This document shows, piece after piece, positions 1-64,000 of a stretch of DNA of 64,000 nt. Origin of the DNA: Agrobacterium tumefaciens (GTDB taxonomy: Bacteria > Pseudomonadota > Alphaproteobacteria > Rhizobiales > Rhizobiaceae); assembly GCF_017726655.1 (NCBI RefSeq), contig NZ_CP072308.1, positions 1,983,501 through 2,047,500 on the forward strand, read 5' to 3'. The notes beneath the pieces were generated by a model that worked only from the letters and a program-made list of their open reading frames with translations, ran no database searches and was not told the origin of the DNA. The position numbers and the translations under genes were made by a program. Each line of letters begins with the position of its first letter. Within the stretch, counting starts at the first letter, position 1.

Positions 1-1179
1 CGGGAAGAGCACGTAATAAGGTACCGTCAGCAGCTTCACCCACAGCCCGATCAGCGGCAGGTTGAGGATGACCAGCATCAGGTTACCGATCCACATGGAG
101 GCGATGATGCCCCAGAACAGCGCCGGCTGCTCGGTCGCCACGTTCGGACCGGGAACGATGCCCTGAATGATCATCGCGCCGATCATCAGCGCCATCACCG
201 GATTGGCCGGAATGCCGAGCGTGAGCAGCGGAATGAACGACGTCTGGGCGCCGGCATTGTTGGCTGATTCCGGACCGGCCACACCGGCAACCGCGCCGTG
301 CCCGAATTCTTCCGGGTTCTTGGAGACACGTTTCTCCACGGTGTAGGAGGCAAAGGCGGCAAGGATCGCCCCGCCACCCGGCAGGATGCCGAGAGCCGAA
401 CCGATGGCCGTGCCGCGCAGAACCGGCCCTACCATGCGCTTGAAATCATCCTTGGTGGGCATCAGGCCGCTGACCTTGGCGATCAGCACCGAGCGGGTCC
501 GCTCGTTTTCAAGATTGCGCAGGATTTCGGCAATGCCGAACACACCCACCGCGACGGCCACGAAATTCAGGCCATCGGCATATTCGCGAATGCCGAGGGT
601 GAAGCGCGGGGTACCGCTGTAAATATCCGTGCCGACCAGACCGAGCAGCAGGCCGAGCACGACCATGGCCAGCGCCTTCACGATGGAGCCATGGGCGAGC
701 GCGATGGACGACACGAGGCCGACGACCATCAGCGAGAAATATTCGGCCGCGCCGAATTCCAGCGCGATTGCCGTGAGCGGCGGCGCGAAGATTGCGACGA
801 GGAAGGTCGACACCGTGCCGGCGAAGAACGAGCCGATGGCGGCAATAGCGAGAGCAGCACCGGCCTTGCCCTTGCGTGCCATCTGGTAACCATCGATGGC
901 GGTGACGGCTGATGACGATTCGCCGGGCATGTTGATCAGAATGGCCGTGGTCGAGCCGCCATATTGCGCGCCGTAATAAATGCCGGCGAGCATGATCAGC
1001 GACGAGACCGGTTCGAGCTGAAAGGTGATTGGCAGCAGCATGGCGATGGTCGCCGTTGCGCCGATGCCGGGCAAAACGCCGATGAGGGTGCCAAGCAGCA
1101 CGCCGATAAGGCAGAAAAAGAGGTTTGCCAGCGACGAGGCGGTGACGAAACCGAGCGCAAGGTTATCGAGCAAATCCAT
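1..1179 (-). CDS. tctA: TctA, large permease subunit of a tripartite tricarboxylate transporter (partial, C-terminus beyond window)
   Basis: The minus strand is open from an ATG at 1179 down to base 1, giving 393 codons. Family members are about 500 residues, so roughly the last 100 lie outside the window. The protein is strongly hydrophobic, with many predicted membrane helices. It has the glycine-rich TctA signatures [17 protein letters not shown] near residues 38-52 and [16 protein letters not shown] in the middle. TctA is the 12-TM inner-membrane channel that works with the small permease TctB and the periplasmic binding protein TctC to import tri- or dicarboxylates using an ion gradient. 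It follows tctB after 9 bases, so the two are certainly co-transcribed. The substrate cannot be read from the sequence; citrate-like acids are the family norm. Confidence 0.93.
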
Positions 1180-1188
1180 CGCTACACC

Positions 1189-1650
1189 TCAGAAGTTGAG
1201 CCAGGGGCCGAAGCGCTGGAAAGGCAGGCCAAGACCGTAGTTGAAAACTGCGACGGAAAAGACCGTGATGGCCGCGGAAAGAACGACCGCCATCAATGGG
1301 CTCATCTTGTGTGAGGCGAAAGACGCAATGAGCGCGCTGAAAAACAGCGCCGGCACAAAACCCAGGCCCCGGACAGTGAAACCGAAAAAGATCGGCGCGG
1401 GCAGGATGAAAAATATGCCACGCCAGGCAATTGCGCCGATGCCCTCACCAGCCGGCCGTGTTGCGCGAAGGAATATGACGCCGCCAAGCAGGATCAGGAT
1501 GATGGCGAGAACGAGCGGAAAGTAGCCCGGCCCCATGCGAAAGGCGGTTCCAATTTCCAGACCGTAGGACTGCAAGGCAAAAAAGACCCCAAGCCCCATA
1601 AAAATTGCCCCGCAGACGGCTTCGGCAGGGTCATTGAATAACGATTTCAT
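1189..1650 (-). CDS. tctB: TctB, small permease subunit of the tripartite tricarboxylate transporter
   Basis: This 153-residue protein has four hydrophobic segments: about residues 12-30, 40-60, 75-105 and 110-140. That is the size and layout of the TctB family, the small 4-TM partner of TctA. The start ATG at 1650 follows an AAGGGG-type ribosome site. The gene lies between tctC (stop at 1750) and tctA (start at 1179) in the usual tctCBA order. Sequence conservation in this family is low, so the call rests on topology, size and position together. Confidence 0.9.
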   Translation of the reverse strand: MKSLFNDPAEAVCGAIFMGLGVFFALQSYGLEIGTAFRMGPGYFPLVLAIILILLGGVIFLRATRPAGEGIGAIAWRGIFFILPAPIFFGFTVRGLGFVPALFFSALIASFASHKMSPLMAVVLSAAITVFSVAVFNYGLGLPFQRFGPWLNF

Positions 1651-1749
1651 GAAAGATGCCCCTTCATCGCGGCCGGCGCCAGACCGGCCAACCGGTTGAA
1701 ACGATCGCAGTCAACCGGCGACGAAACGCCGCCGGTCCATCCGCGTTCA

Positions 1750-2733
1750 TCAGTCGGCATATTGGCCGGCGGACTCGATAACCGGCTTCCAGCGAGCTAT
1801 TTCGCTCTCAAGCTTGGCCTTCAGCGCTGCCGGCGTCGCATCGCTTTCCGGCGACGGCGTGGTGCCGAGCTCGGCAAAGCGGGCCGCGACGTTCTTGTCC
1901 TTCAGCGCCACCTGCAGCGACTTGGAGAGCTTCTCGTTGATTTCGGCAGGCGTACCCTTCGGCGTGTAGATACCGTGCCAGATGCCAACTTCGAGTTTGG
2001 GCAAGCCTGCTTCGGCGACCGTCGGTACGTCCTTCAGCACATCGAGCCGCTTCGGCGACGTTACGGCGTAAGCTTTGACAGTGCCGCCCTGGATCTGCTT
2101 GGTGGTGTTGGTGGTCTGGTCGCACATGATATCGACCTGGCCGCCGAGCAGGTCGGTCATGGCAGGGCCGGTGCCCTTGTAGGGAACGGTAACGAGCGGC
2201 GTCTCGATGGCGCTCATGAACAGCATGCCGCACAGATGCGAAGCGGCGCCGATGCCGGCATTGGCAACGGTGACCTTGTCCTTGTTCGCCTTGGCGTAAT
2301 CGATCAGCCCCTTGAGGTCCGTGGTCTCGAGGTTCTTGCGAGACAGGATGGTCATCGGCACTTCGGTGACCAGACCGACATATTCGAAGGCGTTGGTCGT
2401 ATCGTAAGCAAGCTTGCGATAGAGCGTGGCGCTGGTTGCCATGCCGATATGGTGGAGAAGGATGGTGTAACCATCGGGATCAGCGGAGGCGACGCGGCCG
2501 GCGCCAAGCGTCCCGCCGGCGCCTCCGACATTTTCAACGATGATCTGCTGGCCGAGGTCCTTCGACATGGATTCAGCCACGAGACGCGCGACCGTGTCCG
2601 TTGGGCCGCCAGCCGAGAAAGGCACGACCATGGTGATGTTACGCTCGGGATAGGTCTGAGCGGATGCGGCCAGCGCGAAAAGGGAAACGGCAGCGGCGGC
2701 AGCAAGGCCGGAAACTGTCTTCAGTATTTTCAT
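1750..2733 (-). CDS. tctC: TctC, periplasmic tricarboxylate-binding protein
   Basis: This is a 327-residue extracytoplasmic receptor of the Bug/TctC family. The N-terminus is a clear Sec signal peptide (MKILKTV, a long Ala-rich core, then AASAQ), followed by the typical mature start YPERNITMVVPFSAGGPTD. The ligand-loop signature GGAGGTLGAGRVA lies near residues 70-82. An in-frame ATG at 2763 would add ten residues, but the ATG at 2733 is preceded by GGGAGGAA at good spacing and starts directly at the signal peptide, so I chose it. It is the first gene of tctCBA. A DctB/DctD-type sensor-regulator pair lies immediately upstream and probably controls it. Confidence 0.93.
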   Translation of the reverse strand: MKILKTVSGLAAAAAVSLFALAASAQTYPERNITMVVPFSAGGPTDTVARLVAESMSKDLGQQIIVENVGGAGGTLGAGRVASADPDGYTILLHHIGMATSATLYRKLAYDTTNAFEYVGLVTEVPMTILSRKNLETTDLKGLIDYAKANKDKVTVANAGIGAASHLCGMLFMSAIETPLVTVPYKGTGPAMTDLLGGQVDIMCDQTTNTTKQIQGGTVKAYAVTSPKRLDVLKDVPTVAEAGLPKLEVGIWHGIYTPKGTPAEINEKLSKSLQVALKDKNVAARFAELGTTPSPESDATPAALKAKLESEIARWKPVIESAGQYAD

Positions 2734-2880
2734 CGATTCCTCCCGGATGAAAATGATCGCCACTTCAGCCGCGCATGCTCCTCCATGGCGGCCGGGGTGA
2801 TCATATTTGCGATCCGGGATTGCTGTTCGGCAACGCGCTTCGCCAAGCGACGTCGACTTTTGTCACCATTGTCCTTTCTG

Positions 2881-2931
2881 ATGTGTGGATTTCGACCCAT
2901 GATGAGAAATCCATGGGTGGAAATCCACACA

Positions 2932-2932
<1 letters not shown>
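2881..2932. promoter_or_regulatory. 52-bp nested palindrome between the response regulator and tctC (probable activator binding site and/or terminator)
   Basis: ATGTGTGGATTTC at 2881-2893 is the exact inverse of GAAATCCACACAT at 2920-2932. Inside it, ACCCATG (2895-2901) pairs with CATGGGT (2912-2918), leaving a 10-base loop that itself contains GAAATC. NtrC/DctD-type activators bind inverted repeats 100-200 bp upstream of sigma-54 promoters. This site lies about 150 bp upstream of the tctC ATG and directly after the regulator gene, whose stop codon overlaps its edge. There is no U-tract, so a pure terminator role is less likely. The enhancer role is inferred. Confidence 0.6.
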
Positions 2933-4274
<1,342 letters not shown>

Positions 4275-4278
<4 letters not shown>

Positions 4279-6101
4279 TCCGCCGCCACCTCCATGCGCC
4301 AGACAGCAGCCGGCAATTCAATTGCGAACTCCGCTCCGCCGTCTTCATGATTTCTGACGCGGAGCTGGCCGCCGAAGTCCTTGATGATGTTATAGGAGAT
4401 CGAGAGGCCGAGGCCCAGACCGCGGCCCACACCCTTGGTGGTGAAGAAGGGATCGAAAATGCGCTCCGAAATCGCCGCCGGTACGCCCGGACCGCGGTCG
4501 CGGATGATGACGGAAACGATCTGGCCTTGCTGCGCCGCCTGAAGCGCAATCCGGCGGTCCTCCCGGCCTTCGACGGCATCAGCGGCATTGGAGATGATGT
4601 TGACGAGCACCTGCTGCAGCCGCACCGGCCCTGCCTTTACGGCGAGCGGGACCGGGCCAAGATCAACCTCCAGCACCGCATTGGCGGCCTTGAGCCGCGG
4701 CCCGACGATTTCAAGCGTATCGCGAAGCACCGTTTCCAGACCCACCGCCGCCATCTTCTCATTCGGCTTGCGGGCAAAGTTGCGCAGGTGCTTGCTGATT
4801 GACGCCATACGATCGATCAGCCCCGATATGCGCCTGAGGTTTTCCGTCACGTCCTCCAAGCGCCCGCGCTCCACCAGAAGCGAGGCATTTTCGGCGTAAT
4901 TCTTGGCGGCGGCCAGCGGCTGGTTGAACTCGTGCGACAGGGCCGCCGACATCTGCCCGAGAGCCGCCAGCTTTCCGGCCTGCACCAGATCGTTCTGCAT
5001 CTTGCGCAACTGTTTTTCCGTCTGGCGACGTTCGGCGATCTCGTGTTCGATCTCCCGATTGACGCGGGCAAGGTCCGCCGTGCGTTCCTCGACCCGACGC
5101 TCCAGTTCTGCCTGGGCTTCGGCCTGATGGATCAGGCGTTCACGCAGCCGCCGCCGCCTCTGCAACATGGCGGCGATCAACGCTGCCGCAAGACACAAGC
5201 AGAGTATGATCGCGATCATCGCCGTCTTCACCTGCGTCCGAAGCGAACCCGTGTCCATGAGCACGCTGACGGTCCATCCCGCATCCGCCATCGGCTGCGA
5301 CAGAACCATATATTCCCTATCCCCTTCGTTTTGGCTAATCGTCATCAACTGATGCGAGCCGAAATTGCCGTGTTTCAGCGGCAGTTCCTTCAGCGTGGCA
5401 TTGGCGTAACGGCGTGAGGCCTCGGTGCGGGCCAGCCTTTCCGGCGTCAGCGGCATCAGGCTGGAATAAAGCCATTGCGGTGTTCCCGTCATGAAGATGA
5501 TGCCCTCGGGGTCCGATACGAGAATACGGTTCTCCCCATCGCCGAAAGAGGCCTCGATGCCTTCGATATCGACCTTGAAGACAATGACGCCCTTTATTTC
5601 CGCATTGAAGAGAATGGGCGCGGAGAAATAATATCCGCGCTTGTGCGAGGTCGTGCCGAGCGCGAAGAATCGCGACTGCAGGCCCCTCGCCGCATCCTGA
5701 AAATAGGGACGGTAGCTGAAGTTCTCGCCGACGAAGCTTGTCGGACCATCGTAGTTGCTGGCCGCGATGGTCTCGCCATCCAGCGTGATGATGTAGATAT
5801 CGGAGGATTCCAGCAGAGTGTTGATGGATTTGAGGTAGACATTGGCGCGCTGGCGCAAGGCTTCATCTTTGGGATGGGCCACCAGTTCCTCAATGTCATC
5901 ATGATCTGCAATCAAGGCCGGAAGCGGCTCGTAGCGGTTCAGAAGGCCGCCCAGGGCGGAGACGGCAAGCCGGAGCGTCGTTCGCCCCTGCTCGGACATT
6001 TCACCGAAATAGCTCTCTGCAATGATGCCGCTTCCTCTCGTCACGGCGCCATAACCGAGGCCCAGACAGAGCATCATCAACAAAATAGAGCGATATTTCA
6101 C
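4275..6101 (-). CDS. Membrane sensor histidine kinase, DctB type
   Basis: This 608-residue kinase has a first membrane helix at about residues 5-25 and a large periplasmic region (about 30-290) resembling the double-PAS/Cache sensor of DctB. A second helix follows at about 293-313, then a coiled coil (about 322-377) and a HisKA domain with H390 in ALSHEFNQPLA. The HATPase domain has DRGPGVP and GLGLGLSI. A longer reading from an ATG at 6170 exists. The GTG at 6101 is preferred because GAGGGGAG sits just upstream and the first helix then begins at once. The DctB-like form suggests sensing of organic acids in the periplasm and phosphorylation of the regulator encoded next to it. Confidence 0.9.
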
Positions 6102-6216
6102 CGAAACTCCCCTCGCGCCGCAGGCAGCTAACCCGCTCTCCCGAAGCGAGTGTAGGAGGAGTGAGAACATTTTCCAAGTGAGCGCTGGACACCGTTAGAG
6201 ATCGCTTAAAACAAAA

Positions 6217-6237
6217 AACCGGCCACGAGGGCCGGTT
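6217..6237 (-). terminator. Intrinsic terminator downstream of rpmF
   Basis: AACCGGCC (6217-6224) pairs with GGCCGGTT (6230-6237) around a 5-base loop. An A-rich stretch on the left (6211-6217) gives a U-tract on the minus strand. A T-run on the right could also stop plus-strand transcription, so the element may work both ways between rpmF and the sensor kinase promoter region. Confidence 0.85.
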
Positions 6238-6261
6238 TTTGCAAAGTCATGCCAGAAAAGC

Positions 6262-6447
6262 TTACGCGCTTTCCTTCGGCGTCAGAACCTGGCGGCCGCG
6301 ATACATACCGGTCTTCAGATCGATATGGTGCGGACGGCGCAGTTCGCCGGAGTTCTTGTCTTCAACATAGGTCGCAGACTTGAGACCGTCAGCCGAGCGG
6401 CGCATGCCACGCTTGGACGGGCTTGTTTTTCTTTTTGGTACAGCCAT
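6262..6447 (-). CDS. rpmF: 50S ribosomal protein L32
   Basis: This 61-residue basic protein begins [20 protein letters not shown], the diagnostic start of bacterial L32. The frame can be extended upstream to 6552, but that extension is not ribosomal-protein-like and L32 always starts MAVPK. It is an alpha-proteobacterial form without the zinc-binding cysteines found in some L32 proteins (no Cys is present). An intrinsic terminator follows at once, so it appears to be transcribed alone. Confidence 0.96.
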
Positions 6448-6599
6448 TTTTGTTACTCCACTTAAGCGGCGAAACAACGGAACCGGCCAGAACCAAAGGC
6501 CGAATGTCGGATGTCTCGATATCGGAAATTTGGCGCGCTTATACATGCCCAAACGGGCTTTGACCAGCCCTGATGCGCATTTTTTCCGATTCAGGGAAA

Positions 6600-7358
6600 T
6601 CAGCGCCGTGGGCCTGTCTCAGAAATCGGAATCACAGGCGCGGGTTTATCGAAGACAAGGAGTTCCTTGAAGTGGTTCATATCCTTGAATTCACAGAAAG
6701 CTGGGGGGCGCATCTCGATGACAGGCGCGGCGGCGCGCAGTTTTTCAAGTTCCTCATCCAGCATGGCCTGCCAGCTCGGCAAGGATTTCGGCTCGAACCA
6801 GCGGATGATGTAAGACAGCGTGATGTGAAATTCGTAGGTGTCATGATCCGGGTGGCGATAGCCGAACAGCTTGGCAAATTCATCCCGCCAGACAGCCACG
6901 ATCCGGTCATCCTCTACCGTTGCACCCTTCATGACAAGGCCTGTCGGACGCAGACCCGTCACCTGCATGTTGAATGCCGGCAGGGCCGGAAACGCGGAGA
7001 GCCGATCACGGTAATAGTCCGTCATCGCGTCTATCGGCGTATCGAGAGGCATGTTTTCCGGCCAATACGGCAAAGCACGACGAAACTCGATGATGCCTTG
7101 AAACACGGTCATATGCAGGCTGGAAACGGGCGTGAAGGCAAGTTGCGACGCCTTGGCCATGTCCATAAAGCGCTGGCGGGTCGCGATGATGGCTTTCTCC
7201 GTCTGCGAGCCGCTGACAAGATGGCTTACGACAGTATTGCCAGGCTCTGGCAGAAACTCGCCGCCCGCATTGAAGCGCGTGCCCAGATGGCGCGGCGGCT
7301 GATCGTGCGTGGCGGCGGAAATATAGTCGAGACCATTCGAGACGAGCGGGGCGTGCAT
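6600..7358 (-). CDS. DUF1868 protein, 2H-phosphoesterase-like fold
   Basis: This 252-residue protein carries two His-x-Ser/Thr motifs, LHMTVF (about residues 92-97) and FHITLSY (about 175-181). Their spacing marks the 2H phosphoesterase superfamily (2'-5' RNA ligase / cyclic phosphodiesterase fold). Family members act on 2',3'-cyclic or 2'-5' phosphodiester bonds in RNA or small nucleotides. The substrate of the DUF1868 branch is not known to me. The gene stands alone between rpmF and polA, about 75 bases after the polA stop, so it may be read through from polA. Assignment to the superfamily is firm; the function is not. Confidence 0.75.
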
Positions 7359-7434
7359 GGGAAAACTCCTTGTCAGAAGTTTTCCCTAGGCTCTGCACGC
7401 GACAGGATCATGACGCCGCCGGCTCAAGAGGGGG

Positions 7435-10400
7435 TCAATGTGCCTCATCCCAATTGTCGGCCGCGCGCGCATCCACTTTCAGCGGCACTCTCATGGAGAT
7501 CGCCGGCATGGCCGCATTTTCCATGACAGAAACGACGACCGGCAGGGTCTTTTCGATCTCCGCTTCTTCGACTTCGAAGATGAGTTCGTCATGCACCTGC
7601 AAAAGCATGCGGGCGGAAAGCTTTTCGGCCTCCAGCACCGGCTCGATGCGGATCATGGCGCGCCGGATGATATCGGCAGCGGACCCCTGAATGGGCGCAT
7701 TGATGGCGGCACGCTCGTTGAAGGCCTTCACCGAGGGATTGGAGGAGCGGATTTCTGGATAATGGGAACGGCGACCAAATATGGTTTCGACATAGCCATT
7801 CTCACGGGCGAAGGCCTTGGTCGCCTCCATATAGTCGCGGATGCCGGGAAAACGCTCGAAATATTTCTTGATATAGTCGCCAGCCTCCGAGCGGGCGATG
7901 CCGAGCTGGTTAGCGAGACCGAAGGCCGATATGCCGTAGATGATGCCGAAATTGATCGCCTTGGCGCGGCGGCGTACTTCCGACGGCATGCCTTCAACTG
8001 GCACACCGAACATTTCCGATGCCGTCATCGCATGAATGTCGATACCATTTTCAAAGGCGTTTCGAAGCTGCGGAATGTCGGCGACATGGGCAAGCACGCG
8101 CAGTTCGATCTGGCTATAATCTGCCGACAGAAGCTTGTGGCCGGGCGTGGAAATGAAAGCCGTACGGATCTTGCGGCCTTCAGCTGTGCGCACCGGAATA
8201 TTCTGTAGGTTCGGCTCCGACGATGACAGGCGACCTGTCGTTGTCGAGGCGAGCGCATAGGAGGTGTGCACCCGTTTCGTCTCGGGATGGATATAGCCGG
8301 GCAGCGCATCCGTATAGGTGGATTTGAGCTTTGTCAGCTGTCGCCAGTCGACAATCTTGCGCGGGAGTTCGACACCTTCTGCCGCGAGATCTTCCAGAAC
8401 CTGTGCCGACGTCGACCACTGGCCGGTCTTGGTTTTTGACCCGCCTGGCAGGCCCATCTTGCCGAACAGGATATCGCCAAGCTGTTTAGGCGATCCGATG
8501 TTGAAACGTTCGCCCGCCAGTTCGTAGATTTCCTCTTCGAACGCGGCTGCCTTCTGTGCGAGCTCGCCGGAAAGCCGTGAGAGGATTTGCCGGTCGACAG
8601 TGATACCGCGCTCTTCCATATGCGCCAGAACCGGGACAAGGGGGCGCTCCAGCCGCTCGTAAACCCGGGTCAAACGCTCCGAAACAAGCCTTGGCTTCAA
8701 GGCCATCCAGAGCCGGAGGGTCACATCGGCATCTTCGGCAGCATAGGCGGTTGCCTTGTCGATATCGACGAAATCGAAGGTAACGCTCGACTTGCCTGAG
8801 CCGGCGACGTCCTTATACGGGATCGGCGTGTGGCCGAGCCAGCGCTCCGAGAGGGAATCCATACCGTGCGTCGCCTTGCCGGCCTCAAGCACGTAGGAAA
8901 TCAGCATCGTGTCGTCAAAACTCTGCATGACGACGCTGTGACGTTTCATTAACAGATAATCGTATTTGAGGTTTTGTGCGACCTTGAGGACAGTTGGGTC
9001 TTCCAGCAGGTCCTTAAGTCGGGCCAAGGCCTCTGCAAAGGGAATCTGGCCTTCCGCAAGCCTGATACCATCACTAAAGAGATCGCCGCCCGAGCCCGTT
9101 TTGTGGGTCAGGGGAATGTAAGCGGCGCGGATATCGGTCCCCGAGGCATCCTTGCCGTTATCGGCGATGGCAAGCGAAAAGCCGACAAGTTCCGCAAGCA
9201 TCGGGTCGAGCGAGGTTGTCTCCGTGTCGAAGGCGACAATGCCGGTTTCGCGGGCCGCGGCAATCCAGAGGTCAAGGGTCTGAAGATCACGGATCGTCGT
9301 ATACCCGGTCGTATCGATCTTGGCGGCGGCAAAAAGCGCCTGTCGTGCTGCCGCAAGATCGGCGGGGGCGTTGCCTTCGCCAGATGCCTTTCTTGCAGGC
9401 GCAGCCCCGGTAACCGCAGTGTTGGTTCCGGCAGCTATCGTACCGGCGGCGCTGACAGCATCGGCTGGCGCATCAAGGTCCGGCCCATGGGCATCGGCGC
9501 CCCATTGCACCGGCACGGTGGCGGCATCGACGGCGGAGGCATCGGTATCCGTCGCTTCCGCAACGCGGCGGGTCAAGGTCGTGAATTCCATTGCCTTCAG
9601 GAAGGCGATCAGCTTCGGGCCGTTCTGCGGCTCCAGCACCAGCTCTTCAAGCGACTGCTGTAACGGCACGTCGGTCCTCAGCGCCACGAGCTGCCTCGAA
9701 ATGCGGGCCAGATCGGCATTGGCAATGATGTTTTCGCGACGTTTCTGCTGTTTAATCTCGCCGGCGCGCGCCAGAAGCGTTTCAAGATCGCCATATTCTT
9801 CCAGCAATTGCGCCGCCGTCTTCGGGCCAATGCCAGGGATGCCCGGAACATTGTCGGTGGAATCACCGGTCATCGCCTGCAGATCGATCATCTTTTCGGG
9901 GCCGACGCCCCATTTTTCGATGACATCGGGAACGCCGATCTGCTTGTCCTTCATGGCATCGTACATATGCACATTGGCTGTCACGAGCTGCATCAGATCC
10001 TTGTCGGAAGAGATGATGGTCACGTCAGCGCCGATCGCCTCGGCCTGCCGGGCGTAGGTGGCGATGATATCGTCGGCCTCGAACCCCTCGGTTTCGATGC
10101 AGGGAAGATTAAAGGCGCGCGTCGCCTCCCGGATCAGTCCGAATTGCGGCACCAGATCTTCCGGCGGCGCAGTGCGATTTGCCTTGTAGAGGTCGTAGAG
10201 CTCGTTGCGGAATGTCTTCGACGAATAATCGAAAATCACCGCGAAGTGCGTCGGCGTCACACCGACATCGGTGTTACGGGCATCCTTCAGAAGCTTCCAC
10301 AACATGTTGCAGAAGCCCGAGACGGCGTTGACCGGCAGCCCGTCCGACTTGCGGTTCAGCGGCGGGATGGCATGGAAGGCCCGGAAAATGAAACCGGAAC

Positions 10401-10443
10401 CGTCAACGAGGAAGAGATGATCGCCTTTTTTCATGGGTAGCAT
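7435..10443 (-). CDS. polA: DNA polymerase I
   Basis: This is a full-length family A polymerase of 1002 residues, against 928 in E. coli. The N-terminal 5'-3' exonuclease domain spans about residues 1-300. A longer, Ala-rich linker (about 310-385) accounts for the extra length. The 3'-5' proofreading domain is intact, with the DxE of FDTETTSLD near 404, then QNLKYD and YAAEDAD. In the polymerase domain, motif A is DYSQIELR (about 774), the O-helix is RRRAKAINFGIIYG (about 824) and motif C is VHDELIFE (about 951). The enzyme replaces RNA primers and fills repair gaps. Two ATGs three codons apart could serve as start, and neither has a strong ribosome site. Confidence 0.97.
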   Translation of the reverse strand: MLPMKKGDHLFLVDGSGFIFRAFHAIPPLNRKSDGLPVNAVSGFCNMLWKLLKDARNTDVGVTPTHFAVIFDYSSKTFRNELYDLYKANRTAPPEDLVPQFGLIREATRAFNLPCIETEGFEADDIIATYARQAEAIGADVTIISSDKDLMQLVTANVHMYDAMKDKQIGVPDVIEKWGVGPEKMIDLQAMTGDSTDNVPGIPGIGPKTAAQLLEEYGDLETLLARAGEIKQQKRRENIIANADLARISRQLVALRTDVPLQQSLEELVLEPQNGPKLIAFLKAMEFTTLTRRVAEATDTDASAVDAATVPVQWGADAHGPDLDAPADAVSAAGTIAAGTNTAVTGAAPARKASGEGNAPADLAAARQALFAAAKIDTTGYTTIRDLQTLDLWIAAARETGIVAFDTETTSLDPMLAELVGFSLAIADNGKDASGTDIRAAYIPLTHKTGSGGDLFSDGIRLAEGQIPFAEALARLKDLLEDPTVLKVAQNLKYDYLLMKRHSVVMQSFDDTMLISYVLEAGKATHGMDSLSERWLGHTPIPYKDVAGSGKSSVTFDFVDIDKATAYAAEDADVTLRLWMALKPRLVSERLTRVYERLERPLVPVLAHMEERGITVDRQILSRLSGELAQKAAAFEEEIYELAGERFNIGSPKQLGDILFGKMGLPGGSKTKTGQWSTSAQVLEDLAAEGVELPRKIVDWRQLTKLKSTYTDALPGYIHPETKRVHTSYALASTTTGRLSSSEPNLQNIPVRTAEGRKIRTAFISTPGHKLLSADYSQIELRVLAHVADIPQLRNAFENGIDIHAMTASEMFGVPVEGMPSEVRRRAKAINFGIIYGISAFGLANQLGIARSEAGDYIKKYFERFPGIRDYMEATKAFARENGYVETIFGRRSHYPEIRSSNPSVKAFNERAAINAPIQGSAADIIRRAMIRIEPVLEAEKLSARMLLQVHDELIFEVEEAEIEKTLPVVVSVMENAAMPAISMRVPLKVDARAADNWDEAH

Positions 10444-10524
10444 GGATAGCGCGCCAGAGGCGAAAGGTCTATCGTGGAGATCAGATGCGAGGCTATATCT
10501 TTGATGATTTCTAGGGAAAAGCCG

Positions 10525-10932
10525 ATGTCAAAAATTTCTATACTCAATGCCTATTTCGGAGCCGTTCTTCTCACCGCTATCGTTGTCATCGCCTCATGGC
10601 TTCAGCACGAGCCGGCAACGACAATCTTTCAGAAATCTCTCGTGGCGCCGCTTTTTCTGCTGGCGGGCACGGGCTTGCGTGCCTTTTTTCCTGAGCGTCT
10701 TGACGCGACGCGCGGCACCCTCGCAACTGCTGAATTTCACCTTCTCGAAGCCGCGGTGCTCGCGGCGTTCCTATTGCTGGTGCTCCACCCTCTGGGTGAC
10801 CTAGGGCAGCAACTGACGTTCTTTGCAGTCTTTGTTTTACTGGTGGGGAGTGCGAATTTCCTCCTCGCCATGCGAGCGAAACGCAAGAACAGGCAACACG
10901 ATAAAACATCGGCGCACCTTACCGATTTGTAA
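10525..10932 (+). CDS. Small four-helix membrane protein of unknown function
   Basis: I do not recognise this 135-residue protein. It has four hydrophobic segments (about residues 8-25, 35-52, 70-88 and 98-115) and a basic tail (RAKRKNRQHDK), which suggests an inner-membrane protein with a cytoplasmic C-terminus. The ATG at 10525 is preceded by AGGGAAAA. An in-frame ATG at 10474 would add 17 residues without any obvious ribosome site. The gene is divergent from polA and followed by three hairpins at 10981-11124. Confidence 0.65.
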   Translation: MSKISILNAYFGAVLLTAIVVIASWLQHEPATTIFQKSLVAPLFLLAGTGLRAFFPERLDATRGTLATAEFHLLEAAVLAAFLLLVLHPLGDLGQQLTFFAVFVLLVGSANFLLAMRAKRKNRQHDKTSAHLTDL

Positions 10933-10980
10933 TCCAGGCTTCCCTTGAAAAGCCGCATTTGCAGACACATTTCTTAGAGG

Positions 10981-11124
10981 ACGGCGCCTGATCACGCCGT
11001 AGTCTGATAGCTGGCTCGTCCCCCGCCGCGTCAGACCGGACAAAGGCCTTTCCCCCTCTCCGGGCCTTTGTCCTCCAATACGACCGCCATGGCCGACCCC
11101 TCCCGGCCGTGGCGGTTTTATTTT
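10981..11124 (+). terminator. Run of three hairpins, the last a strong intrinsic terminator
   Basis: Three inverted repeats follow one another: ACGGCG/CGCCGT (10981-11000), GGACAAAGGCC/GGCCTTTGTCC (11038-11073), and an 11-bp stem at 11084-11094/11105-11115 with one mismatch followed by TTTTATTTT. The last is a textbook plus-strand terminator. Together they could be the 3' end of the membrane protein transcript or a separate small RNA. I see no convincing promoter directly in front. Confidence 0.7.
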
Positions 11125-11158
11125 GCGCCCCGTTCGTACTTGGCTTAAACATATCCTG

Positions 11159-11170
11159 CGATATATATCG
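11159..11170. promoter_or_regulatory. AT-rich palindrome upstream of the MarR gene (candidate autoregulatory operator)
   Basis: CGATATATATCG is a perfect 12-bp palindrome, 50 bp before the chosen MarR start codon and inside the only AT-rich stretch of this gap. MarR proteins usually bind AT-rich palindromes in their own promoter. The assignment is inferred from position and symmetry only. Confidence 0.4.
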
Positions 11171-11220
11171 TGCTATCAATATTGCCGGGTTGTCGGCAGC
11201 TATCTCTCAGGCACGGACGA

Positions 11221-11655
11221 ATGAGCTTTTCCCGCGATGAATCAGTGATCTATCTTGCCTCGCGGATGGCGCGCGAATTCACCATGGCGTTGCAGAAAAG
11301 GGCAGCTGCGCTTGGCTTCTCGCCCGGCCAGTTCCCTATCCTCACCGAGCTATGGCACGAAGAGGGTCTGACCCAGCGGCAGTTGCTGGATAGGATAGAC
11401 ATTGAACAGGCGACCCTTGCCAACACGCTGTCGCGGATGGAGCGAGACGGGTTGATCGTTCGAAAGCCTCACCCCAATGATCGCCGCGCCCAGATTATCG
11501 AACTGACTCAGCGCGGGCGTGATCTGGAAGCCAATGCGATTGCCGCATCGGAGGCAACCGAAGACAGTCTGCTTGCCGATTTCCGGCGCTTCGAACGGCA
11601 ACTCCTGCTGGAATATATGCGCCGGGCGATCGACAGCTCTAAAAAAGCAAAATAG
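11221..11655 (+). CDS. MarR-family transcriptional regulator
   Basis: This 144-residue protein has the winged helix-turn-helix of MarR: LTQRQLLDRIDIEQATLANT as the DNA-reading part, then the wing DGLIVRKPHPNDRRAQ with the conserved NDRR beta-hairpin. Dimerisation helices flank it at both ends. MarR proteins are usually repressors released by small phenolic or drug-like ligands. The ATG at 11221 was chosen over one at 11170 because the family N-terminus begins here. The downstream M20 peptidase gene is on the same strand, but a terminator-like hairpin (11739-11771) lies between, so a regulatory link is uncertain. The ligand is unknown. Confidence 0.88.
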   Translation: MSFSRDESVIYLASRMAREFTMALQKRAAALGFSPGQFPILTELWHEEGLTQRQLLDRIDIEQATLANTLSRMERDGLIVRKPHPNDRRAQIIELTQRGRDLEANAIAASEATEDSLLADFRRFERQLLLEYMRRAIDSSKKAK

Positions 11656-11738
11656 TCATTGCAGGGCGAAAGCGCTTCGCAGTTTCCATGATCTGCTCTA
11701 TCGTTCCGGCCGCCGCGGGCTCGTCGATTCACGACGAC

Positions 11739-11771
11739 CCGGGCATGTTTCCCGCGATGCGCGATGCCCGG
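11739..11771 (+). terminator. Hairpin after the MarR gene
   Basis: CCGGGCAT (11739-11746) pairs with ATGCCCGG (11764-11771) across a 17-base loop, followed by ATGTTTTG. The stem is strong but the U-tract is weak, so termination is probable rather than certain. Confidence 0.5.
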
Positions 11772-11817
11772 ATGTTTTGTTTCTCGCCGGGTCACGACAG
11801 ACATGACAGGATCAGCG

Positions 11818-13209
11818 ATGACAGACGTTTCCCCCATTCTTTCCACCGCCGACGATAATCTCACATCCAGCCTGGAGCGGCTGTTCGAGCTGGTGCGCAT
11901 TCCCTCAATTTCCACAGACCCAGCCTACAAGGCGGAGTGCCGCAAGGCGGCCGAGTGGCTGGTAAGAACGCTTACCTCGCTCGGTTTCACGGCATCCGTG
12001 CGCGATACGGCCGGCCATCCCATGGTGGTGGCGCATCATGACGCAGCCACCGAGGACGCACCGCACGTCCTTTTCTACGGCCATTATGACGTGCAGCCGG
12101 TTGATCCGCTCGATCTCTGGGAAAACGATCCCTTCGAGCCCGCCGTCAAGGATATCGGTGCCGGCCGGCAGGTGATCACGGGGCGCGGCACGGCAGACGA
12201 CAAAGGTCAGCTGATGACCTTCGTGGAGGCATGCCGCGCCTATAAGGCGGTGAATGGCGGCCTGCCGGTGCGTGTCACCATTCTTTTCGAAGGCGAAGAG
12301 GAGTCCGGCTCGCCATCGCTCAAGCCTTTCCTCGAGGCCAATGCAGAGGAGCTGAAAGCCGATTACGCGCTGGTCTGCGATACCGGCATGTGGGACCGTG
12401 ACACACCTGCCATTGCTGCCGCGCTTCGTGGTCTCGTCGGCGAAGAGGTCGTCATCACCGCCGCCGACCGCGACCTGCATTCCGGTCTGTTTGGTGGTGC
12501 GGCTGCGAACCCGATCCACATCCTCACCGATATTCTTGCCGGCCTTCACGATGAGACCGGCCGCGTTACGCTTCCCGGCTTTTACGATGGCGTGGAAGAG
12601 ACGCCAGCCAACATCAAGGCCTCCTGGGAAACGCTGAGCCGGACCGCGGAAGCCTTTCTCGGCGAAGTCGGTCTCTCGATCCCATCAGGCGAAAAAGGTC
12701 GCTCCGTGCTGGAGCAGACCTGGGCGCGACCGACGGCCGAAGTCAACGGCATCATCGGCGGCTATACCGGCGATGGTTTCAAAACCGTGATTGCCGCGAA
12801 GGCCTCTGCCAAAGTGTCTTTCCGCCTCGTCGGCCAGCAGGACCCCGTAGCCATTCGCGAAAGCTTCCGGGCCTATGTGCGCTCGAAGATTCCCGCCGAT
12901 TGCTCGGTGGAATTTCACGAGCATGGCGGCTCTCCGGCCATTCAGCTGTCTTATGATTCGCCCGTTTTGACCAAGGCCAAGAACGCGCTTTCTGAGGAAT
13001 GGCCAAAACCGGCTGTCGTCATCGGCATGGGAGGCTCGATCCCGATCGTTGGTGATTTCCAGAAGATGCTGGGCATGGACTCCCTGCTGGTCGGCTTCGG
13101 ACTGACCGATGACCGTATTCACTCCCCGAATGAGAAATACGACCTGCAGTCCTTCCACAAGGGCATCCGCTCCTGGGTCCGCATCCTCGACGCGCTGGCT
13201 TCGAAATGA
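11818..13209 (+). CDS. M20 family metallopeptidase (dipeptidase, ArgE/DapE/CPG2 superfamily)
   Basis: This 463-residue protein has all metal-site motifs of the M20 family: GHYDVQPVD (about residues 86-94, first His and catalytic Asp), GRGTADDKGQ (bridging Asp), FEGEEESGS (catalytic Glu and ligand Glu), CDTGMWD, and a late His in DDRIHSPNEKY. A dimerisation domain is inserted in the middle. The closest functional group is the cytosolic non-specific dipeptidase/carnosinase-type branch, which cleaves dipeptides with two zinc or manganese ions. The ATG at 11818 starts the aligned region; in-frame ATGs at 11764 and 11803 are possible. The substrate is not readable from the sequence. Confidence 0.9.
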   Translation: MTDVSPILSTADDNLTSSLERLFELVRIPSISTDPAYKAECRKAAEWLVRTLTSLGFTASVRDTAGHPMVVAHHDAATEDAPHVLFYGHYDVQPVDPLDLWENDPFEPAVKDIGAGRQVITGRGTADDKGQLMTFVEACRAYKAVNGGLPVRVTILFEGEEESGSPSLKPFLEANAEELKADYALVCDTGMWDRDTPAIAAALRGLVGEEVVITAADRDLHSGLFGGAAANPIHILTDILAGLHDETGRVTLPGFYDGVEETPANIKASWETLSRTAEAFLGEVGLSIPSGEKGRSVLEQTWARPTAEVNGIIGGYTGDGFKTVIAAKASAKVSFRLVGQQDPVAIRESFRAYVRSKIPADCSVEFHEHGGSPAIQLSYDSPVLTKAKNALSEEWPKPAVVIGMGGSIPIVGDFQKMLGMDSLLVGFGLTDDRIHSPNEKYDLQSFHKGIRSWVRILDALASK

Positions 13210-13218
13210 TGCAAAAAT

Positions 13219-13248
13219 GAGAAGGTGCCGGAAGCTCGGTGCCTTCTC
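13219..13248 (+). terminator. Hairpin after the M20 peptidase gene
   Basis: GAGAAGGTGCCG pairs with CGGTGCCTTCTC (two G-U pairs) 10 bases after the stop codon. No U-tract follows directly. A second hairpin at 13264-13287 lies just beyond and can serve either strand. Confidence 0.6.
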
Positions 13249-13253
13249 ATTCC

Positions 13254-13480
13254 ATAAAAACAAAAAGGCCGGGCGAGCCCGACCTTTCTATCCGTTTTTG
13301 CGTCAATGCCAGTACATCCGTGGTCAAAGCGTTCAAACGGTCTGATGCTCCAGAGCGCGTCGAATAACTCAACGCTGCTTTCCGGCTCAGGATCAGCTGC
13401 TTTGGTTAATCTTTGGTTAACGCAACAGCAGCGGCACTCTATAAAAGCGCCATTCCCAAGCTTCGGGCCTGGAGCACCGT
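13254..13480 (-). ncRNA. Candidate small RNA carrying a structured motif shared with 42.15 kb and ending in an intrinsic terminator
   Basis: No protein gene occupies 13210-13611. On the minus strand, TTGAAA (13511-13516) and AATATA (13488-13493), 17 bp apart, form a plausible promoter with a start near 13480. The transcript would run to the hairpin 13264-13287, followed on that strand by a U-rich tract (13254-13266). Before the terminator, CCA and TGG close a 9-nt loop CGGATGTAC (13312-13320), with an outer pairing of CCGTTT with AAACGG. The same loop and layout recur at 42150-42189. The direct repeat TTTGGTTAA (13401-13409 and 13412-13420) lies within the transcript. It could instead be part of an extended cspA 3' region, but cspA has its own terminator. 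Confidence 0.45.
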
Positions 13481-13550
13481 TGAACCCTATATTGTCATCC
13501 GGCCTTGCCTTTTCAAGGGCTACTGCGAAAAGCGCTGCCCGCAAAAGAAA

Positions 13551-13572
13551 AAGGCCGGAAAAATCCGGCCTT
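13551..13572 (-). terminator. Intrinsic terminator of cspA
   Basis: AAGGCCGGA (13551-13559) pairs with TCCGGCCTT (13564-13572). On the minus strand it is followed by TTTCTTTTGC, a good U-tract. A smaller hairpin (GACCC/GGGTC near 13588-13601) precedes it in the cspA 3' untranslated region. Confidence 0.85.
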
Positions 13573-13611
13573 CCCATTCATGCATGTGACCCTTTCGGGT
13601 CAAAGCGCTTA

Positions 13612-13821
13612 TCAGGCAGCAACGAGGTTACCTGCGGACATCTTGCCCGAGCGACGGTCCTGCATCAGCTCGTAGGAGAGCTTCTGGCCGTCGTTGAGGG
13701 CGGTCAGACCTGCACGCTCAACAGCAGAGATGTGAACGAACACGTCCTGCGAACCGTCGTCCGGCTGAATGAAGCCGTAGCCCTTGGTTGCGTTGAACCA
13801 CTTAACTGTACCAGTCGCCAT
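13612..13821 (-). CDS. cspA: Cold-shock protein (CspA family)
   Basis: This 69-residue single cold-shock domain begins [20 protein letters not shown], with RNP1 KGYGFIQ and RNP2 VFVHIS. It is an OB-fold protein that binds single-stranded RNA and melts secondary structure. The open frame extends upstream, but family members start [10 protein letters not shown] and AAGGAAA lies just before the ATG at 13821. A promoter-like TTGACT/TAGGTA pair at 13960-13988 implies a 5' leader of about 135 nt, as expected for cold-shock mRNAs. The paralogue number is unknown, so the letter in the symbol is nominal. Confidence 0.93.
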
Positions 13822-13853
13822 AACGATTTCCTTCCGTTGGCAATTTTGTATTT

Positions 13854-13869
13854 GCACTGCGAGCAGTGC
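13854..13869 (-). promoter_or_regulatory. Hairpin in the cspA 5' leader
   Basis: GCACTGC and GCAGTGC form a 7-bp stem with a 2-base loop, about 20 bases before the cspA ribosome site. Such leader stems in csp mRNAs can take part in temperature-dependent folding. That role is inferred. Confidence 0.4.
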
Positions 13870-13959
13870 GGACTTGGGTCGAATTTGAAGGAAAAGATCG
13901 TCGTGAGCGTCAAAAAAGACGCCGAAGCTCTGGTCGTCAAACAAATATCGATGGCGAAG

Positions 13960-13988
13960 TACCTAGGTCGCAAGTCGCAGAAAGTCAA
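13960..13988 (-). promoter_or_regulatory. Probable cspA promoter
   Basis: On the minus strand, CTTGACT (alpha-proteobacterial -35 form) is followed after 17 bp by TAGGTA. This places the transcription start about 135 nt before the cspA ATG. Confidence 0.5.
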
Positions 13989-14052
13989 GTTTCTTTGAAC
14001 GAAACGATCACGTTAGGCTATGCCGGGCGAGAGGAATTGAAAGCTCCAGACA

Positions 14053-14165
14053 GCAAAAACCCGGCGCGGGAGGAGGTGCGCCGGGTTCTTAAAACTGACT
14101 GACAATTGGGAGGAGGAGTATTGTCAGTCCAATCGGGCGACGCTGGGAGGAGGAGTGCGTCGCTT
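14053..14165 (-). ncRNA. Three-hairpin anti-Shine-Dalgarno small RNA (cuckoo / alpha-r14 type)
   Basis: Three successive hairpins each display CCTCCTCCC in the loop on the minus strand. The stems are GCGACGC/GCGTCGC (14137-14163), ACTGACAAT/ATTGTCAGT (14098-14128) and AACCCGGCGC/GCGCCGGGTT (14058-14087). The last stem is followed on the minus strand by a U-tract (14055-14059) and so doubles as terminator. Multiple hairpins with a CCUCCUCCC loop define the rhizobial alpha-r14 (Smr14C/NfeR1) and cuckoo families, which base-pair with ribosome binding sites of mRNAs. The RNA would be about 110 nt. The gene sits alone between cspA and the ybaK-like gene. A -10-like TATCTT lies upstream, but the promoter is weak to the eye. 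Confidence 0.85.
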
Positions 14166-14292
14166 CGATGATTTGAAGATACAGCATATCAGCTTAAAAA
14201 ACAGACGCTTCATCGCAGCGCAGCATTGCGGAAAACGCATAGCTTGCGCGCGGCACCTTGAAGCGACTCGTCGTAACGCCTAAGAAATACGC

Positions 14293-14751
14293 ATGTCTAT
14301 TGAATCTGTCAGAGCCTTTTTTGCCGAGAAGTCGCCCGAAATCACCGTGATCGAGACGGAAGCCAGTTCGGCAACCGTCGCACTCGCGGCCGAGGCGCAT
14401 GGCGTTGACCCCGACCAGATTGCCAAAACGATCTGCCTGAAGGCGGGTGATCTCGTTCTTCTCGTCGTTACCGCCGGGACAAAACGGCTGGATAACCGCA
14501 AATTCAGGGATCATTTTGGAGCGAAACCGCGCATGCTTGGGCCAGAGGAGGTTGTTGCGGTGACCAGTCATCCGGTAGGCGGTGTATGCCCATTCGGCCT
14601 GCCCTCGGCCCTGCCGGTCTATTGTGACCTGTCGCTTAAACAGTATGGCGAAGTGGTGCCTGCTGCCGGCGCCACCAATGCTGCCGTCAAGATTTCGCCC
14701 GACGTGATGGCCGAACTGACGGGCGCGGCGTGGATCGACGTCTGCCAATGA
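14293..14751 (+). CDS. YbaK/EbsC-family aminoacyl-tRNA deacylase
   Basis: This 152-residue single-domain protein has the INS/YbaK fold pattern: the segment QIAKTICLK, in which the conserved lysine lies, then VTAGTKRLDNRKF and the glycine-rich HPVGGVCPFGLP. YbaK/ProX-type proteins hydrolyse mischarged tRNA in trans, for example Cys-tRNA(Pro). Some paralogues have other editing targets, so I do not assign the tRNA. The start ATG at 14293 matches the family N-terminus. The gene follows the small RNA gene but is on the opposite strand. Confidence 0.85.
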   Translation: MSIESVRAFFAEKSPEITVIETEASSATVALAAEAHGVDPDQIAKTICLKAGDLVLLVVTAGTKRLDNRKFRDHFGAKPRMLGPEEVVAVTSHPVGGVCPFGLPSALPVYCDLSLKQYGEVVPAAGATNAAVKISPDVMAELTGAAWIDVCQ

Positions 14752-14774
14752 CGCCGATGTGATCCCTTAAAGAC

Positions 14775-14789
14775 TTAACCCCGCCTTAA
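14775..14789. promoter_or_regulatory. CtrA-like site TTAA-N7-TTAA upstream of the PBP gene
   Basis: TTAACCCCGCCTTAA matches the gapped core TTAA-N7-TTAA of the CtrA cell-cycle regulator of alpha-proteobacteria, about 100 bp before a septum/wall synthesis gene. It lacks the final C of TTAAC on either strand. The match is seen; binding is inferred. Confidence 0.35.
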
Positions 14790-14891
14790 ATTGCCGCATT
14801 TAAACTCTTCATCCTGGATTAAGGATCGAGCAGGCATAGAAGCTTAACCCTGACGGGTGTGCGGTTTTGCAAAAGGAGCGATTTAGGCTGG

Positions 14892-17186
14892 ATGGCAGGC
14901 AAGGGAAAATCACGCGAACGGGTAGAACCTTCCTTCGGGGATTTCCACGAGTCCGGTGATGACCTGCGTCTTGATGCCAGCGAGCGCATCAGCGGAACTG
15001 CAAAGCAGGAAGCCAAAAAAGCAAAGTCTCCAGCAAGCCGCAGAAAATCCGGAAAAAGCCAAAAGCGCAACCGCAGTTCAGGCCGTGGCGTCACGGGGTT
15101 CATCCGCTCACTGTTCTACTGGTGCATCGTACTCGGCATATGGGGCGGCATCGGTGTTGCCGCGCTTGTCCTTTATTACGGCGCGCGGATGCCGAGCGCC
15201 AGCAGCTGGTCCATTCCCGAACGCCCGCCGAATGTGAAGATCGTTTCCGTCGATGGCAGCGTTCTTGCCAATCGCGGCACCACCGGCGGTGAGGCGCTGG
15301 CGCTGGAAGACATGTCGCCCTACATCCCGCAGGCCGTGATGGCGATCGAGGACCGGCGGTTCTATTCGCATTTCGGGGTCGATCCGCTCGGCCTCGGACG
15401 CGCCATCGTTACGAACCTGTTGACGGGGCGCACCGTTCAGGGTGGCTCGACGCTGACGCAACAGCTGGCAAAAAATCTCTTCCTTTCCCCGGATCGCACG
15501 CTGGAGCGAAAGGTTCAGGAAGTTCTGCTGTCCTTCTGGCTGGAGCACAAGTTCACCAAGGACCAAATCCTGGCGATGTATCTCAACCGCGTCTATTTCG
15601 GCTCCAATGCCTATGGCGTCGAGGCGGCCTCGCGGCGGTATTTCAACAAGTCGGCGCGGGACGTCAATCTGGGCGAGGCAGCCATGCTCGCCGGACTTCT
15701 GAAAGCCCCCTCGCGTCTTTCACCCGCGCGCGATCCGCAGGCGGCGGAGGAGCGGGCGCAGGTCGTGCTGCAATCCATGCGCGATGTCGGTTTCATCACC
15801 GACGACGAGATCAAGACTGCCATGTCGCAGCCGCCGACCAAGGCGAAACGTTTCTGGTCAGGCGCCGAGCATTATGCCGCCGATATGGTGCTGGAGGAGG
15901 TTCGCAATCTCGTCGGCGACGTCAAGCAGGACATTGTCGTCGACACGACGATCGATCCCAATCTCGAACGCGATGCCGAAAAGGCGCTGTCCCACGTCCT
16001 CCAGGGTGACGGCAAGAAACAGGGCGCTTCACAGGCAGCGCTGGTTTCCATTGACGGGACGGGCGCGATCCGCGCCGTCGTTGGCGGGGCAGATTACGCC
16101 CAAAGCCAGTTTAACCGCGCCGTGAAAGCAAAAAGGCAGCCCGGTTCGGCTTTCAAGCCCTTCGTATACGTCGCAGCCCTCGAATCGGGCTTGACCCCAT
16201 ACACCATCCGCAACGACGGGCCTGTACGCATCGGCAACTGGACACCGGAAAATTACGAGAAGAAATATCGAGGCGAAGTCACGCTCGCAACGGCTCTCGC
16301 CAATTCACTGAACACGATTGCCGCGCAACTGGTCATGGAAGTCGGACCCGAGCGGGTAACCCAGGTGGCGCATCGTATGGGCATTGAATCCGAGCTCCAG
16401 AACAATGCCTCCATCGCGCTTGGCACGTCGGAAGTATCGCTGATGGAGCTGACCGCCTCTTACGCCCCCTTCATGAACGGCGGCTACAAGGCGACGCCGC
16501 ACATCGTCAAACGCATCACCGATGCCGACGGCAAGGTGCTTTATGAAAACAAATACGACAATCCGCCGCGCGTGCTGAGCGAAGAGATTGCCGCGACCAT
16601 GAACGGCATGTTGTCCCGCGTCATCACTGAAGGCACCGGCAAGGCCGCGCGCCTGCAAGGCTGGCAGGCGGCAGGAAAATCTGGCACGACGCAGTCCTTC
16701 CGCGACGCCCTTTTTGTCGGCTACACCAGCAATCTCACCACCGGGGTCTGGTTCGGCAACGACGATGGCACATCGATGAAAAAGGTAACGGGCGGCGGGC
16801 TTCCTGCCCGCGCCTGGAAAGACTTCATGACGGCTGCCCACTCCGGCCTTTCGCCCGCGCCGCTATTTGGCCTCGGTGCAGGCGGTGTACCGCCGCTTGG
16901 CGACATGCAGCAGCCGGCGCCTGAGAACGCCCCCTCCTCCATTGGCGACCTCATTTCCAATGCGCTCGGCGGTGGATCGACTGACAGTCGGGTCTATCCC
17001 GACGCTCCCGCTCCAGCGAACCAACCTCAGCCCGGCCCGCCGATGCCGCCCGCCACTCTACCCTCCCGCGATATCGAACCCGGCTATTCAGCCGAGAACG
17101 GCCCCGTCCCGCCCGCCGATATTGGTGGTCAGGCGTCACCCAGGCCCAAGCAGACGACCCTGCTCGACATTCTGATGGGGAATTGA
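14892..17186 (+). CDS. Class A penicillin-binding protein (PBP1A-type transglycosylase/transpeptidase)
   Basis: This 764-residue bifunctional wall synthase has a basic cytoplasmic tail (about 1-70) and one membrane anchor (about 72-95). The GT51 glycosyltransferase domain has AIEDRRFYSHFGVDP (catalytic Glu near 150) and GGSTLTQQLAKN. The transpeptidase domain has SAFK (about 418), SLN and KSGTT (about 595). A Pro-rich C-terminal tail follows. It polymerises lipid II and cross-links stem peptides at the outer face of the inner membrane. An in-frame ATG at 14859 would add 11 residues; the ATG at 14892 has AGGAGCG upstream. Rhizobiales rely on PBP1A-class enzymes for polar growth, so this gene could be important, but several paralogues usually exist. 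Confidence 0.93.
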   Translation: MAGKGKSRERVEPSFGDFHESGDDLRLDASERISGTAKQEAKKAKSPASRRKSGKSQKRNRSSGRGVTGFIRSLFYWCIVLGIWGGIGVAALVLYYGARMPSASSWSIPERPPNVKIVSVDGSVLANRGTTGGEALALEDMSPYIPQAVMAIEDRRFYSHFGVDPLGLGRAIVTNLLTGRTVQGGSTLTQQLAKNLFLSPDRTLERKVQEVLLSFWLEHKFTKDQILAMYLNRVYFGSNAYGVEAASRRYFNKSARDVNLGEAAMLAGLLKAPSRLSPARDPQAAEERAQVVLQSMRDVGFITDDEIKTAMSQPPTKAKRFWSGAEHYAADMVLEEVRNLVGDVKQDIVVDTTIDPNLERDAEKALSHVLQGDGKKQGASQAALVSIDGTGAIRAVVGGADYAQSQFNRAVKAKRQPGSAFKPFVYVAALESGLTPYTIRNDGPVRIGNWTPENYEKKYRGEVTLATALANSLNTIAAQLVMEVGPERVTQVAHRMGIESELQNNASIALGTSEVSLMELTASYAPFMNGGYKATPHIVKRITDADGKVLYENKYDNPPRVLSEEIAATMNGMLSRVITEGTGKAARLQGWQAAGKSGTTQSFRDALFVGYTSNLTTGVWFGNDDGTSMKKVTGGGLPARAWKDFMTAAHSGLSPAPLFGLGAGGVPPLGDMQQPAPENAPSSIGDLISNALGGGSTDSRVYPDAPAPANQPQPGPPMPPATLPSRDIEPGYSAENGPVPPADIGGQASPRPKQTTLLDILMGN

Positions 17187-17455
17187 CGGCAAAAAGCCGC
17201 AGCAGACCCCGATCTCAGGACTGGCCACGTTTATCCTATTAGCATTTAGCTTTCAAACACCCGTTGAAGCGGCTGCATCCGCAGTCCCGGGCATGCCTGG
17301 CGTAAGGCCGCAACATAAGCGTGCATGCACATTAACCTTAGATTGATTTTTGTAAAAAAGAAGCTACATTTCAGCAGTATTCTATGGTAAATAAATTGTT
17401 AACCATTAATATATTTTAATATTTCCAACAAAAGAACTTTTCAGGGCGTGATATT
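17187..17455 (+). promoter_or_regulatory. AT-rich upstream region of the glycosyltransferase gene
   Basis: This 269-bp gap turns sharply AT-rich from about 17330. It has A/T runs and repeated TTAACC/TTAA words, including GTTAACCATTAATATATTTTAA around 17398. Such tracts in rhizobial exopolysaccharide promoters are typical targets of regulators like MucR/Ros or CtrA. No full consensus site is present, and the promoter itself cannot be fixed by eye. Confidence 0.4.
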
Positions 17456-18181
17456 ATGCTGGGTACTGAAAGCTCGTCGTCGGCTGCTTTTTACGGGGCA
17501 GCCAATTCTACATTAGCGACTTTTGAACTGACACCGACGCAGCCTTCCTTTGAAAAAGGCATCTCGGCGTCTAAGCGCAGTCAGTTCGCGCTGAAAAGAA
17601 TGATGGACATAGCGGGGGCAACCATTGCCCTTGTCGCGCTCGCCCCCGTGTTGATCACGGTAGCAGCGCTGGTGAAACTGGATAGCAAAGGACCGGTCCT
17701 GTTTTCACAGGTGCGTTGGGGCATGAACGGACGGAAGATCCGTGTCTATAAATTCCGCTCCATGAAAAGCGATCTGTGTGATGCGACCGGTGTAGCGCAA
17801 ACGGTTAAAGACGATCCCCGCGTTACCCGCGTCGGCGCTATTCTTCGCCGCACCAATATTGATGAACTGCCGCAGCTTCTGAATGTGCTGAAGGGCGATA
17901 TGTCCCTGGTCGGGCCGCGTTGCCATGCCATCGGGATGCTGGCCGCAGGACGCCTCTACGAAGAACTGGTTCCGCACTATCACATGCGGCACCGGGTGCG
18001 GCCGGGCATTACCGGCCTTGCGCAGATGCGAGGTTTGCGCGGCCCGACGGACCGCAGCGACAAGGCGCGCGCCCGGATCGTCTCAGATCTTTATTACGTC
18101 GAGAATTTTTCGATTTGGCTGGATATCAAGATCATGGTCGGCACCGTGATATCCGAGGTGCGCGGCGGCAAGGGCTTCTGA
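17456..18181 (+). CDS. Polyprenyl-phosphate hexose-1-phosphate transferase (ExoY/UppE-like polysaccharide priming enzyme)
   Basis: This 241-residue bacterial sugar transferase has one N-terminal hydrophobic segment (about 50-72), then the catalytic domain with [47 protein letters not shown] and RPGITGLAQ. These enzymes move a hexose-1-phosphate onto undecaprenyl phosphate and start capsule, holdfast or exopolysaccharide repeat units. No other polysaccharide genes are adjacent. As I recall, Agrobacterium has such an orphan gene acting redundantly with uppE for unipolar polysaccharide; this may be it, but that is an inference. The long AT-rich upstream region suggests complex regulation. Confidence 0.88.
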
Positions 18182-18250
18182 TTCTCACGTCCGCCGCTTC
18201 GATTGCCCTTGCGTCGTCTCGACGGTGTTGCAATCGCCCTCAAGACAAAC

Positions 18251-18283
18251 AAGGCCGGAACATCATAACGATGCTCCGGCCTT
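18251..18283 (+). terminator. Terminator after the glycosyltransferase gene
   Basis: AAGGCCGGA (18251-18259) pairs with TCCGGCCTT (18275-18283), and CATC/GATG extends the stem inside the loop. A short T/A-rich tract follows. Confidence 0.7.
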
Positions 18284-18291
18284 TAATGTAT

Positions 18292-18315
18292 AAGCCCGGC
18301 AGCGCTGCCGGGCTT
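18292..18315 (-). terminator. Perfect palindrome at the end of the cytochrome c gene
   Basis: AAGCCCGGCAG and CTGCCGGGCTT form an 11-bp stem with a 2-base centre, 23 bases past the cytochrome stop. Together with the hairpin at 18251-18283 it separates the two convergent genes. The U-tract is poor on both strands. Confidence 0.6.
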
Positions 18316-18338
18316 TCATCATGCAACCATGAAGACAA

Positions 18339-18914
18339 TCAGTTCATCGGTGCGGGCGGCGCATTCGGATCCGGAAGCGGCGCAGGGCTTGCCGATAGCG
18401 AGCGCAGATAAGCGATGAGGTCGGCTCTTTCCGTTTCCTTCTTCACGCCTGCAAAGCCCATGGCCGTGCCGGGAACATGTTTCTTCGGAGCTTCCAGGAA
18501 GTAGTTGAGGTGATCGTAATCCCAGTGGACGGAGCCGCCCTTGGAAAAATCCTTCATCGCTGCGGAGTAGCTGAAACCTTCGTGGCTGGCGATCGGCCGG
18601 TTGACGACATCGAAGAGATTGGGGCCGACCTTGTTTGGACCACCACTCTCTCCGGTATGACAGCTCGTACACTTCTTGAAGACCGCCTCGCCCTTGGCGG
18701 CGTCGGCGCTCGCAAGCAGTTTTGCAATCGGCGTCGCGGCTGCCGCAGCTTCTCCGCCACCGGCTTCGCCACCGCTTTCGGCGGCAACAATAGCGAAACC
18801 TTCCTTCTCGGGCGCCGGTGCATGGAAAATGCCCTCAGAGGCAATCGACACCGACATCAGAACGAAAACCGTGCCCAGCAACGCCCCAACGCCCATATTA
18901 ACATAAGAATTCAT
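18339..18914 (-). CDS. cycM: Membrane-anchored c-type cytochrome (CycM-like)
   Basis: This 191-residue protein has an N-terminal uncleaved anchor (about residues 8-27), an Ala/Gly/Glu-rich linker, and one class I cytochrome c domain with haem motif CTSCH and axial Met in GTAMGFAG. It has a Pro-rich tail. CycM of rhizobia is a membrane-bound cytochrome c that passes electrons from the bc1 complex to the aa3 oxidase at the periplasmic face of the inner membrane. Size and anchor fit that family well. It is divergent from kdsB with a 150-bp gap between. Confidence 0.88.
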
Positions 18915-19064
18915 CTATATGCGCTCCCTCGCATCCGCTCCATATAACCGGGCATCTTGAAATTGCTCGAAAGCTATGGCTTTTGCACAGCCTGCGCAAC
19001 TTGAATAATGTTCCCCACACCGTGACGTTTTGACACTTTTCGGTCGGGATTTGAAGGGTGTCGG

Positions 19065-19820
19065 ATGAAGAATCGGGAATTCGAGAAAGCTGTCGTCCTC
19101 ATACCGGCGCGGATGGCATCCACGCGCCTGCCTGGCAAGCCGCTCGCCGACATCGGCGGCAAGCCGATGATCGTGCAGGTGGCACTGCGAGCGCGGGAAG
19201 CAGGCGCGGAACGAATCGTTGTTGCCGTTGATGACGAACAGGTGTTTTCCGCCGTTCAAAGTGCGGGTTTCGACGTGATGATGACGCGCGACGACCATCA
19301 ATCCGGTTCGGACCGGATTTTCGAAGCGCTGCAAAAGGCCGATCCCTACGGCAAGGCCGACTATATCATCAATGTCCAGGGTGACCTCCCGACCATCGAG
19401 GCGGAAACAATTCGCGCCTCGCTGCGCCCACTGGAAAATTCCGCCGTCGACATTGCGACGCTGACGGTCGAAATCACCGATGAACAGGAAAAGACCAATC
19501 CCAACGTCGTGAAAGTCGTCGGCAGCCCGCTTTCCGATACGAGACTGCGCGCGCTTTATTTTACGCGCACCACCGCGCCCTATGGCGATGGCCCGCTTTA
19601 TCATCACATCGGTCTCTACACCTATCGCCGTGCAGCGCTGGAGACATTCGTAAGCCTGCCGCCGTCCCCTCTGGAAAAGCGCGAACGGCTGGAGCAGTTG
19701 CGGGCACTCGAGGCCGGCATGCGCATCGACGCGGAAATCGTCCACTCTGTACCGCTCGGCGTCGACACGCCGCATGACCTCGAAAAAGCCCGCAAAATTC
19801 TCGCAAGCAGAACCCATTAA
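19065..19820 (+). CDS. kdsB: 3-deoxy-manno-octulosonate cytidylyltransferase (CMP-KDO synthetase)
   Basis: This 251-residue enzyme starts its nucleotide-binding domain with [20 protein letters not shown] and carries [13 protein letters not shown] and IINVQGDLP, all diagnostic of KdsB. It activates KDO with CTP for lipid A inner-core assembly in the cytoplasm. The length matches the family. The pheA start codon lies 12 bases after its stop, so the two are co-transcribed. Confidence 0.96.
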
Positions 19821-19832
19821 CGGACAGTTTTC

Positions 19833-20696
19833 ATGAGCCTGACCACCAATCGTATTGCCTTCCAGGGCGAATTCGGCGCGAATTCCGACATGGCCTGCCG
19901 CGACATGTTTCCGGATATGGAGCCTCTGCCGTGCCCGACATTCGAGGATGCCTTCAACGCCATCGAAAACGGCGAAGCTGACCTCGGCATGATCCCGATC
20001 GAAAACACGCTCGCCGGCCGGGTGGCGGATATTCACCATCTGCTGCCCGAATCACGCCTGCACATCATCGGCGAATATTTCATGCCGATCCGTTTTCAGC
20101 TGATGGTGATGCCGGGCGTGACGAAGGACGAAATCCGCACCGTGCACAGCCATATCCATGCACTTGGCCAGTGCCGCAAGATCATTCGCTCCAACGGCTG
20201 GAAGCCTGTCATCGCCGGCGATACCGCGGGTTCGGCAAGGCTCGTTTCCGAAACGGGCGACCGAAGCATGGCTGCCCTTGCGCCGCGCCTTGCCGCCAGC
20301 CTCTACGGCCTCGATATTCTCGCCGAGAATGTCGAGGATTCCGAGAACAACGTCACCCGATTCGTGGTGCTGTCGCGCGATGAAAACTGGGCGAAGCGCC
20401 AGACGAGCGACGAGATTCTCGTCACGACCTTCGTCTTCAACGTCCGCAACATTCCCGCCGCGCTTTACAAAGCCATGGGCGGTTTCGCGACCAATGGCAT
20501 CAACATGACCAAGCTTGAGAGCTATCAGCTGGGCGGCAAGTTTGTGGCGACGCAGTTTTATGCCGACATTGAGGGGCATCCCGAAGACGAATCCGTGCGG
20601 CACGCGCTGGATGAACTGCGCTTCTTTTCCGAGAAGGTCCGAATTCTCGGAGTTTACAAGGGTCACCCCATGCGCGGCAAGCTCAACCAGAGCTGA
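19833..20696 (+). CDS. pheA: Prephenate dehydratase with ACT domain
   Basis: This 287-residue monofunctional enzyme has a catalytic domain (about 1-190) with FQGEFGANSD at the start, MIPIENTLAGRV, and EDSENNVTRFVVL near its end. An ACT regulatory domain (about 205-280) has ALYKAMGGFATNGINMTKLE and ESYQLGGKF, where many homologues have ESRP. It converts prephenate to phenylpyruvate in phenylalanine synthesis, and the ACT domain normally gives feedback inhibition by phenylalanine. There is no chorismate mutase domain, so that step is encoded elsewhere. It lies 12 bases after kdsB. Confidence 0.96.
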   Translation: MSLTTNRIAFQGEFGANSDMACRDMFPDMEPLPCPTFEDAFNAIENGEADLGMIPIENTLAGRVADIHHLLPESRLHIIGEYFMPIRFQLMVMPGVTKDEIRTVHSHIHALGQCRKIIRSNGWKPVIAGDTAGSARLVSETGDRSMAALAPRLAASLYGLDILAENVEDSENNVTRFVVLSRDENWAKRQTSDEILVTTFVFNVRNIPAALYKAMGGFATNGINMTKLESYQLGGKFVATQFYADIEGHPEDESVRHALDELRFFSEKVRILGVYKGHPMRGKLNQS

Positions 20697-20716
20697 GCCA
20701 ACCGCAGGCCGTTAGG

Positions 20717-21679
20717 TCACTTTGGCCACTCCACCCAATCGCGCATCAGCCGATGCGCGATTGCGCCGATCGGCGGAGCCGACAAACCTTCCCCCGCCGG
20801 TGCGTCCAGCATCTTCGCCACCTCTTCTCGTGTGAACCAGCGGCAATCCTCAAGCTCTATTTCGTCGCGCGCAATTTCGGATGAGAGCGCCTCGGCATAA
20901 CAGCCGATCATCAACGTGTGCGGCATCGGCCATGGCTGGGACGCGTGGTAGCGAACACGACCGACGTCGACGCCCGATTCCTCATGCGTTTCCCGGCGCA
21001 CGGCCTGTTCGATCGTCTCTCCCGGCTCAACGAAACCGGCGAGGCATGAATACATGCCCGGCGCAAAATGAGCGCCGCGGCCAAGCAGGCAAAGATCGCG
21101 CTCGATGTCGATCGTCATCATGATGACGACGGGATCGGTGCGGGGAAAAATCGTGTGGTTGCAAGCCGAACAGATGCGCTTATAGCCGCCGATTCGCAGC
21201 TCCATGGTGCCGCCGCATCGTCCGCAGAAACGATTGTCGCCGTTCCAGTGCGTCAGGCTGACGGCTTGGGCCACCTCGCTCAACAACTCTTCATCCAGCA
21301 GATGATCGCGGTAAAGTGTGCGGGCATCGGCCAGCTTGTAGTGGCTTGCCAGCTGGTCCTCCGCGATGGCGACGGGCACCGCAATACGTGGTTCGCCGGT
21401 TTCGCGATAGCCGAGCAGCACGGCATTGTCGAAATCCGGCTGCAACTCTGCCAGTTCATAGGCGGCGAACAGGGGGTCGATCACCTGCTCGTCATGCTTG
21501 AGGACCAGCCGGTTACCTGAAAAGGCGAAAATATGGGTGCCGTCGACTTTCAGCGCCTCGGCAACGCACTCCTCGGCGCGCTTTTCGGCGAAACGGTCGA
21601 GAGCATTTTTGGAAAAGGCCGTCAGCAGGCTTGCTTCGGGATGGGGTGCCGTGGTTTCGAAAATTTTCATTGATATCAT
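20717..21679 (-). CDS. nudC: NAD(P)H pyrophosphatase / NAD-capped RNA decapping Nudix hydrolase
   Basis: This 320-residue protein has the NudC architecture: an N-terminal domain (about 1-130), a zinc ribbon with CGRC and CSAC (about 150-175), the NudC-specific segment IFPRTDPVVIMM, and a Nudix box GFVEPGETIEQAVRRETHEE (about 220-239) with the metal-binding REtheEs. It hydrolyses NADH to NMNH and AMP, and in E. coli removes NAD caps from RNA. The ATG at 21679 overlaps the stop of the HIT gene (TGATG), so the pair is translationally coupled. A second ATG is three codons in. Confidence 0.93.
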   Translation of the reverse strand: MISMKIFETTAPHPEASLLTAFSKNALDRFAEKRAEECVAEALKVDGTHIFAFSGNRLVLKHDEQVIDPLFAAYELAELQPDFDNAVLLGYRETGEPRIAVPVAIAEDQLASHYKLADARTLYRDHLLDEELLSEVAQAVSLTHWNGDNRFCGRCGGTMELRIGGYKRICSACNHTIFPRTDPVVIMMTIDIERDLCLLGRGAHFAPGMYSCLAGFVEPGETIEQAVRRETHEESGVDVGRVRYHASQPWPMPHTLMIGCYAEALSSEIARDEIELEDCRWFTREEVAKMLDAPAGEGLSAPPIGAIAHRLMRDWVEWPK

Positions 21680-22107
21680 CAGAGCGCGCCGGAGATTTTT
21701 TTCATGAGGCTTTCCTTTTCGCCCGCCGCATACGGTACCGCCGTTCCGTGACCCCAGATGGGACCGGGCCAGCAGGTGTCGCCTTCATTGCGAGCGATAA
21801 TGTGGACATGCAGCTGCCGGACGATATTGCCCAAAGCGCCGACATTAATCTTGGTGGCTCCGGTGATGTCCTTCAAGGCGGATGCGACGAGATTGGTCTC
21901 GAATGTCAGCACGGCCTGATCGAGCGGAGTGAGATCGAACAATTCGCTGACGCCATCCCGCTGCGGCACCAGCACCAGCCAGGGCCAGCGACTGTCGTTT
22001 TGCAAGCGCAGCTCGCAAAGACCCAAACGTGTCACAAGCACGCTGTCGCGCGCCAGTCTTTCGTCCAGCTGGAATGTCTCCAAGGCGTCCTCCATGTTTG
22101 TTTTCAT
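21679..22107 (-). CDS. HIT-domain nucleotide hydrolase
   Basis: This 142-residue HIT protein has the histidine triad as QLHVHIIAR (about residues 98-106) and a conserved WPWLVLVP strand. The final triad His is followed by Ile-Ala-Arg, as in the alpha-proteobacterial diadenosine-tetraphosphate-hydrolase-like branch. These enzymes cleave nucleotide phosphoramidates or dinucleoside polyphosphates. The frame is open to 22203, but the ATG at 22107 starts the conserved domain. It shares an operon with nudC, and the two make a nucleotide clean-up pair. The SRP RNA gene is divergent upstream. Confidence 0.85.
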   Translation of the reverse strand: MKTNMEDALETFQLDERLARDSVLVTRLGLCELRLQNDSRWPWLVLVPQRDGVSELFDLTPLDQAVLTFETNLVASALKDITGATKINVGALGNIVRQLHVHIIARNEGDTCWPGPIWGHGTAVPYAAGEKESLMKKISGAL

Positions 22108-22171
22108 CGTGATAGCAGTTTTTTGAAGGCTTGGCTTGCATTTGCTGTCGATATTGCCGATATGTGGCCCC

Positions 22172-22270
22172 GGGAGGTTGGTGGTGGACGAGCCACTCGC
22201 CAACCGGGTCAGGTCCGGAAGGAAGCAGCCCTAACGAGCCCGGCACGGGTCGCCGTGCCAGCCTCCCACC
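22172..22270 (+). ncRNA. ffs: Signal recognition particle RNA (4.5S / small SRP RNA)
   Basis: The apical SRP domain GTCAGGTCCGGAAGGAAGCA at 22208-22227 is unmistakable: the GGAA tetraloop plus the Ffh-binding internal loops. GGGAGG (22172-22177) pairs with CCTCCC (22262-22267) to close the long rod, and the T-run at 22271-22276 ends transcription. The RNA binds Ffh and directs ribosomes making membrane proteins to FtsY. The ends are set by the closing stem and could be off by a few bases. Confidence 0.95.
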
Positions 22271-22310
22271 TTTTTTAAATGCCGTGCTCAGCTTTCGCCG
22301 GGCCAGTTCC

Positions 22311-22342
22311 GCGCCCCAAGACAACTGCGCCCCAAGATAACT
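22311..22342 (+). repeat. Tandem 16-bp duplication before dnaX
   Basis: GCGCCCCAAGACAACT is followed at once by GCGCCCCAAGATAACT (one difference), within the 88 bases between the SRP RNA terminator and the dnaX start. It is likely a recent local duplication. Confidence 0.85.
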
Positions 22343-22364
22343 GGCAAAACAAACTGGCGAGGCG

Positions 22365-24242
22365 ATGAGCGATACCGTACCCACCACATCGAGCGAATCC
22401 CAGGTCGGGACCGGCTACCGGGTACTGGCACGCAAATATCGCCCGAAGGATTTTTCCGATCTGATGGTCGGCCAGGAGCCGATGGTCCGCACGCTGACGA
22501 ATGCGTTTGAGACCGGACGTATCGCGCAGGCCTATATGCTGACGGGCGTTCGCGGTGTGGGCAAAACCACCACGGCCCGCATTCTCGCCCGTGCGCTGAA
22601 CTACAAGACCGACACCATCGACAAGCCGACCATCGATCTGCGCATTCCCGGCGAACATTGCCAGGCGATCATGGAAGGCCGGCATGTCGACGTCATCGAG
22701 ATGGACGCCGCCTCCCATACGGGTATCGACGATATTCGCGAGATTATCGAGCAGGTGCGCTATCGCCCGGTCTCGGCGCGTTACAAGGTCTATATCATCG
22801 ACGAAGTACACATGCTCTCGACGCAGGCTTTCAACGGTCTTTTGAAGACCCTGGAAGAGCCGCCGGAGCATGTGAAGTTCATCTTCGCGACAACGGAAAT
22901 CCGCAAGGTTCCGATCACGGTTCTGTCACGCTGTCAGCGGTTCGATCTGCGCCGCATCAGCGCTGCTGATCTCGTCGGGCTGTTTACCGCCATTGCCGGC
23001 AAGGAAGGCTTCGAGGCCGATCCGCAGGCTCTATCCATGATTGCGCGTGCGGCCGAAGGTTCCGCCCGCGACGGCCTGTCGCTGCTCGATCAGGCGATTG
23101 CGCATGGCGGCGGCCGTGTGGAGGCAGAAGCAGTGCGCGGCATGCTGGGTCTTGCCGACCGTGCGCGCATCGTCGATCTTTTCCAGCATATCGTGAAGGG
23201 TGATGTTGCCGCTGCCCTTGCGGAATTCAACGGGCAATATGAGGCCGGCGCGAACCCCGTCGTCGTGTTGAACGATCTTGCCGACTTCACCCACCTCGTC
23301 ACTCGGATGAAATACGTGCCTGATGCGGCGGAAGACCCCTCGCTCTCCGAAGTGGAGCGCGTGCGTGGCGCGGAGTTTGCCGACACCATCGCCGTGACGG
23401 CGCTGTCGCGCATCTGGCAGATGCTGCTGAAGGGAATTCCGGAAACGGAAAACGCTTCTCGCCCCGCCGGTGCTGCCGAGATGGTGCTGATCCGACTTTC
23501 GCATGCCGCCAATCTACCCGCACCTGAGGATGCGGCACGTCGCCTGCTCGAACTTTCGAATGGCGATGGCGGCGGTTATGCCAATGGCGCGCCTTCAGGC
23601 GGCGGCAATGGTGGTGGCGCGCGCGCCTATTCGTCGGCGCAGACCGTGGCAGCCGGAAGACCTGCAGAATTTGCCGCCCCGAGGCAGGCCGGTCCGCAGC
23701 CATCCACGATGCTGCGCGCCGTTCCAGATAGCCGGCCGCAGGAGATGCAGGTCGCTTCCCCGAAAACCGAAGAGAGACCGGAGCCGAAAGTTCCCGTTAA
23801 TTCGCTGCAGGATATAGCCGATCTCTGCCAGAAAAACCGCGATCCGGTCATGCGGGCGAAGGTTCGCAACTTCGTGCGGCTGGTGCGGCTGGAGCCCGGC
23901 CGGCTTGATATGCGCCTCGGCGAGGGCGCACCCGGCTCACTTCCCGGCGAACTAGGCGTTAAGCTGAAGGAATGGACCGGCATCCACTGGATCGTCAGCC
24001 TCAGCAAGGAGCAGGGCGAGCCGACGCTTGTCGAAGCCGAAGGCAACGCCCGCGATGCGCGTCTCGTCGATGCACGGCAGGACCCTGACGTCGCCGCGAT
24101 TCTGGCGCAGTTTCCGGGTGCTAAAATCACCGACGTGCGCATCCGCGCCGCGTTGCAGGATGAGGCGGAGGATATCACCCCGCCATCGGTTGCCGAATCG
24201 AGCGAAGGCGACATCCTTCCCGGCGACGACATCGAGTTTTAA
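22365..24242 (+). CDS. dnaX: DNA polymerase III subunits tau/gamma
   Basis: This 625-residue clamp-loader ATPase has Walker A GVRGVGKTTTAR (about 61-72), Walker B IIDEVHMLS, the SRC sensor (LSRCQRFDLRR), a collar domain, then a Gly/Ala/Pro-rich linker (about 395-480) and a C-terminal tau domain that contacts the replicative polymerase. The four-cysteine zinc module of E. coli DnaX (residues 64-79) is not present: the stretch after ALNYKTD has a single Cys in GEHCQAIMEG. I see no A-rich frameshift signal that would make a separate gamma. The ebfC start codon lies 24 bases after the stop. Confidence 0.96.
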   Translation: MSDTVPTTSSESQVGTGYRVLARKYRPKDFSDLMVGQEPMVRTLTNAFETGRIAQAYMLTGVRGVGKTTTARILARALNYKTDTIDKPTIDLRIPGEHCQAIMEGRHVDVIEMDAASHTGIDDIREIIEQVRYRPVSARYKVYIIDEVHMLSTQAFNGLLKTLEEPPEHVKFIFATTEIRKVPITVLSRCQRFDLRRISAADLVGLFTAIAGKEGFEADPQALSMIARAAEGSARDGLSLLDQAIAHGGGRVEAEAVRGMLGLADRARIVDLFQHIVKGDVAAALAEFNGQYEAGANPVVVLNDLADFTHLVTRMKYVPDAAEDPSLSEVERVRGAEFADTIAVTALSRIWQMLLKGIPETENASRPAGAAEMVLIRLSHAANLPAPEDAARRLLELSNGDGGGYANGAPSGGGNGGGARAYSSAQTVAAGRPAEFAAPRQAGPQPSTMLRAVPDSRPQEMQVASPKTEERPEPKVPVNSLQDIADLCQKNRDPVMRAKVRNFVRLVRLEPGRLDMRLGEGAPGSLPGELGVKLKEWTGIHWIVSLSKEQGEPTLVEAEGNARDARLVDARQDPDVAAILAQFPGAKITDVRIRAALQDEAEDITPPSVAESSEGDILPGDDIEF

Positions 24243-24266
24243 ACAAGAAGAACAGGAGATTGGCAT

Positions 24267-24590
24267 ATGCGCGACATCATGGGCATGATGGGCAAGGTCA
24301 AGGAAATGCAGTCCAAGATGGAGAAGGTGCAGGAAGAAATTGCTGCGCTTGAAATCGAAGGACGTGCCGGCGGCGGTCTGGTGACCGTTATCCTGAACGG
24401 CAAGGGCGAAATGCGTGGTCTGAAGATCGATCCGTCGCTGCTCAAGGAAGACGAAGTCGAAATCCTCGAGGACCTCATCGTTGCGGCCCACAAGGACGCG
24501 AAGGGTAAGGGCGAGGCGCAGGCCCAGGAAAAGATGGCTGGCCTGACCGCCGGTCTGCCGCTGCCCCCCGGCATGAAGCTGCCATTCTGA
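24267..24590 (+). CDS. ebfC: YbaB/EbfC nucleoid-associated protein
   Basis: This 107-residue protein begins [20 protein letters not shown] and has the [18 protein letters not shown] core and the [11 protein letters not shown] tail of the YbaB/EbfC family. The fold is a tweezer-like dimer that binds DNA. The dnaX-ebfC-recR order is conserved widely. Here a MOSC gene on the other strand interrupts ebfC and recR. Confidence 0.94.
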
Positions 24591-24644
24591 TTTGATGATC
24601 TGTCCGCCATTCCGGCCTTCAGCCGGTTTGGCGGTCATCTGTTT

Positions 24645-25280
24645 TCAGACTTCCAGCATCGCCCGGAACCGGCTTGCCAGCGGTGTTTCGAGATAGGCCG
24701 CACGTTCCGACACGCTTAGCCGCAATGGACGAAATCGTTGCAAAATGGTTGGTATCGCCAGCTTCGTTCCCTGATAGGCTTCAAAGGCGATCTCCTCCCC
24801 GGCAGCGAGCATTCCACCGCTCAATACCCGGCAATAAAAACCCGGATGGCCCGCATGCCGGAACCGAGGAGCGAAATCGGGATCGCCGATCCGGGCCGAC
24901 AGCGTGGCGCAGGGAATGCGCGCGGCGGTCACTTCCAGCACGACTTCATTTGCCTTGAACCTGTCGCCAACGTGCAGCTCTGCGCTGTCGACATCATCGA
25001 TGACCAGATTTTCGCCGAAAAAACCCGGTTCAACCGCATAGCCAAGAGAATGGGACCAGAAGTCGAGATCGGCCGAACCCATGACGTAGATCGCCTGGTC
25101 CGGCCCGCCGTGGTGTTTGCGATTGCAAACGGCGTCGCTGACGATGCCCTGGGCATCGACCATCACCGGCCCCTGCACCGCGTGCTTGAAGATACCCGTC
25201 TTCGTCGTCTTTCCCGGCAGGCTTGTCGCCTCGCCCCGGCACACCGCCCGTATTTTCATGGACTGCCCTTCGCGCTTCAT
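24645..25280 (-). CDS. MOSC-domain protein (YiiM-like)
   Basis: This 211-residue protein contains the MOSC domain (about 30-170), with the conserved HGGPDQAIYV and GENLVIDDVD and a Cys in ITAARIPCATL-like sequence near 128-138. MOSC proteins bind the molybdenum cofactor; YiiM-type members reduce N-hydroxylated purines such as 6-hydroxylaminopurine. The tail after the domain fits YiiM. The gene is inserted on the opposite strand between ebfC and recR. Its start codon lies 38 bases from that of recR, so the two promoters must overlap. Two starts are possible (25280 or 25259). Confidence 0.85.
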   Translation of the reverse strand: MKREGQSMKIRAVCRGEATSLPGKTTKTGIFKHAVQGPVMVDAQGIVSDAVCNRKHHGGPDQAIYVMGSADLDFWSHSLGYAVEPGFFGENLVIDDVDSAELHVGDRFKANEVVLEVTAARIPCATLSARIGDPDFAPRFRHAGHPGFYCRVLSGGMLAAGEEIAFEAYQGTKLAIPTILQRFRPLRLSVSERAAYLETPLASRFRAMLEV

Positions 25281-25317
25281 GATTCCCGTTTCCTAATTTA
25301 TGCAGTAGAAAGCGCTC

Positions 25318-25923
25318 ATGGCAAAACGAGTCACTGGCCCTGAAATCGAAAAACTGATCCAGCTTCTGGCAAAAGTGCCGGGGCTTGGCCCCCGCTCGGC
25401 GCGCCGGGCGGCGCTGCATCTCATCAAGAAGAAGGAGCAGCTTCTCGGGCCTTTGGGACACGCCATGGGCGAAGCCTACGACAAAGTGAAGATCTGCTCC
25501 TGCTGCGGCAATGTCGATACGATCGATCCCTGCACCGTCTGCACCGACGACCGGCGCGATCAGTCGGTCATCATCGTGGTGGAAGACGTGTCGGATTTGT
25601 GGGCGCTCGAGCGGACAGGCGCGATGAACACCGCCTATCATGTTCTGGGTGGCACGCTGTCGCCGCTGGACGGCGTTGGGCCGGAGGACCTGAACATCAA
25701 GGGCCTCATCGACCGTGTGAGCGCCGGCGGCATTCGCGAACTCATCATCGCCGTCAATGCGACTGTGGAAGGGCAGGCAACCGCCCATTACATCACCGAC
25801 CGCCTCTCCGGTCTCGACATCAAGATCACCCGGCTTGCGCACGGCGTGCCGGTGGGCGGTGAGCTCGATTATCTCGATGAGGGGACATTGACGGCGGCGC
25901 TTCGGGCGCGCACGACAATCTAA
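25318..25923 (+). CDS. recR: Recombination mediator RecR
   Basis: This 201-residue protein has an N-terminal helix-hairpin-helix [16 protein letters not shown], a four-Cys zinc finger (CSCC and CTVC, about residues 60-76) and a Toprim domain with [15 protein letters not shown]. It works with RecO and RecF to load RecA at gapped DNA. RecF is also encoded in this window (46428-47555). The gene completes the dnaX-ebfC-recR set. Confidence 0.96.
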
Positions 25924-25961
25924 AGCGCCCCTCCCTCCCCGTCATTCAAAGAGGAGACCGA

Positions 25962-27227
25962 ATGCGAAACCGTTTTGCCACGAAGGCACTGGCTGGCCTT
26001 CTTTCCGTTTTTTCAGCAACGACGGCGTTGGCGCAATCGGCACCGACAGGAGCGGCGGCAGCGCGATATGATGTCGAATTTCATGCCTGGCTGAAAAAAG
26101 AGATCTGGCCGGAAGCCCGCAAGGCCGGCATTTCGCAAAAGACGCTTGAAGCCACGCTCAGCGGTCTGTCCATCAGCTGGAACCTGCCCGATCTCGTCAT
26201 TCCCGGCCAGAAACCGCCGAAGGAACAGAGCCAGAGTCAGGCGGAATTTTCCTCGCCAGGCGCCTATTTCTCCGAAAAGCGGCTACAGGGGCTAGCAGCC
26301 ACCGGGCGTTCGCTTGCCTCCACCCACGCGGCGACGCTACGCCGGATAGAGGCCAAATATGGCGTGCCCGGCGATATCGTCGTTGCCATATGGGGCCGCG
26401 AATCCGGTTTCGGTCGGGCAAAACTTCCCCATTCCGTGATCGATGTCTTGGCCACGAAGGCCTATATGTCCACCCGCAAGGAGATGTTCCGTGCCGAGCT
26501 TATCGATGCGCTGAAGATCGTCGAAAGCGGTGATATCGCTGCCTCGCGCATGATGGGTTCCTGGGCCGGTGCGCTCGGCCAGCCGCAATTCATGCCGTCG
26601 AGCTATCTGAAATATGCCGTGGACTTCGATGGCGACGGTCATCGCGATATCTGGAATTCAGTGCCGGATGCATTGGCATCCATAGCGAACTATCTTTCTG
26701 CGCGCGGCTGGCAACGCAATCGCGACTGGGGTTTCGAAGTATCCATCCCGGCCAATGTCTCCTGCGCGCAGGAAGGCCCTGATCTGGCCCGGCCGGTGGC
26801 CGACTGGGCGAAGATGGGCATTACCCGCATTTCCGGAAAAGCCTTTCCCGCCAATGACCTGACCGCCGATGGCATGATGCTGGTGCCGGCCGGGCGGCAT
26901 GGGCCGGAATTCGTGGTGACACCGAATTTCTACGTCATCAAGGAATATAACAATTCCGATCTCTACGCCCTTTTCATCGGCAATCTCGCCGACCGCATCG
27001 CCCATGGCGCAGGACCGTTCAAGGGGGAATGGGGCAATGTCGGCTCTATGCTGCGCTCGGATGTCCTCACCATGCAGAAGGCGCTGGTCGCCAAGGGTTA
27101 CGATGTGGGAAAGGCGGACGGGCTGGCCGGTTTCAAGACGCGTCGCTCACTCGGCGACTGGCAGACCAAGAACGGTCTGGCGCCAACATGTTTTCCTGAT
27201 GCGACGCTGAAGGGCCGCCTACGCTGA
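25962..27227 (+). CDS. Lytic murein transglycosylase, MltB family, with peptidoglycan-binding domain
   Basis: This 421-residue secreted protein has a signal peptide (about 1-25, ending TALAQS) and a GH103/SLT_2 catalytic domain. The domain holds the active-site Glu in WGRESGFGRAKLP and the substrate motifs GSWAGALGQPQFMPSSYLKYAVDFDGDG. A C-terminal peptidoglycan-binding repeat (about 355-415) follows. It cleaves glycan strands with anhydro-muramic acid formation in the periplasm. No lipobox Cys follows the signal, so it should be soluble. Its 3' end overlaps the convergent acetyltransferase gene by 9 bp. Confidence 0.92.
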   Translation: MRNRFATKALAGLLSVFSATTALAQSAPTGAAAARYDVEFHAWLKKEIWPEARKAGISQKTLEATLSGLSISWNLPDLVIPGQKPPKEQSQSQAEFSSPGAYFSEKRLQGLAATGRSLASTHAATLRRIEAKYGVPGDIVVAIWGRESGFGRAKLPHSVIDVLATKAYMSTRKEMFRAELIDALKIVESGDIAASRMMGSWAGALGQPQFMPSSYLKYAVDFDGDGHRDIWNSVPDALASIANYLSARGWQRNRDWGFEVSIPANVSCAQEGPDLARPVADWAKMGITRISGKAFPANDLTADGMMLVPAGRHGPEFVVTPNFYVIKEYNNSDLYALFIGNLADRIAHGAGPFKGEWGNVGSMLRSDVLTMQKALVAKGYDVGKADGLAGFKTRRSLGDWQTKNGLAPTCFPDATLKGRLR

Positions 27228-27701
27228 TTTCCATGGGTCCGTCACCGGCTGCGCACGCCATTCGTAGAGCGCATCCGGCAAATTTTCCTCGCAACCGGAC
27301 CCGTCCGTTTCCCGCACTTTGCGGAAACCATGGCGCTCGTAAAAGCTTATGGCGCGGATATTTTGCTGGAAGACCCACAGTTGGAGGCGCATTTGTCCTT
27401 GCTTCGCTTTATCCAACAACTTCATTCCGAGATTTTTGCCCACATAGGCGGGTAAGCAATAAAGATGATCCAGCCATTGGAGCCGGAAGGCACAAAAGCC
27501 AGCTAAAATCCCGTCTTCCTCCGCAACCCAGACTTCACTCTCGGTGAAAACAATATTGCTAAAATATTCTCTGTCTTCTTCGAAACTGTGTAGGTCCGGC
27601 ACATAGGGAAGAAAATGCCGGCGGGAAATACGTGCTATTGCGGCGACGCTCTCGCTTTCTGCAAGTTCCGCACGCCTGAAGACAAAATTCCGATCTTCCA
27701 T
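27219..27701 (-). CDS. GNAT-family N-acetyltransferase
   Basis: This 160-residue protein has the GNAT pattern: VWVAEEDGILAGFCAF (beta strands 2-4), then VGKNLGMKLLDKAK as the acetyl-CoA loop and NIRAISFYERHGFRKV as motif B. The ATG at 27701 is preceded by AAGGTGGAA and starts the domain, so the upstream ATG at 27755 is not used. The substrate is unknown. It is convergent with, and overlaps by 9 bp, the transglycosylase gene. Confidence 0.85.
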   Translation of the reverse strand: MEDRNFVFRRAELAESESVAAIARISRRHFLPYVPDLHSFEEDREYFSNIVFTESEVWVAEEDGILAGFCAFRLQWLDHLYCLPAYVGKNLGMKLLDKAKQGQMRLQLWVFQQNIRAISFYERHGFRKVRETDGSGCEENLPDALYEWRAQPVTDPWKSA

Positions 27702-27783
27702 ATCGCATTCCACCTTTTTGCAGCCTATGCGCATTTTGCAAAACGAACGTGACAAGATAAGCGCTGGTGGAGTTCAACACCTG

Positions 27784-29412
27784 TCAATGCTGGTCAGTAT
27801 GCGGCTTGTGAAAGATGTCGTCGGTCGGTGGAATGGTCTGCCGCTCGATCATCCGATGCACCCGGGGGCGCGTCTTGCCGCGGTGAAGCTCGAGCAGCCG
27901 GTCCCAGGCTTCCGCATCCGCCTGGGTGCGGCGGTGGTTATGGCGGACATATTCCACCCAAGTCGGCACATGGTAACTTTCCGTCCAGATATCAGGGTTT
28001 TCGAGATCGCGCATCAGGTTCCAGTTGCGGGCGCCATCGCGGATACGGATACGGCGACGCTCCGCCATCAGCGGCAGGAATTCACCAAGGTCTTCGTCGT
28101 GGATTTCATAGTCGATAAGGATGGCGATGGGACCACTGCGCGGCTTGATATCGAGCCTGAGCGGCGGCTCCACGAACCGGTTGAGCGGATCGAGATTGAG
28201 CGAGGCGAACGCCGGCATGGCAAGTTTGAAACCCACGACAACGCCGAGCAGCATCAGGAGACAGGAGCCCAGCAGGGAATAGGAAATGCCGTAGTCCTCG
28301 GCAAGTTCACCCCATAGCCAGCTGCCGACGGCGATACCGCCAAAGGTCAGCGTCTGGTAAAGCGAAAGCGCCCGGCCCACCACCCAGCGCGGCGTGGAAA
28401 GCTGAACGATGGTGTTGAAGAGCGACAACGCCAGAACCCAACAGGCGCCGGCGATCGTCAGCACCAGGGACGTGATGATGGCATTGGTGCTGATTGCAGT
28501 CACTCCGGCACTGAAAGCAAAGCCGAGAAAAGCCACGCGAACGATCCATTCGCTCGACATGACCTCCCGCAGGCGCGCGCTGACCAGCGCGCCGCCGATG
28601 GCACCAACGCCGAATGCACCCAGCATGACGCCGTAAGTCAAGGGGCCGCCCTCCACCAGATCACGGGCGACGATGGGCATCAGGGCAAGGATGGCACTGG
28701 CGGAAAGGCCGAAAAGGAAGCCTCGCACCAGCACCTTGCCGATGTTGGGCGACATCGCCACATAACGCATGCCAGCCGAGATGGCCGCCAGCAGCTGCTC
28801 ACGCGGCAGGCTCGAGGCATATTTCGGCGGCTGCCAGCGAAACAGGGCGTAGATGAGCGTGAAGTAGCTCAGCGCATTGACAAAAAAGGCGGCGGCGGCA
28901 CCGGCGGCGGCGACGATGATACCGCCAATGGCCGGTCCGACGCTGCGGGTAATGTTGAAGCCGACGCTGTTCAACGTCACCGCAGCCGGCAAATCCTCGC
29001 GCGGCACCATTTCGCCGACGGACGCCTGCCACGATGGATTGTTGAGCGCGGTGCCGCAACCGATCATGAAGGTGAAGAACAGCAGCAGCCAGGGCGTGAG
29101 CCATCCCGACCAGGCAAAGACGGTGAGCAGCACGGAGGCCGTCAGCATCAGTATCTGCGCCGAAATCATGATGCGTCGGCGGTCGAAACTGTCGGCGAGC
29201 GCGCCTGAAATCAGCGAGAACAGCATGATCGGCAGCGAGGTGGAGGCCTGCACCAGCGCGATCATGTTTTCCGAACTCGACAGCGAGGTCATCATCCAGG
29301 CCGCACCCACCGCCTGGATCAGCCCGCCGAAATTCGAGGCGATGCTCGCAAACCAGATTCGTCTGTAGGTCAAATGCCTTAAAGGCGCGAGTGGCGATTT
29401 ACGGTCAGGCAC
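27784..29412 (-). CDS. MFS exporter, EntS-like, with a C-terminal soluble domain
   Basis: This 542-residue protein has a twelve-helix major-facilitator part (about residues 1-400) with the loop-2 motif GALADSFDRRRIMI. About 140 further residues are soluble and hydrophilic, from the end of the last helix through IDYEIHDEDLGEFLPLMAERRRIR to the end. The fused tail resembles the ferredoxin-like domain found on some EntS/DUF894 transporters. Translation appears to start at a GTG at 29412. Substrates of this branch include siderophores and drugs; nothing nearby identifies this one. Confidence 0.85.
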   Translation of the reverse strand: MPDRKSPLAPLRHLTYRRIWFASIASNFGGLIQAVGAAWMMTSLSSSENMIALVQASTSLPIMLFSLISGALADSFDRRRIMISAQILMLTASVLLTVFAWSGWLTPWLLLFFTFMIGCGTALNNPSWQASVGEMVPREDLPAAVTLNSVGFNITRSVGPAIGGIIVAAAGAAAAFFVNALSYFTLIYALFRWQPPKYASSLPREQLLAAISAGMRYVAMSPNIGKVLVRGFLFGLSASAILALMPIVARDLVEGGPLTYGVMLGAFGVGAIGGALVSARLREVMSSEWIVRVAFLGFAFSAGVTAISTNAIITSLVLTIAGACWVLALSLFNTIVQLSTPRWVVGRALSLYQTLTFGGIAVGSWLWGELAEDYGISYSLLGSCLLMLLGVVVGFKLAMPAFASLNLDPLNRFVEPPLRLDIKPRSGPIAILIDYEIHDEDLGEFLPLMAERRRIRIRDGARNWNLMRDLENPDIWTESYHVPTWVEYVRHNHRRTQADAEAWDRLLELHRGKTRPRVHRMIERQTIPPTDDIFHKPHTDQH

Positions 29413-29604
29413 GATCTGTCCACTTGATGCAACTGCGATTTATCAAACGGCAACTATAGACAGTGCCGAAAATCAATCCACCCCCTGCGCCATCGTCGGG
29501 GTGAAAATGTGACGATTGCCTCCAGTGTCGTCGATTTTGGCGAAAACCTTGCAATCCTGCCCCGATGGGTCTATATGACCCCTGAAATTCTTGATCGCTT
29601 GATG

Positions 29605-29682
29605 AAGAGTGGGGCCGCAAGGCTCCGCTCTTTTTCGTTAGGCGAGCCGGAAACGGCGGGCGCATCGCCCGATGAAAAAGAG
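29605..29682 (+). promoter_or_regulatory. Leader hairpins before rimP (possible attenuator)
   Basis: A 12-bp interrupted stem, 29605-29616 with 29621-29632 around GCAA, is followed by TTT and looks like a terminator. A second hairpin CGGGCG/CGCCCG lies at 29657-29671. The segment CTCTTTTTC from the 3' arm can instead pair with GAAAAAGAG near 29674-29682, just before the rimP ribosome site (GGAAGG). Mutually exclusive folding would link termination and rimP translation. The pairing is seen; the control is inferred. Confidence 0.5.
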
Positions 29683-29697
29683 AGACCGGAAGGCCAT

Positions 29698-30294
29698 ATG
29701 GCAGACACCGCACATGAACCGCGACTGATAACCGAAACCGGCATCGACCAGCGTATTGCCGAAATCATCGAGCCTGTTCTGGCAGGTATGGGCTATGTTC
29801 TGGTACGCGTGCGGCTTTCCAACCAGAACGGCATGACCCTGCAGGTGATGGCGGAGCGGGAAGACGGCACGATGACCGTTGAGGACTGTGAAGCCATCTC
29901 CATGGCCATTTCACCGGTTCTTGATGTGGAAGATCCCGTCGATAAGGCGTATCATCTCGAAGTTTCCTCGCCCGGCATCGACCGGCCGATGGTTCGCAAA
30001 TCGGATTTTACCCGTTGGCAGGGCCATCTGGTGAAGGTCGAAACCTCCATTCTGGTCGAGAACCGCAAGCGGTTTCGCGGCAAGATCGTTGAGGTTGATG
30101 CTGACGGTTTCAAGCTGGAACGCGACCAGATCGCTTATGGCGAAGAGCCGACAGTCATCGTTCCGTTCACTGCGCTTTCGGATGCGAAGCTCATTCTGAC
30201 GGACGACCTTATTCGTGATGCGCTGCGGGCAGACAAGGCGGCCAAGGCCGCTGCCGCAAACCAGAACGACGAAAACGAAGCAGACGAAGACTAA
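29698..30294 (+). CDS. rimP: Ribosome maturation factor RimP
   Basis: This 198-residue protein has the RimP N-terminal domain ([47 protein letters not shown]) and a C-terminal SH3-like domain, plus an acidic tail. It helps assemble the 30S subunit. The frame is open from 29509, but the ATG at 29698 with GGAAGG upstream starts the conserved part. It is first of the rimP-nusA-ylxR-infB-rbfA-truB cluster. Confidence 0.94.
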
Positions 30295-30357
30295 TTCCAA
30301 CGTAAAGCCCGGAAAACGGGCGATCCCCGCAATTATGCGACTTACGGAGATAAAAAA

Positions 30358-31974
30358 ATGGCAGTGAGTGCTAACCGGCTTGAGCTTCTGCAGATCGCCG
30401 ATGCTGTGGCGCGCGAAAAGGTCATCGACCGCGAAATCGTGCTTGCCGCAATGGCCGACGCTATCCAGAAAGCCGCCCGCTCGCGCTATGGTTCGGAGAC
30501 CAACATCCGCGCCGACATCAACTCCAAGACCGGCGAAATCCGCCTGCAGCGTCTTCTGGAAGTTGTCGAGGCCGCTGAGGACTATTCGACCCAAATCCCG
30601 CTGGAGCTTGCCCGCGACCGGAACCCGGACGCCAAGCTCGGCGATTTCATTGCCGACCCACTGCCGCCGATGGATTTCGGGCGTATTGCCGCCCAGTCCG
30701 CCAAGCAGGTGATCGTCCAGAAGGTGCGTGAAGCCGAGCGTGACCGCCAGTATGACGAGTTCAAGGACCGCATCGGCGAGATCGTCAACGGCACCGTCAA
30801 GCGCGTCGAATACGGCAATGTCATCGTCGATCTCGGCCGTGGCGAAGGCATTATCCGTCGTGATGAGATGATCCCGCGCGAAAACATGCGTTACGGTGAT
30901 CGCGTGCGCGCCTACGTCTATGACGTTCGCCGCGAACAGCGTGGCCCGCAGATTTTCCTGTCGCGTACCCATCCTCAGTTCATGGTGAAGCTGTTCACCA
31001 TGGAAGTTCCGGAAATTTACGACGGCATCATCCAGATCAAGTCGGTTGCGCGTGACCCCGGTTCGCGCGCCAAGATCGCCGTTATCTCGAACGACAGCTC
31101 GATCGACCCGGTCGGCGCCTGCGTCGGTATGCGCGGTTCGCGCGTGCAGGCCGTTGTCGGCGAATTGCAGGGCGAGAAGATCGACATCATTCCGTGGAGC
31201 CAGGAGCCGGCGTCCTTCATCGTCAACGCCCTGCAGCCGGCGGAAGTCGCCAAGGTCGTTCTGGATGAAGAATCCGAGCGTATCGAAGTGGTTGTTCCCG
31301 ACGAGCAGCTGTCTCTGGCCATCGGCCGCCGCGGTCAGAACGTGCGTCTCGCATCGCAGCTGACCGGCTGGGATATCGACATCATGACCGAGCAGGAAGA
31401 ATCCGAGCGTCGCCAGAAGGAATTCAACGAGCGCACGGCCCTCTTCATGGAAGCGCTCGACGTCGACGAAATGGTCGGTCAGGTTCTTGCTTCGGAAGGC
31501 TTCGCGCAGGTTGAAGAACTCGCCTATGTCGATCTCGATGAAATCTCGTCGATCGATGGCTTCGACGAAGACACCGCCGATGAAATCCAGACCCGCGCCC
31601 GCGAATATCTGGAACGCCTGGAAGCCGAAATGGATGCCAAGCGCAAGGAACTCGGCGTTTCCGACGAGCTGCGTCAGATCGACGGCCTGACCTCGCAGAT
31701 GATGGTTGCGCTCGGCGAAGACGGCATCAAGACCATCGAGGACTTTGCCGGCTGTGCAGCAGACGATCTCGTTGGCTGGAGCGAGCGCAAGGATGGCGAG
31801 ACGAAGAAGTTCGAAGGCATCTTCTCCAAGCTCGATGTTTCGCGCGTCGAGGCCGAGAACATGGTGGTGCAGGCTCGCCTTCTGGCAGGCTGGATCACCG
31901 CCGAAGAGCTCGCTTCCGAACAGGAAGCCGATGCGGAAGCTGCCGAGGAGGCGGATACCGCCGAACAGGAATGA
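30358..31974 (+). CDS. nusA: Transcription termination/antitermination factor NusA
   Basis: This 538-residue protein has an N-terminal RNA-polymerase-binding domain (about 1-125), an S1 domain (about 130-200: GEIVNGTVKRVEYGNVIVDL), and two KH domains with GACVGMRGSRVQAVV and LAIGRRGQNVRLAS. Two C-terminal helix-hairpin-helix repeats and an acidic end follow. The tail repeats match the extended NusA of proteobacteria. It modulates pausing, termination and rRNA antitermination. Its stop overlaps the next start (ATGA). Confidence 0.97.
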   Translation: MAVSANRLELLQIADAVAREKVIDREIVLAAMADAIQKAARSRYGSETNIRADINSKTGEIRLQRLLEVVEAAEDYSTQIPLELARDRNPDAKLGDFIADPLPPMDFGRIAAQSAKQVIVQKVREAERDRQYDEFKDRIGEIVNGTVKRVEYGNVIVDLGRGEGIIRRDEMIPRENMRYGDRVRAYVYDVRREQRGPQIFLSRTHPQFMVKLFTMEVPEIYDGIIQIKSVARDPGSRAKIAVISNDSSIDPVGACVGMRGSRVQAVVGELQGEKIDIIPWSQEPASFIVNALQPAEVAKVVLDEESERIEVVVPDEQLSLAIGRRGQNVRLASQLTGWDIDIMTEQEESERRQKEFNERTALFMEALDVDEMVGQVLASEGFAQVEELAYVDLDEISSIDGFDEDTADEIQTRAREYLERLEAEMDAKRKELGVSDELRQIDGLTSQMMVALGEDGIKTIEDFAGCAADDLVGWSERKDGETKKFEGIFSKLDVSRVEAENMVVQARLLAGWITAEELASEQEADAEAAEEADTAEQE

Positions 31975-32672
31975 CATCGCAGGCGCATGAGCCGGACGAG
32001 CTGCCCGAGACTGACGATGACGGGCGGATCAAGGGCGACGTCAATGGACGTATGTGCATTGTGACACGGCAGAGCGGATCGCCAGATGAATTGATCCGCT
32101 TCGTCGCAGGCCCGGACGGCAACGTCGTTCCGGACCTGAAACGCCAATTGCCGGGGCGCGGTTGCTGGGTGACACCCGAGCGCGCCCTGATCGAGAAGGC
32201 CATCGCGAAGAAGCTCTTCGCGCGGGCTCTCAAACGCGACGTCAAGGCCGGGCCGGAGCTTCTCGCTCTTCTCGACCGGCTGATGGCGCAGCATGTGGCT
32301 GGTATGATGAACATGGCGCGCAAGGCGGGTCAGTTCATCAGCGGCGCGACGAAGGTCGATGCTGCTGTCCGTTCGGGACACGCGATCGCCGTGTTCCACG
32401 CGACCGATGCTGCGGCCGATGGCGTCAGAAAACTGGACCAGGCCCGCAAGGCCTGGGCACTCGGCAGCGATGCCGGCAACGAAATTCCGTCCTTCCGGCT
32501 CTTTAGCGATGCCGAAATGGACGAGTTGATGGGCCAGAATGCTTTTATCCATGCCTGCGCGCTTGCAGGGCAGGCGGGTGAGGGTGTAGTGAAGCGCGCA
32601 ACGATGCTTGAGCGGTACCGCCTTGGCGGCCAACCTCAGGCGGAACGCGACGCTGCCCGGACAGAACAATGA
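31971..32672 (+). CDS. YlxR-type RNA-binding protein with L7Ae-like second domain
   Basis: This 233-residue fusion has an N-terminal YlxR (DUF448) domain, about 20-95, with MCIVTRQSGSPDELIRFV and LPGRGCWV. A second domain (about 100-200, from MNMARKAGQFISGATKVDAA) resembles the L7Ae/L30e fold that binds kink-turn RNA. The fusion is usual in alpha-proteobacteria; in Firmicutes ylxR and ylxQ are separate genes in the same place. It overlaps nusA by 4 bases, so it is tightly coupled. YlxR has been linked to RNase P and to transcription control in other bacteria. Its role here is unproven. Confidence 0.88.
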   Translation: MTSQAHEPDELPETDDDGRIKGDVNGRMCIVTRQSGSPDELIRFVAGPDGNVVPDLKRQLPGRGCWVTPERALIEKAIAKKLFARALKRDVKAGPELLALLDRLMAQHVAGMMNMARKAGQFISGATKVDAAVRSGHAIAVFHATDAAADGVRKLDQARKAWALGSDAGNEIPSFRLFSDAEMDELMGQNAFIHACALAGQAGEGVVKRATMLERYRLGGQPQAERDAARTEQ

Positions 32673-32774
32673 CGCGGTCGACTGAAATGTACGGTCGCCG
32701 CGTTCCGATGCAGCAATTGAACGACGAGACCTGATGGACGTCATCCGGTTCTCGTCCGAAGGAACGGGAACGGA

Positions 32775-35507
32775 ATGACCGACAACAACGACGACAAGAC
32801 ACTTAACGCACAGCCTAAGAAGACTCTCACCCTCAAGCCGGGCGGGATGAATCAGGGCACCGTGCGGCAGGATATGGGTCGAGGTCGCACGAACGCGGTT
32901 GTCGTGGAAACACGCAAGCGTCGCCCCATGCGTCCGGAAGACGAGAAGCAGGTTCATTCGCCGGTGACGCCCGCGCCGAAGCCGGCTGCTCCTGCTGCCG
33001 CCGCGCCACGTCCGCAGGCTCCGCAGCCACGCATTCACCAGCCGGGCGGCCAACAGCAGCGTCCGGGTTCGTCCCAGCCGCAGCGCCCGGGCTCGTCCGC
33101 ACCGCAGCAGCGTCAGCCCGAGCGTCCGCGCGGCAACGTCCTGCACGATCTGTCGGCCGGTGAAATGGAAGCACGTCGCCGCGCGCTGATGGAAGCGCAG
33201 GCTCGCGATGTCATCGAAGCCAAGCAGCGCGCCGAAGACGAAGCACGCCGCAAGGTGGAAGAAGAACGCCGCATCGCCGCCGAGAAGGAAGAGGCAGCAC
33301 GCCGTGCAGCCGAAGAGGCTGAAGCCGCCAAGGCAGCGGCAAGCCAGCCGGCCGTGGAAGCAAAGCCACAGACAACCGCGGAAAGGCCCGCTGCGGCGGC
33401 CCAGCCGGCGTCGCGTGGCGAGACCCGTCCTCAGCCCGCCGCTGCTGCACCCGGCCGCACGACGCCCGAAACCGCCGCTCCGCGCGGTCGCCGCCCTGAT
33501 GGCGACGAAGAGGACGATCGCGGCTCACGCCGTGGCAACCTGCCGGTTCGCGGCAAGGTCGCAGCACCTGCGCCGGCCAAACCGGCTGCCCGCCTGAAGA
33601 CAGAAGAAGAACGCCGCCGTGGCAAGCTGACCGTGACCTCGTCCAACCTGGATGAAGACGGTACGCCACGTGGCCGCTCCATGGCATCCATGCGCCGCCG
33701 GCAGGAAAAGTTCCGCCGCAGCCAGATGCAGGAGACCCGTGAAAAGGTTATGCGCGAAGTGATCCTGCCGGAAACCATCACCATTCAGGAACTGTCGCAG
33801 CGCATGTCCGAACGTGCGGTCGACGTCATCAAGTTCCTGATGAAGGAAGGCCAGATGATGAAGCCGGGCGACGTGATCGACGCCGATCTGGCCGAGCTGA
33901 TCGCGGTCGAATTTGGCCACACCGTCAAGCGCGTTTCTGAATCCGACGTGGAAGAAGGCATCTTCAACCAGACGGACGACGAGGGCGAAATGGTTGCCCG
34001 TCCGCCCGTCGTCACCATCATGGGTCACGTCGACCACGGCAAGACCTCGCTGCTCGATGCTATCCGTCAGGCGAACGTCGTTGCCGGTGAAGCCGGTGGC
34101 ATCACCCAGCATATCGGCGCCTATCAGGTCGAGAAGAACGGTCAGAAGATCACCTTCATCGATACGCCCGGCCACGCCGCCTTTACGGCCATGCGTGCGC
34201 GTGGTGCGCAGGCGACGGATATTGCCGTCCTCGTGGTTGCCGCAGACGACAGCGTGATGCCGCAGACGATCGAGTCCATCAACCATGCCAAGGCAGCGGG
34301 TGTTCCGATCGTCGTTGCGATCAACAAGATCGACAAGCACGAGGCCAACCCTGACAAGGTTCGCCAGCAGCTCTTGCAGCACGAAGTCTTCGTGGAATCG
34401 ATGGGCGGTGAAGTTCTTGACGTCGAAGTTTCGGCCAAGAACAAGCTCAACCTCGACAAGCTGCTTGAAGCGATCCTGCTGCAGGCCGAAATCCTCGACC
34501 TCAAGGCAGACCCGAACCGCACGGCGGAAGGGACTGTCATCGAGGCCGAGCTCGACCGCGGCCGCGGTGCCGTCGCCACGGTTCTGGTTCAGAAGGGTAC
34601 GCTGAAGCCCGGACAGATCATCGTTGCCGGTGATCAGTGGGGCCGTGTCCGCGCGCTTGTCAACGACAAGGGTGAACACGTCAAGGAAGCCGGCCCGGCC
34701 ATGCCGGTCGAGATTCTCGGCCTTTCCGGCACGCCTTCGGCCGGCGACCGTTTCGCGGTTGTCGAAAACGAAAGCCGTGCTCGCGAGATCTCCGAGTACC
34801 GCCAGCGTCTGGCCCGTGACAAGGCTGTCGCCCGTCAGACCGGTCAGCGTGGTTCGCTGGAACAGATGATGAGCCAGCTTCAGACCTCGGGAATGAAGGA
34901 ATTCCCGCTCGTCATCAAGGCAGATGTGCAGGGCTCGGTCGAAGCCATTATCGCTTCGCTGGACAAGCTTGGCACCGACGAAGTGCGCGCTCGGATCGTT
35001 CATTCCGGTGCTGGTGCCATCACGGAATCGGATATCTCGCTTGCCGAGGCCTCCAACGCCGCGATCATCGGCTTCAACGTTCGCGCCAACGCACAGGCAC
35101 GGACGGCGTCCGAACGCGCCGGTATCGAAATCCGCTACTACAACATCATCTACGATCTGGTGGATGACGTGAAGGCGGCGATGTCGGGCCTGCTTTCGCC
35201 GGAACGTCGCGAGACCTTCCTCGGCAATGCCGAAATCCTCGAGGTGTTCAACATCACCAAGGTCGGCAAGGTCGCGGGCTGCCGCGTCGTCGAAGGCAAG
35301 GTGGAACGTGGTGCGGGCGTGCGTCTGGTTCGCGACAACGTCGTTATCCACGAAGGCAAGCTCAAGACCCTCAAGCGCTTCAAGGACGAAGTCAACGAAG
35401 TGCCTGTTGGTCAGGAATGCGGTATGGCCTTCGAGAACTACGAAGACATCCGCGCTGGCGACACCATCGAGTGCTTCCGCGTCGAACACATCACGAGAAC
35501 GCTCTAA
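32775..35507 (+). CDS. infB: Translation initiation factor IF-2
   Basis: This 910-residue protein has a long, low-complexity N-terminal region rich in Pro, Ala and Gln, and a charged coiled segment (about 1-300). The IF2-N subdomain and a G domain follow, with [12 protein letters not shown] (about 416-427), DTPGHAAF and NKID. Domains II-IV then bind fMet-tRNA and the ribosome. The last codon and stop (CTC TAA) lie inside the start of a rhizobial palindromic repeat. Alternative internal starts, as in E. coli IF2-beta, cannot be judged by eye. Confidence 0.97.
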
Positions 35508-35573
35508 AGCATTTCCAGGAAAAGTGGACCCCGGTTTTCCGTCCGGGAATGCGATAAAACAAAGAGTTAGAGC
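35501..35573. repeat. Rhizobial intergenic palindromic repeat (RIME/RPE-like)
   Basis: The element runs from GCTCTA (35501) to TAGAGC (35573). It contains GCATTTCCAGGAAAAGTGG, then GGTTTTCCGTCCGG and AAAACAAAGAGTTAGAGC. I know this as a very common dispersed palindromic sequence of Rhizobium, Sinorhizobium and Agrobacterium chromosomes. It folds into nested stems as RNA. It overlaps the last 7 bases of infB and supplies its stop codon. It is the only complete copy I found in the window. Confidence 0.85.
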
Positions 35574-35646
35574 ATTCTCGCCGTAGAACAGGACTTTACT
35601 GTCGGGCGCCGGCTTACCGGCGCTCGCTCCGTTTGAGGCATAATCA

Positions 35647-36063
35647 ATGGCAAAAGCAACATCATCGGCCCCTTCGCAACGCATGCTGCGCGTCGGCGAA
35701 CAGGTGCGCGCCGCCCTGACCCAGATTCTCCAGCGCGGCGAAGTCCGCGACGATCTGATCGAAAGCACCGTCATTTCCATTTCGGAAGTGCGCATGTCTC
35801 CCGATCTCAAGATCGCGACTGCCTACGTAACGCCGCTGGGCGTTGCCGATCACACCGACATCATCACGGCACTCAACCGCCACGCCAAGTTCATGCGCGG
35901 CCGCCTCGGCCCGCAGCTTCGGCAGATGAAATACATGCCGGAACTGCGTTTCCGCGACGATACGAGTTTCGACAACTACCAGAAGATCGACGCGCTTCTG
36001 CGCTCGCCCGAAGTGCAGCGCGATCTTGGACCTTCAAACGAAAAAGACGACGAACAGAACTGA
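35647..36063 (+). CDS. rbfA: Ribosome-binding factor A
   Basis: This 138-residue KH-type protein has the RbfA pattern: [21 protein letters not shown], then [24 protein letters not shown] and [21 protein letters not shown]. It acts late in 30S maturation and in cold adaptation. It lies 140 bases after infB, with the palindromic repeat between, and 3 bases before truB. Confidence 0.95.
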
Positions 36064-36066
36064 AGC

Positions 36067-37014
36067 ATGTCCAAACCACGCAAACAGCAGAACCGCAAAC
36101 CCAAAGGCCGTCCGATTTCGGGCTGGCTGATCCTCGACAAGCCACTCGATTTCGGCTCCACCGAGGCCGTTTCCAAGATCAAGTGGCTTTTCAACGCCCA
36201 GAAGGCCGGCCATGCCGGCACGCTTGATCCGCTCGCGTCCGGCATGCTTCCGATCGCGCTCGGTGACGCCACCAAGACCGTGCCTTACGTCATGGACGGC
36301 CGGAAGATCTACGAATTCACCGTGACCTGGGGCGAGCAACGCGCGACCGACGATCTGGAAGGCGAAGTGGTCGAATCTTCCGATCATCGCCCGGACGAGC
36401 AGGCAATCCGCGATCTTCTGCCCAATTATACCGGCATGATCATGCAGACCCCGCCGCAATTTTCCGCCATCAAGATCGCCGGCGAGCGTGCCTATGATCT
36501 GGCGCGCGACGGCGAGACCGTGGAAATTCCCGCGCGCGAGGTGGAAATCCATCGCCTGACGCTGCTGGCCTGCCCCGATGCCGATACAGCGCATTTCGAG
36601 GTGGAGTGCGGCAAAGGCACCTATGTGCGGGCGCTGGCACGCGACATGGGCCGCGATCTCGGCTGTTTCGGCCACATCTCGGAACTTCGCCGGACCATGG
36701 TCGCGCCCTTCGGCGAAGACATGATGGTGCCGCTAGAGACTCTCACCGCGCTGGAAGCCGTTGAAGACCGCGACGAGCGGTTGGAAGCGCTGGACGCCTA
36801 TCTGATCGACACGGCGGAGGCGCTTTCCGCCCTGCCCCGCCTCATCATCAACGACGACCAGGCGCACCGGTTAAAGATGGGCAACCCTATCCTGCTGCGC
36901 GGGCGCGATGCGCCTGCCAACCATCCGGAAGCCTACGCTACGGCACATGGCAAGCTGGTCGCCATTGGCGAAATCGGCGAAGGCGAGTTTCGCCCGAAGA
37001 GGGTTTTCGGCTGA
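36067..37014 (+). CDS. truB: tRNA pseudouridine-55 synthase
   Basis: This 315-residue enzyme has the TruB signature [19 protein letters not shown] with the catalytic Asp (about residue 58). It also has the RNA-binding [20 protein letters not shown] and [12 protein letters not shown], and a C-terminal PUA-like end. It makes pseudouridine 55 in the T-loop of all tRNAs and also assists tRNA folding. It starts 3 bases after the rbfA stop. Confidence 0.96.
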
Positions 37015-37195
37015 GTCGGACCGTCACGCGTTTGCCGACGCGTGGCGGAGCGCTGTCAATCGCCTCTTTCCATTGCACCCGGAATAGTTTATAGGCAGCG
37101 CCAGCTTGGGCTTTGCCTTTGCTTTTCATGGCCAGAGCTGGACGACATCCCGGCTCTAGGCGTCCCGTTTTCCTTAAAACTGAAAGGATCGTCCG

Positions 37196-37465
37196 ATGTC
37201 GATTACTGCAGAGCGTAAAGCCGCCCTCATCAAGGAATATGCAACCAAGGAAGGCGACACCGGTTCGCCGGAAGTTCAGGTCGCTATCCTTACGGAGCGG
37301 ATCAACAACCTGACCGGTCACTTCAAGGACCACAAGAAGGACAACCACTCCCGTCGTGGCCTTCTGACGCTGGTTTCGAGCCGTCGTTCGCTTCTCGATT
37401 ATCTGAAGAAGAAGGATGAAGCCCGTTACTCCAAGCTGATCGGTGCTCTCGGCATTCGCCGCTAA
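37196..37465 (+). CDS. rpsO: 30S ribosomal protein S15
   Basis: This 89-residue protein is the standard S15 length, with [36 protein letters not shown] and the C-terminal [12 protein letters not shown]. It binds 16S rRNA in the central domain and usually represses its own translation through the leader. A 181-bp gap separates it from truB, and an intrinsic terminator follows at 37474-37507. Confidence 0.97.
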
Positions 37466-37473
37466 TAACTTCT

Positions 37474-37507
37474 CCGGCGGGTTTCGCAACGATGCCCGCC
37501 GGTTTTT
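37474..37507 (+). terminator. Intrinsic terminator between rpsO and pnp
   Basis: CCGGCGGG (37474-37481) pairs with CCCGCCGG (37495-37502), followed by TTTTT. It separates or attenuates rpsO and pnp transcription. The remaining 240 bp before pnp is GC-rich with several inverted repeats but no clear gene. Confidence 0.85.
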
Positions 37508-37744
37508 GTATCCGGTCTTTTGAGGCCGCATAAATTTCCGGGCGTTTGCCGCTGATGTGGCCCCCGGACGATAAGGGCGACCCGGATGGGCCGGCGCCGC
37601 CTTTTTCAACCGCAGACCTGTCATGGGGCAGGATTGCCGGATGCTTGCTTGTCGAAAGCCTCCCGCTGTCTTGCCCGTGATTGAGTCACTGCGCTGCCAC
37701 CGCCGGCACGATGCCGGAGCGGCAGCCACAACCAAGGACGAGAT

Positions 37745-39892
37745 ATGTTCAATCAACACTCCGTGGAAATCGAATGGGCAGGCCGCCCGCTGAAGCTCGA
37801 GACCGGCAAGGTCGCCCGTCAGGCTGATGGCGCCGTCATCGCAACCTACGGCGAGACCATGGTTCTCGCGACTGTGGTTTCCGCAAAGTCTCCTAAGCCG
37901 GGCCAGGATTTCTTCCCGCTGACCGTCAACTATCAGGAGAAGACCTACGCAGCCGGCAAGATCCCCGGTGGCTATTTCAAGCGCGAGGGACGTCCGAGCG
38001 AAAACGAAACGCTGGTTTCGCGCCTGATCGACCGTCCGATCCGTCCGCTGTTCCCTGAAGGCTACAAGAACGACACGCAGGTTGTCGTCACCGTTATCCA
38101 GCACGATCTGGAAAACAACCCTGACATTCTCTCCATGATCGCCACATCCGCGGCGCTGACGCTTTCCGGCGTTCCCTTCATGGGCCCGGTTGGCGGCGCA
38201 CGCGTTGGCTACATCAACGGAGAATACGTTCTGAATCCGCATCTCGACGAGATGGATGAATCGGTTCTGGACCTCGTTGTCGCCGGCACGCAGGACGCCG
38301 TCCTAATGGTGGAATCGGAAGCCAAGGAACTGAACGAAGACGTCATGCTCGGCGCGGTCATGTTCGGTCACCGCGGTTTCCAGCCGGTTATCGACGCGAT
38401 CATCAAGCTCGCTGAAGTTGCCGCCAAGGAGCCGCGCGAGTTCGAACCGGAAGATTTTTCCGCGCTCGAAAACGAGATGCTCGCCCTTGCGGAAGCTGAA
38501 CTGCGCGACGCTTACAAAATCACCGAGAAGGCTTCCCGCTACGCCGCCGTCGACGCCGTCAAGGCGAAGGTGAAGGCGCACTTCCTGCCGGAAGAAGGCG
38601 AAGCCAAGTACACGCCGGAAGAAATCGGCGCCGTCTTCAAGCACCTTCAGGCCAAGATCGTTCGCTGGAACGTTCTCGACACCAAGAGCCGCATCGACGG
38701 CCGTGACCTGTCGACCGTTCGCCCAATCGTTTCCGAAGTCGGCATCCTGCCCCGCACCCACGGCTCGGCGCTCTTCACCCGCGGTGAAACCCAGGCGATC
38801 GTTGTTGCGACCCTCGGCACCGGCGAAGACGAACAGTATGTCGACAGCCTGACCGGCATGTACAAGGAACGCTTCCTGCTGCATTACAACTTCCCGCCCT
38901 ACTCGGTCGGCGAAACTGGCCGCATGGGCTCCCCGGGCCGTCGCGAAATCGGCCACGGTAAGCTGGCATGGCGCGCGATCCGTCCGATGCTGCCGACTGC
39001 CGAACAGTTCCCCTACACGCTGCGCGTCGTTTCCGAAATCACCGAATCCAACGGCTCCTCGTCGATGGCAACTGTCTGCGGCACCTCGCTTGCACTGATG
39101 GATGCCGGTGTTCCGCTTGCCAAGCCGGTTGCGGGCATCGCCATGGGCCTGATCCTCGAAGGTGACCGTTTCGCGGTTCTCTCCGACATTCTCGGTGATG
39201 AAGACCACCTCGGCGACATGGACTTCAAGGTTGCAGGTACCGCCGACGGCATTACCTCGCTGCAGATGGACATCAAGATCGCCGGTATCACCGAAGAGAT
39301 CATGAAGATCGCTCTGGAGCAGGCACAGGGTGGCCGCAAGCACATTCTCGGCGAAATGGCCAATGCCATCACCGAGAGCCGTGGCCAGCTCGGCGAATTT
39401 GCGCCGCGCATCGAAGTGATGAACATCCCGGTCGACAAGATCCGTGAAGTCATCGGCTCCGGCGGGAAGGTCATTCGCGAAATCGTCGAAAAGACGGGTG
39501 CGAAGATCAACATTGAAGACGACGGCACCGTCAAGATCGCTTCTTCTTCCGGCAAGGAAATCGAAGCGGCTCGCAAGTGGATCCACTCCATCGTTGCGGA
39601 ACCGGAAGTCGGCGCGATCTACGAAGGCACGGTTGTCAAGACCGCCGACTTCGGCGCTTTCGTCAACTTCTTCGGCGCCCGTGACGGCCTCGTGCACATT
39701 TCACAGCTCGCTTCCGAGCGCGTTGCCAAGACTTCCGACGTCGTCAAGGAAGGCGACAAGGTCTGGGTCAAGCTGATGGGCTTCGACGAGCGTGGCAAGG
39801 TTCGCCTGTCCATGAAGGTTGTCGACCAGGAAAGCGGCAAGGAAATCGTTGCCGACAAGAAGAAGGAAGACGGTGAAGCCGCTGCCGAATAA
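37745..39892 (+). CDS. pnp: Polyribonucleotide nucleotidyltransferase (PNPase)
   Basis: This 715-residue enzyme has two RNase PH domains (about 1-220 and 315-550) joined by an all-helical domain, with the second core around [13 protein letters not shown] and [16 protein letters not shown] (catalytic Asp residues). A KH domain ([12 protein letters not shown], about 565-576) and an S1 domain (about 620-695) follow. It degrades RNA 3' to 5' with phosphate and can add tails. The order truB-rpsO-pnp is conserved. In enterobacteria the pnp leader is cut by RNase III for autoregulation; the inverted repeats in the 280-bp leader here could play such a part. Confidence 0.97.
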
Positions 39893-39915
39893 GGCCGCGC
39901 CACCAGACCCTACCG

Positions 39916-39943
39916 AGGCGCGGGTTTTGCCCGCGCCTTTTTT
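39916..39943 (+). terminator. Intrinsic terminator of pnp
   Basis: AGGCGCGGG (39916-39924) pairs with CCCGCGCCT (39930-39938), followed by a TTTTTT tract to 39943. Confidence 0.9.
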
Positions 39944-39967
39944 CTATTTCATCTTGAGGACGCTCCC

Positions 39968-40984
39968 ATGAGCCGCGACGCTGTTAAAACCCTGTTCCAC
40001 CCTTTTGCTGCAGAAATGCTCGACATGCCGAAAGAGGGCGAACGCGTTCTGTTTCTGGGAGCGGAGGCGGGTCCGCGGCTTGAGGGCTTCAATGCGGAGA
40101 TCGTCGCGGTTCAGCATCTTCGCCCGCTCTATCGCGCCTTGCAGGCGCAGGGCGGTAACGTCACGCCGGATATTTCCGGTGAGGATTACGATGCGGCATT
40201 GCTGCTGTGTGGCAAACATCGCGGTGAGAACGAAAATCGCGTCGCCGAAGCATTGTCACGCGTGAAGGCCGGCGGGCTGATCGTTGCAGCCGGCTCCAAG
40301 GAGGACGGCATCGTCACGTTGCGCAAGACGCTGGCAAAACTCGGCATCGAAGCGGAATCGACGCCGAAATATCATGGCGTTGCCCTCTGGTTCAGGCGCC
40401 CGGAGGATACCTCCGCCATTGTGGCAAAACTCGCGCAGAAGCCGGTGACGGTGGAAGGTCGCTTCACCGCCCTGCCCGGCATGTTCTCCCATGACCGCGT
40501 GGATGATGGCTCGGAACTGCTCGCATCGCGTCTGCCGACTGATTTTGACGGCAATGCAGCCGATTTCGGTGCTGGCTGGGGCTATCTCTCCATCATGCTG
40601 GTCGAGAAGTCGCCGCGCACGGCGCGCATCGATCTGTTTGAGGCCGACTGGAATGCGCTGGAATACGCCAAGACCAATCTTCTCGAGAACAATCCGCGGC
40701 TGACGACACGCTTCTTCTGGCAGGATTTGGCCAATGAGCCGCCGAAGGAGAAATACGATCTCATTATCATGAATCCGCCTTTCCATGCAGCCGGACAGGC
40801 GGCGGAACCGACGCTTGGCCAAGCCTTCATCAAGGCCGCAGCAGGGGCGCTGCGCAGCGGCGGCAAGCTGCTGATGGTCGCCAATCGCGGCCTGCCCTAT
40901 GAGCCGGTTCTGGCTGCCGAATTCCGCACGACTGCCGAAGTGTGCCGCAACGCCCGCTTCAAGATTCTGAGTGCCCAGAAGTAA
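39968..40984 (+). CDS. rsmC: Class I methyltransferase, RsmC type (16S rRNA guanine-N2)
   Basis: This 338-residue protein has the two-lobe RsmC layout: a degenerate N-terminal methyltransferase-like half (about 1-160) and a catalytic half. The catalytic half has ADFGAGWGYLS for SAM binding (about 197-207) and IIMNPPFHAAG (about 264-274), the NPPF signature of base-amino methylation. RsmC methylates G1207 of 16S rRNA in E. coli; RlmG is a close paralogue, so the exact rRNA position is not certain. It lies just after the pnp terminator. Confidence 0.82.
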   Translation: MSRDAVKTLFHPFAAEMLDMPKEGERVLFLGAEAGPRLEGFNAEIVAVQHLRPLYRALQAQGGNVTPDISGEDYDAALLLCGKHRGENENRVAEALSRVKAGGLIVAAGSKEDGIVTLRKTLAKLGIEAESTPKYHGVALWFRRPEDTSAIVAKLAQKPVTVEGRFTALPGMFSHDRVDDGSELLASRLPTDFDGNAADFGAGWGYLSIMLVEKSPRTARIDLFEADWNALEYAKTNLLENNPRLTTRFFWQDLANEPPKEKYDLIIMNPPFHAAGQAAEPTLGQAFIKAAAGALRSGGKLLMVANRGLPYEPVLAAEFRTTAEVCRNARFKILSAQK

Positions 40985-40989
40985 TCAAA

Positions 40990-41970
40990 TCAGCTCAGCA
41001 GCCAGGCCCATAGCGACACGGACAGAACGCCGGTCGCTGTGGAGATGCTGATCGTGGAGGCCGCAACGCTGTGGCCGATACCGAACCGGTTGGCGATCAG
41101 CCAGGCATTTACACCCGTCGGTACCGATGAGGTGAGCACCAGCGCTGCCGTCCATTCGTGGCTGAGGCCAAGCGCATGGCCGATGATCCAGACACAGGCG
41201 GGCAACAGCAACAGTTTGAATACGGTCATGGTGACGGCGATGCCCATATTGCCGCGGATGGTATATTTCGTCAGGGCCATGCCAAGCGAGATGAGCGCTG
41301 CCGGCCCGGCCATGGACGCGACCTGATCAACCACGGTTTTGAGGATGGGCGTCAGGGGCACGCCGGAGACATTGGTCGAGAGGCCGATGGCAAGGCCGAT
41401 GACCAGCGGATTGGTCACGAGGTTGCGGCCGACCTGTTTGAAGACAGCAGCCACGCTGCGCTTTTCGCCGCCGACGGCCTTATGCGTGGCGTTTTCCATC
41501 AGGATCGTCCCTGCAATCATCATCACAGGCAGATGGATAGCGAGCAGGATTGACAGGGCAACCAGCCCCTCATCACCGACAGAACGACCGACCAACGGCA
41601 GGCCGATGAAGATATTGTTGGCGAAGGCCGATGAAATGCCGGCAATCACGGCAATGCGACCATCCTGCCTGAATACGTAACGGGTGACGATATGCCCGGC
41701 TGTCCAGGTAATGGCCACGCCGGCGAAATAGGTGATCCAGAGCAGGAAGGGCGATGCCCCGTGAAAATTCGCCTCCGCCAAGGTGCGAAAGATCAGCGTC
41801 GGTACTGCGATCTTGAACACGAAGTCGCTGAGAATATCGCCCGCATCCGCCCTGAACAATCCGGCCTTAACGGTGAGCCACCCAATCAGGATGAGAATAA
41901 AGATGGGGGCAACATTCGCGGCAACGGCAGACATGAAGGAAAAGCTTTCGCGGCTTCTGCGGGGAGACAC
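40990..41970 (-). CDS. AEC-family transporter (auxin efflux carrier-like permease)
   Basis: This 326-residue membrane protein has about ten predicted helices. It has the AEC/BART repeats, including PIFILILIGWLTVKAGLF at the start and NNIFIGLPL in helix 4. Bacterial members move organic acids such as malate, malonate or amino-acid-derived acids. The substrate is not readable here. The longest frame starts with a GTG at 41970; an ATG at 41934 is an alternative, and neither has a clear ribosome site. It is convergent with rsmC, 5 bases apart at the stops. Confidence 0.85.
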   Translation of the reverse strand: MSPRRSRESFSFMSAVAANVAPIFILILIGWLTVKAGLFRADAGDILSDFVFKIAVPTLIFRTLAEANFHGASPFLLWITYFAGVAITWTAGHIVTRYVFRQDGRIAVIAGISSAFANNIFIGLPLVGRSVGDEGLVALSILLAIHLPVMMIAGTILMENATHKAVGGEKRSVAAVFKQVGRNLVTNPLVIGLAIGLSTNVSGVPLTPILKTVVDQVASMAGPAALISLGMALTKYTIRGNMGIAVTMTVFKLLLLPACVWIIGHALGLSHEWTAALVLTSSVPTGVNAWLIANRFGIGHSVAASTISISTATGVLSVSLWAWLLS

Positions 41971-42112
41971 TCCGCTTTAGAGCCTTTTCGGCCGGAATGG
42001 AATCAGGAAATATGAGCGTCTTGCTTCTAGCTGAACGGCACGCGTGATGGATGGCATGCCTATTGCCTTTGAAGTGAGCGGCATGCCTGCCGAAATCGAG
42101 AGAGGAGGCATG

Positions 42113-42190
42113 GCATAAAAGAAAAAGCGGGGTCGCCCCCGCCTTTTGTCCGTTATGGACCGCCAGTACATCCGTGGCGGAGATAACGGT
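42113..42190 (-). ncRNA. Structured RNA motif with intrinsic terminator (second copy of the 13.3 kb motif)
   Basis: Read on the minus strand, CCGTTAT (42189-42183) pairs with ATAACGG (42156-42150), and inside it CCGCCA (42180-42175) pairs with TGGCGG (42165-42160) around the 9-nt loop CGGATGTAC. An 8-base gap leads to a terminator stem GCGGGG/CCCCGC (42127-42142) and a U-rich tract to 42113. The same loop, flanking CCA/TGG pairs and terminator occur at 13.3 kb. Here the stems are longer and differ in sequence. It lies 143 bp upstream of the AEC transporter start on the same strand, so it may be a leader or a free small RNA. Confidence 0.5.
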
Positions 42191-42218
42191 CGAGCCAGAA
42201 GACCTTCATGCCTTCCAT
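42153..42218 (-). CDS. Possible 21-residue small ORF overlapping the structured RNA motif
   Basis: An ATG at 42218 opens a 21-codon frame, MEGMKVFWLDRYLRHGCTGG plus a final Pro, ending in TAA just before the terminator. GAGGAA lies 11 bases upstream, and an in-frame TGA precedes it, so the frame is closed on both sides. The related copy at 13.3 kb encodes HGCTG in one frame but has no matching stop. The shared bases are therefore better explained by RNA structure than by protein. Low confidence as a gene. Confidence 0.25.
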   Translation of the reverse strand: MEGMKVFWLDRYLRHGCTGGP

Positions 42219-42392
42219 GCCGGCAAGAGTTCCTCACCGGTGCTCTGAAGGAACAGATAGCTCACTCACGTGACGGGAAGATGACGGTTCTGGCCAGCTC
42301 CTCAAGCGGCATGGCATCCTTTGGGCTTTTCTTGCCGCGAGAAATGTTTAAGACCATCAGAAACAACGCCTCGTGCGAACCGGATAGGGCCC

Positions 42393-43385
42393 ATGACGAA
42401 ATTCGACGTACTGACTGTCGGCAATGCCATCGTCGACATCATCTCCCGCTGCGATGACACGTTTCTCAACGACAATGCGATTACCAAAGGTGCGATGAAC
42501 CTCATCGACGCGGAGCGCGCGGAGTTGCTTTATTCACTGATGGGCCCGGCACTCGAAGCCTCCGGCGGCAGCGCCGGCAATACGGCGGCAGGTGTGGCGA
42601 ATTTTGGCGGCAGGGCTGCCTATTTCGGCAAGGTGGCGGAAGACCAGCTTGGCGAAATCTTCCAGCACGACATCCGCGCTCAGGGCGTTTATTTCGAGAC
42701 CAAGCCGGAAGGCACTTTCCCGCCCACTGCCCGCTCGATGATCTTCGTGACTGAAGACGGCGAGCGTTCGATGAACACCTATCTTGGCGCCTGCGTCGAT
42801 CTCGGCCCTGAGGATGTGGAAGACGATGTGGTGGCGCAGACCAAGGTCACCTATTTCGAAGGTTACCTGTGGGATCCGCCACGCGCCAAGGACGCGATCC
42901 GCGAATGTGCCCGCATTGCGCATGAAAACGGCCGCGAAGTTTCCATGACGCTTTCCGACAGTTTCTGCGTCGGCCGTTACCGTGACGAGTTTCTCGATCT
43001 GATGCGCTCCGGCACGGTGGACATCGTTTTCGCCAACAAGCAGGAAGCGCTTTCCCTTTATGAAACCGACGACTTCGAGCTTGCGCTGACCAGGATCGCC
43101 GCCGACTGCAAGATCGCGGCGGTGACGATGAGCGAGGAAGGTGCGGTTATCCTGCACGGCACTGACCGCGTGAAGGTGGAAGCCTATCCGGTGCATGACG
43201 TGGTAGACACGACCGGTGCGGGCGATCTTTTCGCCGCCGGTTTCCTGTTCGGCTACACCCAGGACAGGTCGCTGGAAGATTGCGGCAAGCTTGGCTGCCT
43301 TGCGGCTGCCGCCGTCATCCAGCAGGTCGGGCCGCGCCCCATGTCATCGCTGAAGGCGCTTGGCGAGAAGCACGGCCTTATTTGA
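42393..43385 (+). CDS. PfkB-family sugar/nucleoside kinase (adenosine kinase-like)
   Basis: This 330-residue ribokinase-fold enzyme has the N-terminal GGSAGNTAAGVANFGGRAAY signature and the catalytic DTTGAGDLFAAGFLFGY (about 269-285) with its base Asp. The small lid and the overall length are like bacterial adenosine kinases and related PfkB proteins. The ATG at 42393 begins the domain; an upstream in-frame ATG at 42321 is rejected. The exact acceptor (adenosine or a sugar) is uncertain. Its end overlaps the convergent SH3 gene by 8 bp. Confidence 0.88.
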   Translation: MTKFDVLTVGNAIVDIISRCDDTFLNDNAITKGAMNLIDAERAELLYSLMGPALEASGGSAGNTAAGVANFGGRAAYFGKVAEDQLGEIFQHDIRAQGVYFETKPEGTFPPTARSMIFVTEDGERSMNTYLGACVDLGPEDVEDDVVAQTKVTYFEGYLWDPPRAKDAIRECARIAHENGREVSMTLSDSFCVGRYRDEFLDLMRSGTVDIVFANKQEALSLYETDDFELALTRIAADCKIAAVTMSEEGAVILHGTDRVKVEAYPVHDVVDTTGAGDLFAAGFLFGYTQDRSLEDCGKLGCLAAAAVIQQVGPRPMSSLKALGEKHGLI

Positions 43386-43917
43386 AGGCTTCACCGGGGT
43401 AAGCACCCCAGATTTCGCCCTGTGACACCCAGCCCGAGGCCTGACCGGCCTCGGCGCGGCACCAGTCACCGTTGCATTCCCCGATCCGGAAGACCACACC
43501 CGGCTCAAGCCGTGCTACGACGGCAGCGCCGGACTGCGCTTCACGGCGCATGTTGACATAGACTTCCTTGCCCTTACCGCGCATCCATGGGGCAGCAACA
43601 GCCGTGCGCTCTCCCGACAGCAGCGCCTGATTGACCCAGCCCTCAGTGCCGTCAGCATCGCGAATGCGGCGCCAGTTCTCATATTCCTGAATAATTTCGA
43701 CCGGCATGCCCGATTTCATGTACATCCAGGACACGGCATAATCCGTGCTCGGTCCGATGCGCATGTTGACGCGTTTGGATTTCAGGCTGACAAAACGCGG
43801 CAGAGGCAAGCCGCTCGCGCCCTTAGCCGCGCCTTGGGCAACGGCCTGGCCTGCCACACCGGAGAAGCCCAGAGACAATGCAATGCAAACGATAGATACC
43901 ACACTGCGCATGCCCAT
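43378..43917 (-). CDS. Secreted protein with bacterial SH3 domains
   Basis: This 179-residue protein has a signal peptide (about 1-27) followed by two SH3b-type repeats. The first has SKRVNMRIGPSTDYAVSWMY and the second has EVYVNMRREAQSGAAVVARL, each ending in a GWV turn (GTEGWVNQ, SGWVSQGE). SH3b domains in envelope proteins usually bind peptidoglycan or mediate protein contacts. No catalytic domain is present. The ATG at 43917 is preceded by GGGAAACGGAA. Confidence 0.85.
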   Translation of the reverse strand: MGMRSVVSIVCIALSLGFSGVAGQAVAQGAAKGASGLPLPRFVSLKSKRVNMRIGPSTDYAVSWMYMKSGMPVEIIQEYENWRRIRDADGTEGWVNQALLSGERTAVAAPWMRGKGKEVYVNMRREAQSGAAVVARLEPGVVFRIGECNGDWCRAEAGQASGWVSQGEIWGAYPGEAFK

Positions 43918-44091
43918 TTCCGTTTCCCGCCTTCTGCAAATCGGATGATATCCAAGGGGGCGTGTTTCCCCATGCCTCAAGATGCGGCGAGTTTTATTTG
44001 TCTTCGCCGTTGGGTCTGGTAGAAACGCCCTGATTGAAAGAAATTATCGCTCTTTCTGGTTAATGACTTCTGAACAAGGCAGCGGCAAACG

Positions 44092-45096
44092 ATGACCCAC
44101 AAGAAGAGACCGACAGTCTATATCACCCGCAAATTGCCTGATGTCGTCGAAACCAGAATGCGCGAACTGTTCGACGCGGAGCTCAATATTGACGACACCC
44201 CGCGCAGTGAGGAAGACCTGGTCGCCGCCATGCAGCGGGTGGACGTGCTCGTGCCGACGGTTACGGACCGTGTCACCGCTGCGATGATCGAGCAGGCTGG
44301 GCCGCAGCTGAAGCTGATCGCCAGCTTCTCCAACGGCATCGACCACGTGGACGTGGACGCCGCGGCCCGTAAGGGCATCACTGTGACCAACACGCCCAAT
44401 GTGCTGACCGAGGACAGCGCCGATATTACCATGGCCCTTGTGCTCGCCGTACCGCGCCGCATGATCGAGGGCACACGCGTGCTTGCCAATGGCGCAGACG
44501 AATGGCTCGGCTGGTCACCGACGTGGATGCTGGGACGGCGTATTTCCGGCAAGCGTATCGGTATTGTCGGGATGGGCCGCATCGGCACGGCGGTGGCGCG
44601 GCGCGCCAAGGCTTTCGGGCTTTCCATTCACTATCACAACCGCAAACGCGTCAATCCGGCCACCGAGGCGGAGCTTGAGGCGACCTATTGGGACAGCCTC
44701 GACCAGATGCTGGCGCGCGTGGATATCGTGTCCGTCAACTGCCCTTCGACGCCGGCGACCTATCACCTGATTTCGGCACGGCGGCTCGCGCTGATGCAGC
44801 CGACGAGCTACATCGTCAACACGGCACGCGGTGATATCATCGATGAAGCAGCGATGATCCAATGCCTGCGCGAGGGCAAGATCGCCGGCGCTGGGCTGGA
44901 TGTTTACGAGAATGAGCCTGCGGTGAACCCCAAGCTCATCAAGCTTGCCAAGGAAGGCAAGGTCGTACTGCTTCCACATATGGGCTCGGCAACGATCGAA
45001 GGCCGCATCGAGATGGGCGACAAGGTCATCATCAATATCCGCACGCTGTTCGATGGCCACCGTCCGCCCAACCGGGTGTTGCCCGGCCGCAGCTAG
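44092..45096 (+). CDS. D-2-hydroxyacid dehydrogenase (glyoxylate/hydroxypyruvate reductase type)
   Basis: This 334-residue NAD(P)-dependent enzyme has the Rossmann motif GIVGMGRIGTAVARRAKAFG (about 160-179). The catalytic triad is seen as Arg in NTARGDIIDE (about 244), Glu in YENEP (about 273) and His in LPHMGSAT (about 292). It is nearest to glyoxylate reductases of the GyaR/GhrB branch. These reduce glyoxylate or hydroxypyruvate. The gene stands alone and is divergent from the SH3 gene. Confidence 0.88.
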   Translation: MTHKKRPTVYITRKLPDVVETRMRELFDAELNIDDTPRSEEDLVAAMQRVDVLVPTVTDRVTAAMIEQAGPQLKLIASFSNGIDHVDVDAAARKGITVTNTPNVLTEDSADITMALVLAVPRRMIEGTRVLANGADEWLGWSPTWMLGRRISGKRIGIVGMGRIGTAVARRAKAFGLSIHYHNRKRVNPATEAELEATYWDSLDQMLARVDIVSVNCPSTPATYHLISARRLALMQPTSYIVNTARGDIIDEAAMIQCLREGKIAGAGLDVYENEPAVNPKLIKLAKEGKVVLLPHMGSATIEGRIEMGDKVIINIRTLFDGHRPPNRVLPGRS

Positions 45097-45164
45097 GCCC
45101 TGAAACGGGCTCTGATAAAAGCTCTCACGGCTCTTGCCTGACCACTCTCATCGGAAAAGTCGCT

Positions 45165-45641
45165 TTAGCCGAGGATCTTCGTCATCTCGATCGAGGTCGT
45201 GCGATCATATCCCGCATGGGCGTTTTCTGCCGTCTTGACGAAACCCCAGTCGCCAAACTTTGCATGATTGGCGACAAGTTCAATCCGGGTTTCCAGCCGT
45301 AGCGCCGGCAATGCCAGTTCACGGGCCAAGGCCTCGGCTTGCGCCAGCAATATTTTACCGATGCCTTTTCCCTGTGCGTTCGGGGAAACGCACAGCTTGC
45401 CGACATAAAGGCAAGCGGGTGGCTCCGGCCTGCAGAAAAGGCAACCCAGCAACTCATTCCCGTCCAAAGCCACGAAAGCAATTTCCGCCCTTGCCTTTTC
45501 GGCAAGATTATCAGGCGTCAGGCGATGGGCTGAAGATGGCGGGTCGATGATGCCATCCATGTAAGCGAAGGACGTCATGATAAGCGCCAGCAATTCATGC
45601 CAGCGGTCGAAGTCGTCACCGATTCTTTTGATTTCCATCAT
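45165..45641 (-). CDS. GNAT-family N-acetyltransferase
   Basis: This 158-residue protein has GNAT strands around IAFVALDGNELLGCLFC and the acetyl-CoA loop of motif A, SPNAQGKGIGKILLAQAE (about 97-114). It is the last gene of recF-thiF-GNAT: its ATG overlaps the stop of the preceding gene (ACATGATGG), so expression is coupled. The substrate is unknown. Confidence 0.85.
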   Translation of the reverse strand: MMEIKRIGDDFDRWHELLALIMTSFAYMDGIIDPPSSAHRLTPDNLAEKARAEIAFVALDGNELLGCLFCRPEPPACLYVGKLCVSPNAQGKGIGKILLAQAEALARELALPALRLETRIELVANHAKFGDWGFVKTAENAHAGYDRTTSIEMTKILG

Positions 45642-46405
45642 GTTTTCTTTGTCCCCTGCCGCCGCTTGTATCGCACCGTTTCGAAACGTGCCAACAGGGC
45701 GTCATAAAGGAGCAGACGCCCAATCAGCGGTTCGCCGGCACCGGTGATCAGCTTTATCGCCTCCATGGCCATCAGCGTGCCGACAACGCCCGTCAGCGCA
45801 CCGACAATCCCTGTTTCCGCACAATTTGGAATAAGACCTTGCGGCGGCGGCTCGGGAAACAGGTCACGATAGCCGGGCAGCAAGGCGCCTTCGTCATTTG
45901 TCTCATAGGGCTTCAGCACCGTCACGGAGCCATCAAAACGCCCGACCGCGCCGGTCACCAGCGGCCTTCTTGCCGTTTCCGCCGCGTCGGCGGCAGAATA
46001 TCGCGTGTCGAAATTGTCCGATCCGTCGATCAGGAGATCGAAGGATTGTAAATGATCATGCGCCCAGACCTGCGAAAAACGATCTTCAAAGACGATGGTA
46101 CGCACATGCGGATTTAGGCGTGCGATGGCCTTGCGCGCACTTTCCGTCTTCTGCTCGCCAATCGTTCCGCTATCATGAATCACCTGGCGCTGAAGATTCG
46201 AGAGAGACACGACGTCATCGTCGATCATGCCGAGTGTGCCGACGCCGGCGGCCGCGAGATAATGAAGGACGGGCGCCCCTAGACCACCCGCCCCGATGAC
46301 CAGGACGCGCGCGGCCTTCAGCCTTTGCTGGCCCGCGCCGCCGATCTCCGGCAGCAGGATGTGGCGTTTGTAGCGTTCGATTTCTTCCGGGCTCAGCGGG
46401 TCCAT
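45638..46405 (-). CDS. ThiF/MoeB-family adenylyltransferase (E1-like)
   Basis: This 255-residue enzyme begins RYKRHILLPEIGGAGQQRLK and has the ATP site VLVIGAGGLGAPVLHYLAAA, DDVVSLSNLQRQVIH and the adenylate-site DGSDNFDTRY. The conserved PNCAETGIVGALTGVVG is present. Two zinc-ligand Cys pairs usual in MoeB are missing: the first reads GYRD instead of CYRC, and the C-terminus has none. It adenylates the C-terminal Gly-Gly of a sulfur carrier (MoaD or ThiS type); which one is unclear. The frame is open to 46501, but the ATG at 46405 has GAGGGAG upstream. It starts 22 bases after the recF stop. Confidence 0.88.
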   Translation of the reverse strand: MDPLSPEEIERYKRHILLPEIGGAGQQRLKAARVLVIGAGGLGAPVLHYLAAAGVGTLGMIDDDVVSLSNLQRQVIHDSGTIGEQKTESARKAIARLNPHVRTIVFEDRFSQVWAHDHLQSFDLLIDGSDNFDTRYSAADAAETARRPLVTGAVGRFDGSVTVLKPYETNDEGALLPGYRDLFPEPPPQGLIPNCAETGIVGALTGVVGTLMAMEAIKLITGAGEPLIGRLLLYDALLARFETVRYKRRQGTKKT

Positions 46406-46427
46406 GTCGCACTCCCTCTTTTTGCGT

Positions 46428-47555
46428 TCATGCGGTGATGCTCCCGTGGGATACATTGAAGAATTGCGCCCGCTCGCCAAGGGTGGAGAACATGGCCGCA
46501 TCCGTTCCAGTCATGAAACTCTGTCCCCCCAGCGCGTGGATGAGATCGAACAGGGCCGCCCGCCTGCCCTCGTCGAGATGAGCGGCAATCTCGTCCAGCA
46601 GCAGAACCGGCGCATAACCGGTCATATTGGCTGTCAGCTGCGCATGCGCGAGCACCAGCCCAACCAGCAGCGCCTTCTGCTCCCCGGTCGAACAGCGTTC
46701 GGCCTCCATATCCTTTTCCGCGTGGCGCACGAAGAGATCGACACGGTGCGGCCCATCAAGCGTGCGCCCGGCGGCGGCGTCCCGGTAGCGACCTTCACGC
46801 AGCATCAAGCCATATTCGTCTTCCAGATCGACGGCGGGGCGGTTGAGGCCATCATCCATAAAGCCGGAAAGCGACAGCGTCGCAGAGGGGAAGGCCGCAT
46901 CCCCCGTTCGCCGTTCGATCAGACTCCGGAGCAGACCGAGCATCTCATAACGGGCAACTGCCATGGAGATGCCGAGTTCGGCCATCTGCTTTTCGATACC
47001 GTCGAGCCAGACCGGGTCAAAGCGGCCTTCGGAAAGCAGCCTGTTACGCCCACGCATCGCTTTGTCAAAATCGCTGGCGCGTCGGCCATGGGCGGGATCA
47101 AGCGACAGCACGAGCCTGTCAAGGAAACGCCGGCGGTCAGACGATGAGCCGGTAAAAAGGCCGTCCATGGCAGGGGTGAGCCACAGAACGCGCAGATGAT
47201 CGGTCAATTCATCGACGGATTTGACGGGCGTCCCGTTCAGCCGCAGCCGGCGCGACGCCACCTCTCCATCGCCTTCAATTCCCGTGCCGATTGCGACCTC
47301 GCCATCCATGCCCTCGACATCGGCAAAGATCGAAAACCCGTTTGCCTCTGCACCCACGCGGGTGACGTCGGACAGGACTGCGCGGCGAAGTCCGCGTCCG
47401 GGCGACAGAAACGACACCGCCTCCAGAAGGTTGGTCTTGCCGGACCCATTGTCGCCGGTCAGCACCACATGGCGGTCATCCAGGGAAAGCGATGCCGCCG
47501 CATAATTGCGGAAGTCCGTGAGTTTCAGGCGGGAAAGCGAGACCTTGTTCGTCAT
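46428..47555 (-). CDS. recF: DNA replication and repair protein RecF
   Basis: This 375-residue SMC-like ATPase has Walker A TGDNGSGKTNLLEAVSFLSP (about 33-52), the ABC-type signature region STGEQKALLVGLVLAHA (about 284-300) and Walker B VLLLDEIAAHLDE. It loads RecA onto gaps with RecO and RecR; recR is also in this window. In many bacteria recF lies next to dnaA/dnaN, but here it is followed by a ThiF-type gene and a GNAT gene. Confidence 0.95.
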   Translation of the reverse strand: MTNKVSLSRLKLTDFRNYAAASLSLDDRHVVLTGDNGSGKTNLLEAVSFLSPGRGLRRAVLSDVTRVGAEANGFSIFADVEGMDGEVAIGTGIEGDGEVASRRLRLNGTPVKSVDELTDHLRVLWLTPAMDGLFTGSSSDRRRFLDRLVLSLDPAHGRRASDFDKAMRGRNRLLSEGRFDPVWLDGIEKQMAELGISMAVARYEMLGLLRSLIERRTGDAAFPSATLSLSGFMDDGLNRPAVDLEDEYGLMLREGRYRDAAAGRTLDGPHRVDLFVRHAEKDMEAERCSTGEQKALLVGLVLAHAQLTANMTGYAPVLLLDEIAAHLDEGRRAALFDLIHALGGQSFMTGTDAAMFSTLGERAQFFNVSHGSITA

Positions 47556-47707
47556 GGTTACGGCCTAAAACGAAGCTGCCCCGATGGCAAGGCGGCTCTT
47601 GTCCATGTTTATCGCCGAGCGCCGAAACCATGCGAAATATTCAGTAGTGGCAACTTTTTTAGCGGGCGGCTATTTATAGCCGGTTCGTTATCACCGGTAA
47701 CCCTTCC

Positions 47708-48820
47708 ATGCGTCTCCTTCTGTCTCTTTTCATCATGCTCGGCCTCCTTTCCTCCTGCGCCGGACGGCCGGGAGCGGACGTTCTGCAAGCGGTCGACACC
47801 AGAGCGAAGGATGCTAAAATCGTGACCGCCTATGTGGCAAGCACGCGCGAAAAAAGCGAAGAGGCCAAAAAGGGCTTCAGTGCGCTGAGAGCGGCCGAAC
47901 CGAATTATGCCCGCTTCGACATTTCGATACCGCCCACCCACAAGAGCGGAAAAATTGAGTGGTCGACCGGAAAACCCGACGCGAAGAAAGATTTTGTCGT
48001 CACGCAGGCGCAGATGTTGAGCAAGGCACGTTTCAACGGTGACCTCGGAGATATCACCCGCTCCGGCAAGCAGATCGCGCTTTTCGTGCATGGCTATAAT
48101 TACAGCTATCAGGAAGCGCTTTTCCGGGCAGCGCAGATGGCAGCCGATGCCAATATGGATGGCGTGCCATTGGTATTCTCCTGGCCGTCGCAGGCGAATG
48201 TCGCCGGCTACGTTGCCGACAAGGAATCGGCGACCTATTCCCGCGATGCGCTTGCCAATCTCCTAACGGATCTCACACGCCGTTCTCCGCGCAAGAACAT
48301 CGTCGTTTTTGGTCACAGCATGGGTGGCTGGCTGGTCATGGAAGCGCTGCGCCAGTTGCGTTTCGAGGGACGAAACGACGTTATCGCCAAGTTGCAGGTG
48401 GTGCTGGCCGCACCCGATATCGATGCCGATGTCTTCCGCAAGCAGATCGAGGTGGTCGGCCGGCTCAATCCGCCGCTTACCGTTCTGGTCTCCAAGGATG
48501 ACCGTGCTCTCAAAGCCTCTTCCATACTCGGCGCAGACGTGACGCGGATCGGCGCACTTGACGTTACGGATCCGAAGGTACAGGAAGCCGCCCTGAAAGA
48601 AGGCGTTCAGTTCGTCGATATCTCCAAACTGAAAGCCTCAGACCCGCTCAATCACGACCGCTACGCCGCCTTGGCGGCGCTCGTGCCGCAGCTGGAGTCA
48701 AGCCGCAACGGCAATGGACAAAACGGCATCGGTCGCGCGGGCGCTTTCGTGTTCGATGCTATCGGCGCAACCGTGTCCAGCCCCTTCCGGCTTGCCAGCC
48801 AGGTGGTGAATCCGCAGTGA
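47708..48820 (+). CDS. Alpha/beta-hydrolase lipoprotein (DUF900 type)
   Basis: This 370-residue protein has a lipoprotein signal: MRLLLSLFIMLGLLSSC, with the lipobox Cys at 17. It carries an alpha/beta-hydrolase fold with FVHGYNYSYQEA (oxyanion strand), PLVFSWPSQA and nucleophile elbow VFGHSMGGW (Ser about 203). Its Asp and His follow in VSKDDRALK and NHDRYAAL. DUF900 proteins are envelope esterases of unknown substrate. It is convergent with nrdF (stops 25 bp apart). Confidence 0.82.
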   Translation: MRLLLSLFIMLGLLSSCAGRPGADVLQAVDTRAKDAKIVTAYVASTREKSEEAKKGFSALRAAEPNYARFDISIPPTHKSGKIEWSTGKPDAKKDFVVTQAQMLSKARFNGDLGDITRSGKQIALFVHGYNYSYQEALFRAAQMAADANMDGVPLVFSWPSQANVAGYVADKESATYSRDALANLLTDLTRRSPRKNIVVFGHSMGGWLVMEALRQLRFEGRNDVIAKLQVVLAAPDIDADVFRKQIEVVGRLNPPLTVLVSKDDRALKASSILGADVTRIGALDVTDPKVQEAALKEGVQFVDISKLKASDPLNHDRYAALAALVPQLESSRNGNGQNGIGRAGAFVFDAIGATVSSPFRLASQVVNPQ

Positions 48821-48845
48821 ACCTACGGCGATTTGCCCAAAGGGT

Positions 48846-49832
<987 letters not shown>

Positions 49833-49836
49833 CTAA

Positions 49837-52023
49837 TCAGAGCGTGCAGGAAACGCAGCCCTGAACCTGCGTGCCTTCCAGCGCCATCTGGCGCAAACGG
49901 ATGTAGTAGATGGTCTTGATGCCATTCTTCCAAGCATAGATCTGTGCGCGATTGATATCGCGGGTCGTGGCCGTATCACGGAAGAACAGCGTCAGCGACA
50001 GGCCCTGATCGACATGCTGGGTAGCGGCCGCATAGGTGTCGATGATCTTTTCCGGTCCAATTTCGTAGGCGTCCTGATAATATTCGAGATTATCGTTCGA
50101 GAGATAGGAAGCCGGGTAATAAACGCGGCCGATCTTTCCCTCTTTACGGATTTCGATTTTCGAGACGATCGGATGAATGGAAGATGTGGAGTGGTTGATA
50201 TAGGAGATCGAGCCTGTCGGTGGCACGGCCTGAAGGTTCTGGTTATAGAGGCCTGATGCCATGACCTCCCCCTTCAAGACATTCCAGTCTTCCTGCGTTG
50301 GAATGGCGATGCCGGCCTTTTCGAACAAGTCACGGACCTTTCCCGTCGTCGGCAGCCATTCCCGTTCGGTATATTTGTCGAAATATTCGCCCGAAGCATA
50401 TTTGGAGTTTTCGAAGCCCTTGAAGCTCTGGCCTCTCTCCATCGCCAGCCGGTTGCTGGCGCGGATAGCGTGATAGGTCACGGTGTAGAAATAGATATTG
50501 GTGAAATCTATGCCTTCTTCGGAGCCATAGAAGATGCGCTCGCGCGCCAGATAACCGTGCAGGTTCATCTGACCGAGTCCGATGGCATGGCTTTCGTCGT
50601 TGCCCTTTTCAACAGACGGAACGGAGGAAATGTGGCTCATGTCCGACACCGCCGTCAGTGCCCTGATGGAGGTTTCAATGGTCTTGCCGAAATCGGCTGA
50701 ATCCATTGCCGCAGCGATATTCAACGAACCGAGATTGCAGGAAATATCCTTGCCCATATGGCTATAGGAGAGGTCGGCATTGAATGCGCTCGCTTCGCTG
50801 ACCTGCAGGATTTCCGAGCAGAGATTGCTCATGCTGATGCGACCGGCAATCGGATTTGCCCGGTTCACCGTATCTTCGAACATGATATAGGGATAGCCGC
50901 TCTCGAACTGGATTTCCGCGATCACCTGGAAAAAGTCGCGCGCCTTGATCTTCTTCTTTCGGATGCGGCTGTCGGCGACCATCTCGTGGTACTTTTCCGT
51001 CACCGAGATTTCGGTGAAGGGCACCCCATAGACCCGCTCCACATCATAGGGAGAGAACAGATACATTTCCTCGTTGTTGCGGGCGAGCTCGAAGGTGATG
51101 TCTGGGATGACAACGCCGAGCGACAGGGTCTTGATGCGGATTTTCTCGTCCGCATTTTCGCGCTTGGTATCGAGGAAGCGCATGATATCCGGGTGGTGGG
51201 CGTGCAGATAGACCGCGCCGGCACCCTGACGCGCACCAAGCTGGTTGGCGTAGGAAAAACTGTCTTCCAGCAGCTTCATGACGGGAATAACGCCGGACGA
51301 CTGGTTTTCGATCTGCTTGATCGGCGCGCCGAATTCGCGAATATTGGTCAAGGAGAGCGCCACGCCACCACCGCGCTTGGAAAGCTGTAGCGCCGAATTG
51401 ATGGAGCGGCCGATGCTTTCCATATTGTCTTCCACGCGCAGCAGGAAACACGACACCAGCTCACCGCGGCTCTTCTTGCCAGCATTGAGAAATGTTGGCG
51501 TTGCCGGCTGAAAACGGCCGGAAATGATCTCATCGACCAGATCGCGGGCGAGCTGCTCGTCACCGCGCGCGAGAGCCAGCGCCACCATGCAAACGCGGTC
51601 CTCGTAACGCTCGAGATAACGTTTTCCGTCGAAGGTCTTCAGCGTGTAGGAGGTGTAGTATTTGAACGCACCGAGGAAGGTCGGAAAGCGGAACTTCCGC
51701 GCATAGGCCTCATCATAGAGATCGCGCACGAAATTGAAGGAATACTGGTCCAGCACCGCCTGCTCGTAATAGCCTTCCGTCACCAGATAATCGAGCTTTT
51801 CCCTAAGGTTATGGAAAAACACCGTATTCTGATTTACGTGCTGGAGGAAATATTGACGGGCAGCGAGCCGATCCTTGTCGAGCTGGATTTTTCCGTTCTC
51901 GTCATAGAGGTTCAACATCGCGTTCAGTGCGTGGTAGTCCAAGCCCGCATCAAGCGGCTTCTGGCTTGCGGCTGTTGGCTGCTTGGTGTCATTGCGCAAT
52001 GCGCTAGCGGTCAGCGTGTCCAA
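49837..52023 (-). CDS. nrdE: Ribonucleotide reductase class Ib, large (catalytic) subunit
   Basis: This 728-residue protein has the class I active-site set: [19 protein letters not shown] with a redox Cys, the radical Cys in the NLCSEI motif with a nearby Glu, and [19 protein letters not shown]. The C-terminal CVSCTL is the relay pair that takes electrons from NrdH. There is no N-terminal ATP-cone, as expected of NrdE. Its start lies 13 bases inside the end of nrdI, so translation is coupled. It needs oxygen but not cobalamin. Confidence 0.96.
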
Positions 52024-52409
52024 AATCGGTCCAATCCATGTTTGACGTTGGCGACGTCTTCTTCCGTTCCGAGAAGCTCAAAGCGATAGAGAAACGGCAC
52101 GGCGCATTTGCGCGAGACGATATCTCCGGCGGACGCGAAGGCGGCGCCAAAACTGGTGTTTCCCGCCGCAATGACGCCGCGGATGAGGTTGCGGTTGGAG
52201 GGCTCGTTCAAAAACCGGATCACGGGTTTCGGCACTGCCCCTTTGGTGCCGCCGCCGCCATAGGTTGGGGTGACGAGCACATAGGGTTCCGACACCTGCG
52301 GTACATCCTCTTCAGCGCCGAGCGGCAGGCGAAGCAATCGCCGCCCCAGTTTCAGAAGGAAACGATGAGTGTTTTCAGAACGGCTGGAATAATAGACGAT
52401 CAGGCTCAT
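52011..52409 (-). CDS. nrdI: NrdI flavodoxin
   Basis: This 132-residue protein begins [20 protein letters not shown] and has the family-specific [13 protein letters not shown] loop and [14 protein letters not shown]. NrdI is the flavodoxin that activates the manganese cofactor of NrdF. The frame is open to 52463, but the ATG at 52409 with a purine-rich GGCGGCGGGCG site begins the conserved protein. It overlaps nrdE by 13 bases. Confidence 0.95.
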
Positions 52410-52420
52410 CGCCCGCCGCC

Positions 52421-52642
52421 TCAGCTGATCGCGCCGATCATATCCGGCCGGAAACCCGCCCAATGGCGTTCGCCGGCAACGACTACGGGAACCTGCATGT
52501 AGCCGAGGCCACGGACGTGGTCGAGCGCATCCGCATCTTCGGAAATGTCGATAATCTCATAGGGAACGCCGATACGGTCGAGCGCTCGATAAGTGGCGGT
52601 GCATTGGACGCAGGCGGGTTTACTGTAAACGGTGACGGTCAT
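52421..52642 (-). CDS. nrdH: NrdH-redoxin (glutaredoxin-like)
   Basis: This 73-residue thioredoxin-fold protein has active site CVQC (about residues 11-14), as [20 protein letters not shown], plus the NrdH-type end [11 protein letters not shown]. It reduces the C-terminal Cys pair of NrdE. The ATG at 52642 is preceded by GAGAGGGAAA. It is the first gene of nrdHIEF and lies behind a leader of about 500 bases with a cobalamin riboswitch. Confidence 0.95.
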
Positions 52643-52957
52643 AATTTCCCTCTCGAAGCCAATTTTGGACACGGCAAAGCGTTGCCGATTGCAATCGCAA
52701 CCGGACGGTGATGGTTCTGTCATTCAGGTGATGCTTGGTGTTTGAGAGTTCGTGCGATCCGAATGAAAACAGATTGATTTTCGGGCACGCTTCAAGCAAC
52801 AGAAGTCGCTCCCTACGCTGAGGAGCGTAGCAACTTAAAAATATGCACTGGCATGACTTCACCCCGAAGCTTGTTATGGAGGGGGCAGAAAAGGGCGCAC
52901 GCAAGTCATTTGCGCGATACACCTTCCTCCGGACACCCCGCCCGTGGACGTTTGCGC
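52643..52957 (-). promoter_or_regulatory. nrdHIEF leader between the cobalamin aptamer and nrdH
   Basis: These 315 bases hold no credible gene; a 113-codon reading across them is not protein-like. The main structure is CTACGCT/AGCGTAG (52813-52819/52824-52830, loop CCTC on the RNA), followed by GGGAGCG that could pair with CGCTCC of the same stem. It may be the expression platform. Its distance of 170 bases from nrdH makes anti-termination or leader processing more likely than direct masking of the ribosome site. Confidence 0.5.
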
Positions 52958-53140
52958 TCAAGGCAGGTCTCCTGACTTGCGGGTCACAACATTCATTCCG
53001 GCCTTCCCGAAGCTCTCAGCCCCAGTGACTCAAATCGGAACGATGCTCGCCGCTTACAGTTGCGGGGGCAGTTTCGGCCTAGTTCCGCCTCAATGGCGTG
53101 ACGCACCGAATTCCCGTCTTAGCTCCCAACCCTTGCGAAT
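52958..53140 (-). promoter_or_regulatory. Cobalamin (adenosylcobalamin) riboswitch controlling nrdHIEF
   Basis: On the minus strand the core reads, in order: GGGAATTCGGTG, CCGAAACTGCCCCCGCAACT, GTAAGCGGCGAGC, CACTGG, CGGGAAGGCC, and GTCAGGAGACCTGCC. These are the conserved blocks of the B12-box riboswitch (P3-P6 core, L5 and the terminal CAGGAGACCTGCC). It lies directly in the transcript leading to nrdHIEF. High coenzyme B12 should shut down this B12-independent reductase. That pattern is known for bacteria that also have the B12-dependent class II enzyme NrdJ. Confidence 0.93.
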
Positions 53141-53154
53141 CGGAAGAACCTTGA

Positions 53155-53191
53155 ACACTAGATATAGTATATGAGGAAATCCTGCCGTCAA
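53155..53191 (-). promoter_or_regulatory. nrdHIEF promoter with an NrdR box over the -10 element
   Basis: On the minus strand TTGACG (53186-53191) is the -35 and the CTATAT region (53162-53167) the -10, about 18 bp apart. The 16-mer ACACTAGATATAGTAT (53155-53170) agrees at 14 of 16 positions with the NrdR box ACACwATATATwGTGT in one orientation. NrdR is a universal repressor of nrd genes that binds ATP/dATP. A second box at the usual spacing is not evident. Confidence 0.6.
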
Positions 53192-53294
53192 CCAGTAGAC
53201 GACGCGAAAGCTGGCCCCTGGGGATCAAAAAGATTCATCGCAGAGTGACAGCCGCTGAACGGCGCGGAACACGTCATGTTCGGGGAACGTCGAT

Positions 53295-53924
53295 CTATCC
53301 CCAGATGTCGATGTGGATATCGGCCGGGCGGGCGTTTTCAATCACCCGTTTTCCATTCGGAAGATCGTTCTCGAAAAGTTTGGCATGAATCTGAGCCGCA
53401 TCGAGGCCAAAGCCCAGCCATCTGTCACGCAGTCTCTGTTCCAGAACGGTCACGGAAGGTCCTACAAAGACACTCAAATCAAAATGGTCGGATAGCCTTG
53501 TCCAGGGCGCTTCGTTGAGCAGTAGATAATTGCCCTCAGCCAGGATAAAGCGCGTTTGAGGCGCGATGGCACGGGCAGAGGCGATGGCGATTTCTCGGGA
53601 ACGATCGAAAACCGGCACCAGCACTTCCTGCCCGCCCTGGCGAACGGCAGAGACGATATCCAGAAAGCCACGGACATCGAATGTTTCCGGCGCACCCTTC
53701 CGCGGCAAAAGCCCCCGCTCTTCAAGGATGCCATTATCCATATGGAAGCCGTCCATGGGCAGCACGGCGGCCGTTTCGCCACGTGCGATGAGAGCATCAC
53801 ACAGGGCATCCGCCAGCGTGGATTTGCCGGCCCCTGGGGGGCCGGCAATGGCAACGATGAAACGGGATTGGCCCTTTGCCCGTCGAAGAACGTCTTCAAC
53901 GATCGTTACGAGCTTCAACGTCAT
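53295..53924 (-). CDS. frcK: Kinase of the fructose ABC-transport operon
   Basis: This 209-residue P-loop kinase has Walker A AGPPGAGKSTLAD (about 27-39) and resembles uridine kinase/pantothenate kinase-type proteins (PMDGFHMDNGILEERG, VFDRSREIA, ILAEGNYLLL). In Sinorhizobium such a gene ends the frcBCAK fructose operon and is named frcK. Its start overlaps the frcA stop by 4 bases. Its substrate has not been settled as far as I know; a sugar is suggested by context. Confidence 0.88.
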   Translation of the reverse strand: MTLKLVTIVEDVLRRAKGQSRFIVAIAGPPGAGKSTLADALCDALIARGETAAVLPMDGFHMDNGILEERGLLPRKGAPETFDVRGFLDIVSAVRQGGQEVLVPVFDRSREIAIASARAIAPQTRFILAEGNYLLLNEAPWTRLSDHFDLSVFVGPSVTVLEQRLRDRWLGFGLDAAQIHAKLFENDLPNGKRVIENARPADIHIDIWG

Positions 53925-54703
53925 GCGGCGAGCGTTTCCTTCGGCGCTTCCTTGGCGCCGGTCATGAAGGCGACTGCGTCGGACATCGAATAATCCTTCG
54001 GATTGATGACGCAGAGGCGCTTGCCCAACCGATGGATATGAATGCGATCCGCCACCTCGAACACATGCGGCATGTTGTGCGAAATCAGAACGATCGGCAA
54101 TCCACGGGCGCGGACGTCGAGGATGAGCTCAAGGACGCGCCGGCTTTCCTTGACGCCAAGAGCGGCTGTCGGCTCGTCAAGAATCACCACCTTCGAGCCG
54201 AAAGCGGCTGCGCGTGCTACGGCTACACCCTGCCGCTGGCCGCCGGAGAGCGTTTCCACCGCCTGATTGATGTTCTGGATAGTCATCAATCCAAGTTCGG
54301 AGAGCTTGTCCCGCGCGAACTTTTCCATGGCCGGCCGGTCGAGGGCACGAAAAAGGCTGCCGGCTATGCCGGGCTTGCGGATTTCGCGGCCCAGGAACAT
54401 GTTGTCGGCGATCGACAGGGCTGGTGAGAGTGCGAGGTTCTGGTAGACGGTTTCGATACCGGCCCTTCGCGCTTCGATCGGTGAGCGGAACTGCACCGGC
54501 TTGCCTTCGAGCCTGATCTCCCCTTCGTCGGGCGTCACCGCGCCCGAGATTGCCTTGATGAGCGAGGATTTGCCAGCGCCGTTATCACCGATGACGGCGA
54601 GAATTTCACCGGGATAGAGATCGAAATCGGCATTGTCGAGTGCGGTCACGCGTCCGTATCGCTTGACGAGATTGCGTGCCGTGAGAATGGGTTCGCGTGC
54701 CAT
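53921..54703 (-). CDS. frcA: Fructose ABC transporter, ATP-binding subunit
   Basis: This 260-residue single ABC ATPase has Walker A GDNGAGKSSLIKA (about 43-55), the Q-loop YQNLALSP, signature LSGGQRQGVAVARA and Walker B VVILDEPTAALG. It has one ATPase domain, unlike the double RbsA type, as is typical of FrcA. The frame is open to 54781, but the ATG at 54703 follows AGGTAGCAGG and shares its first base with the frcC stop. Confidence 0.93.
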   Translation of the reverse strand: MAREPILTARNLVKRYGRVTALDNADFDLYPGEILAVIGDNGAGKSSLIKAISGAVTPDEGEIRLEGKPVQFRSPIEARRAGIETVYQNLALSPALSIADNMFLGREIRKPGIAGSLFRALDRPAMEKFARDKLSELGLMTIQNINQAVETLSGGQRQGVAVARAAAFGSKVVILDEPTAALGVKESRRVLELILDVRARGLPIVLISHNMPHVFEVADRIHIHRLGKRLCVINPKDYSMSDAVAFMTGAKEAPKETLAA

Positions 54704-55785
54704 CAGCCTGCTACCTTTCTGATCCACTGGTCGATTGCAACAGCCAGGATGATGAGGACACCGATCAACAGATAGGTCCATTGCGGGTCCGTACCAATCA
54801 GTCTCAAGCCGAGCGAGAAAACGCCGACAATCAGCGCGCCAAACAGCATGCCCATGATCGAGCCGCGACCGCCGAAGAGCGAGAGGCCGCCAATCACGAC
54901 AGCGGTGATGGATTCGATATTGGCGAACTGTCCGGCCGTTGGCGATACCGAGCCGATGCGGCCGATCAATGCCCAGCCTGCGAAGGCGCAGATGAGCCCC
55001 GAAAGCGTATAAACCGTCGTCAGCATGCGCTTGACGTTGACACCGGCAAGCTCGGCCGCATCCGGATCGTCACCAACAGCGTAGAGGTGGCGGCCCCAGG
55101 CGGTGCGGTTCAGCACATACCAGAGGAGGGCAACGAGCAGCACCATGGCGATGACGCCGTAGGTAAAGACGGCACTGCCGAGGCGCAGGTTATTGCCGAA
55201 AAACTGGAGGATGGGTGCCTGCTGCGCAATATCTTGGGCGCGGATGGTTTCATTCGCAGAGTAAAGGAAGTTGGTGGCAAGAACGATCTGCCACATGCCG
55301 AGCGTCACGATGAAGGGCGGCAATCGCATGCGCGACACGAGGATGCCGTTGACGAAGCCGCAAAATGCGCCAACTGCCAGTCCGCAGAGAATGGAGAGTT
55401 CCGCCGGCAAGCCGTAGCGGAAGGTGAATTGCCCCATGATGACCGAAGACAGTACCATGATGGCGCCGACGGACAGATCGATGCCGGCAGTCAGGATGAC
55501 GAGCGACTGCGCCGCACCGACGATACCGACAATGGCCACCTGCTGAAGAATGAGCGTCAGCGAAAAGGCAGAGAAAAATTTGCCGCCGAGTGTGATGCCG
55601 AACACTATCAGCGACAGCACCAGAACAATCAGCGGGACAGCTGCAGGACTGGAGTGCAGAAAATGCTGGAATTTTTCGAGCAGGCTCTTGTCGTGCGTAT
55701 CGAAAGCGGCGACCTGGGTCGAGCTTCCGGACAGCACATTTTCAAATTCATTATGCGGTTGGGTCCGCACTGGCTGATCGCTCAT
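54703..55785 (-). CDS. frcC: Fructose ABC transporter, permease subunit
   Basis: This 360-residue permease of the ribose/xylose (CUT2) class has about ten helices. It has LVILTAGIDLSVGAIMVLSS as the family signature (about 101-120) and AVGDDPDAAELAGVNVKR in the EAA-like loop. The N-terminal 50 residues are hydrophilic. The ATG at 55785 is preceded by GGGAGGAAAA, so the longer frame from 55911 is not used. It lies between frcB and frcA. Confidence 0.93.
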   Translation of the reverse strand: MSDQPVRTQPHNEFENVLSGSSTQVAAFDTHDKSLLEKFQHFLHSSPAAVPLIVLVLSLIVFGITLGGKFFSAFSLTLILQQVAIVGIVGAAQSLVILTAGIDLSVGAIMVLSSVIMGQFTFRYGLPAELSILCGLAVGAFCGFVNGILVSRMRLPPFIVTLGMWQIVLATNFLYSANETIRAQDIAQQAPILQFFGNNLRLGSAVFTYGVIAMVLLVALLWYVLNRTAWGRHLYAVGDDPDAAELAGVNVKRMLTTVYTLSGLICAFAGWALIGRIGSVSPTAGQFANIESITAVVIGGLSLFGGRGSIMGMLFGALIVGVFSLGLRLIGTDPQWTYLLIGVLIILAVAIDQWIRKVAG

Positions 55786-55947
55786 GGATTTTCCTCCCGA
55801 TCGCTTCATCACATTTGCCCTGGAACCATAACCGTTCTGCAGCGGGCCTTGTGCCGATTCAAACTGTTGAGAAGCGGACTCCGTCGACCCAGGGGCGCGC
55901 CCTGCGTCCACTCATCTGGATCACGCCTCATTCACTTGAGGCTGAAA

Positions 55948-55968
55948 GCGGGGGCAAAAAGCCCCCGC
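55948..55968 (-). terminator. Hairpin between frcB and frcC (attenuator/stabiliser)
   Basis: GCGGGGGC (55948-55955) pairs with GCCCCCGC (55961-55968) just after the frcB stop. With no strong U-tract it likely lets part of the transcription continue and protects frcB mRNA. This would give the usual excess of binding protein over permease. Confidence 0.65.
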
Positions 55969-55987
55969 CTGCGTCAGATGCGAGGCA

Positions 55988-57010
55988 TCAGCCCCAGCAC
56001 TTCTTGAGGCCTTCCTTGGTATCGATCGAGTCGAGACCCTTCACCGGCTTGTCCGTCACCAGCGTCACGCCCGTGTCGAAGAAGGTCTTGCCAGCTGTCG
56101 GCTTTGGCTTTTCACCGGTGTCGGCAAACTTCTTGACCGCCTCGACGCCCAGTGCCGCCATGGCGAGCGGATATTGCTGCGACGTCGCACCGATCACGCC
56201 TTCGGCTACATTCTTCACGCCCGGGCAACCGCCGTCGACCGAGACGATCAGAACATCCTTTTCGCGACCGACTGCCTTCAGCGCTTCGTAGGCGCCGGCA
56301 GCTGCCGGTTCGTTGATGGTGTGGACAACGTTGATGGTCGGATCTTTCTGCAGCAGATTCTCCATCGCTGCACGGCCACCTTCTTCGTTACCGTTGGTGA
56401 CATCATGGCCGACGATGCGGGGATCGTTCTCATCGCCGATCTTGTTGATGTCCTTCACGTCGATGCCGAAGCCCTTCATGAAGCCCTGGTTGCGAAGCAC
56501 GTCGACCGTTGGCTGGGAGGGGGTGAGGTTGAGGAATGCGATCTTTGCATCCTTGGCCTTGTCGCCAAGCGTGCCAGCTGCCCATTTGCCGATCAATTCG
56601 CCAGCCAGCAGATTGTCGGTTGCGAAGGTGGAATCGGCGGCATCGACGGGTTCAAGCGGCGTATCGAGCGCGATCACCAGAAGCCCGGCATCCCGTGCCT
56701 TCTGCACGGCAGGTACGATGCCCTTGGTGTCCGAAGCGGTAATCAGGATACCCTTGGCGCCGTCGGCAATGCACGTTTCGATCGCTGCCACCTGGCTTTC
56801 GGAATCGCCATCGATCTTACCGGCATAGGCCTTCAGCGTAACGCCCAGTTCCTTTGCCTTGGCGGTGGCGCCTTCCTTCATCTTGACGAAGAAGGGGTTG
56901 GTATCGGTCTTGGTGATGAGGCAAACGGATGTGTCGGCGGCAGACGCAGCGGAAGCGAAAGAAACGCCAAGCGCAAGCGCGCCCAGAAGAGCGGAAACAG
57001 TGGTCTTCAT
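55988..57010 (-). CDS. frcB: Fructose ABC transporter, periplasmic binding protein
   Basis: This 340-residue sugar-binding protein of the ribose-binding (type I) fold has a signal peptide ending ASAASA (about residue 24). The mature start is [20 protein letters not shown], and it contains [20 protein letters not shown] and the hinge motif [14 protein letters not shown]. It is closest to FrcB, which also takes mannose and ribose in Sinorhizobium. The ATG at 57010 has GGGAGGAT upstream. It starts the frcBCAK operon, and frcR is divergent. Confidence 0.92.
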
Positions 57011-57274
57011 GAGATCCTCCCAATGGATATTTGAGTACCTTTACGGTTACCCGACGATCCCGATCTCCTCCGAGATCGACGACCGTTGACGCAGATGGAA
57101 CCACCAAAGGAACCGGCTGTCAATAAATAAATCCGATTGAATTATTAATTCCGTATGGCATTCTGTCAGCGGCAAGGAGGACAATCGCTACGTCGGTTAA
57201 CGTTTGCGATAGCAAGATTGCCATAAAGCCTGATCTATCGGTCGCGACAGATAGTGCGGGCGGGAGGATGACAT
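57011..57274. promoter_or_regulatory. Divergent frcB/frcR control region
   Basis: The 264-bp gap holds a perfect inverted repeat CGATCTC-N4-GAGATCG (57061-57078), close to the frcB start, and an AT-rich block (about 57118-57155) with GAATTATTAATTCC. Either could be the operator of the ROK repressor. No promoter can be fixed by eye. Confidence 0.45.
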
Positions 57275-58507
57275 ATGAGACACTCTGTTGAGACGGCGCC
57301 GCCAGCGCCGCCGACCCCCATGGATATTAGCGGCGGTGCCAATCAGGTTGGCGTGCGCGCTTATAATGAGCGGCTGGTGCTGTCTCTGGTCCGCCGCCAT
57401 GGCGCGCTGTCGAAAGCCGATATTGCAAGACTTTGCGGGCTGTCGGCGCAAACGGTCTCGGTCATCATGCGTTCGCTTGAGAAGGACGGCCTTCTTATTC
57501 GTGGTGAGCGCCTGCGCGGTAAAGTCGGGCAGCCTTCGACGCCGATGCGGCTCAACCCGGATGCCGTGTTTTCGTTTGGTGTGAAGATCGGTCGGCGCAG
57601 CGTCGATCTTGTCCTCATGGACTTCGTTGGCCGGATAAGGCTCAAGCTGCGCAGGACCTACCCCTACCCCCTGCCGGAATGGATATTGCCCTTCGTCATC
57701 GACGGAATCGCTGAGCTTGAATCGCAACTGTCACCGCTCGAACGGGAGAGAATCGCGGGCGTTGGTATCGCCGCCCCATTTGAACTTTGGAATTGGGCTC
57801 AGGAAGTGGGTGCGCCGCCAATTGAGATGGAGCGGTGGCGCGGCGTCGATATAAGATCGCAGATTGCCGAAGGCGTCAGCTATCCAGTCTTCCTGCAAAA
57901 CGATGCCACGAGTGCCTGCGGTGCCGAGCTGGTTTTTGGCGCTGGCCAGAATTATCCGGATTTTCTTTACGTCTTCATCGGCTCCTTTATCGGTGGCGGT
58001 GTCGTCCTGAACTCGGCGCTTTTTTCCGGAAAGACTGGAACCGCTGGCGCAATCGGCCCGCTGCCCGTCCAGGGTCAGGATGGTAATACCGTCCAGCTCC
58101 TGAAAATCGCGTCGATCTTCGTTCTGGAGAACATGTTACGGGAAAGAGGCATCGATCCGCGGCCGCTTTGGTTCTCGCCGGATGAGTGGATCGATTTCGG
58201 CGAACCTCTTGAGAGTTGGATCAGGAAGACGGCTGCCGCACTGGCTCAGGCTGTTATCGCGGCGGCCTCCATTATCGATTTCTCCAGCGTCATCATCGAT
58301 GGCGGCTTTCCGGATTGGGTGAGGGCGCGCATTGTCGCCGCCACCCAGGCCGCTCTGAAACATCACGATCTACAGGGCGTCACGATGCCCGAAATCGTCG
58401 AGGGTGCGGTCGGCAGCCAGGCGAGAGCGATCGGCGGCGCCAGTCTGCCGCTTTTCTCTCGATACCTCATTGATCAGAATGTGCTCTTCAAGGATACGAC
58501 GGGTTGA
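57275..58507 (+). CDS. frcR: ROK-family transcriptional regulator of the frc operon
   Basis: This 410-residue protein has a winged helix-turn-helix (about 30-85: LSKADIARLCGLSAQTVSVI) joined to a ROK domain with FLQNDATSACGAELVFGAG and GSFIGGGVVLN. The ROK zinc finger CxCGxxGC is missing: the corresponding segment reads TAGAIGPLPVQGQDG. It probably represses frcBCAK and is released by fructose or a derivative. It is divergent from frcB, as in the frcRBCAK arrangement of Sinorhizobium. Confidence 0.88.
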   Translation: MRHSVETAPPAPPTPMDISGGANQVGVRAYNERLVLSLVRRHGALSKADIARLCGLSAQTVSVIMRSLEKDGLLIRGERLRGKVGQPSTPMRLNPDAVFSFGVKIGRRSVDLVLMDFVGRIRLKLRRTYPYPLPEWILPFVIDGIAELESQLSPLERERIAGVGIAAPFELWNWAQEVGAPPIEMERWRGVDIRSQIAEGVSYPVFLQNDATSACGAELVFGAGQNYPDFLYVFIGSFIGGGVVLNSALFSGKTGTAGAIGPLPVQGQDGNTVQLLKIASIFVLENMLRERGIDPRPLWFSPDEWIDFGEPLESWIRKTAAALAQAVIAAASIIDFSSVIIDGGFPDWVRARIVAATQAALKHHDLQGVTMPEIVEGAVGSQARAIGGASLPLFSRYLIDQNVLFKDTTG

Positions 58508-58518
58508 CCGCTGCTTCT

Positions 58519-58542
58519 GCCGGACCGACTTCCTTGTCCGGC
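58519..58542. terminator. Weak hairpin between convergent frcR and recQ
   Basis: GCCGGA (58519-58524) pairs with TCCGGC (58537-58542) in the 57-bp gap between the two stop codons. A short stem with no U-tract. Confidence 0.35.
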
Positions 58543-58564
58543 TATCAGTTTCCGGCGGAACGTC

Positions 58565-60373
58565 TCACCCGGTAGCAGCGTGCTGTATGATCGCCGTCAG
58601 AAAGGCATCGCCGTAGCGCTCGAGCTTGGTCTCTCCGACGCCGGCGATGCCAGCCATAGCCCTTGCGGTCTGCGGTTTCGCTGTCGCCAATTCCAGCAAA
58701 GTCCTGTCGTGGAAAATGACGTAGGGCGGAACGTTCTGCGCACGCGCAATTTCCATGCGCTTCGCCCGCAAAGCCTCGAACAGACCCCGGTCGGCGTCAG
58801 GCAAGATCGTCGACACCGCATGGCGGCTTGCCTGCTGCCGGCCGGATCGCGGAGCGCTCGGTACCCTCAGCATCAATGCGGGTTTTTCCCGCAGGAAGCG
58901 TCGTCCCTCCTCAGAAATAGAGAGGCCACCATGGCCGGAAAGGTCGACCTCAATCAAGCGCATTGCCACCAGCTGGCGCAAGATCGCGCGCCAGGTCCGA
59001 TTATCGTGTTCCTTGCCGATCCCGTACGTGCTGATGCGATCGTGCCCCAACCGGGAAATCCGCTCATCCTGCGCGCCCAGCAATACGCTGATGACATAGG
59101 CCTGTCCGAAACGTTCTCCTGTACGGTAGATACAGGAAAGGAGCTTCTGCGCGGCGACGGCCCCATCGAACAGATCGGGCGGTGCCGCACACGTATCGCA
59201 ATTGCCGCAGGGCTCGCACCGATCGCCAAAATAGGAAAGCAGAACCTGCCTCCGGCAACCCGCGGTTTCCGCGAGACCAAGCAGCGCATCCAGCTTCTGG
59301 CGTTCCATATGCTTCCGCTGGTCTGTGGCATCCGACTCTTCGATGAAGCGATTACGCAGGGCAATATCTTCGTAACCATAGAGCATCAGCACGTCAGACG
59401 GCAGGCCATCACGACCGGCGCGCCCCGTTTCCTGATAATAGGCTTCGATACTGCCGGGCAAATCGATATGCACCACGAAGCGTACATCCGGTTTGTCGAT
59501 GCCCATGCCAAAGGCGACGGTCGCAACGATGATAATGGCTTCCCCGTGCTGGAAACGGGTCTGGTTCTCCTCACGGGCCGCTTTGTCCATACCGGCATGA
59601 TAGGGCAGCGCATCGCGCCCCTCTTGGCAGAGCCACGCCGCGGTCTCGTCGACCTTGCGCTTCGACAGGCAATAGACGATGCCGCTTTCATTGTCCCGGC
59701 CTGCCAAGAAGCGTCTGAGCTGCGCCCGGGGATTATCCTTCTCCATGATCGCGTAACGAATATTCGGACGATTAAACCCAGCAATGAAGGCATCACCTTC
59801 ATCAATCCTGAGATGGCCGAGAATTTCCATCCGTGTGGGCTCGTCAGCCGTCGCGGTGAGCGCCATTCTCGGCACGTTCGGAAAACGTTCGATCAAGGTA
59901 TCAAGCTGGCGATAGGGAGGGCGAAAATCGTGACCCCATTGCGACAGGCAATGCGCCTCATCGACGGCAATCAACGACAGATCAATGCCCTGTAGCGCGT
60001 CAAGAACATCTGGTTTGAGAAGCGTTTCGGGGGCGGCGTAGAGAATATCGATCTCTCCGGCCCGCATCGCGCGCCACAGATCCCGACGCTCTTCCCACGA
60101 AAGATCCGAGTTGAGCGCCTCCGCTCTGATGCCCGCTTGGCGCAAAGCCGCTACCTGATCGACCATCAGCGCGATGAGGGGCGATACGATCAGGCCCATA
60201 CCATCGCGCGCCAGTGCCGGAATCTGATAGCAAAGCGATTTTCCGCCGCCTGTTGGCATCAACACGAAGGCGTTGTTCCCCGCCATCACATGCTCGATGA
60301 TCTCTGCCTGCCGTCCGCGAAATGCATCATAACCATAGACGGTCTTGAGGATGTGTAATGGCTCAGCTTTCAC
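58565..60373 (-). CDS. recQ: ATP-dependent DNA helicase RecQ
   Basis: This 602-residue helicase has motif [16 protein letters not shown] (about 38-52), motif [18 protein letters not shown] with the aromatic-rich loop, and motif [14 protein letters not shown]. The RQC zinc-binding region carries [10 protein letters not shown] (about 385-394), and a C-terminal HRDC domain follows. It unwinds DNA 3' to 5' in recombination repair. The start ATG at 60373 matches the family N-terminus [14 protein letters not shown]. Confidence 0.96.
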
Positions 60374-60481
60374 GTCTTTTTCCGCGGTTCAAGGACGTCG
60401 CATCTTCCGGTTTTTGGCGCTTATTGCAATGCGTGGCGCTTCATTTTTGGAGCTTGCATTTACGTTGATGCCCGAACGCAA

Positions 60482-60510
60482 AACACCCGCAGCATTGAGC
60501 TACGGGTGTT
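60482..60510 (-). terminator. Hairpin at the 3' side of the tRNA-fMet gene
   Basis: AACACCCG (60482-60489) pairs with CGGGTGTT (60503-60510), with AGC/GCT extending the stem inside. On the minus strand GTGTTTTG follows. It ends the rRNA operon after tRNA-fMet. Confidence 0.75.
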
Positions 60511-60518
60511 TTTTGATT

Positions 60519-60595
<77 letters not shown>

Positions 60596-60730
60596 TTACC
60601 AGCGCATTCGGCAAAGCCGAATGTCGCGTCTACGTCGTTGCTTTAGCGACGACGGATTTCTTTCGGAGTAAATTGCACAGCAATTTATCTCCTGTAAGGG
60701 ACGCATTATCATTTGTGCCTGTTATAGCAC

Positions 60731-60752
60731 AAAGGCCGCTTGAGCGGCCTTT
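60731..60752. terminator. Hairpin between 5S rRNA and tRNA-fMet
   Basis: AAAGGCCGCT (60731-60740) and AGCGGCCTTT (60743-60752) form a 10-bp perfect stem with a 2-base loop. The T-run is on the plus-strand side, and on the minus strand only UUU follows. It may act as a partial terminator or a processing site. Confidence 0.6.
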
Positions 60753-60811
60753 TTGATTTGGGCATTGGCCCATTTTGGTGATTTGAGAAGATTTTGTGTT
60801 GCGTTTTGCAG

Positions 60812-60926
60812 ACCTGGCAGCGACCTACTCTCCCGCGTCTTGAGACGAAGTACCATTGGCGCTGGGGCGTTTCACGGCCGTGTTCGGAATGGGAACGGGT
60901 GCAGCCGCCCCGCGATAACCACCAGG
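60812..60926 (-). rRNA. rrf: 5S ribosomal RNA
   Basis: The minus strand reads CCTGGTGGTTATCGCGGGG at the start and AGTAGGTCGCTGCCAGG at the end, which pair to form helix I. The internal CCCGTTCCCATTCCGAACAC is the conserved loop B/C block. About 115 nt long, it is the next gene after 23S in the operon. End positions may be off by one or two bases. Confidence 0.96.
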
Positions 60927-61194
60927 TCGGCAAAACGCAACAACGAAAGTTGTTTTCGAGAAGCTGGGAAGCTTGCGCTTCGTTTTAATTTACACGTCTT
61001 TCTGTGACCGATCCGTATTCCACCGTTGCTCGAGATCGAGCGTGGCACCGATACAGGACGCTAGTCCGTCGCCTCTGGTTTTTGCCTTGGCAAAATACCC
61101 TGACGGCGCGCCGTCTGCAGCGAAGCGGCCAGGGGCCGCGACAGCGTGAAGACAGATCAGATGATGCTCATCTTCGATGAGCATGAACAATGGG
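60927..61194 (-). other. 23S-5S spacer with processing stems
   Basis: The spacer holds no tRNA. It contains the hairpin ATGCTCATC/GATGAGCAT (61164-61184) just beyond the 23S 3' end and TTTTTGCC/GGCAAAA near 61078-61095. Both are candidates for RNase III processing of the rRNA precursor. Confidence 0.6.

Positions 61195-64000
<2,806 letters not shown>

Follow-up and report, generated by a model that had tools for sequence, protein, structure and literature searches.

The closest described relatives of the RNAs treated here belong to a family catalogued in Rfam as ar35 and known in S. meliloti as SmelB053. The text of Reinkensmeier et al. 2011 (PMC3927594) presents a family with the loop GGAUGUA and a terminator, occurring in multiple copies on several replicons, and 33 3′UTRs that resemble it, 29 of them on cold-shock genes; an interceptor role was proposed there and the function was called unclear. 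SmelB053 itself is placed at 577730–577873 of pSymB (PMC2873474), and its promoter is listed as RpoD and RpoH1/2 (PMC7143759). In Agrobacterium C58, an intergenic ncRNA, C1_110258F, was located at 110258–110380 by RNA-seq, Northern blotting and RACE, and the transcript of the preceding cspA (109823–110032) stops at 110098, giving a 66-nt 3′UTR ahead of this RNA (PMC3738593). From these sources, then, the family, its loop, its csp 3′UTR relatives and one transcript that concerns us below were already known. Our search of the literature, mainly of the main texts of open-access papers, found no later answer on ar35/SmelB053 function after 2011, and no report of the five settings, the CtrA box, the Pho-like box or the viral copies described here.

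The window analysed is a stretch of 64 kb of Agrobacterium tumefaciens DNA in which a preliminary description had picked out two copies of an RNA motif. The 16-mer GCCAGTACATCCGTGG (plus strand) is indeed repeated exactly at 13308–13323 (copy A) and 42162–42177 (copy B); on the minus strand, where both places read as a hairpin loop and then a terminator, it gives the invariant core CCACGGATGTACTGGC. The outer arms pair as had been proposed, CCGTTT (13335–13340) with AAACGG (13292–13297) on the minus strand of copy A, and CCGTTAT with ATAACGG together with CCGCCA with TGGCGG on that of copy B. Closure of the loop by CCA/TGG has a mean pair probability of 0.89–0.92 (RNAfold, 188 unique copies), and an alternative loop register (G6–C12, G5–U13, C4–G14) was rejected at a mean probability of 0.02–0.03 in the 188 normal copies. 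An intrinsic terminator follows each hairpin, at 13262–13287 (−) in copy A (a shorter stem, 13266–13280, appears in the terminator listing) and at 42122–42147 (−) in copy B; the distance of 10–20 bases that had been given for it does not hold, the stems sitting closer.

Taken alone, a repeat of 16 bases is unremarkable in a stretch of 64 kb, since the window holds ten 16-base repeat runs (~5 pairs) where ~1 chance pair is expected by hand calculation, and the significance of the motif rests on the copies outside the window. The exact 16-mer occurs five times in the same genome vs ~0.002 expected (hand calculation). Of 199 genomes sampled from the order, 47 contain the 15-mer, at 73 places (these five counted) vs three for the reversed control, and every one of the 39 genomes sampled from the genus has copies. 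These many copies in related genomes, together with an outer stem that covaries, uphold the suggestion of a family of RNAs whose loop is fixed while the stems vary. Where the core is preceded by A, stem pairs 1–3 form in 54, 53 and 47 of the 55 copies of the order sample, with 4–5 pair types each, and 73% of the cells are paired in register vs 34–38% when slid; the corresponding values in the genus sample and the own genome (n = 81) are 56% vs 28–48%. The 20 copies without this A (10 from the order, 10 from the genus and the own genome) are 42% and 55% paired, a shift of one position giving 86% and 52%, so that their covariation is unclear in the tested register, which has no advantage over its neighbours; they may use another bulge.

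Departures from the standard loop were seen among the csp 3′UTR copies of one family (f35), of which six read CCACGGACGTACCGG and one CCGCGGACGTACCGG. In the CCACGGACGTACCGG variant (six copies) two of the three pairs of the alternative register, here G6–C12 and G5–C13, reach a probability of 0.73–0.76. Some csp 3′UTR copies of the same family carry the loop variant CGGACGUAC (L362, L396–L397, L403, L407–L409 and L411), and in several genomes they occur alongside copies with the standard loop. A degenerate pattern is not enriched by count, with 23 places in 40 chosen genomes vs 19 for the reversed control; its 20 places in f35 all follow a csp gene, 19 of them within 30 nt, and its three places outside f35 do not. 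In 16 genomes without the exact motif, 30 csp 3′UTRs were taken, of which 25 were readable by the pattern used; 24 of these show 5–8 mismatches, and one (L362) comes close to the motif, with only 3.

The possibility that the motif matches a catalogued Rhizobiales RNA proved correct. Copy A scores 54.5 bits against ar35 (RF02346), above the gathering cut-off of 45, the match spanning 13258–13392. In a permissive scan the other copies of the genome score 133.3 (C2:114514), 45.8 (C1:305966), 32.8 (C2:113232) and, for copy B, 23.9 bits (E 0.5), the last two falling short of the cut-off. Both window copies possess a stem-loop with the conserved loop GGAUGUA and a terminator-like last stem-loop. The copy scoring 133.3 bits matches 577717–577874 of S. 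meliloti pSymB, that is, the place of SmelB053. The identification of copy A as an ar35-type RNA is firm and that of copy B is fair. Two further elements of the window match Rfam families above their cut-offs, a cobalamin riboswitch at 52945–53168 (−) and an ar7 small RNA at 10990–11121 (+).

We pooled 215 unique copies, taken for the genus from among those listed and with those of G236 and a few others left out, and divided them into classes by sequence patterns that were drawn up after viewing examples; L200 was placed by hand in class B, and L104 and L159 in class R. Promoter boxes were scored in the 150 nt upstream against 20 dinucleotide shuffles. The five copies of the own genome fall one into each of five classes: copies A and B, a csp 3′UTR copy (C2:113232), ar35 proper (class R, C2:114514) and a prophage copy (class D, C1:305966). 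The csp 3′UTR is the commonest setting, with 95 of the 215 copies ≤90 nt past a csp stop codon, mostly ~20–30 nt. No TAA-N7-TTAAC was found at such copies in the genus and own genome (n = 55), nor was any box enriched at those of the genus (n = 55), where a Pho-like box of ≥10/14 occurs in three (shuffle mean 2.2). Class R (n = 22) has CTTG-N18–20-CTA in 18 copies (shuffles ≤3), and class D (n = 11), scanned with the EcfG consensus, has the EcfG-like GGAAC-N16–18-RTT in nine (shuffles ≤1). Outside csp 3′UTRs, the copies of the order sample (n = 28) have the CtrA box in three and CTTG-N18–20-CTA in eight (shuffles ≤1). A scan with the sigma-70 consensus gave no match at copy A or B.

Copy A lies downstream of a cspA-like cold-shock gene (13612–13821, −), the C58 counterpart of which is cspA, Atu0106, and is convergent with an M20-family peptidase gene (11764–13209, +) that we used as a synteny marker. 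This convergent neighbour makes the ligand-binding leader offered by the preliminary description unlikely for copy A. The minus-strand transcript suggested there corresponds to C1_110258F (PMC3738593), found at the orthologous place in C58 coordinates; alignment with it projects the ends of small RNA A to 13260–13383 (−). The genome at C58 coordinates has cspA at exactly 109823–110032, the motif at 110318–110332 and a CtrA box at 110220–110235. The RNA elements of this locus stand in a row along 14173–13260 (−), namely an ar14 small RNA, the cspA thermometer 5′UTR, the csp gene and the ar35-type copy A, and the same order is met in C58 coordinates as C1_109477F, C1_109596F, cspA and C1_110258F, the first of these being, by position and sequence, the ar14 RNA upstream of cspA.

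The CtrA-type box GTTAACCAAAGATTAACC at 13404–13421 (−), with the box proper at 13405–13420, stands upstream of copy A and is predicted from the consensus TAA-N7-TTAAC (PMC3616915). Flank sequence and csp distance, and not the box, served to sort the A-loci, and all 38 have TAA-N7-TTAAC upstream (shuffles ≤1), 37 of them in the longer form TTAA-N7-TTAAC (shuffles 0), a form that has 41 strand matches in the own genome vs 13 for the reversed control. At least 118 stretches from named genomes combine box and motif, vs ~0.1 expected (hand calculation); as the scan demanded an exact box, the evidence there is the diversity of the spacer and not the box, and 47 distinct N7 spacers are present among the 83 matches listed. 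These are the 80 listed named loci minus two, plus L204–L208, a distance limit having dropped two of 85, both from Bartonella. Their box-to-motif distances form two groups, 49–78 and 93–108 nt. Of the 83 listed, 43 are followed by a convergent M20-peptidase gene, and 24 of the 35 long-distance matches among them are preceded by a csp gene, several loci being cut at their ends. Among the 80 matches listed the genera include Agrobacterium, Rhizobium, Mesorhizobium, Neorhizobium, Shinella, Pararhizobium, Aminobacter, Aliihoeflea and Bartonella. In an order-wide sample, box and motif were found together in only five of 397 genomes.

Copy A is absent beside the M20-peptidase gene in two Sinorhizobium records and one Shinella record. 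The chromosomal copy of S. meliloti, between cpdR1 and ilvD, which at a guess we take to be SmelC691, has no CtrA box, unlike copy A. This ar35-type copy (L536) was read in CP090106.1, a 3.7-Mb record from S. meliloti Ak57 that bears the label ‘plasmid pSymB’, carries polA, cpdR1 and ilvD and is chromosome-like. As the S. meliloti record has no copy A at the locus, the CtrA ChIP-seq data reported for that species (PMC4433202) are uninformative on it, and the lack of a CtrA-wired copy there may explain why that model did not reveal the wiring. The main text of the Hfq study (PMC4201532) names neither a cold-shock gene nor 110258.

With respect to the published 5′ end at 110258, the CtrA box in C58 coordinates occupies −38 to −23, the 5′ end coming 23 nt after it. 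C1_110258F drops from 5420 to 559 RPKM with TEX in YEP-L and measures ~180 nt on the Northern blot vs 123 nt by sequencing (PMC3738593); the drop and the longer band suggest that this 5′ end may be processed. The true start of RNA A may then lie upstream of the box, and CtrA could either activate or repress it. Judged from the conserved box, control of copy A by CtrA is likely.

At copy B, the Pho-like box CCGTCATCTTCCCGTCAC (42270–42287, −) agrees with 11 of the 14 bases of the Pho box consensus CTGTCAT-N4-CTGTCAT (PMC3131613), and Pho boxes are described as overlapping the −35 region (PMC3616915). Eight bases past the box there is a putative −10-like element, GCTATC (42256–42261, −), from which, together with the terminator, the ends of a predicted small RNA B are placed at 42117–42249 (−). 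All 21 B-loci lie between a downstream gene on the same strand (40990–41970, − in the window), which we take from its sequence to be an AEC-family permease, and a divergent gene, presumably for a sugar kinase. A Pho-like box of ≥10/14 occurs at all 21 (shuffles mean 1.35, maximum 5) and one of ≥11/14 at 18 (shuffles ≤1), in a class of which four loci were sorted using the Pho pattern and one by hand, with identical neighbours throughout. In 17 loci the box starts 107–118 nt ahead of the core; the other four (L091, L103, L108 and L200) have a short form, present in part of the genus, with a distance of 49 nt, and L098 is a diverged long form. Two GGCATGCC palindromes stand between the B terminator and the permease gene (42117–41970, −). 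No tag near the C58 place of copy B is given in the main text of PMC3738593. From the box and its recurrence, we consider control of copy B by PhoB probable.

Copies of the motif also occur in phages. The copy at C1:305966 is inside a prophage (C1:298500–313500), near a DNA polymerase/primase gene, and the eight prophage proteins tested, which include terminase, DNA polymerase/primase, HNH endonucleases and methyltransferases, all match PHROGs. At least 120 stretches from viral contigs (IMG/VR) contain an 18-mer form. The 80 viral loci listed comprise 33 csp 3′UTRs, 14 ar35-like copies, 15 with GGAAC-type promoters, two resembling L055 and 16 others, some apparently chance, and several are near-identical, so that these counts are not independent. 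Ten neighbour proteins were picked from the 45 neighbour clusters listed; nine match PHROGs, and for five of these the PHROG names a function (DNA polymerase/primase, primosomal protein, terminase, endolysin and antiterminator). On the viral contigs (L414–L493) one sees csp genes with the hairpin in their 3′UTR, ar35-like RNAs and RNAs behind an EcfG-like promoter; at L471 an antiterminator gene stands immediately upstream of the ar35-like RNA. A blastn search of phage isolates (50,697 records) found no match for two phage copies, one of class D and the other ar35-like; with a phage csp as query it gave two records, the alignments being confined to regions outside the hairpin.

The csp 3′UTR copies, the CtrA and Pho-like boxes and the prophage copies go beyond the preliminary description, and we lean towards the view that both window copies are sibling small RNAs of the ar35/SmelB053 type that put one loop under different regulators. 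Each sibling consists of a freely varying, covarying stem with the fixed loop CGGAUGUAC and, at once, an intrinsic terminator. This module most often forms the 3′ end of a csp mRNA and otherwise makes up free-standing genes, presumably with differing inputs: a cell-cycle input for copy A behind its CtrA box, a phosphate-starvation input for copy B behind its Pho-like box, an RpoD/RpoH-type promoter for the ar35-type gene and an EcfG-like promoter for the prophage copy. We infer that CtrA and PhoB bind at these boxes from their fit to the consensus and their conservation. A loop that stays fixed amid changing stems, promoters and neighbours points to the loop as the part under selection; it would be the working part, presumably acting in trans. 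The free RNAs might serve as decoys that titrate a factor recognising the csp 3′-end hairpin, through which several regulators would tune cold-shock mRNA levels. This decoy role, which we put forward tentatively, would explain why the loop is found both in csp 3′ ends and in free RNAs.

Its main rival is pairing through a shorter seed, in which the exposed loop would base-pair with short complementary sites in several mRNAs. Small RNAs that carry a seed typically combine a fixed loop with varying stems, and GspR and EcpR1 of S. meliloti pair via stem-loops (PMC5928217, PMC7143759), but the full 9-nt complement of the loop is not enriched, with 17 places in the genome, five of them the copies themselves, and 15 for the reversed control. 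The only site between a Shine–Dalgarno-like stretch and a start codon, at the gene for a 105-aa protein (L333), was rejected as a target, being absent from all 12 orthologues with a readable start among 17 orthologues in 20 genomes. We regard pairing of this kind as rather unlikely. A sponge for CsrA/RsmA has next to no probability: the loop region holds CANGGANGU, which resembles the CsrA consensus in sequence only, but CsrA (PF02599) is absent from all 16 motif-bearing genomes tested, for which the sponge was rejected, and the same search found PF02599 in E. coli, B. subtilis and T. maritima, three of the 14 genomes used as controls. The CsrA profile in 16 genomes and the full 9-nt complement in the genome thus yielded no partner for the loop.

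The prevalence of csp 3′UTRs among the copies, mostly ~20–30 nt after the stop codon, would also suit a purely local 3′-end element, a terminator or stability hairpin that spread with csp 3′ ends and left the free copies as relics. We hold this to be improbable, as the free-standing copies retain the loop and bear conserved boxes of their own, a discrete transcript is reported at the orthologue of copy A (PMC3738593), and a stability hairpin should have no need of an invariant loop. That copy B acts as a 5′ leader attenuating the permease gene is, if anything, less probable still: the gene follows on the same strand in all 21 loci and in the window a terminator intervenes, but the loop is equally found in copy A, in csp 3′UTRs and in prophages with no common downstream gene seen, and copy A faces a convergent gene.

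Returning to the decoy reading, CspA5 raises the translation of ctrA in S. meliloti (PMC5928217), and a decoy of csp 3′ ends made under CtrA could therefore, speculatively, close a loop. On a wider scale it is possible, though we would not press it, that the loop serves as a common regulatory element across the Hyphomicrobiales, with CtrA, PhoB, EcfG and RpoD/RpoH promoters each giving rise to a separate RNA that bears the loop of the csp 3′ ends and temperate phages, through copies that are free-standing or on phage csp genes, tapping or disturbing the circuit. The conserved CtrA and Pho-like boxes provide testable inputs for the ar35/SmelB053 family. Such wiring would tie cold-shock RNA control to the cell cycle and to phosphate in Agrobacterium, the CtrA link would extend to Rhizobium and Mesorhizobium, and the phage copies hint at a function worth taking over.

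In comparison with described systems, copies A and B share with ar35/SmelB053 (RF02346, smrB35) the loop GGAUGUA, the terminator, the multi-copy habit and the csp 3′UTR relatives, and differ from it in their 5′ parts and promoter boxes, copy B also lying under the cut-off. SmelC691/sra57 of S. meliloti is an 83-nt relative in the same family in which the first stem-loop is missing (PMC3927594, PMC2873474). C1_110258F has the place of copy A in the genome, with the motif inside the RNA and cspA upstream, and is listed in PMC3738593 as intergenic, with neither family nor CtrA box assigned. The GspR/CspA5/CtrA loop of S. meliloti likewise joins CtrA to a small RNA and a cold-shock protein, but GspR is SmelC775, of a different RNA family, and base-pairs with the ctrA and cspA5 mRNAs (PMC5928217). 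What we describe is a known family with a proposed new wiring.
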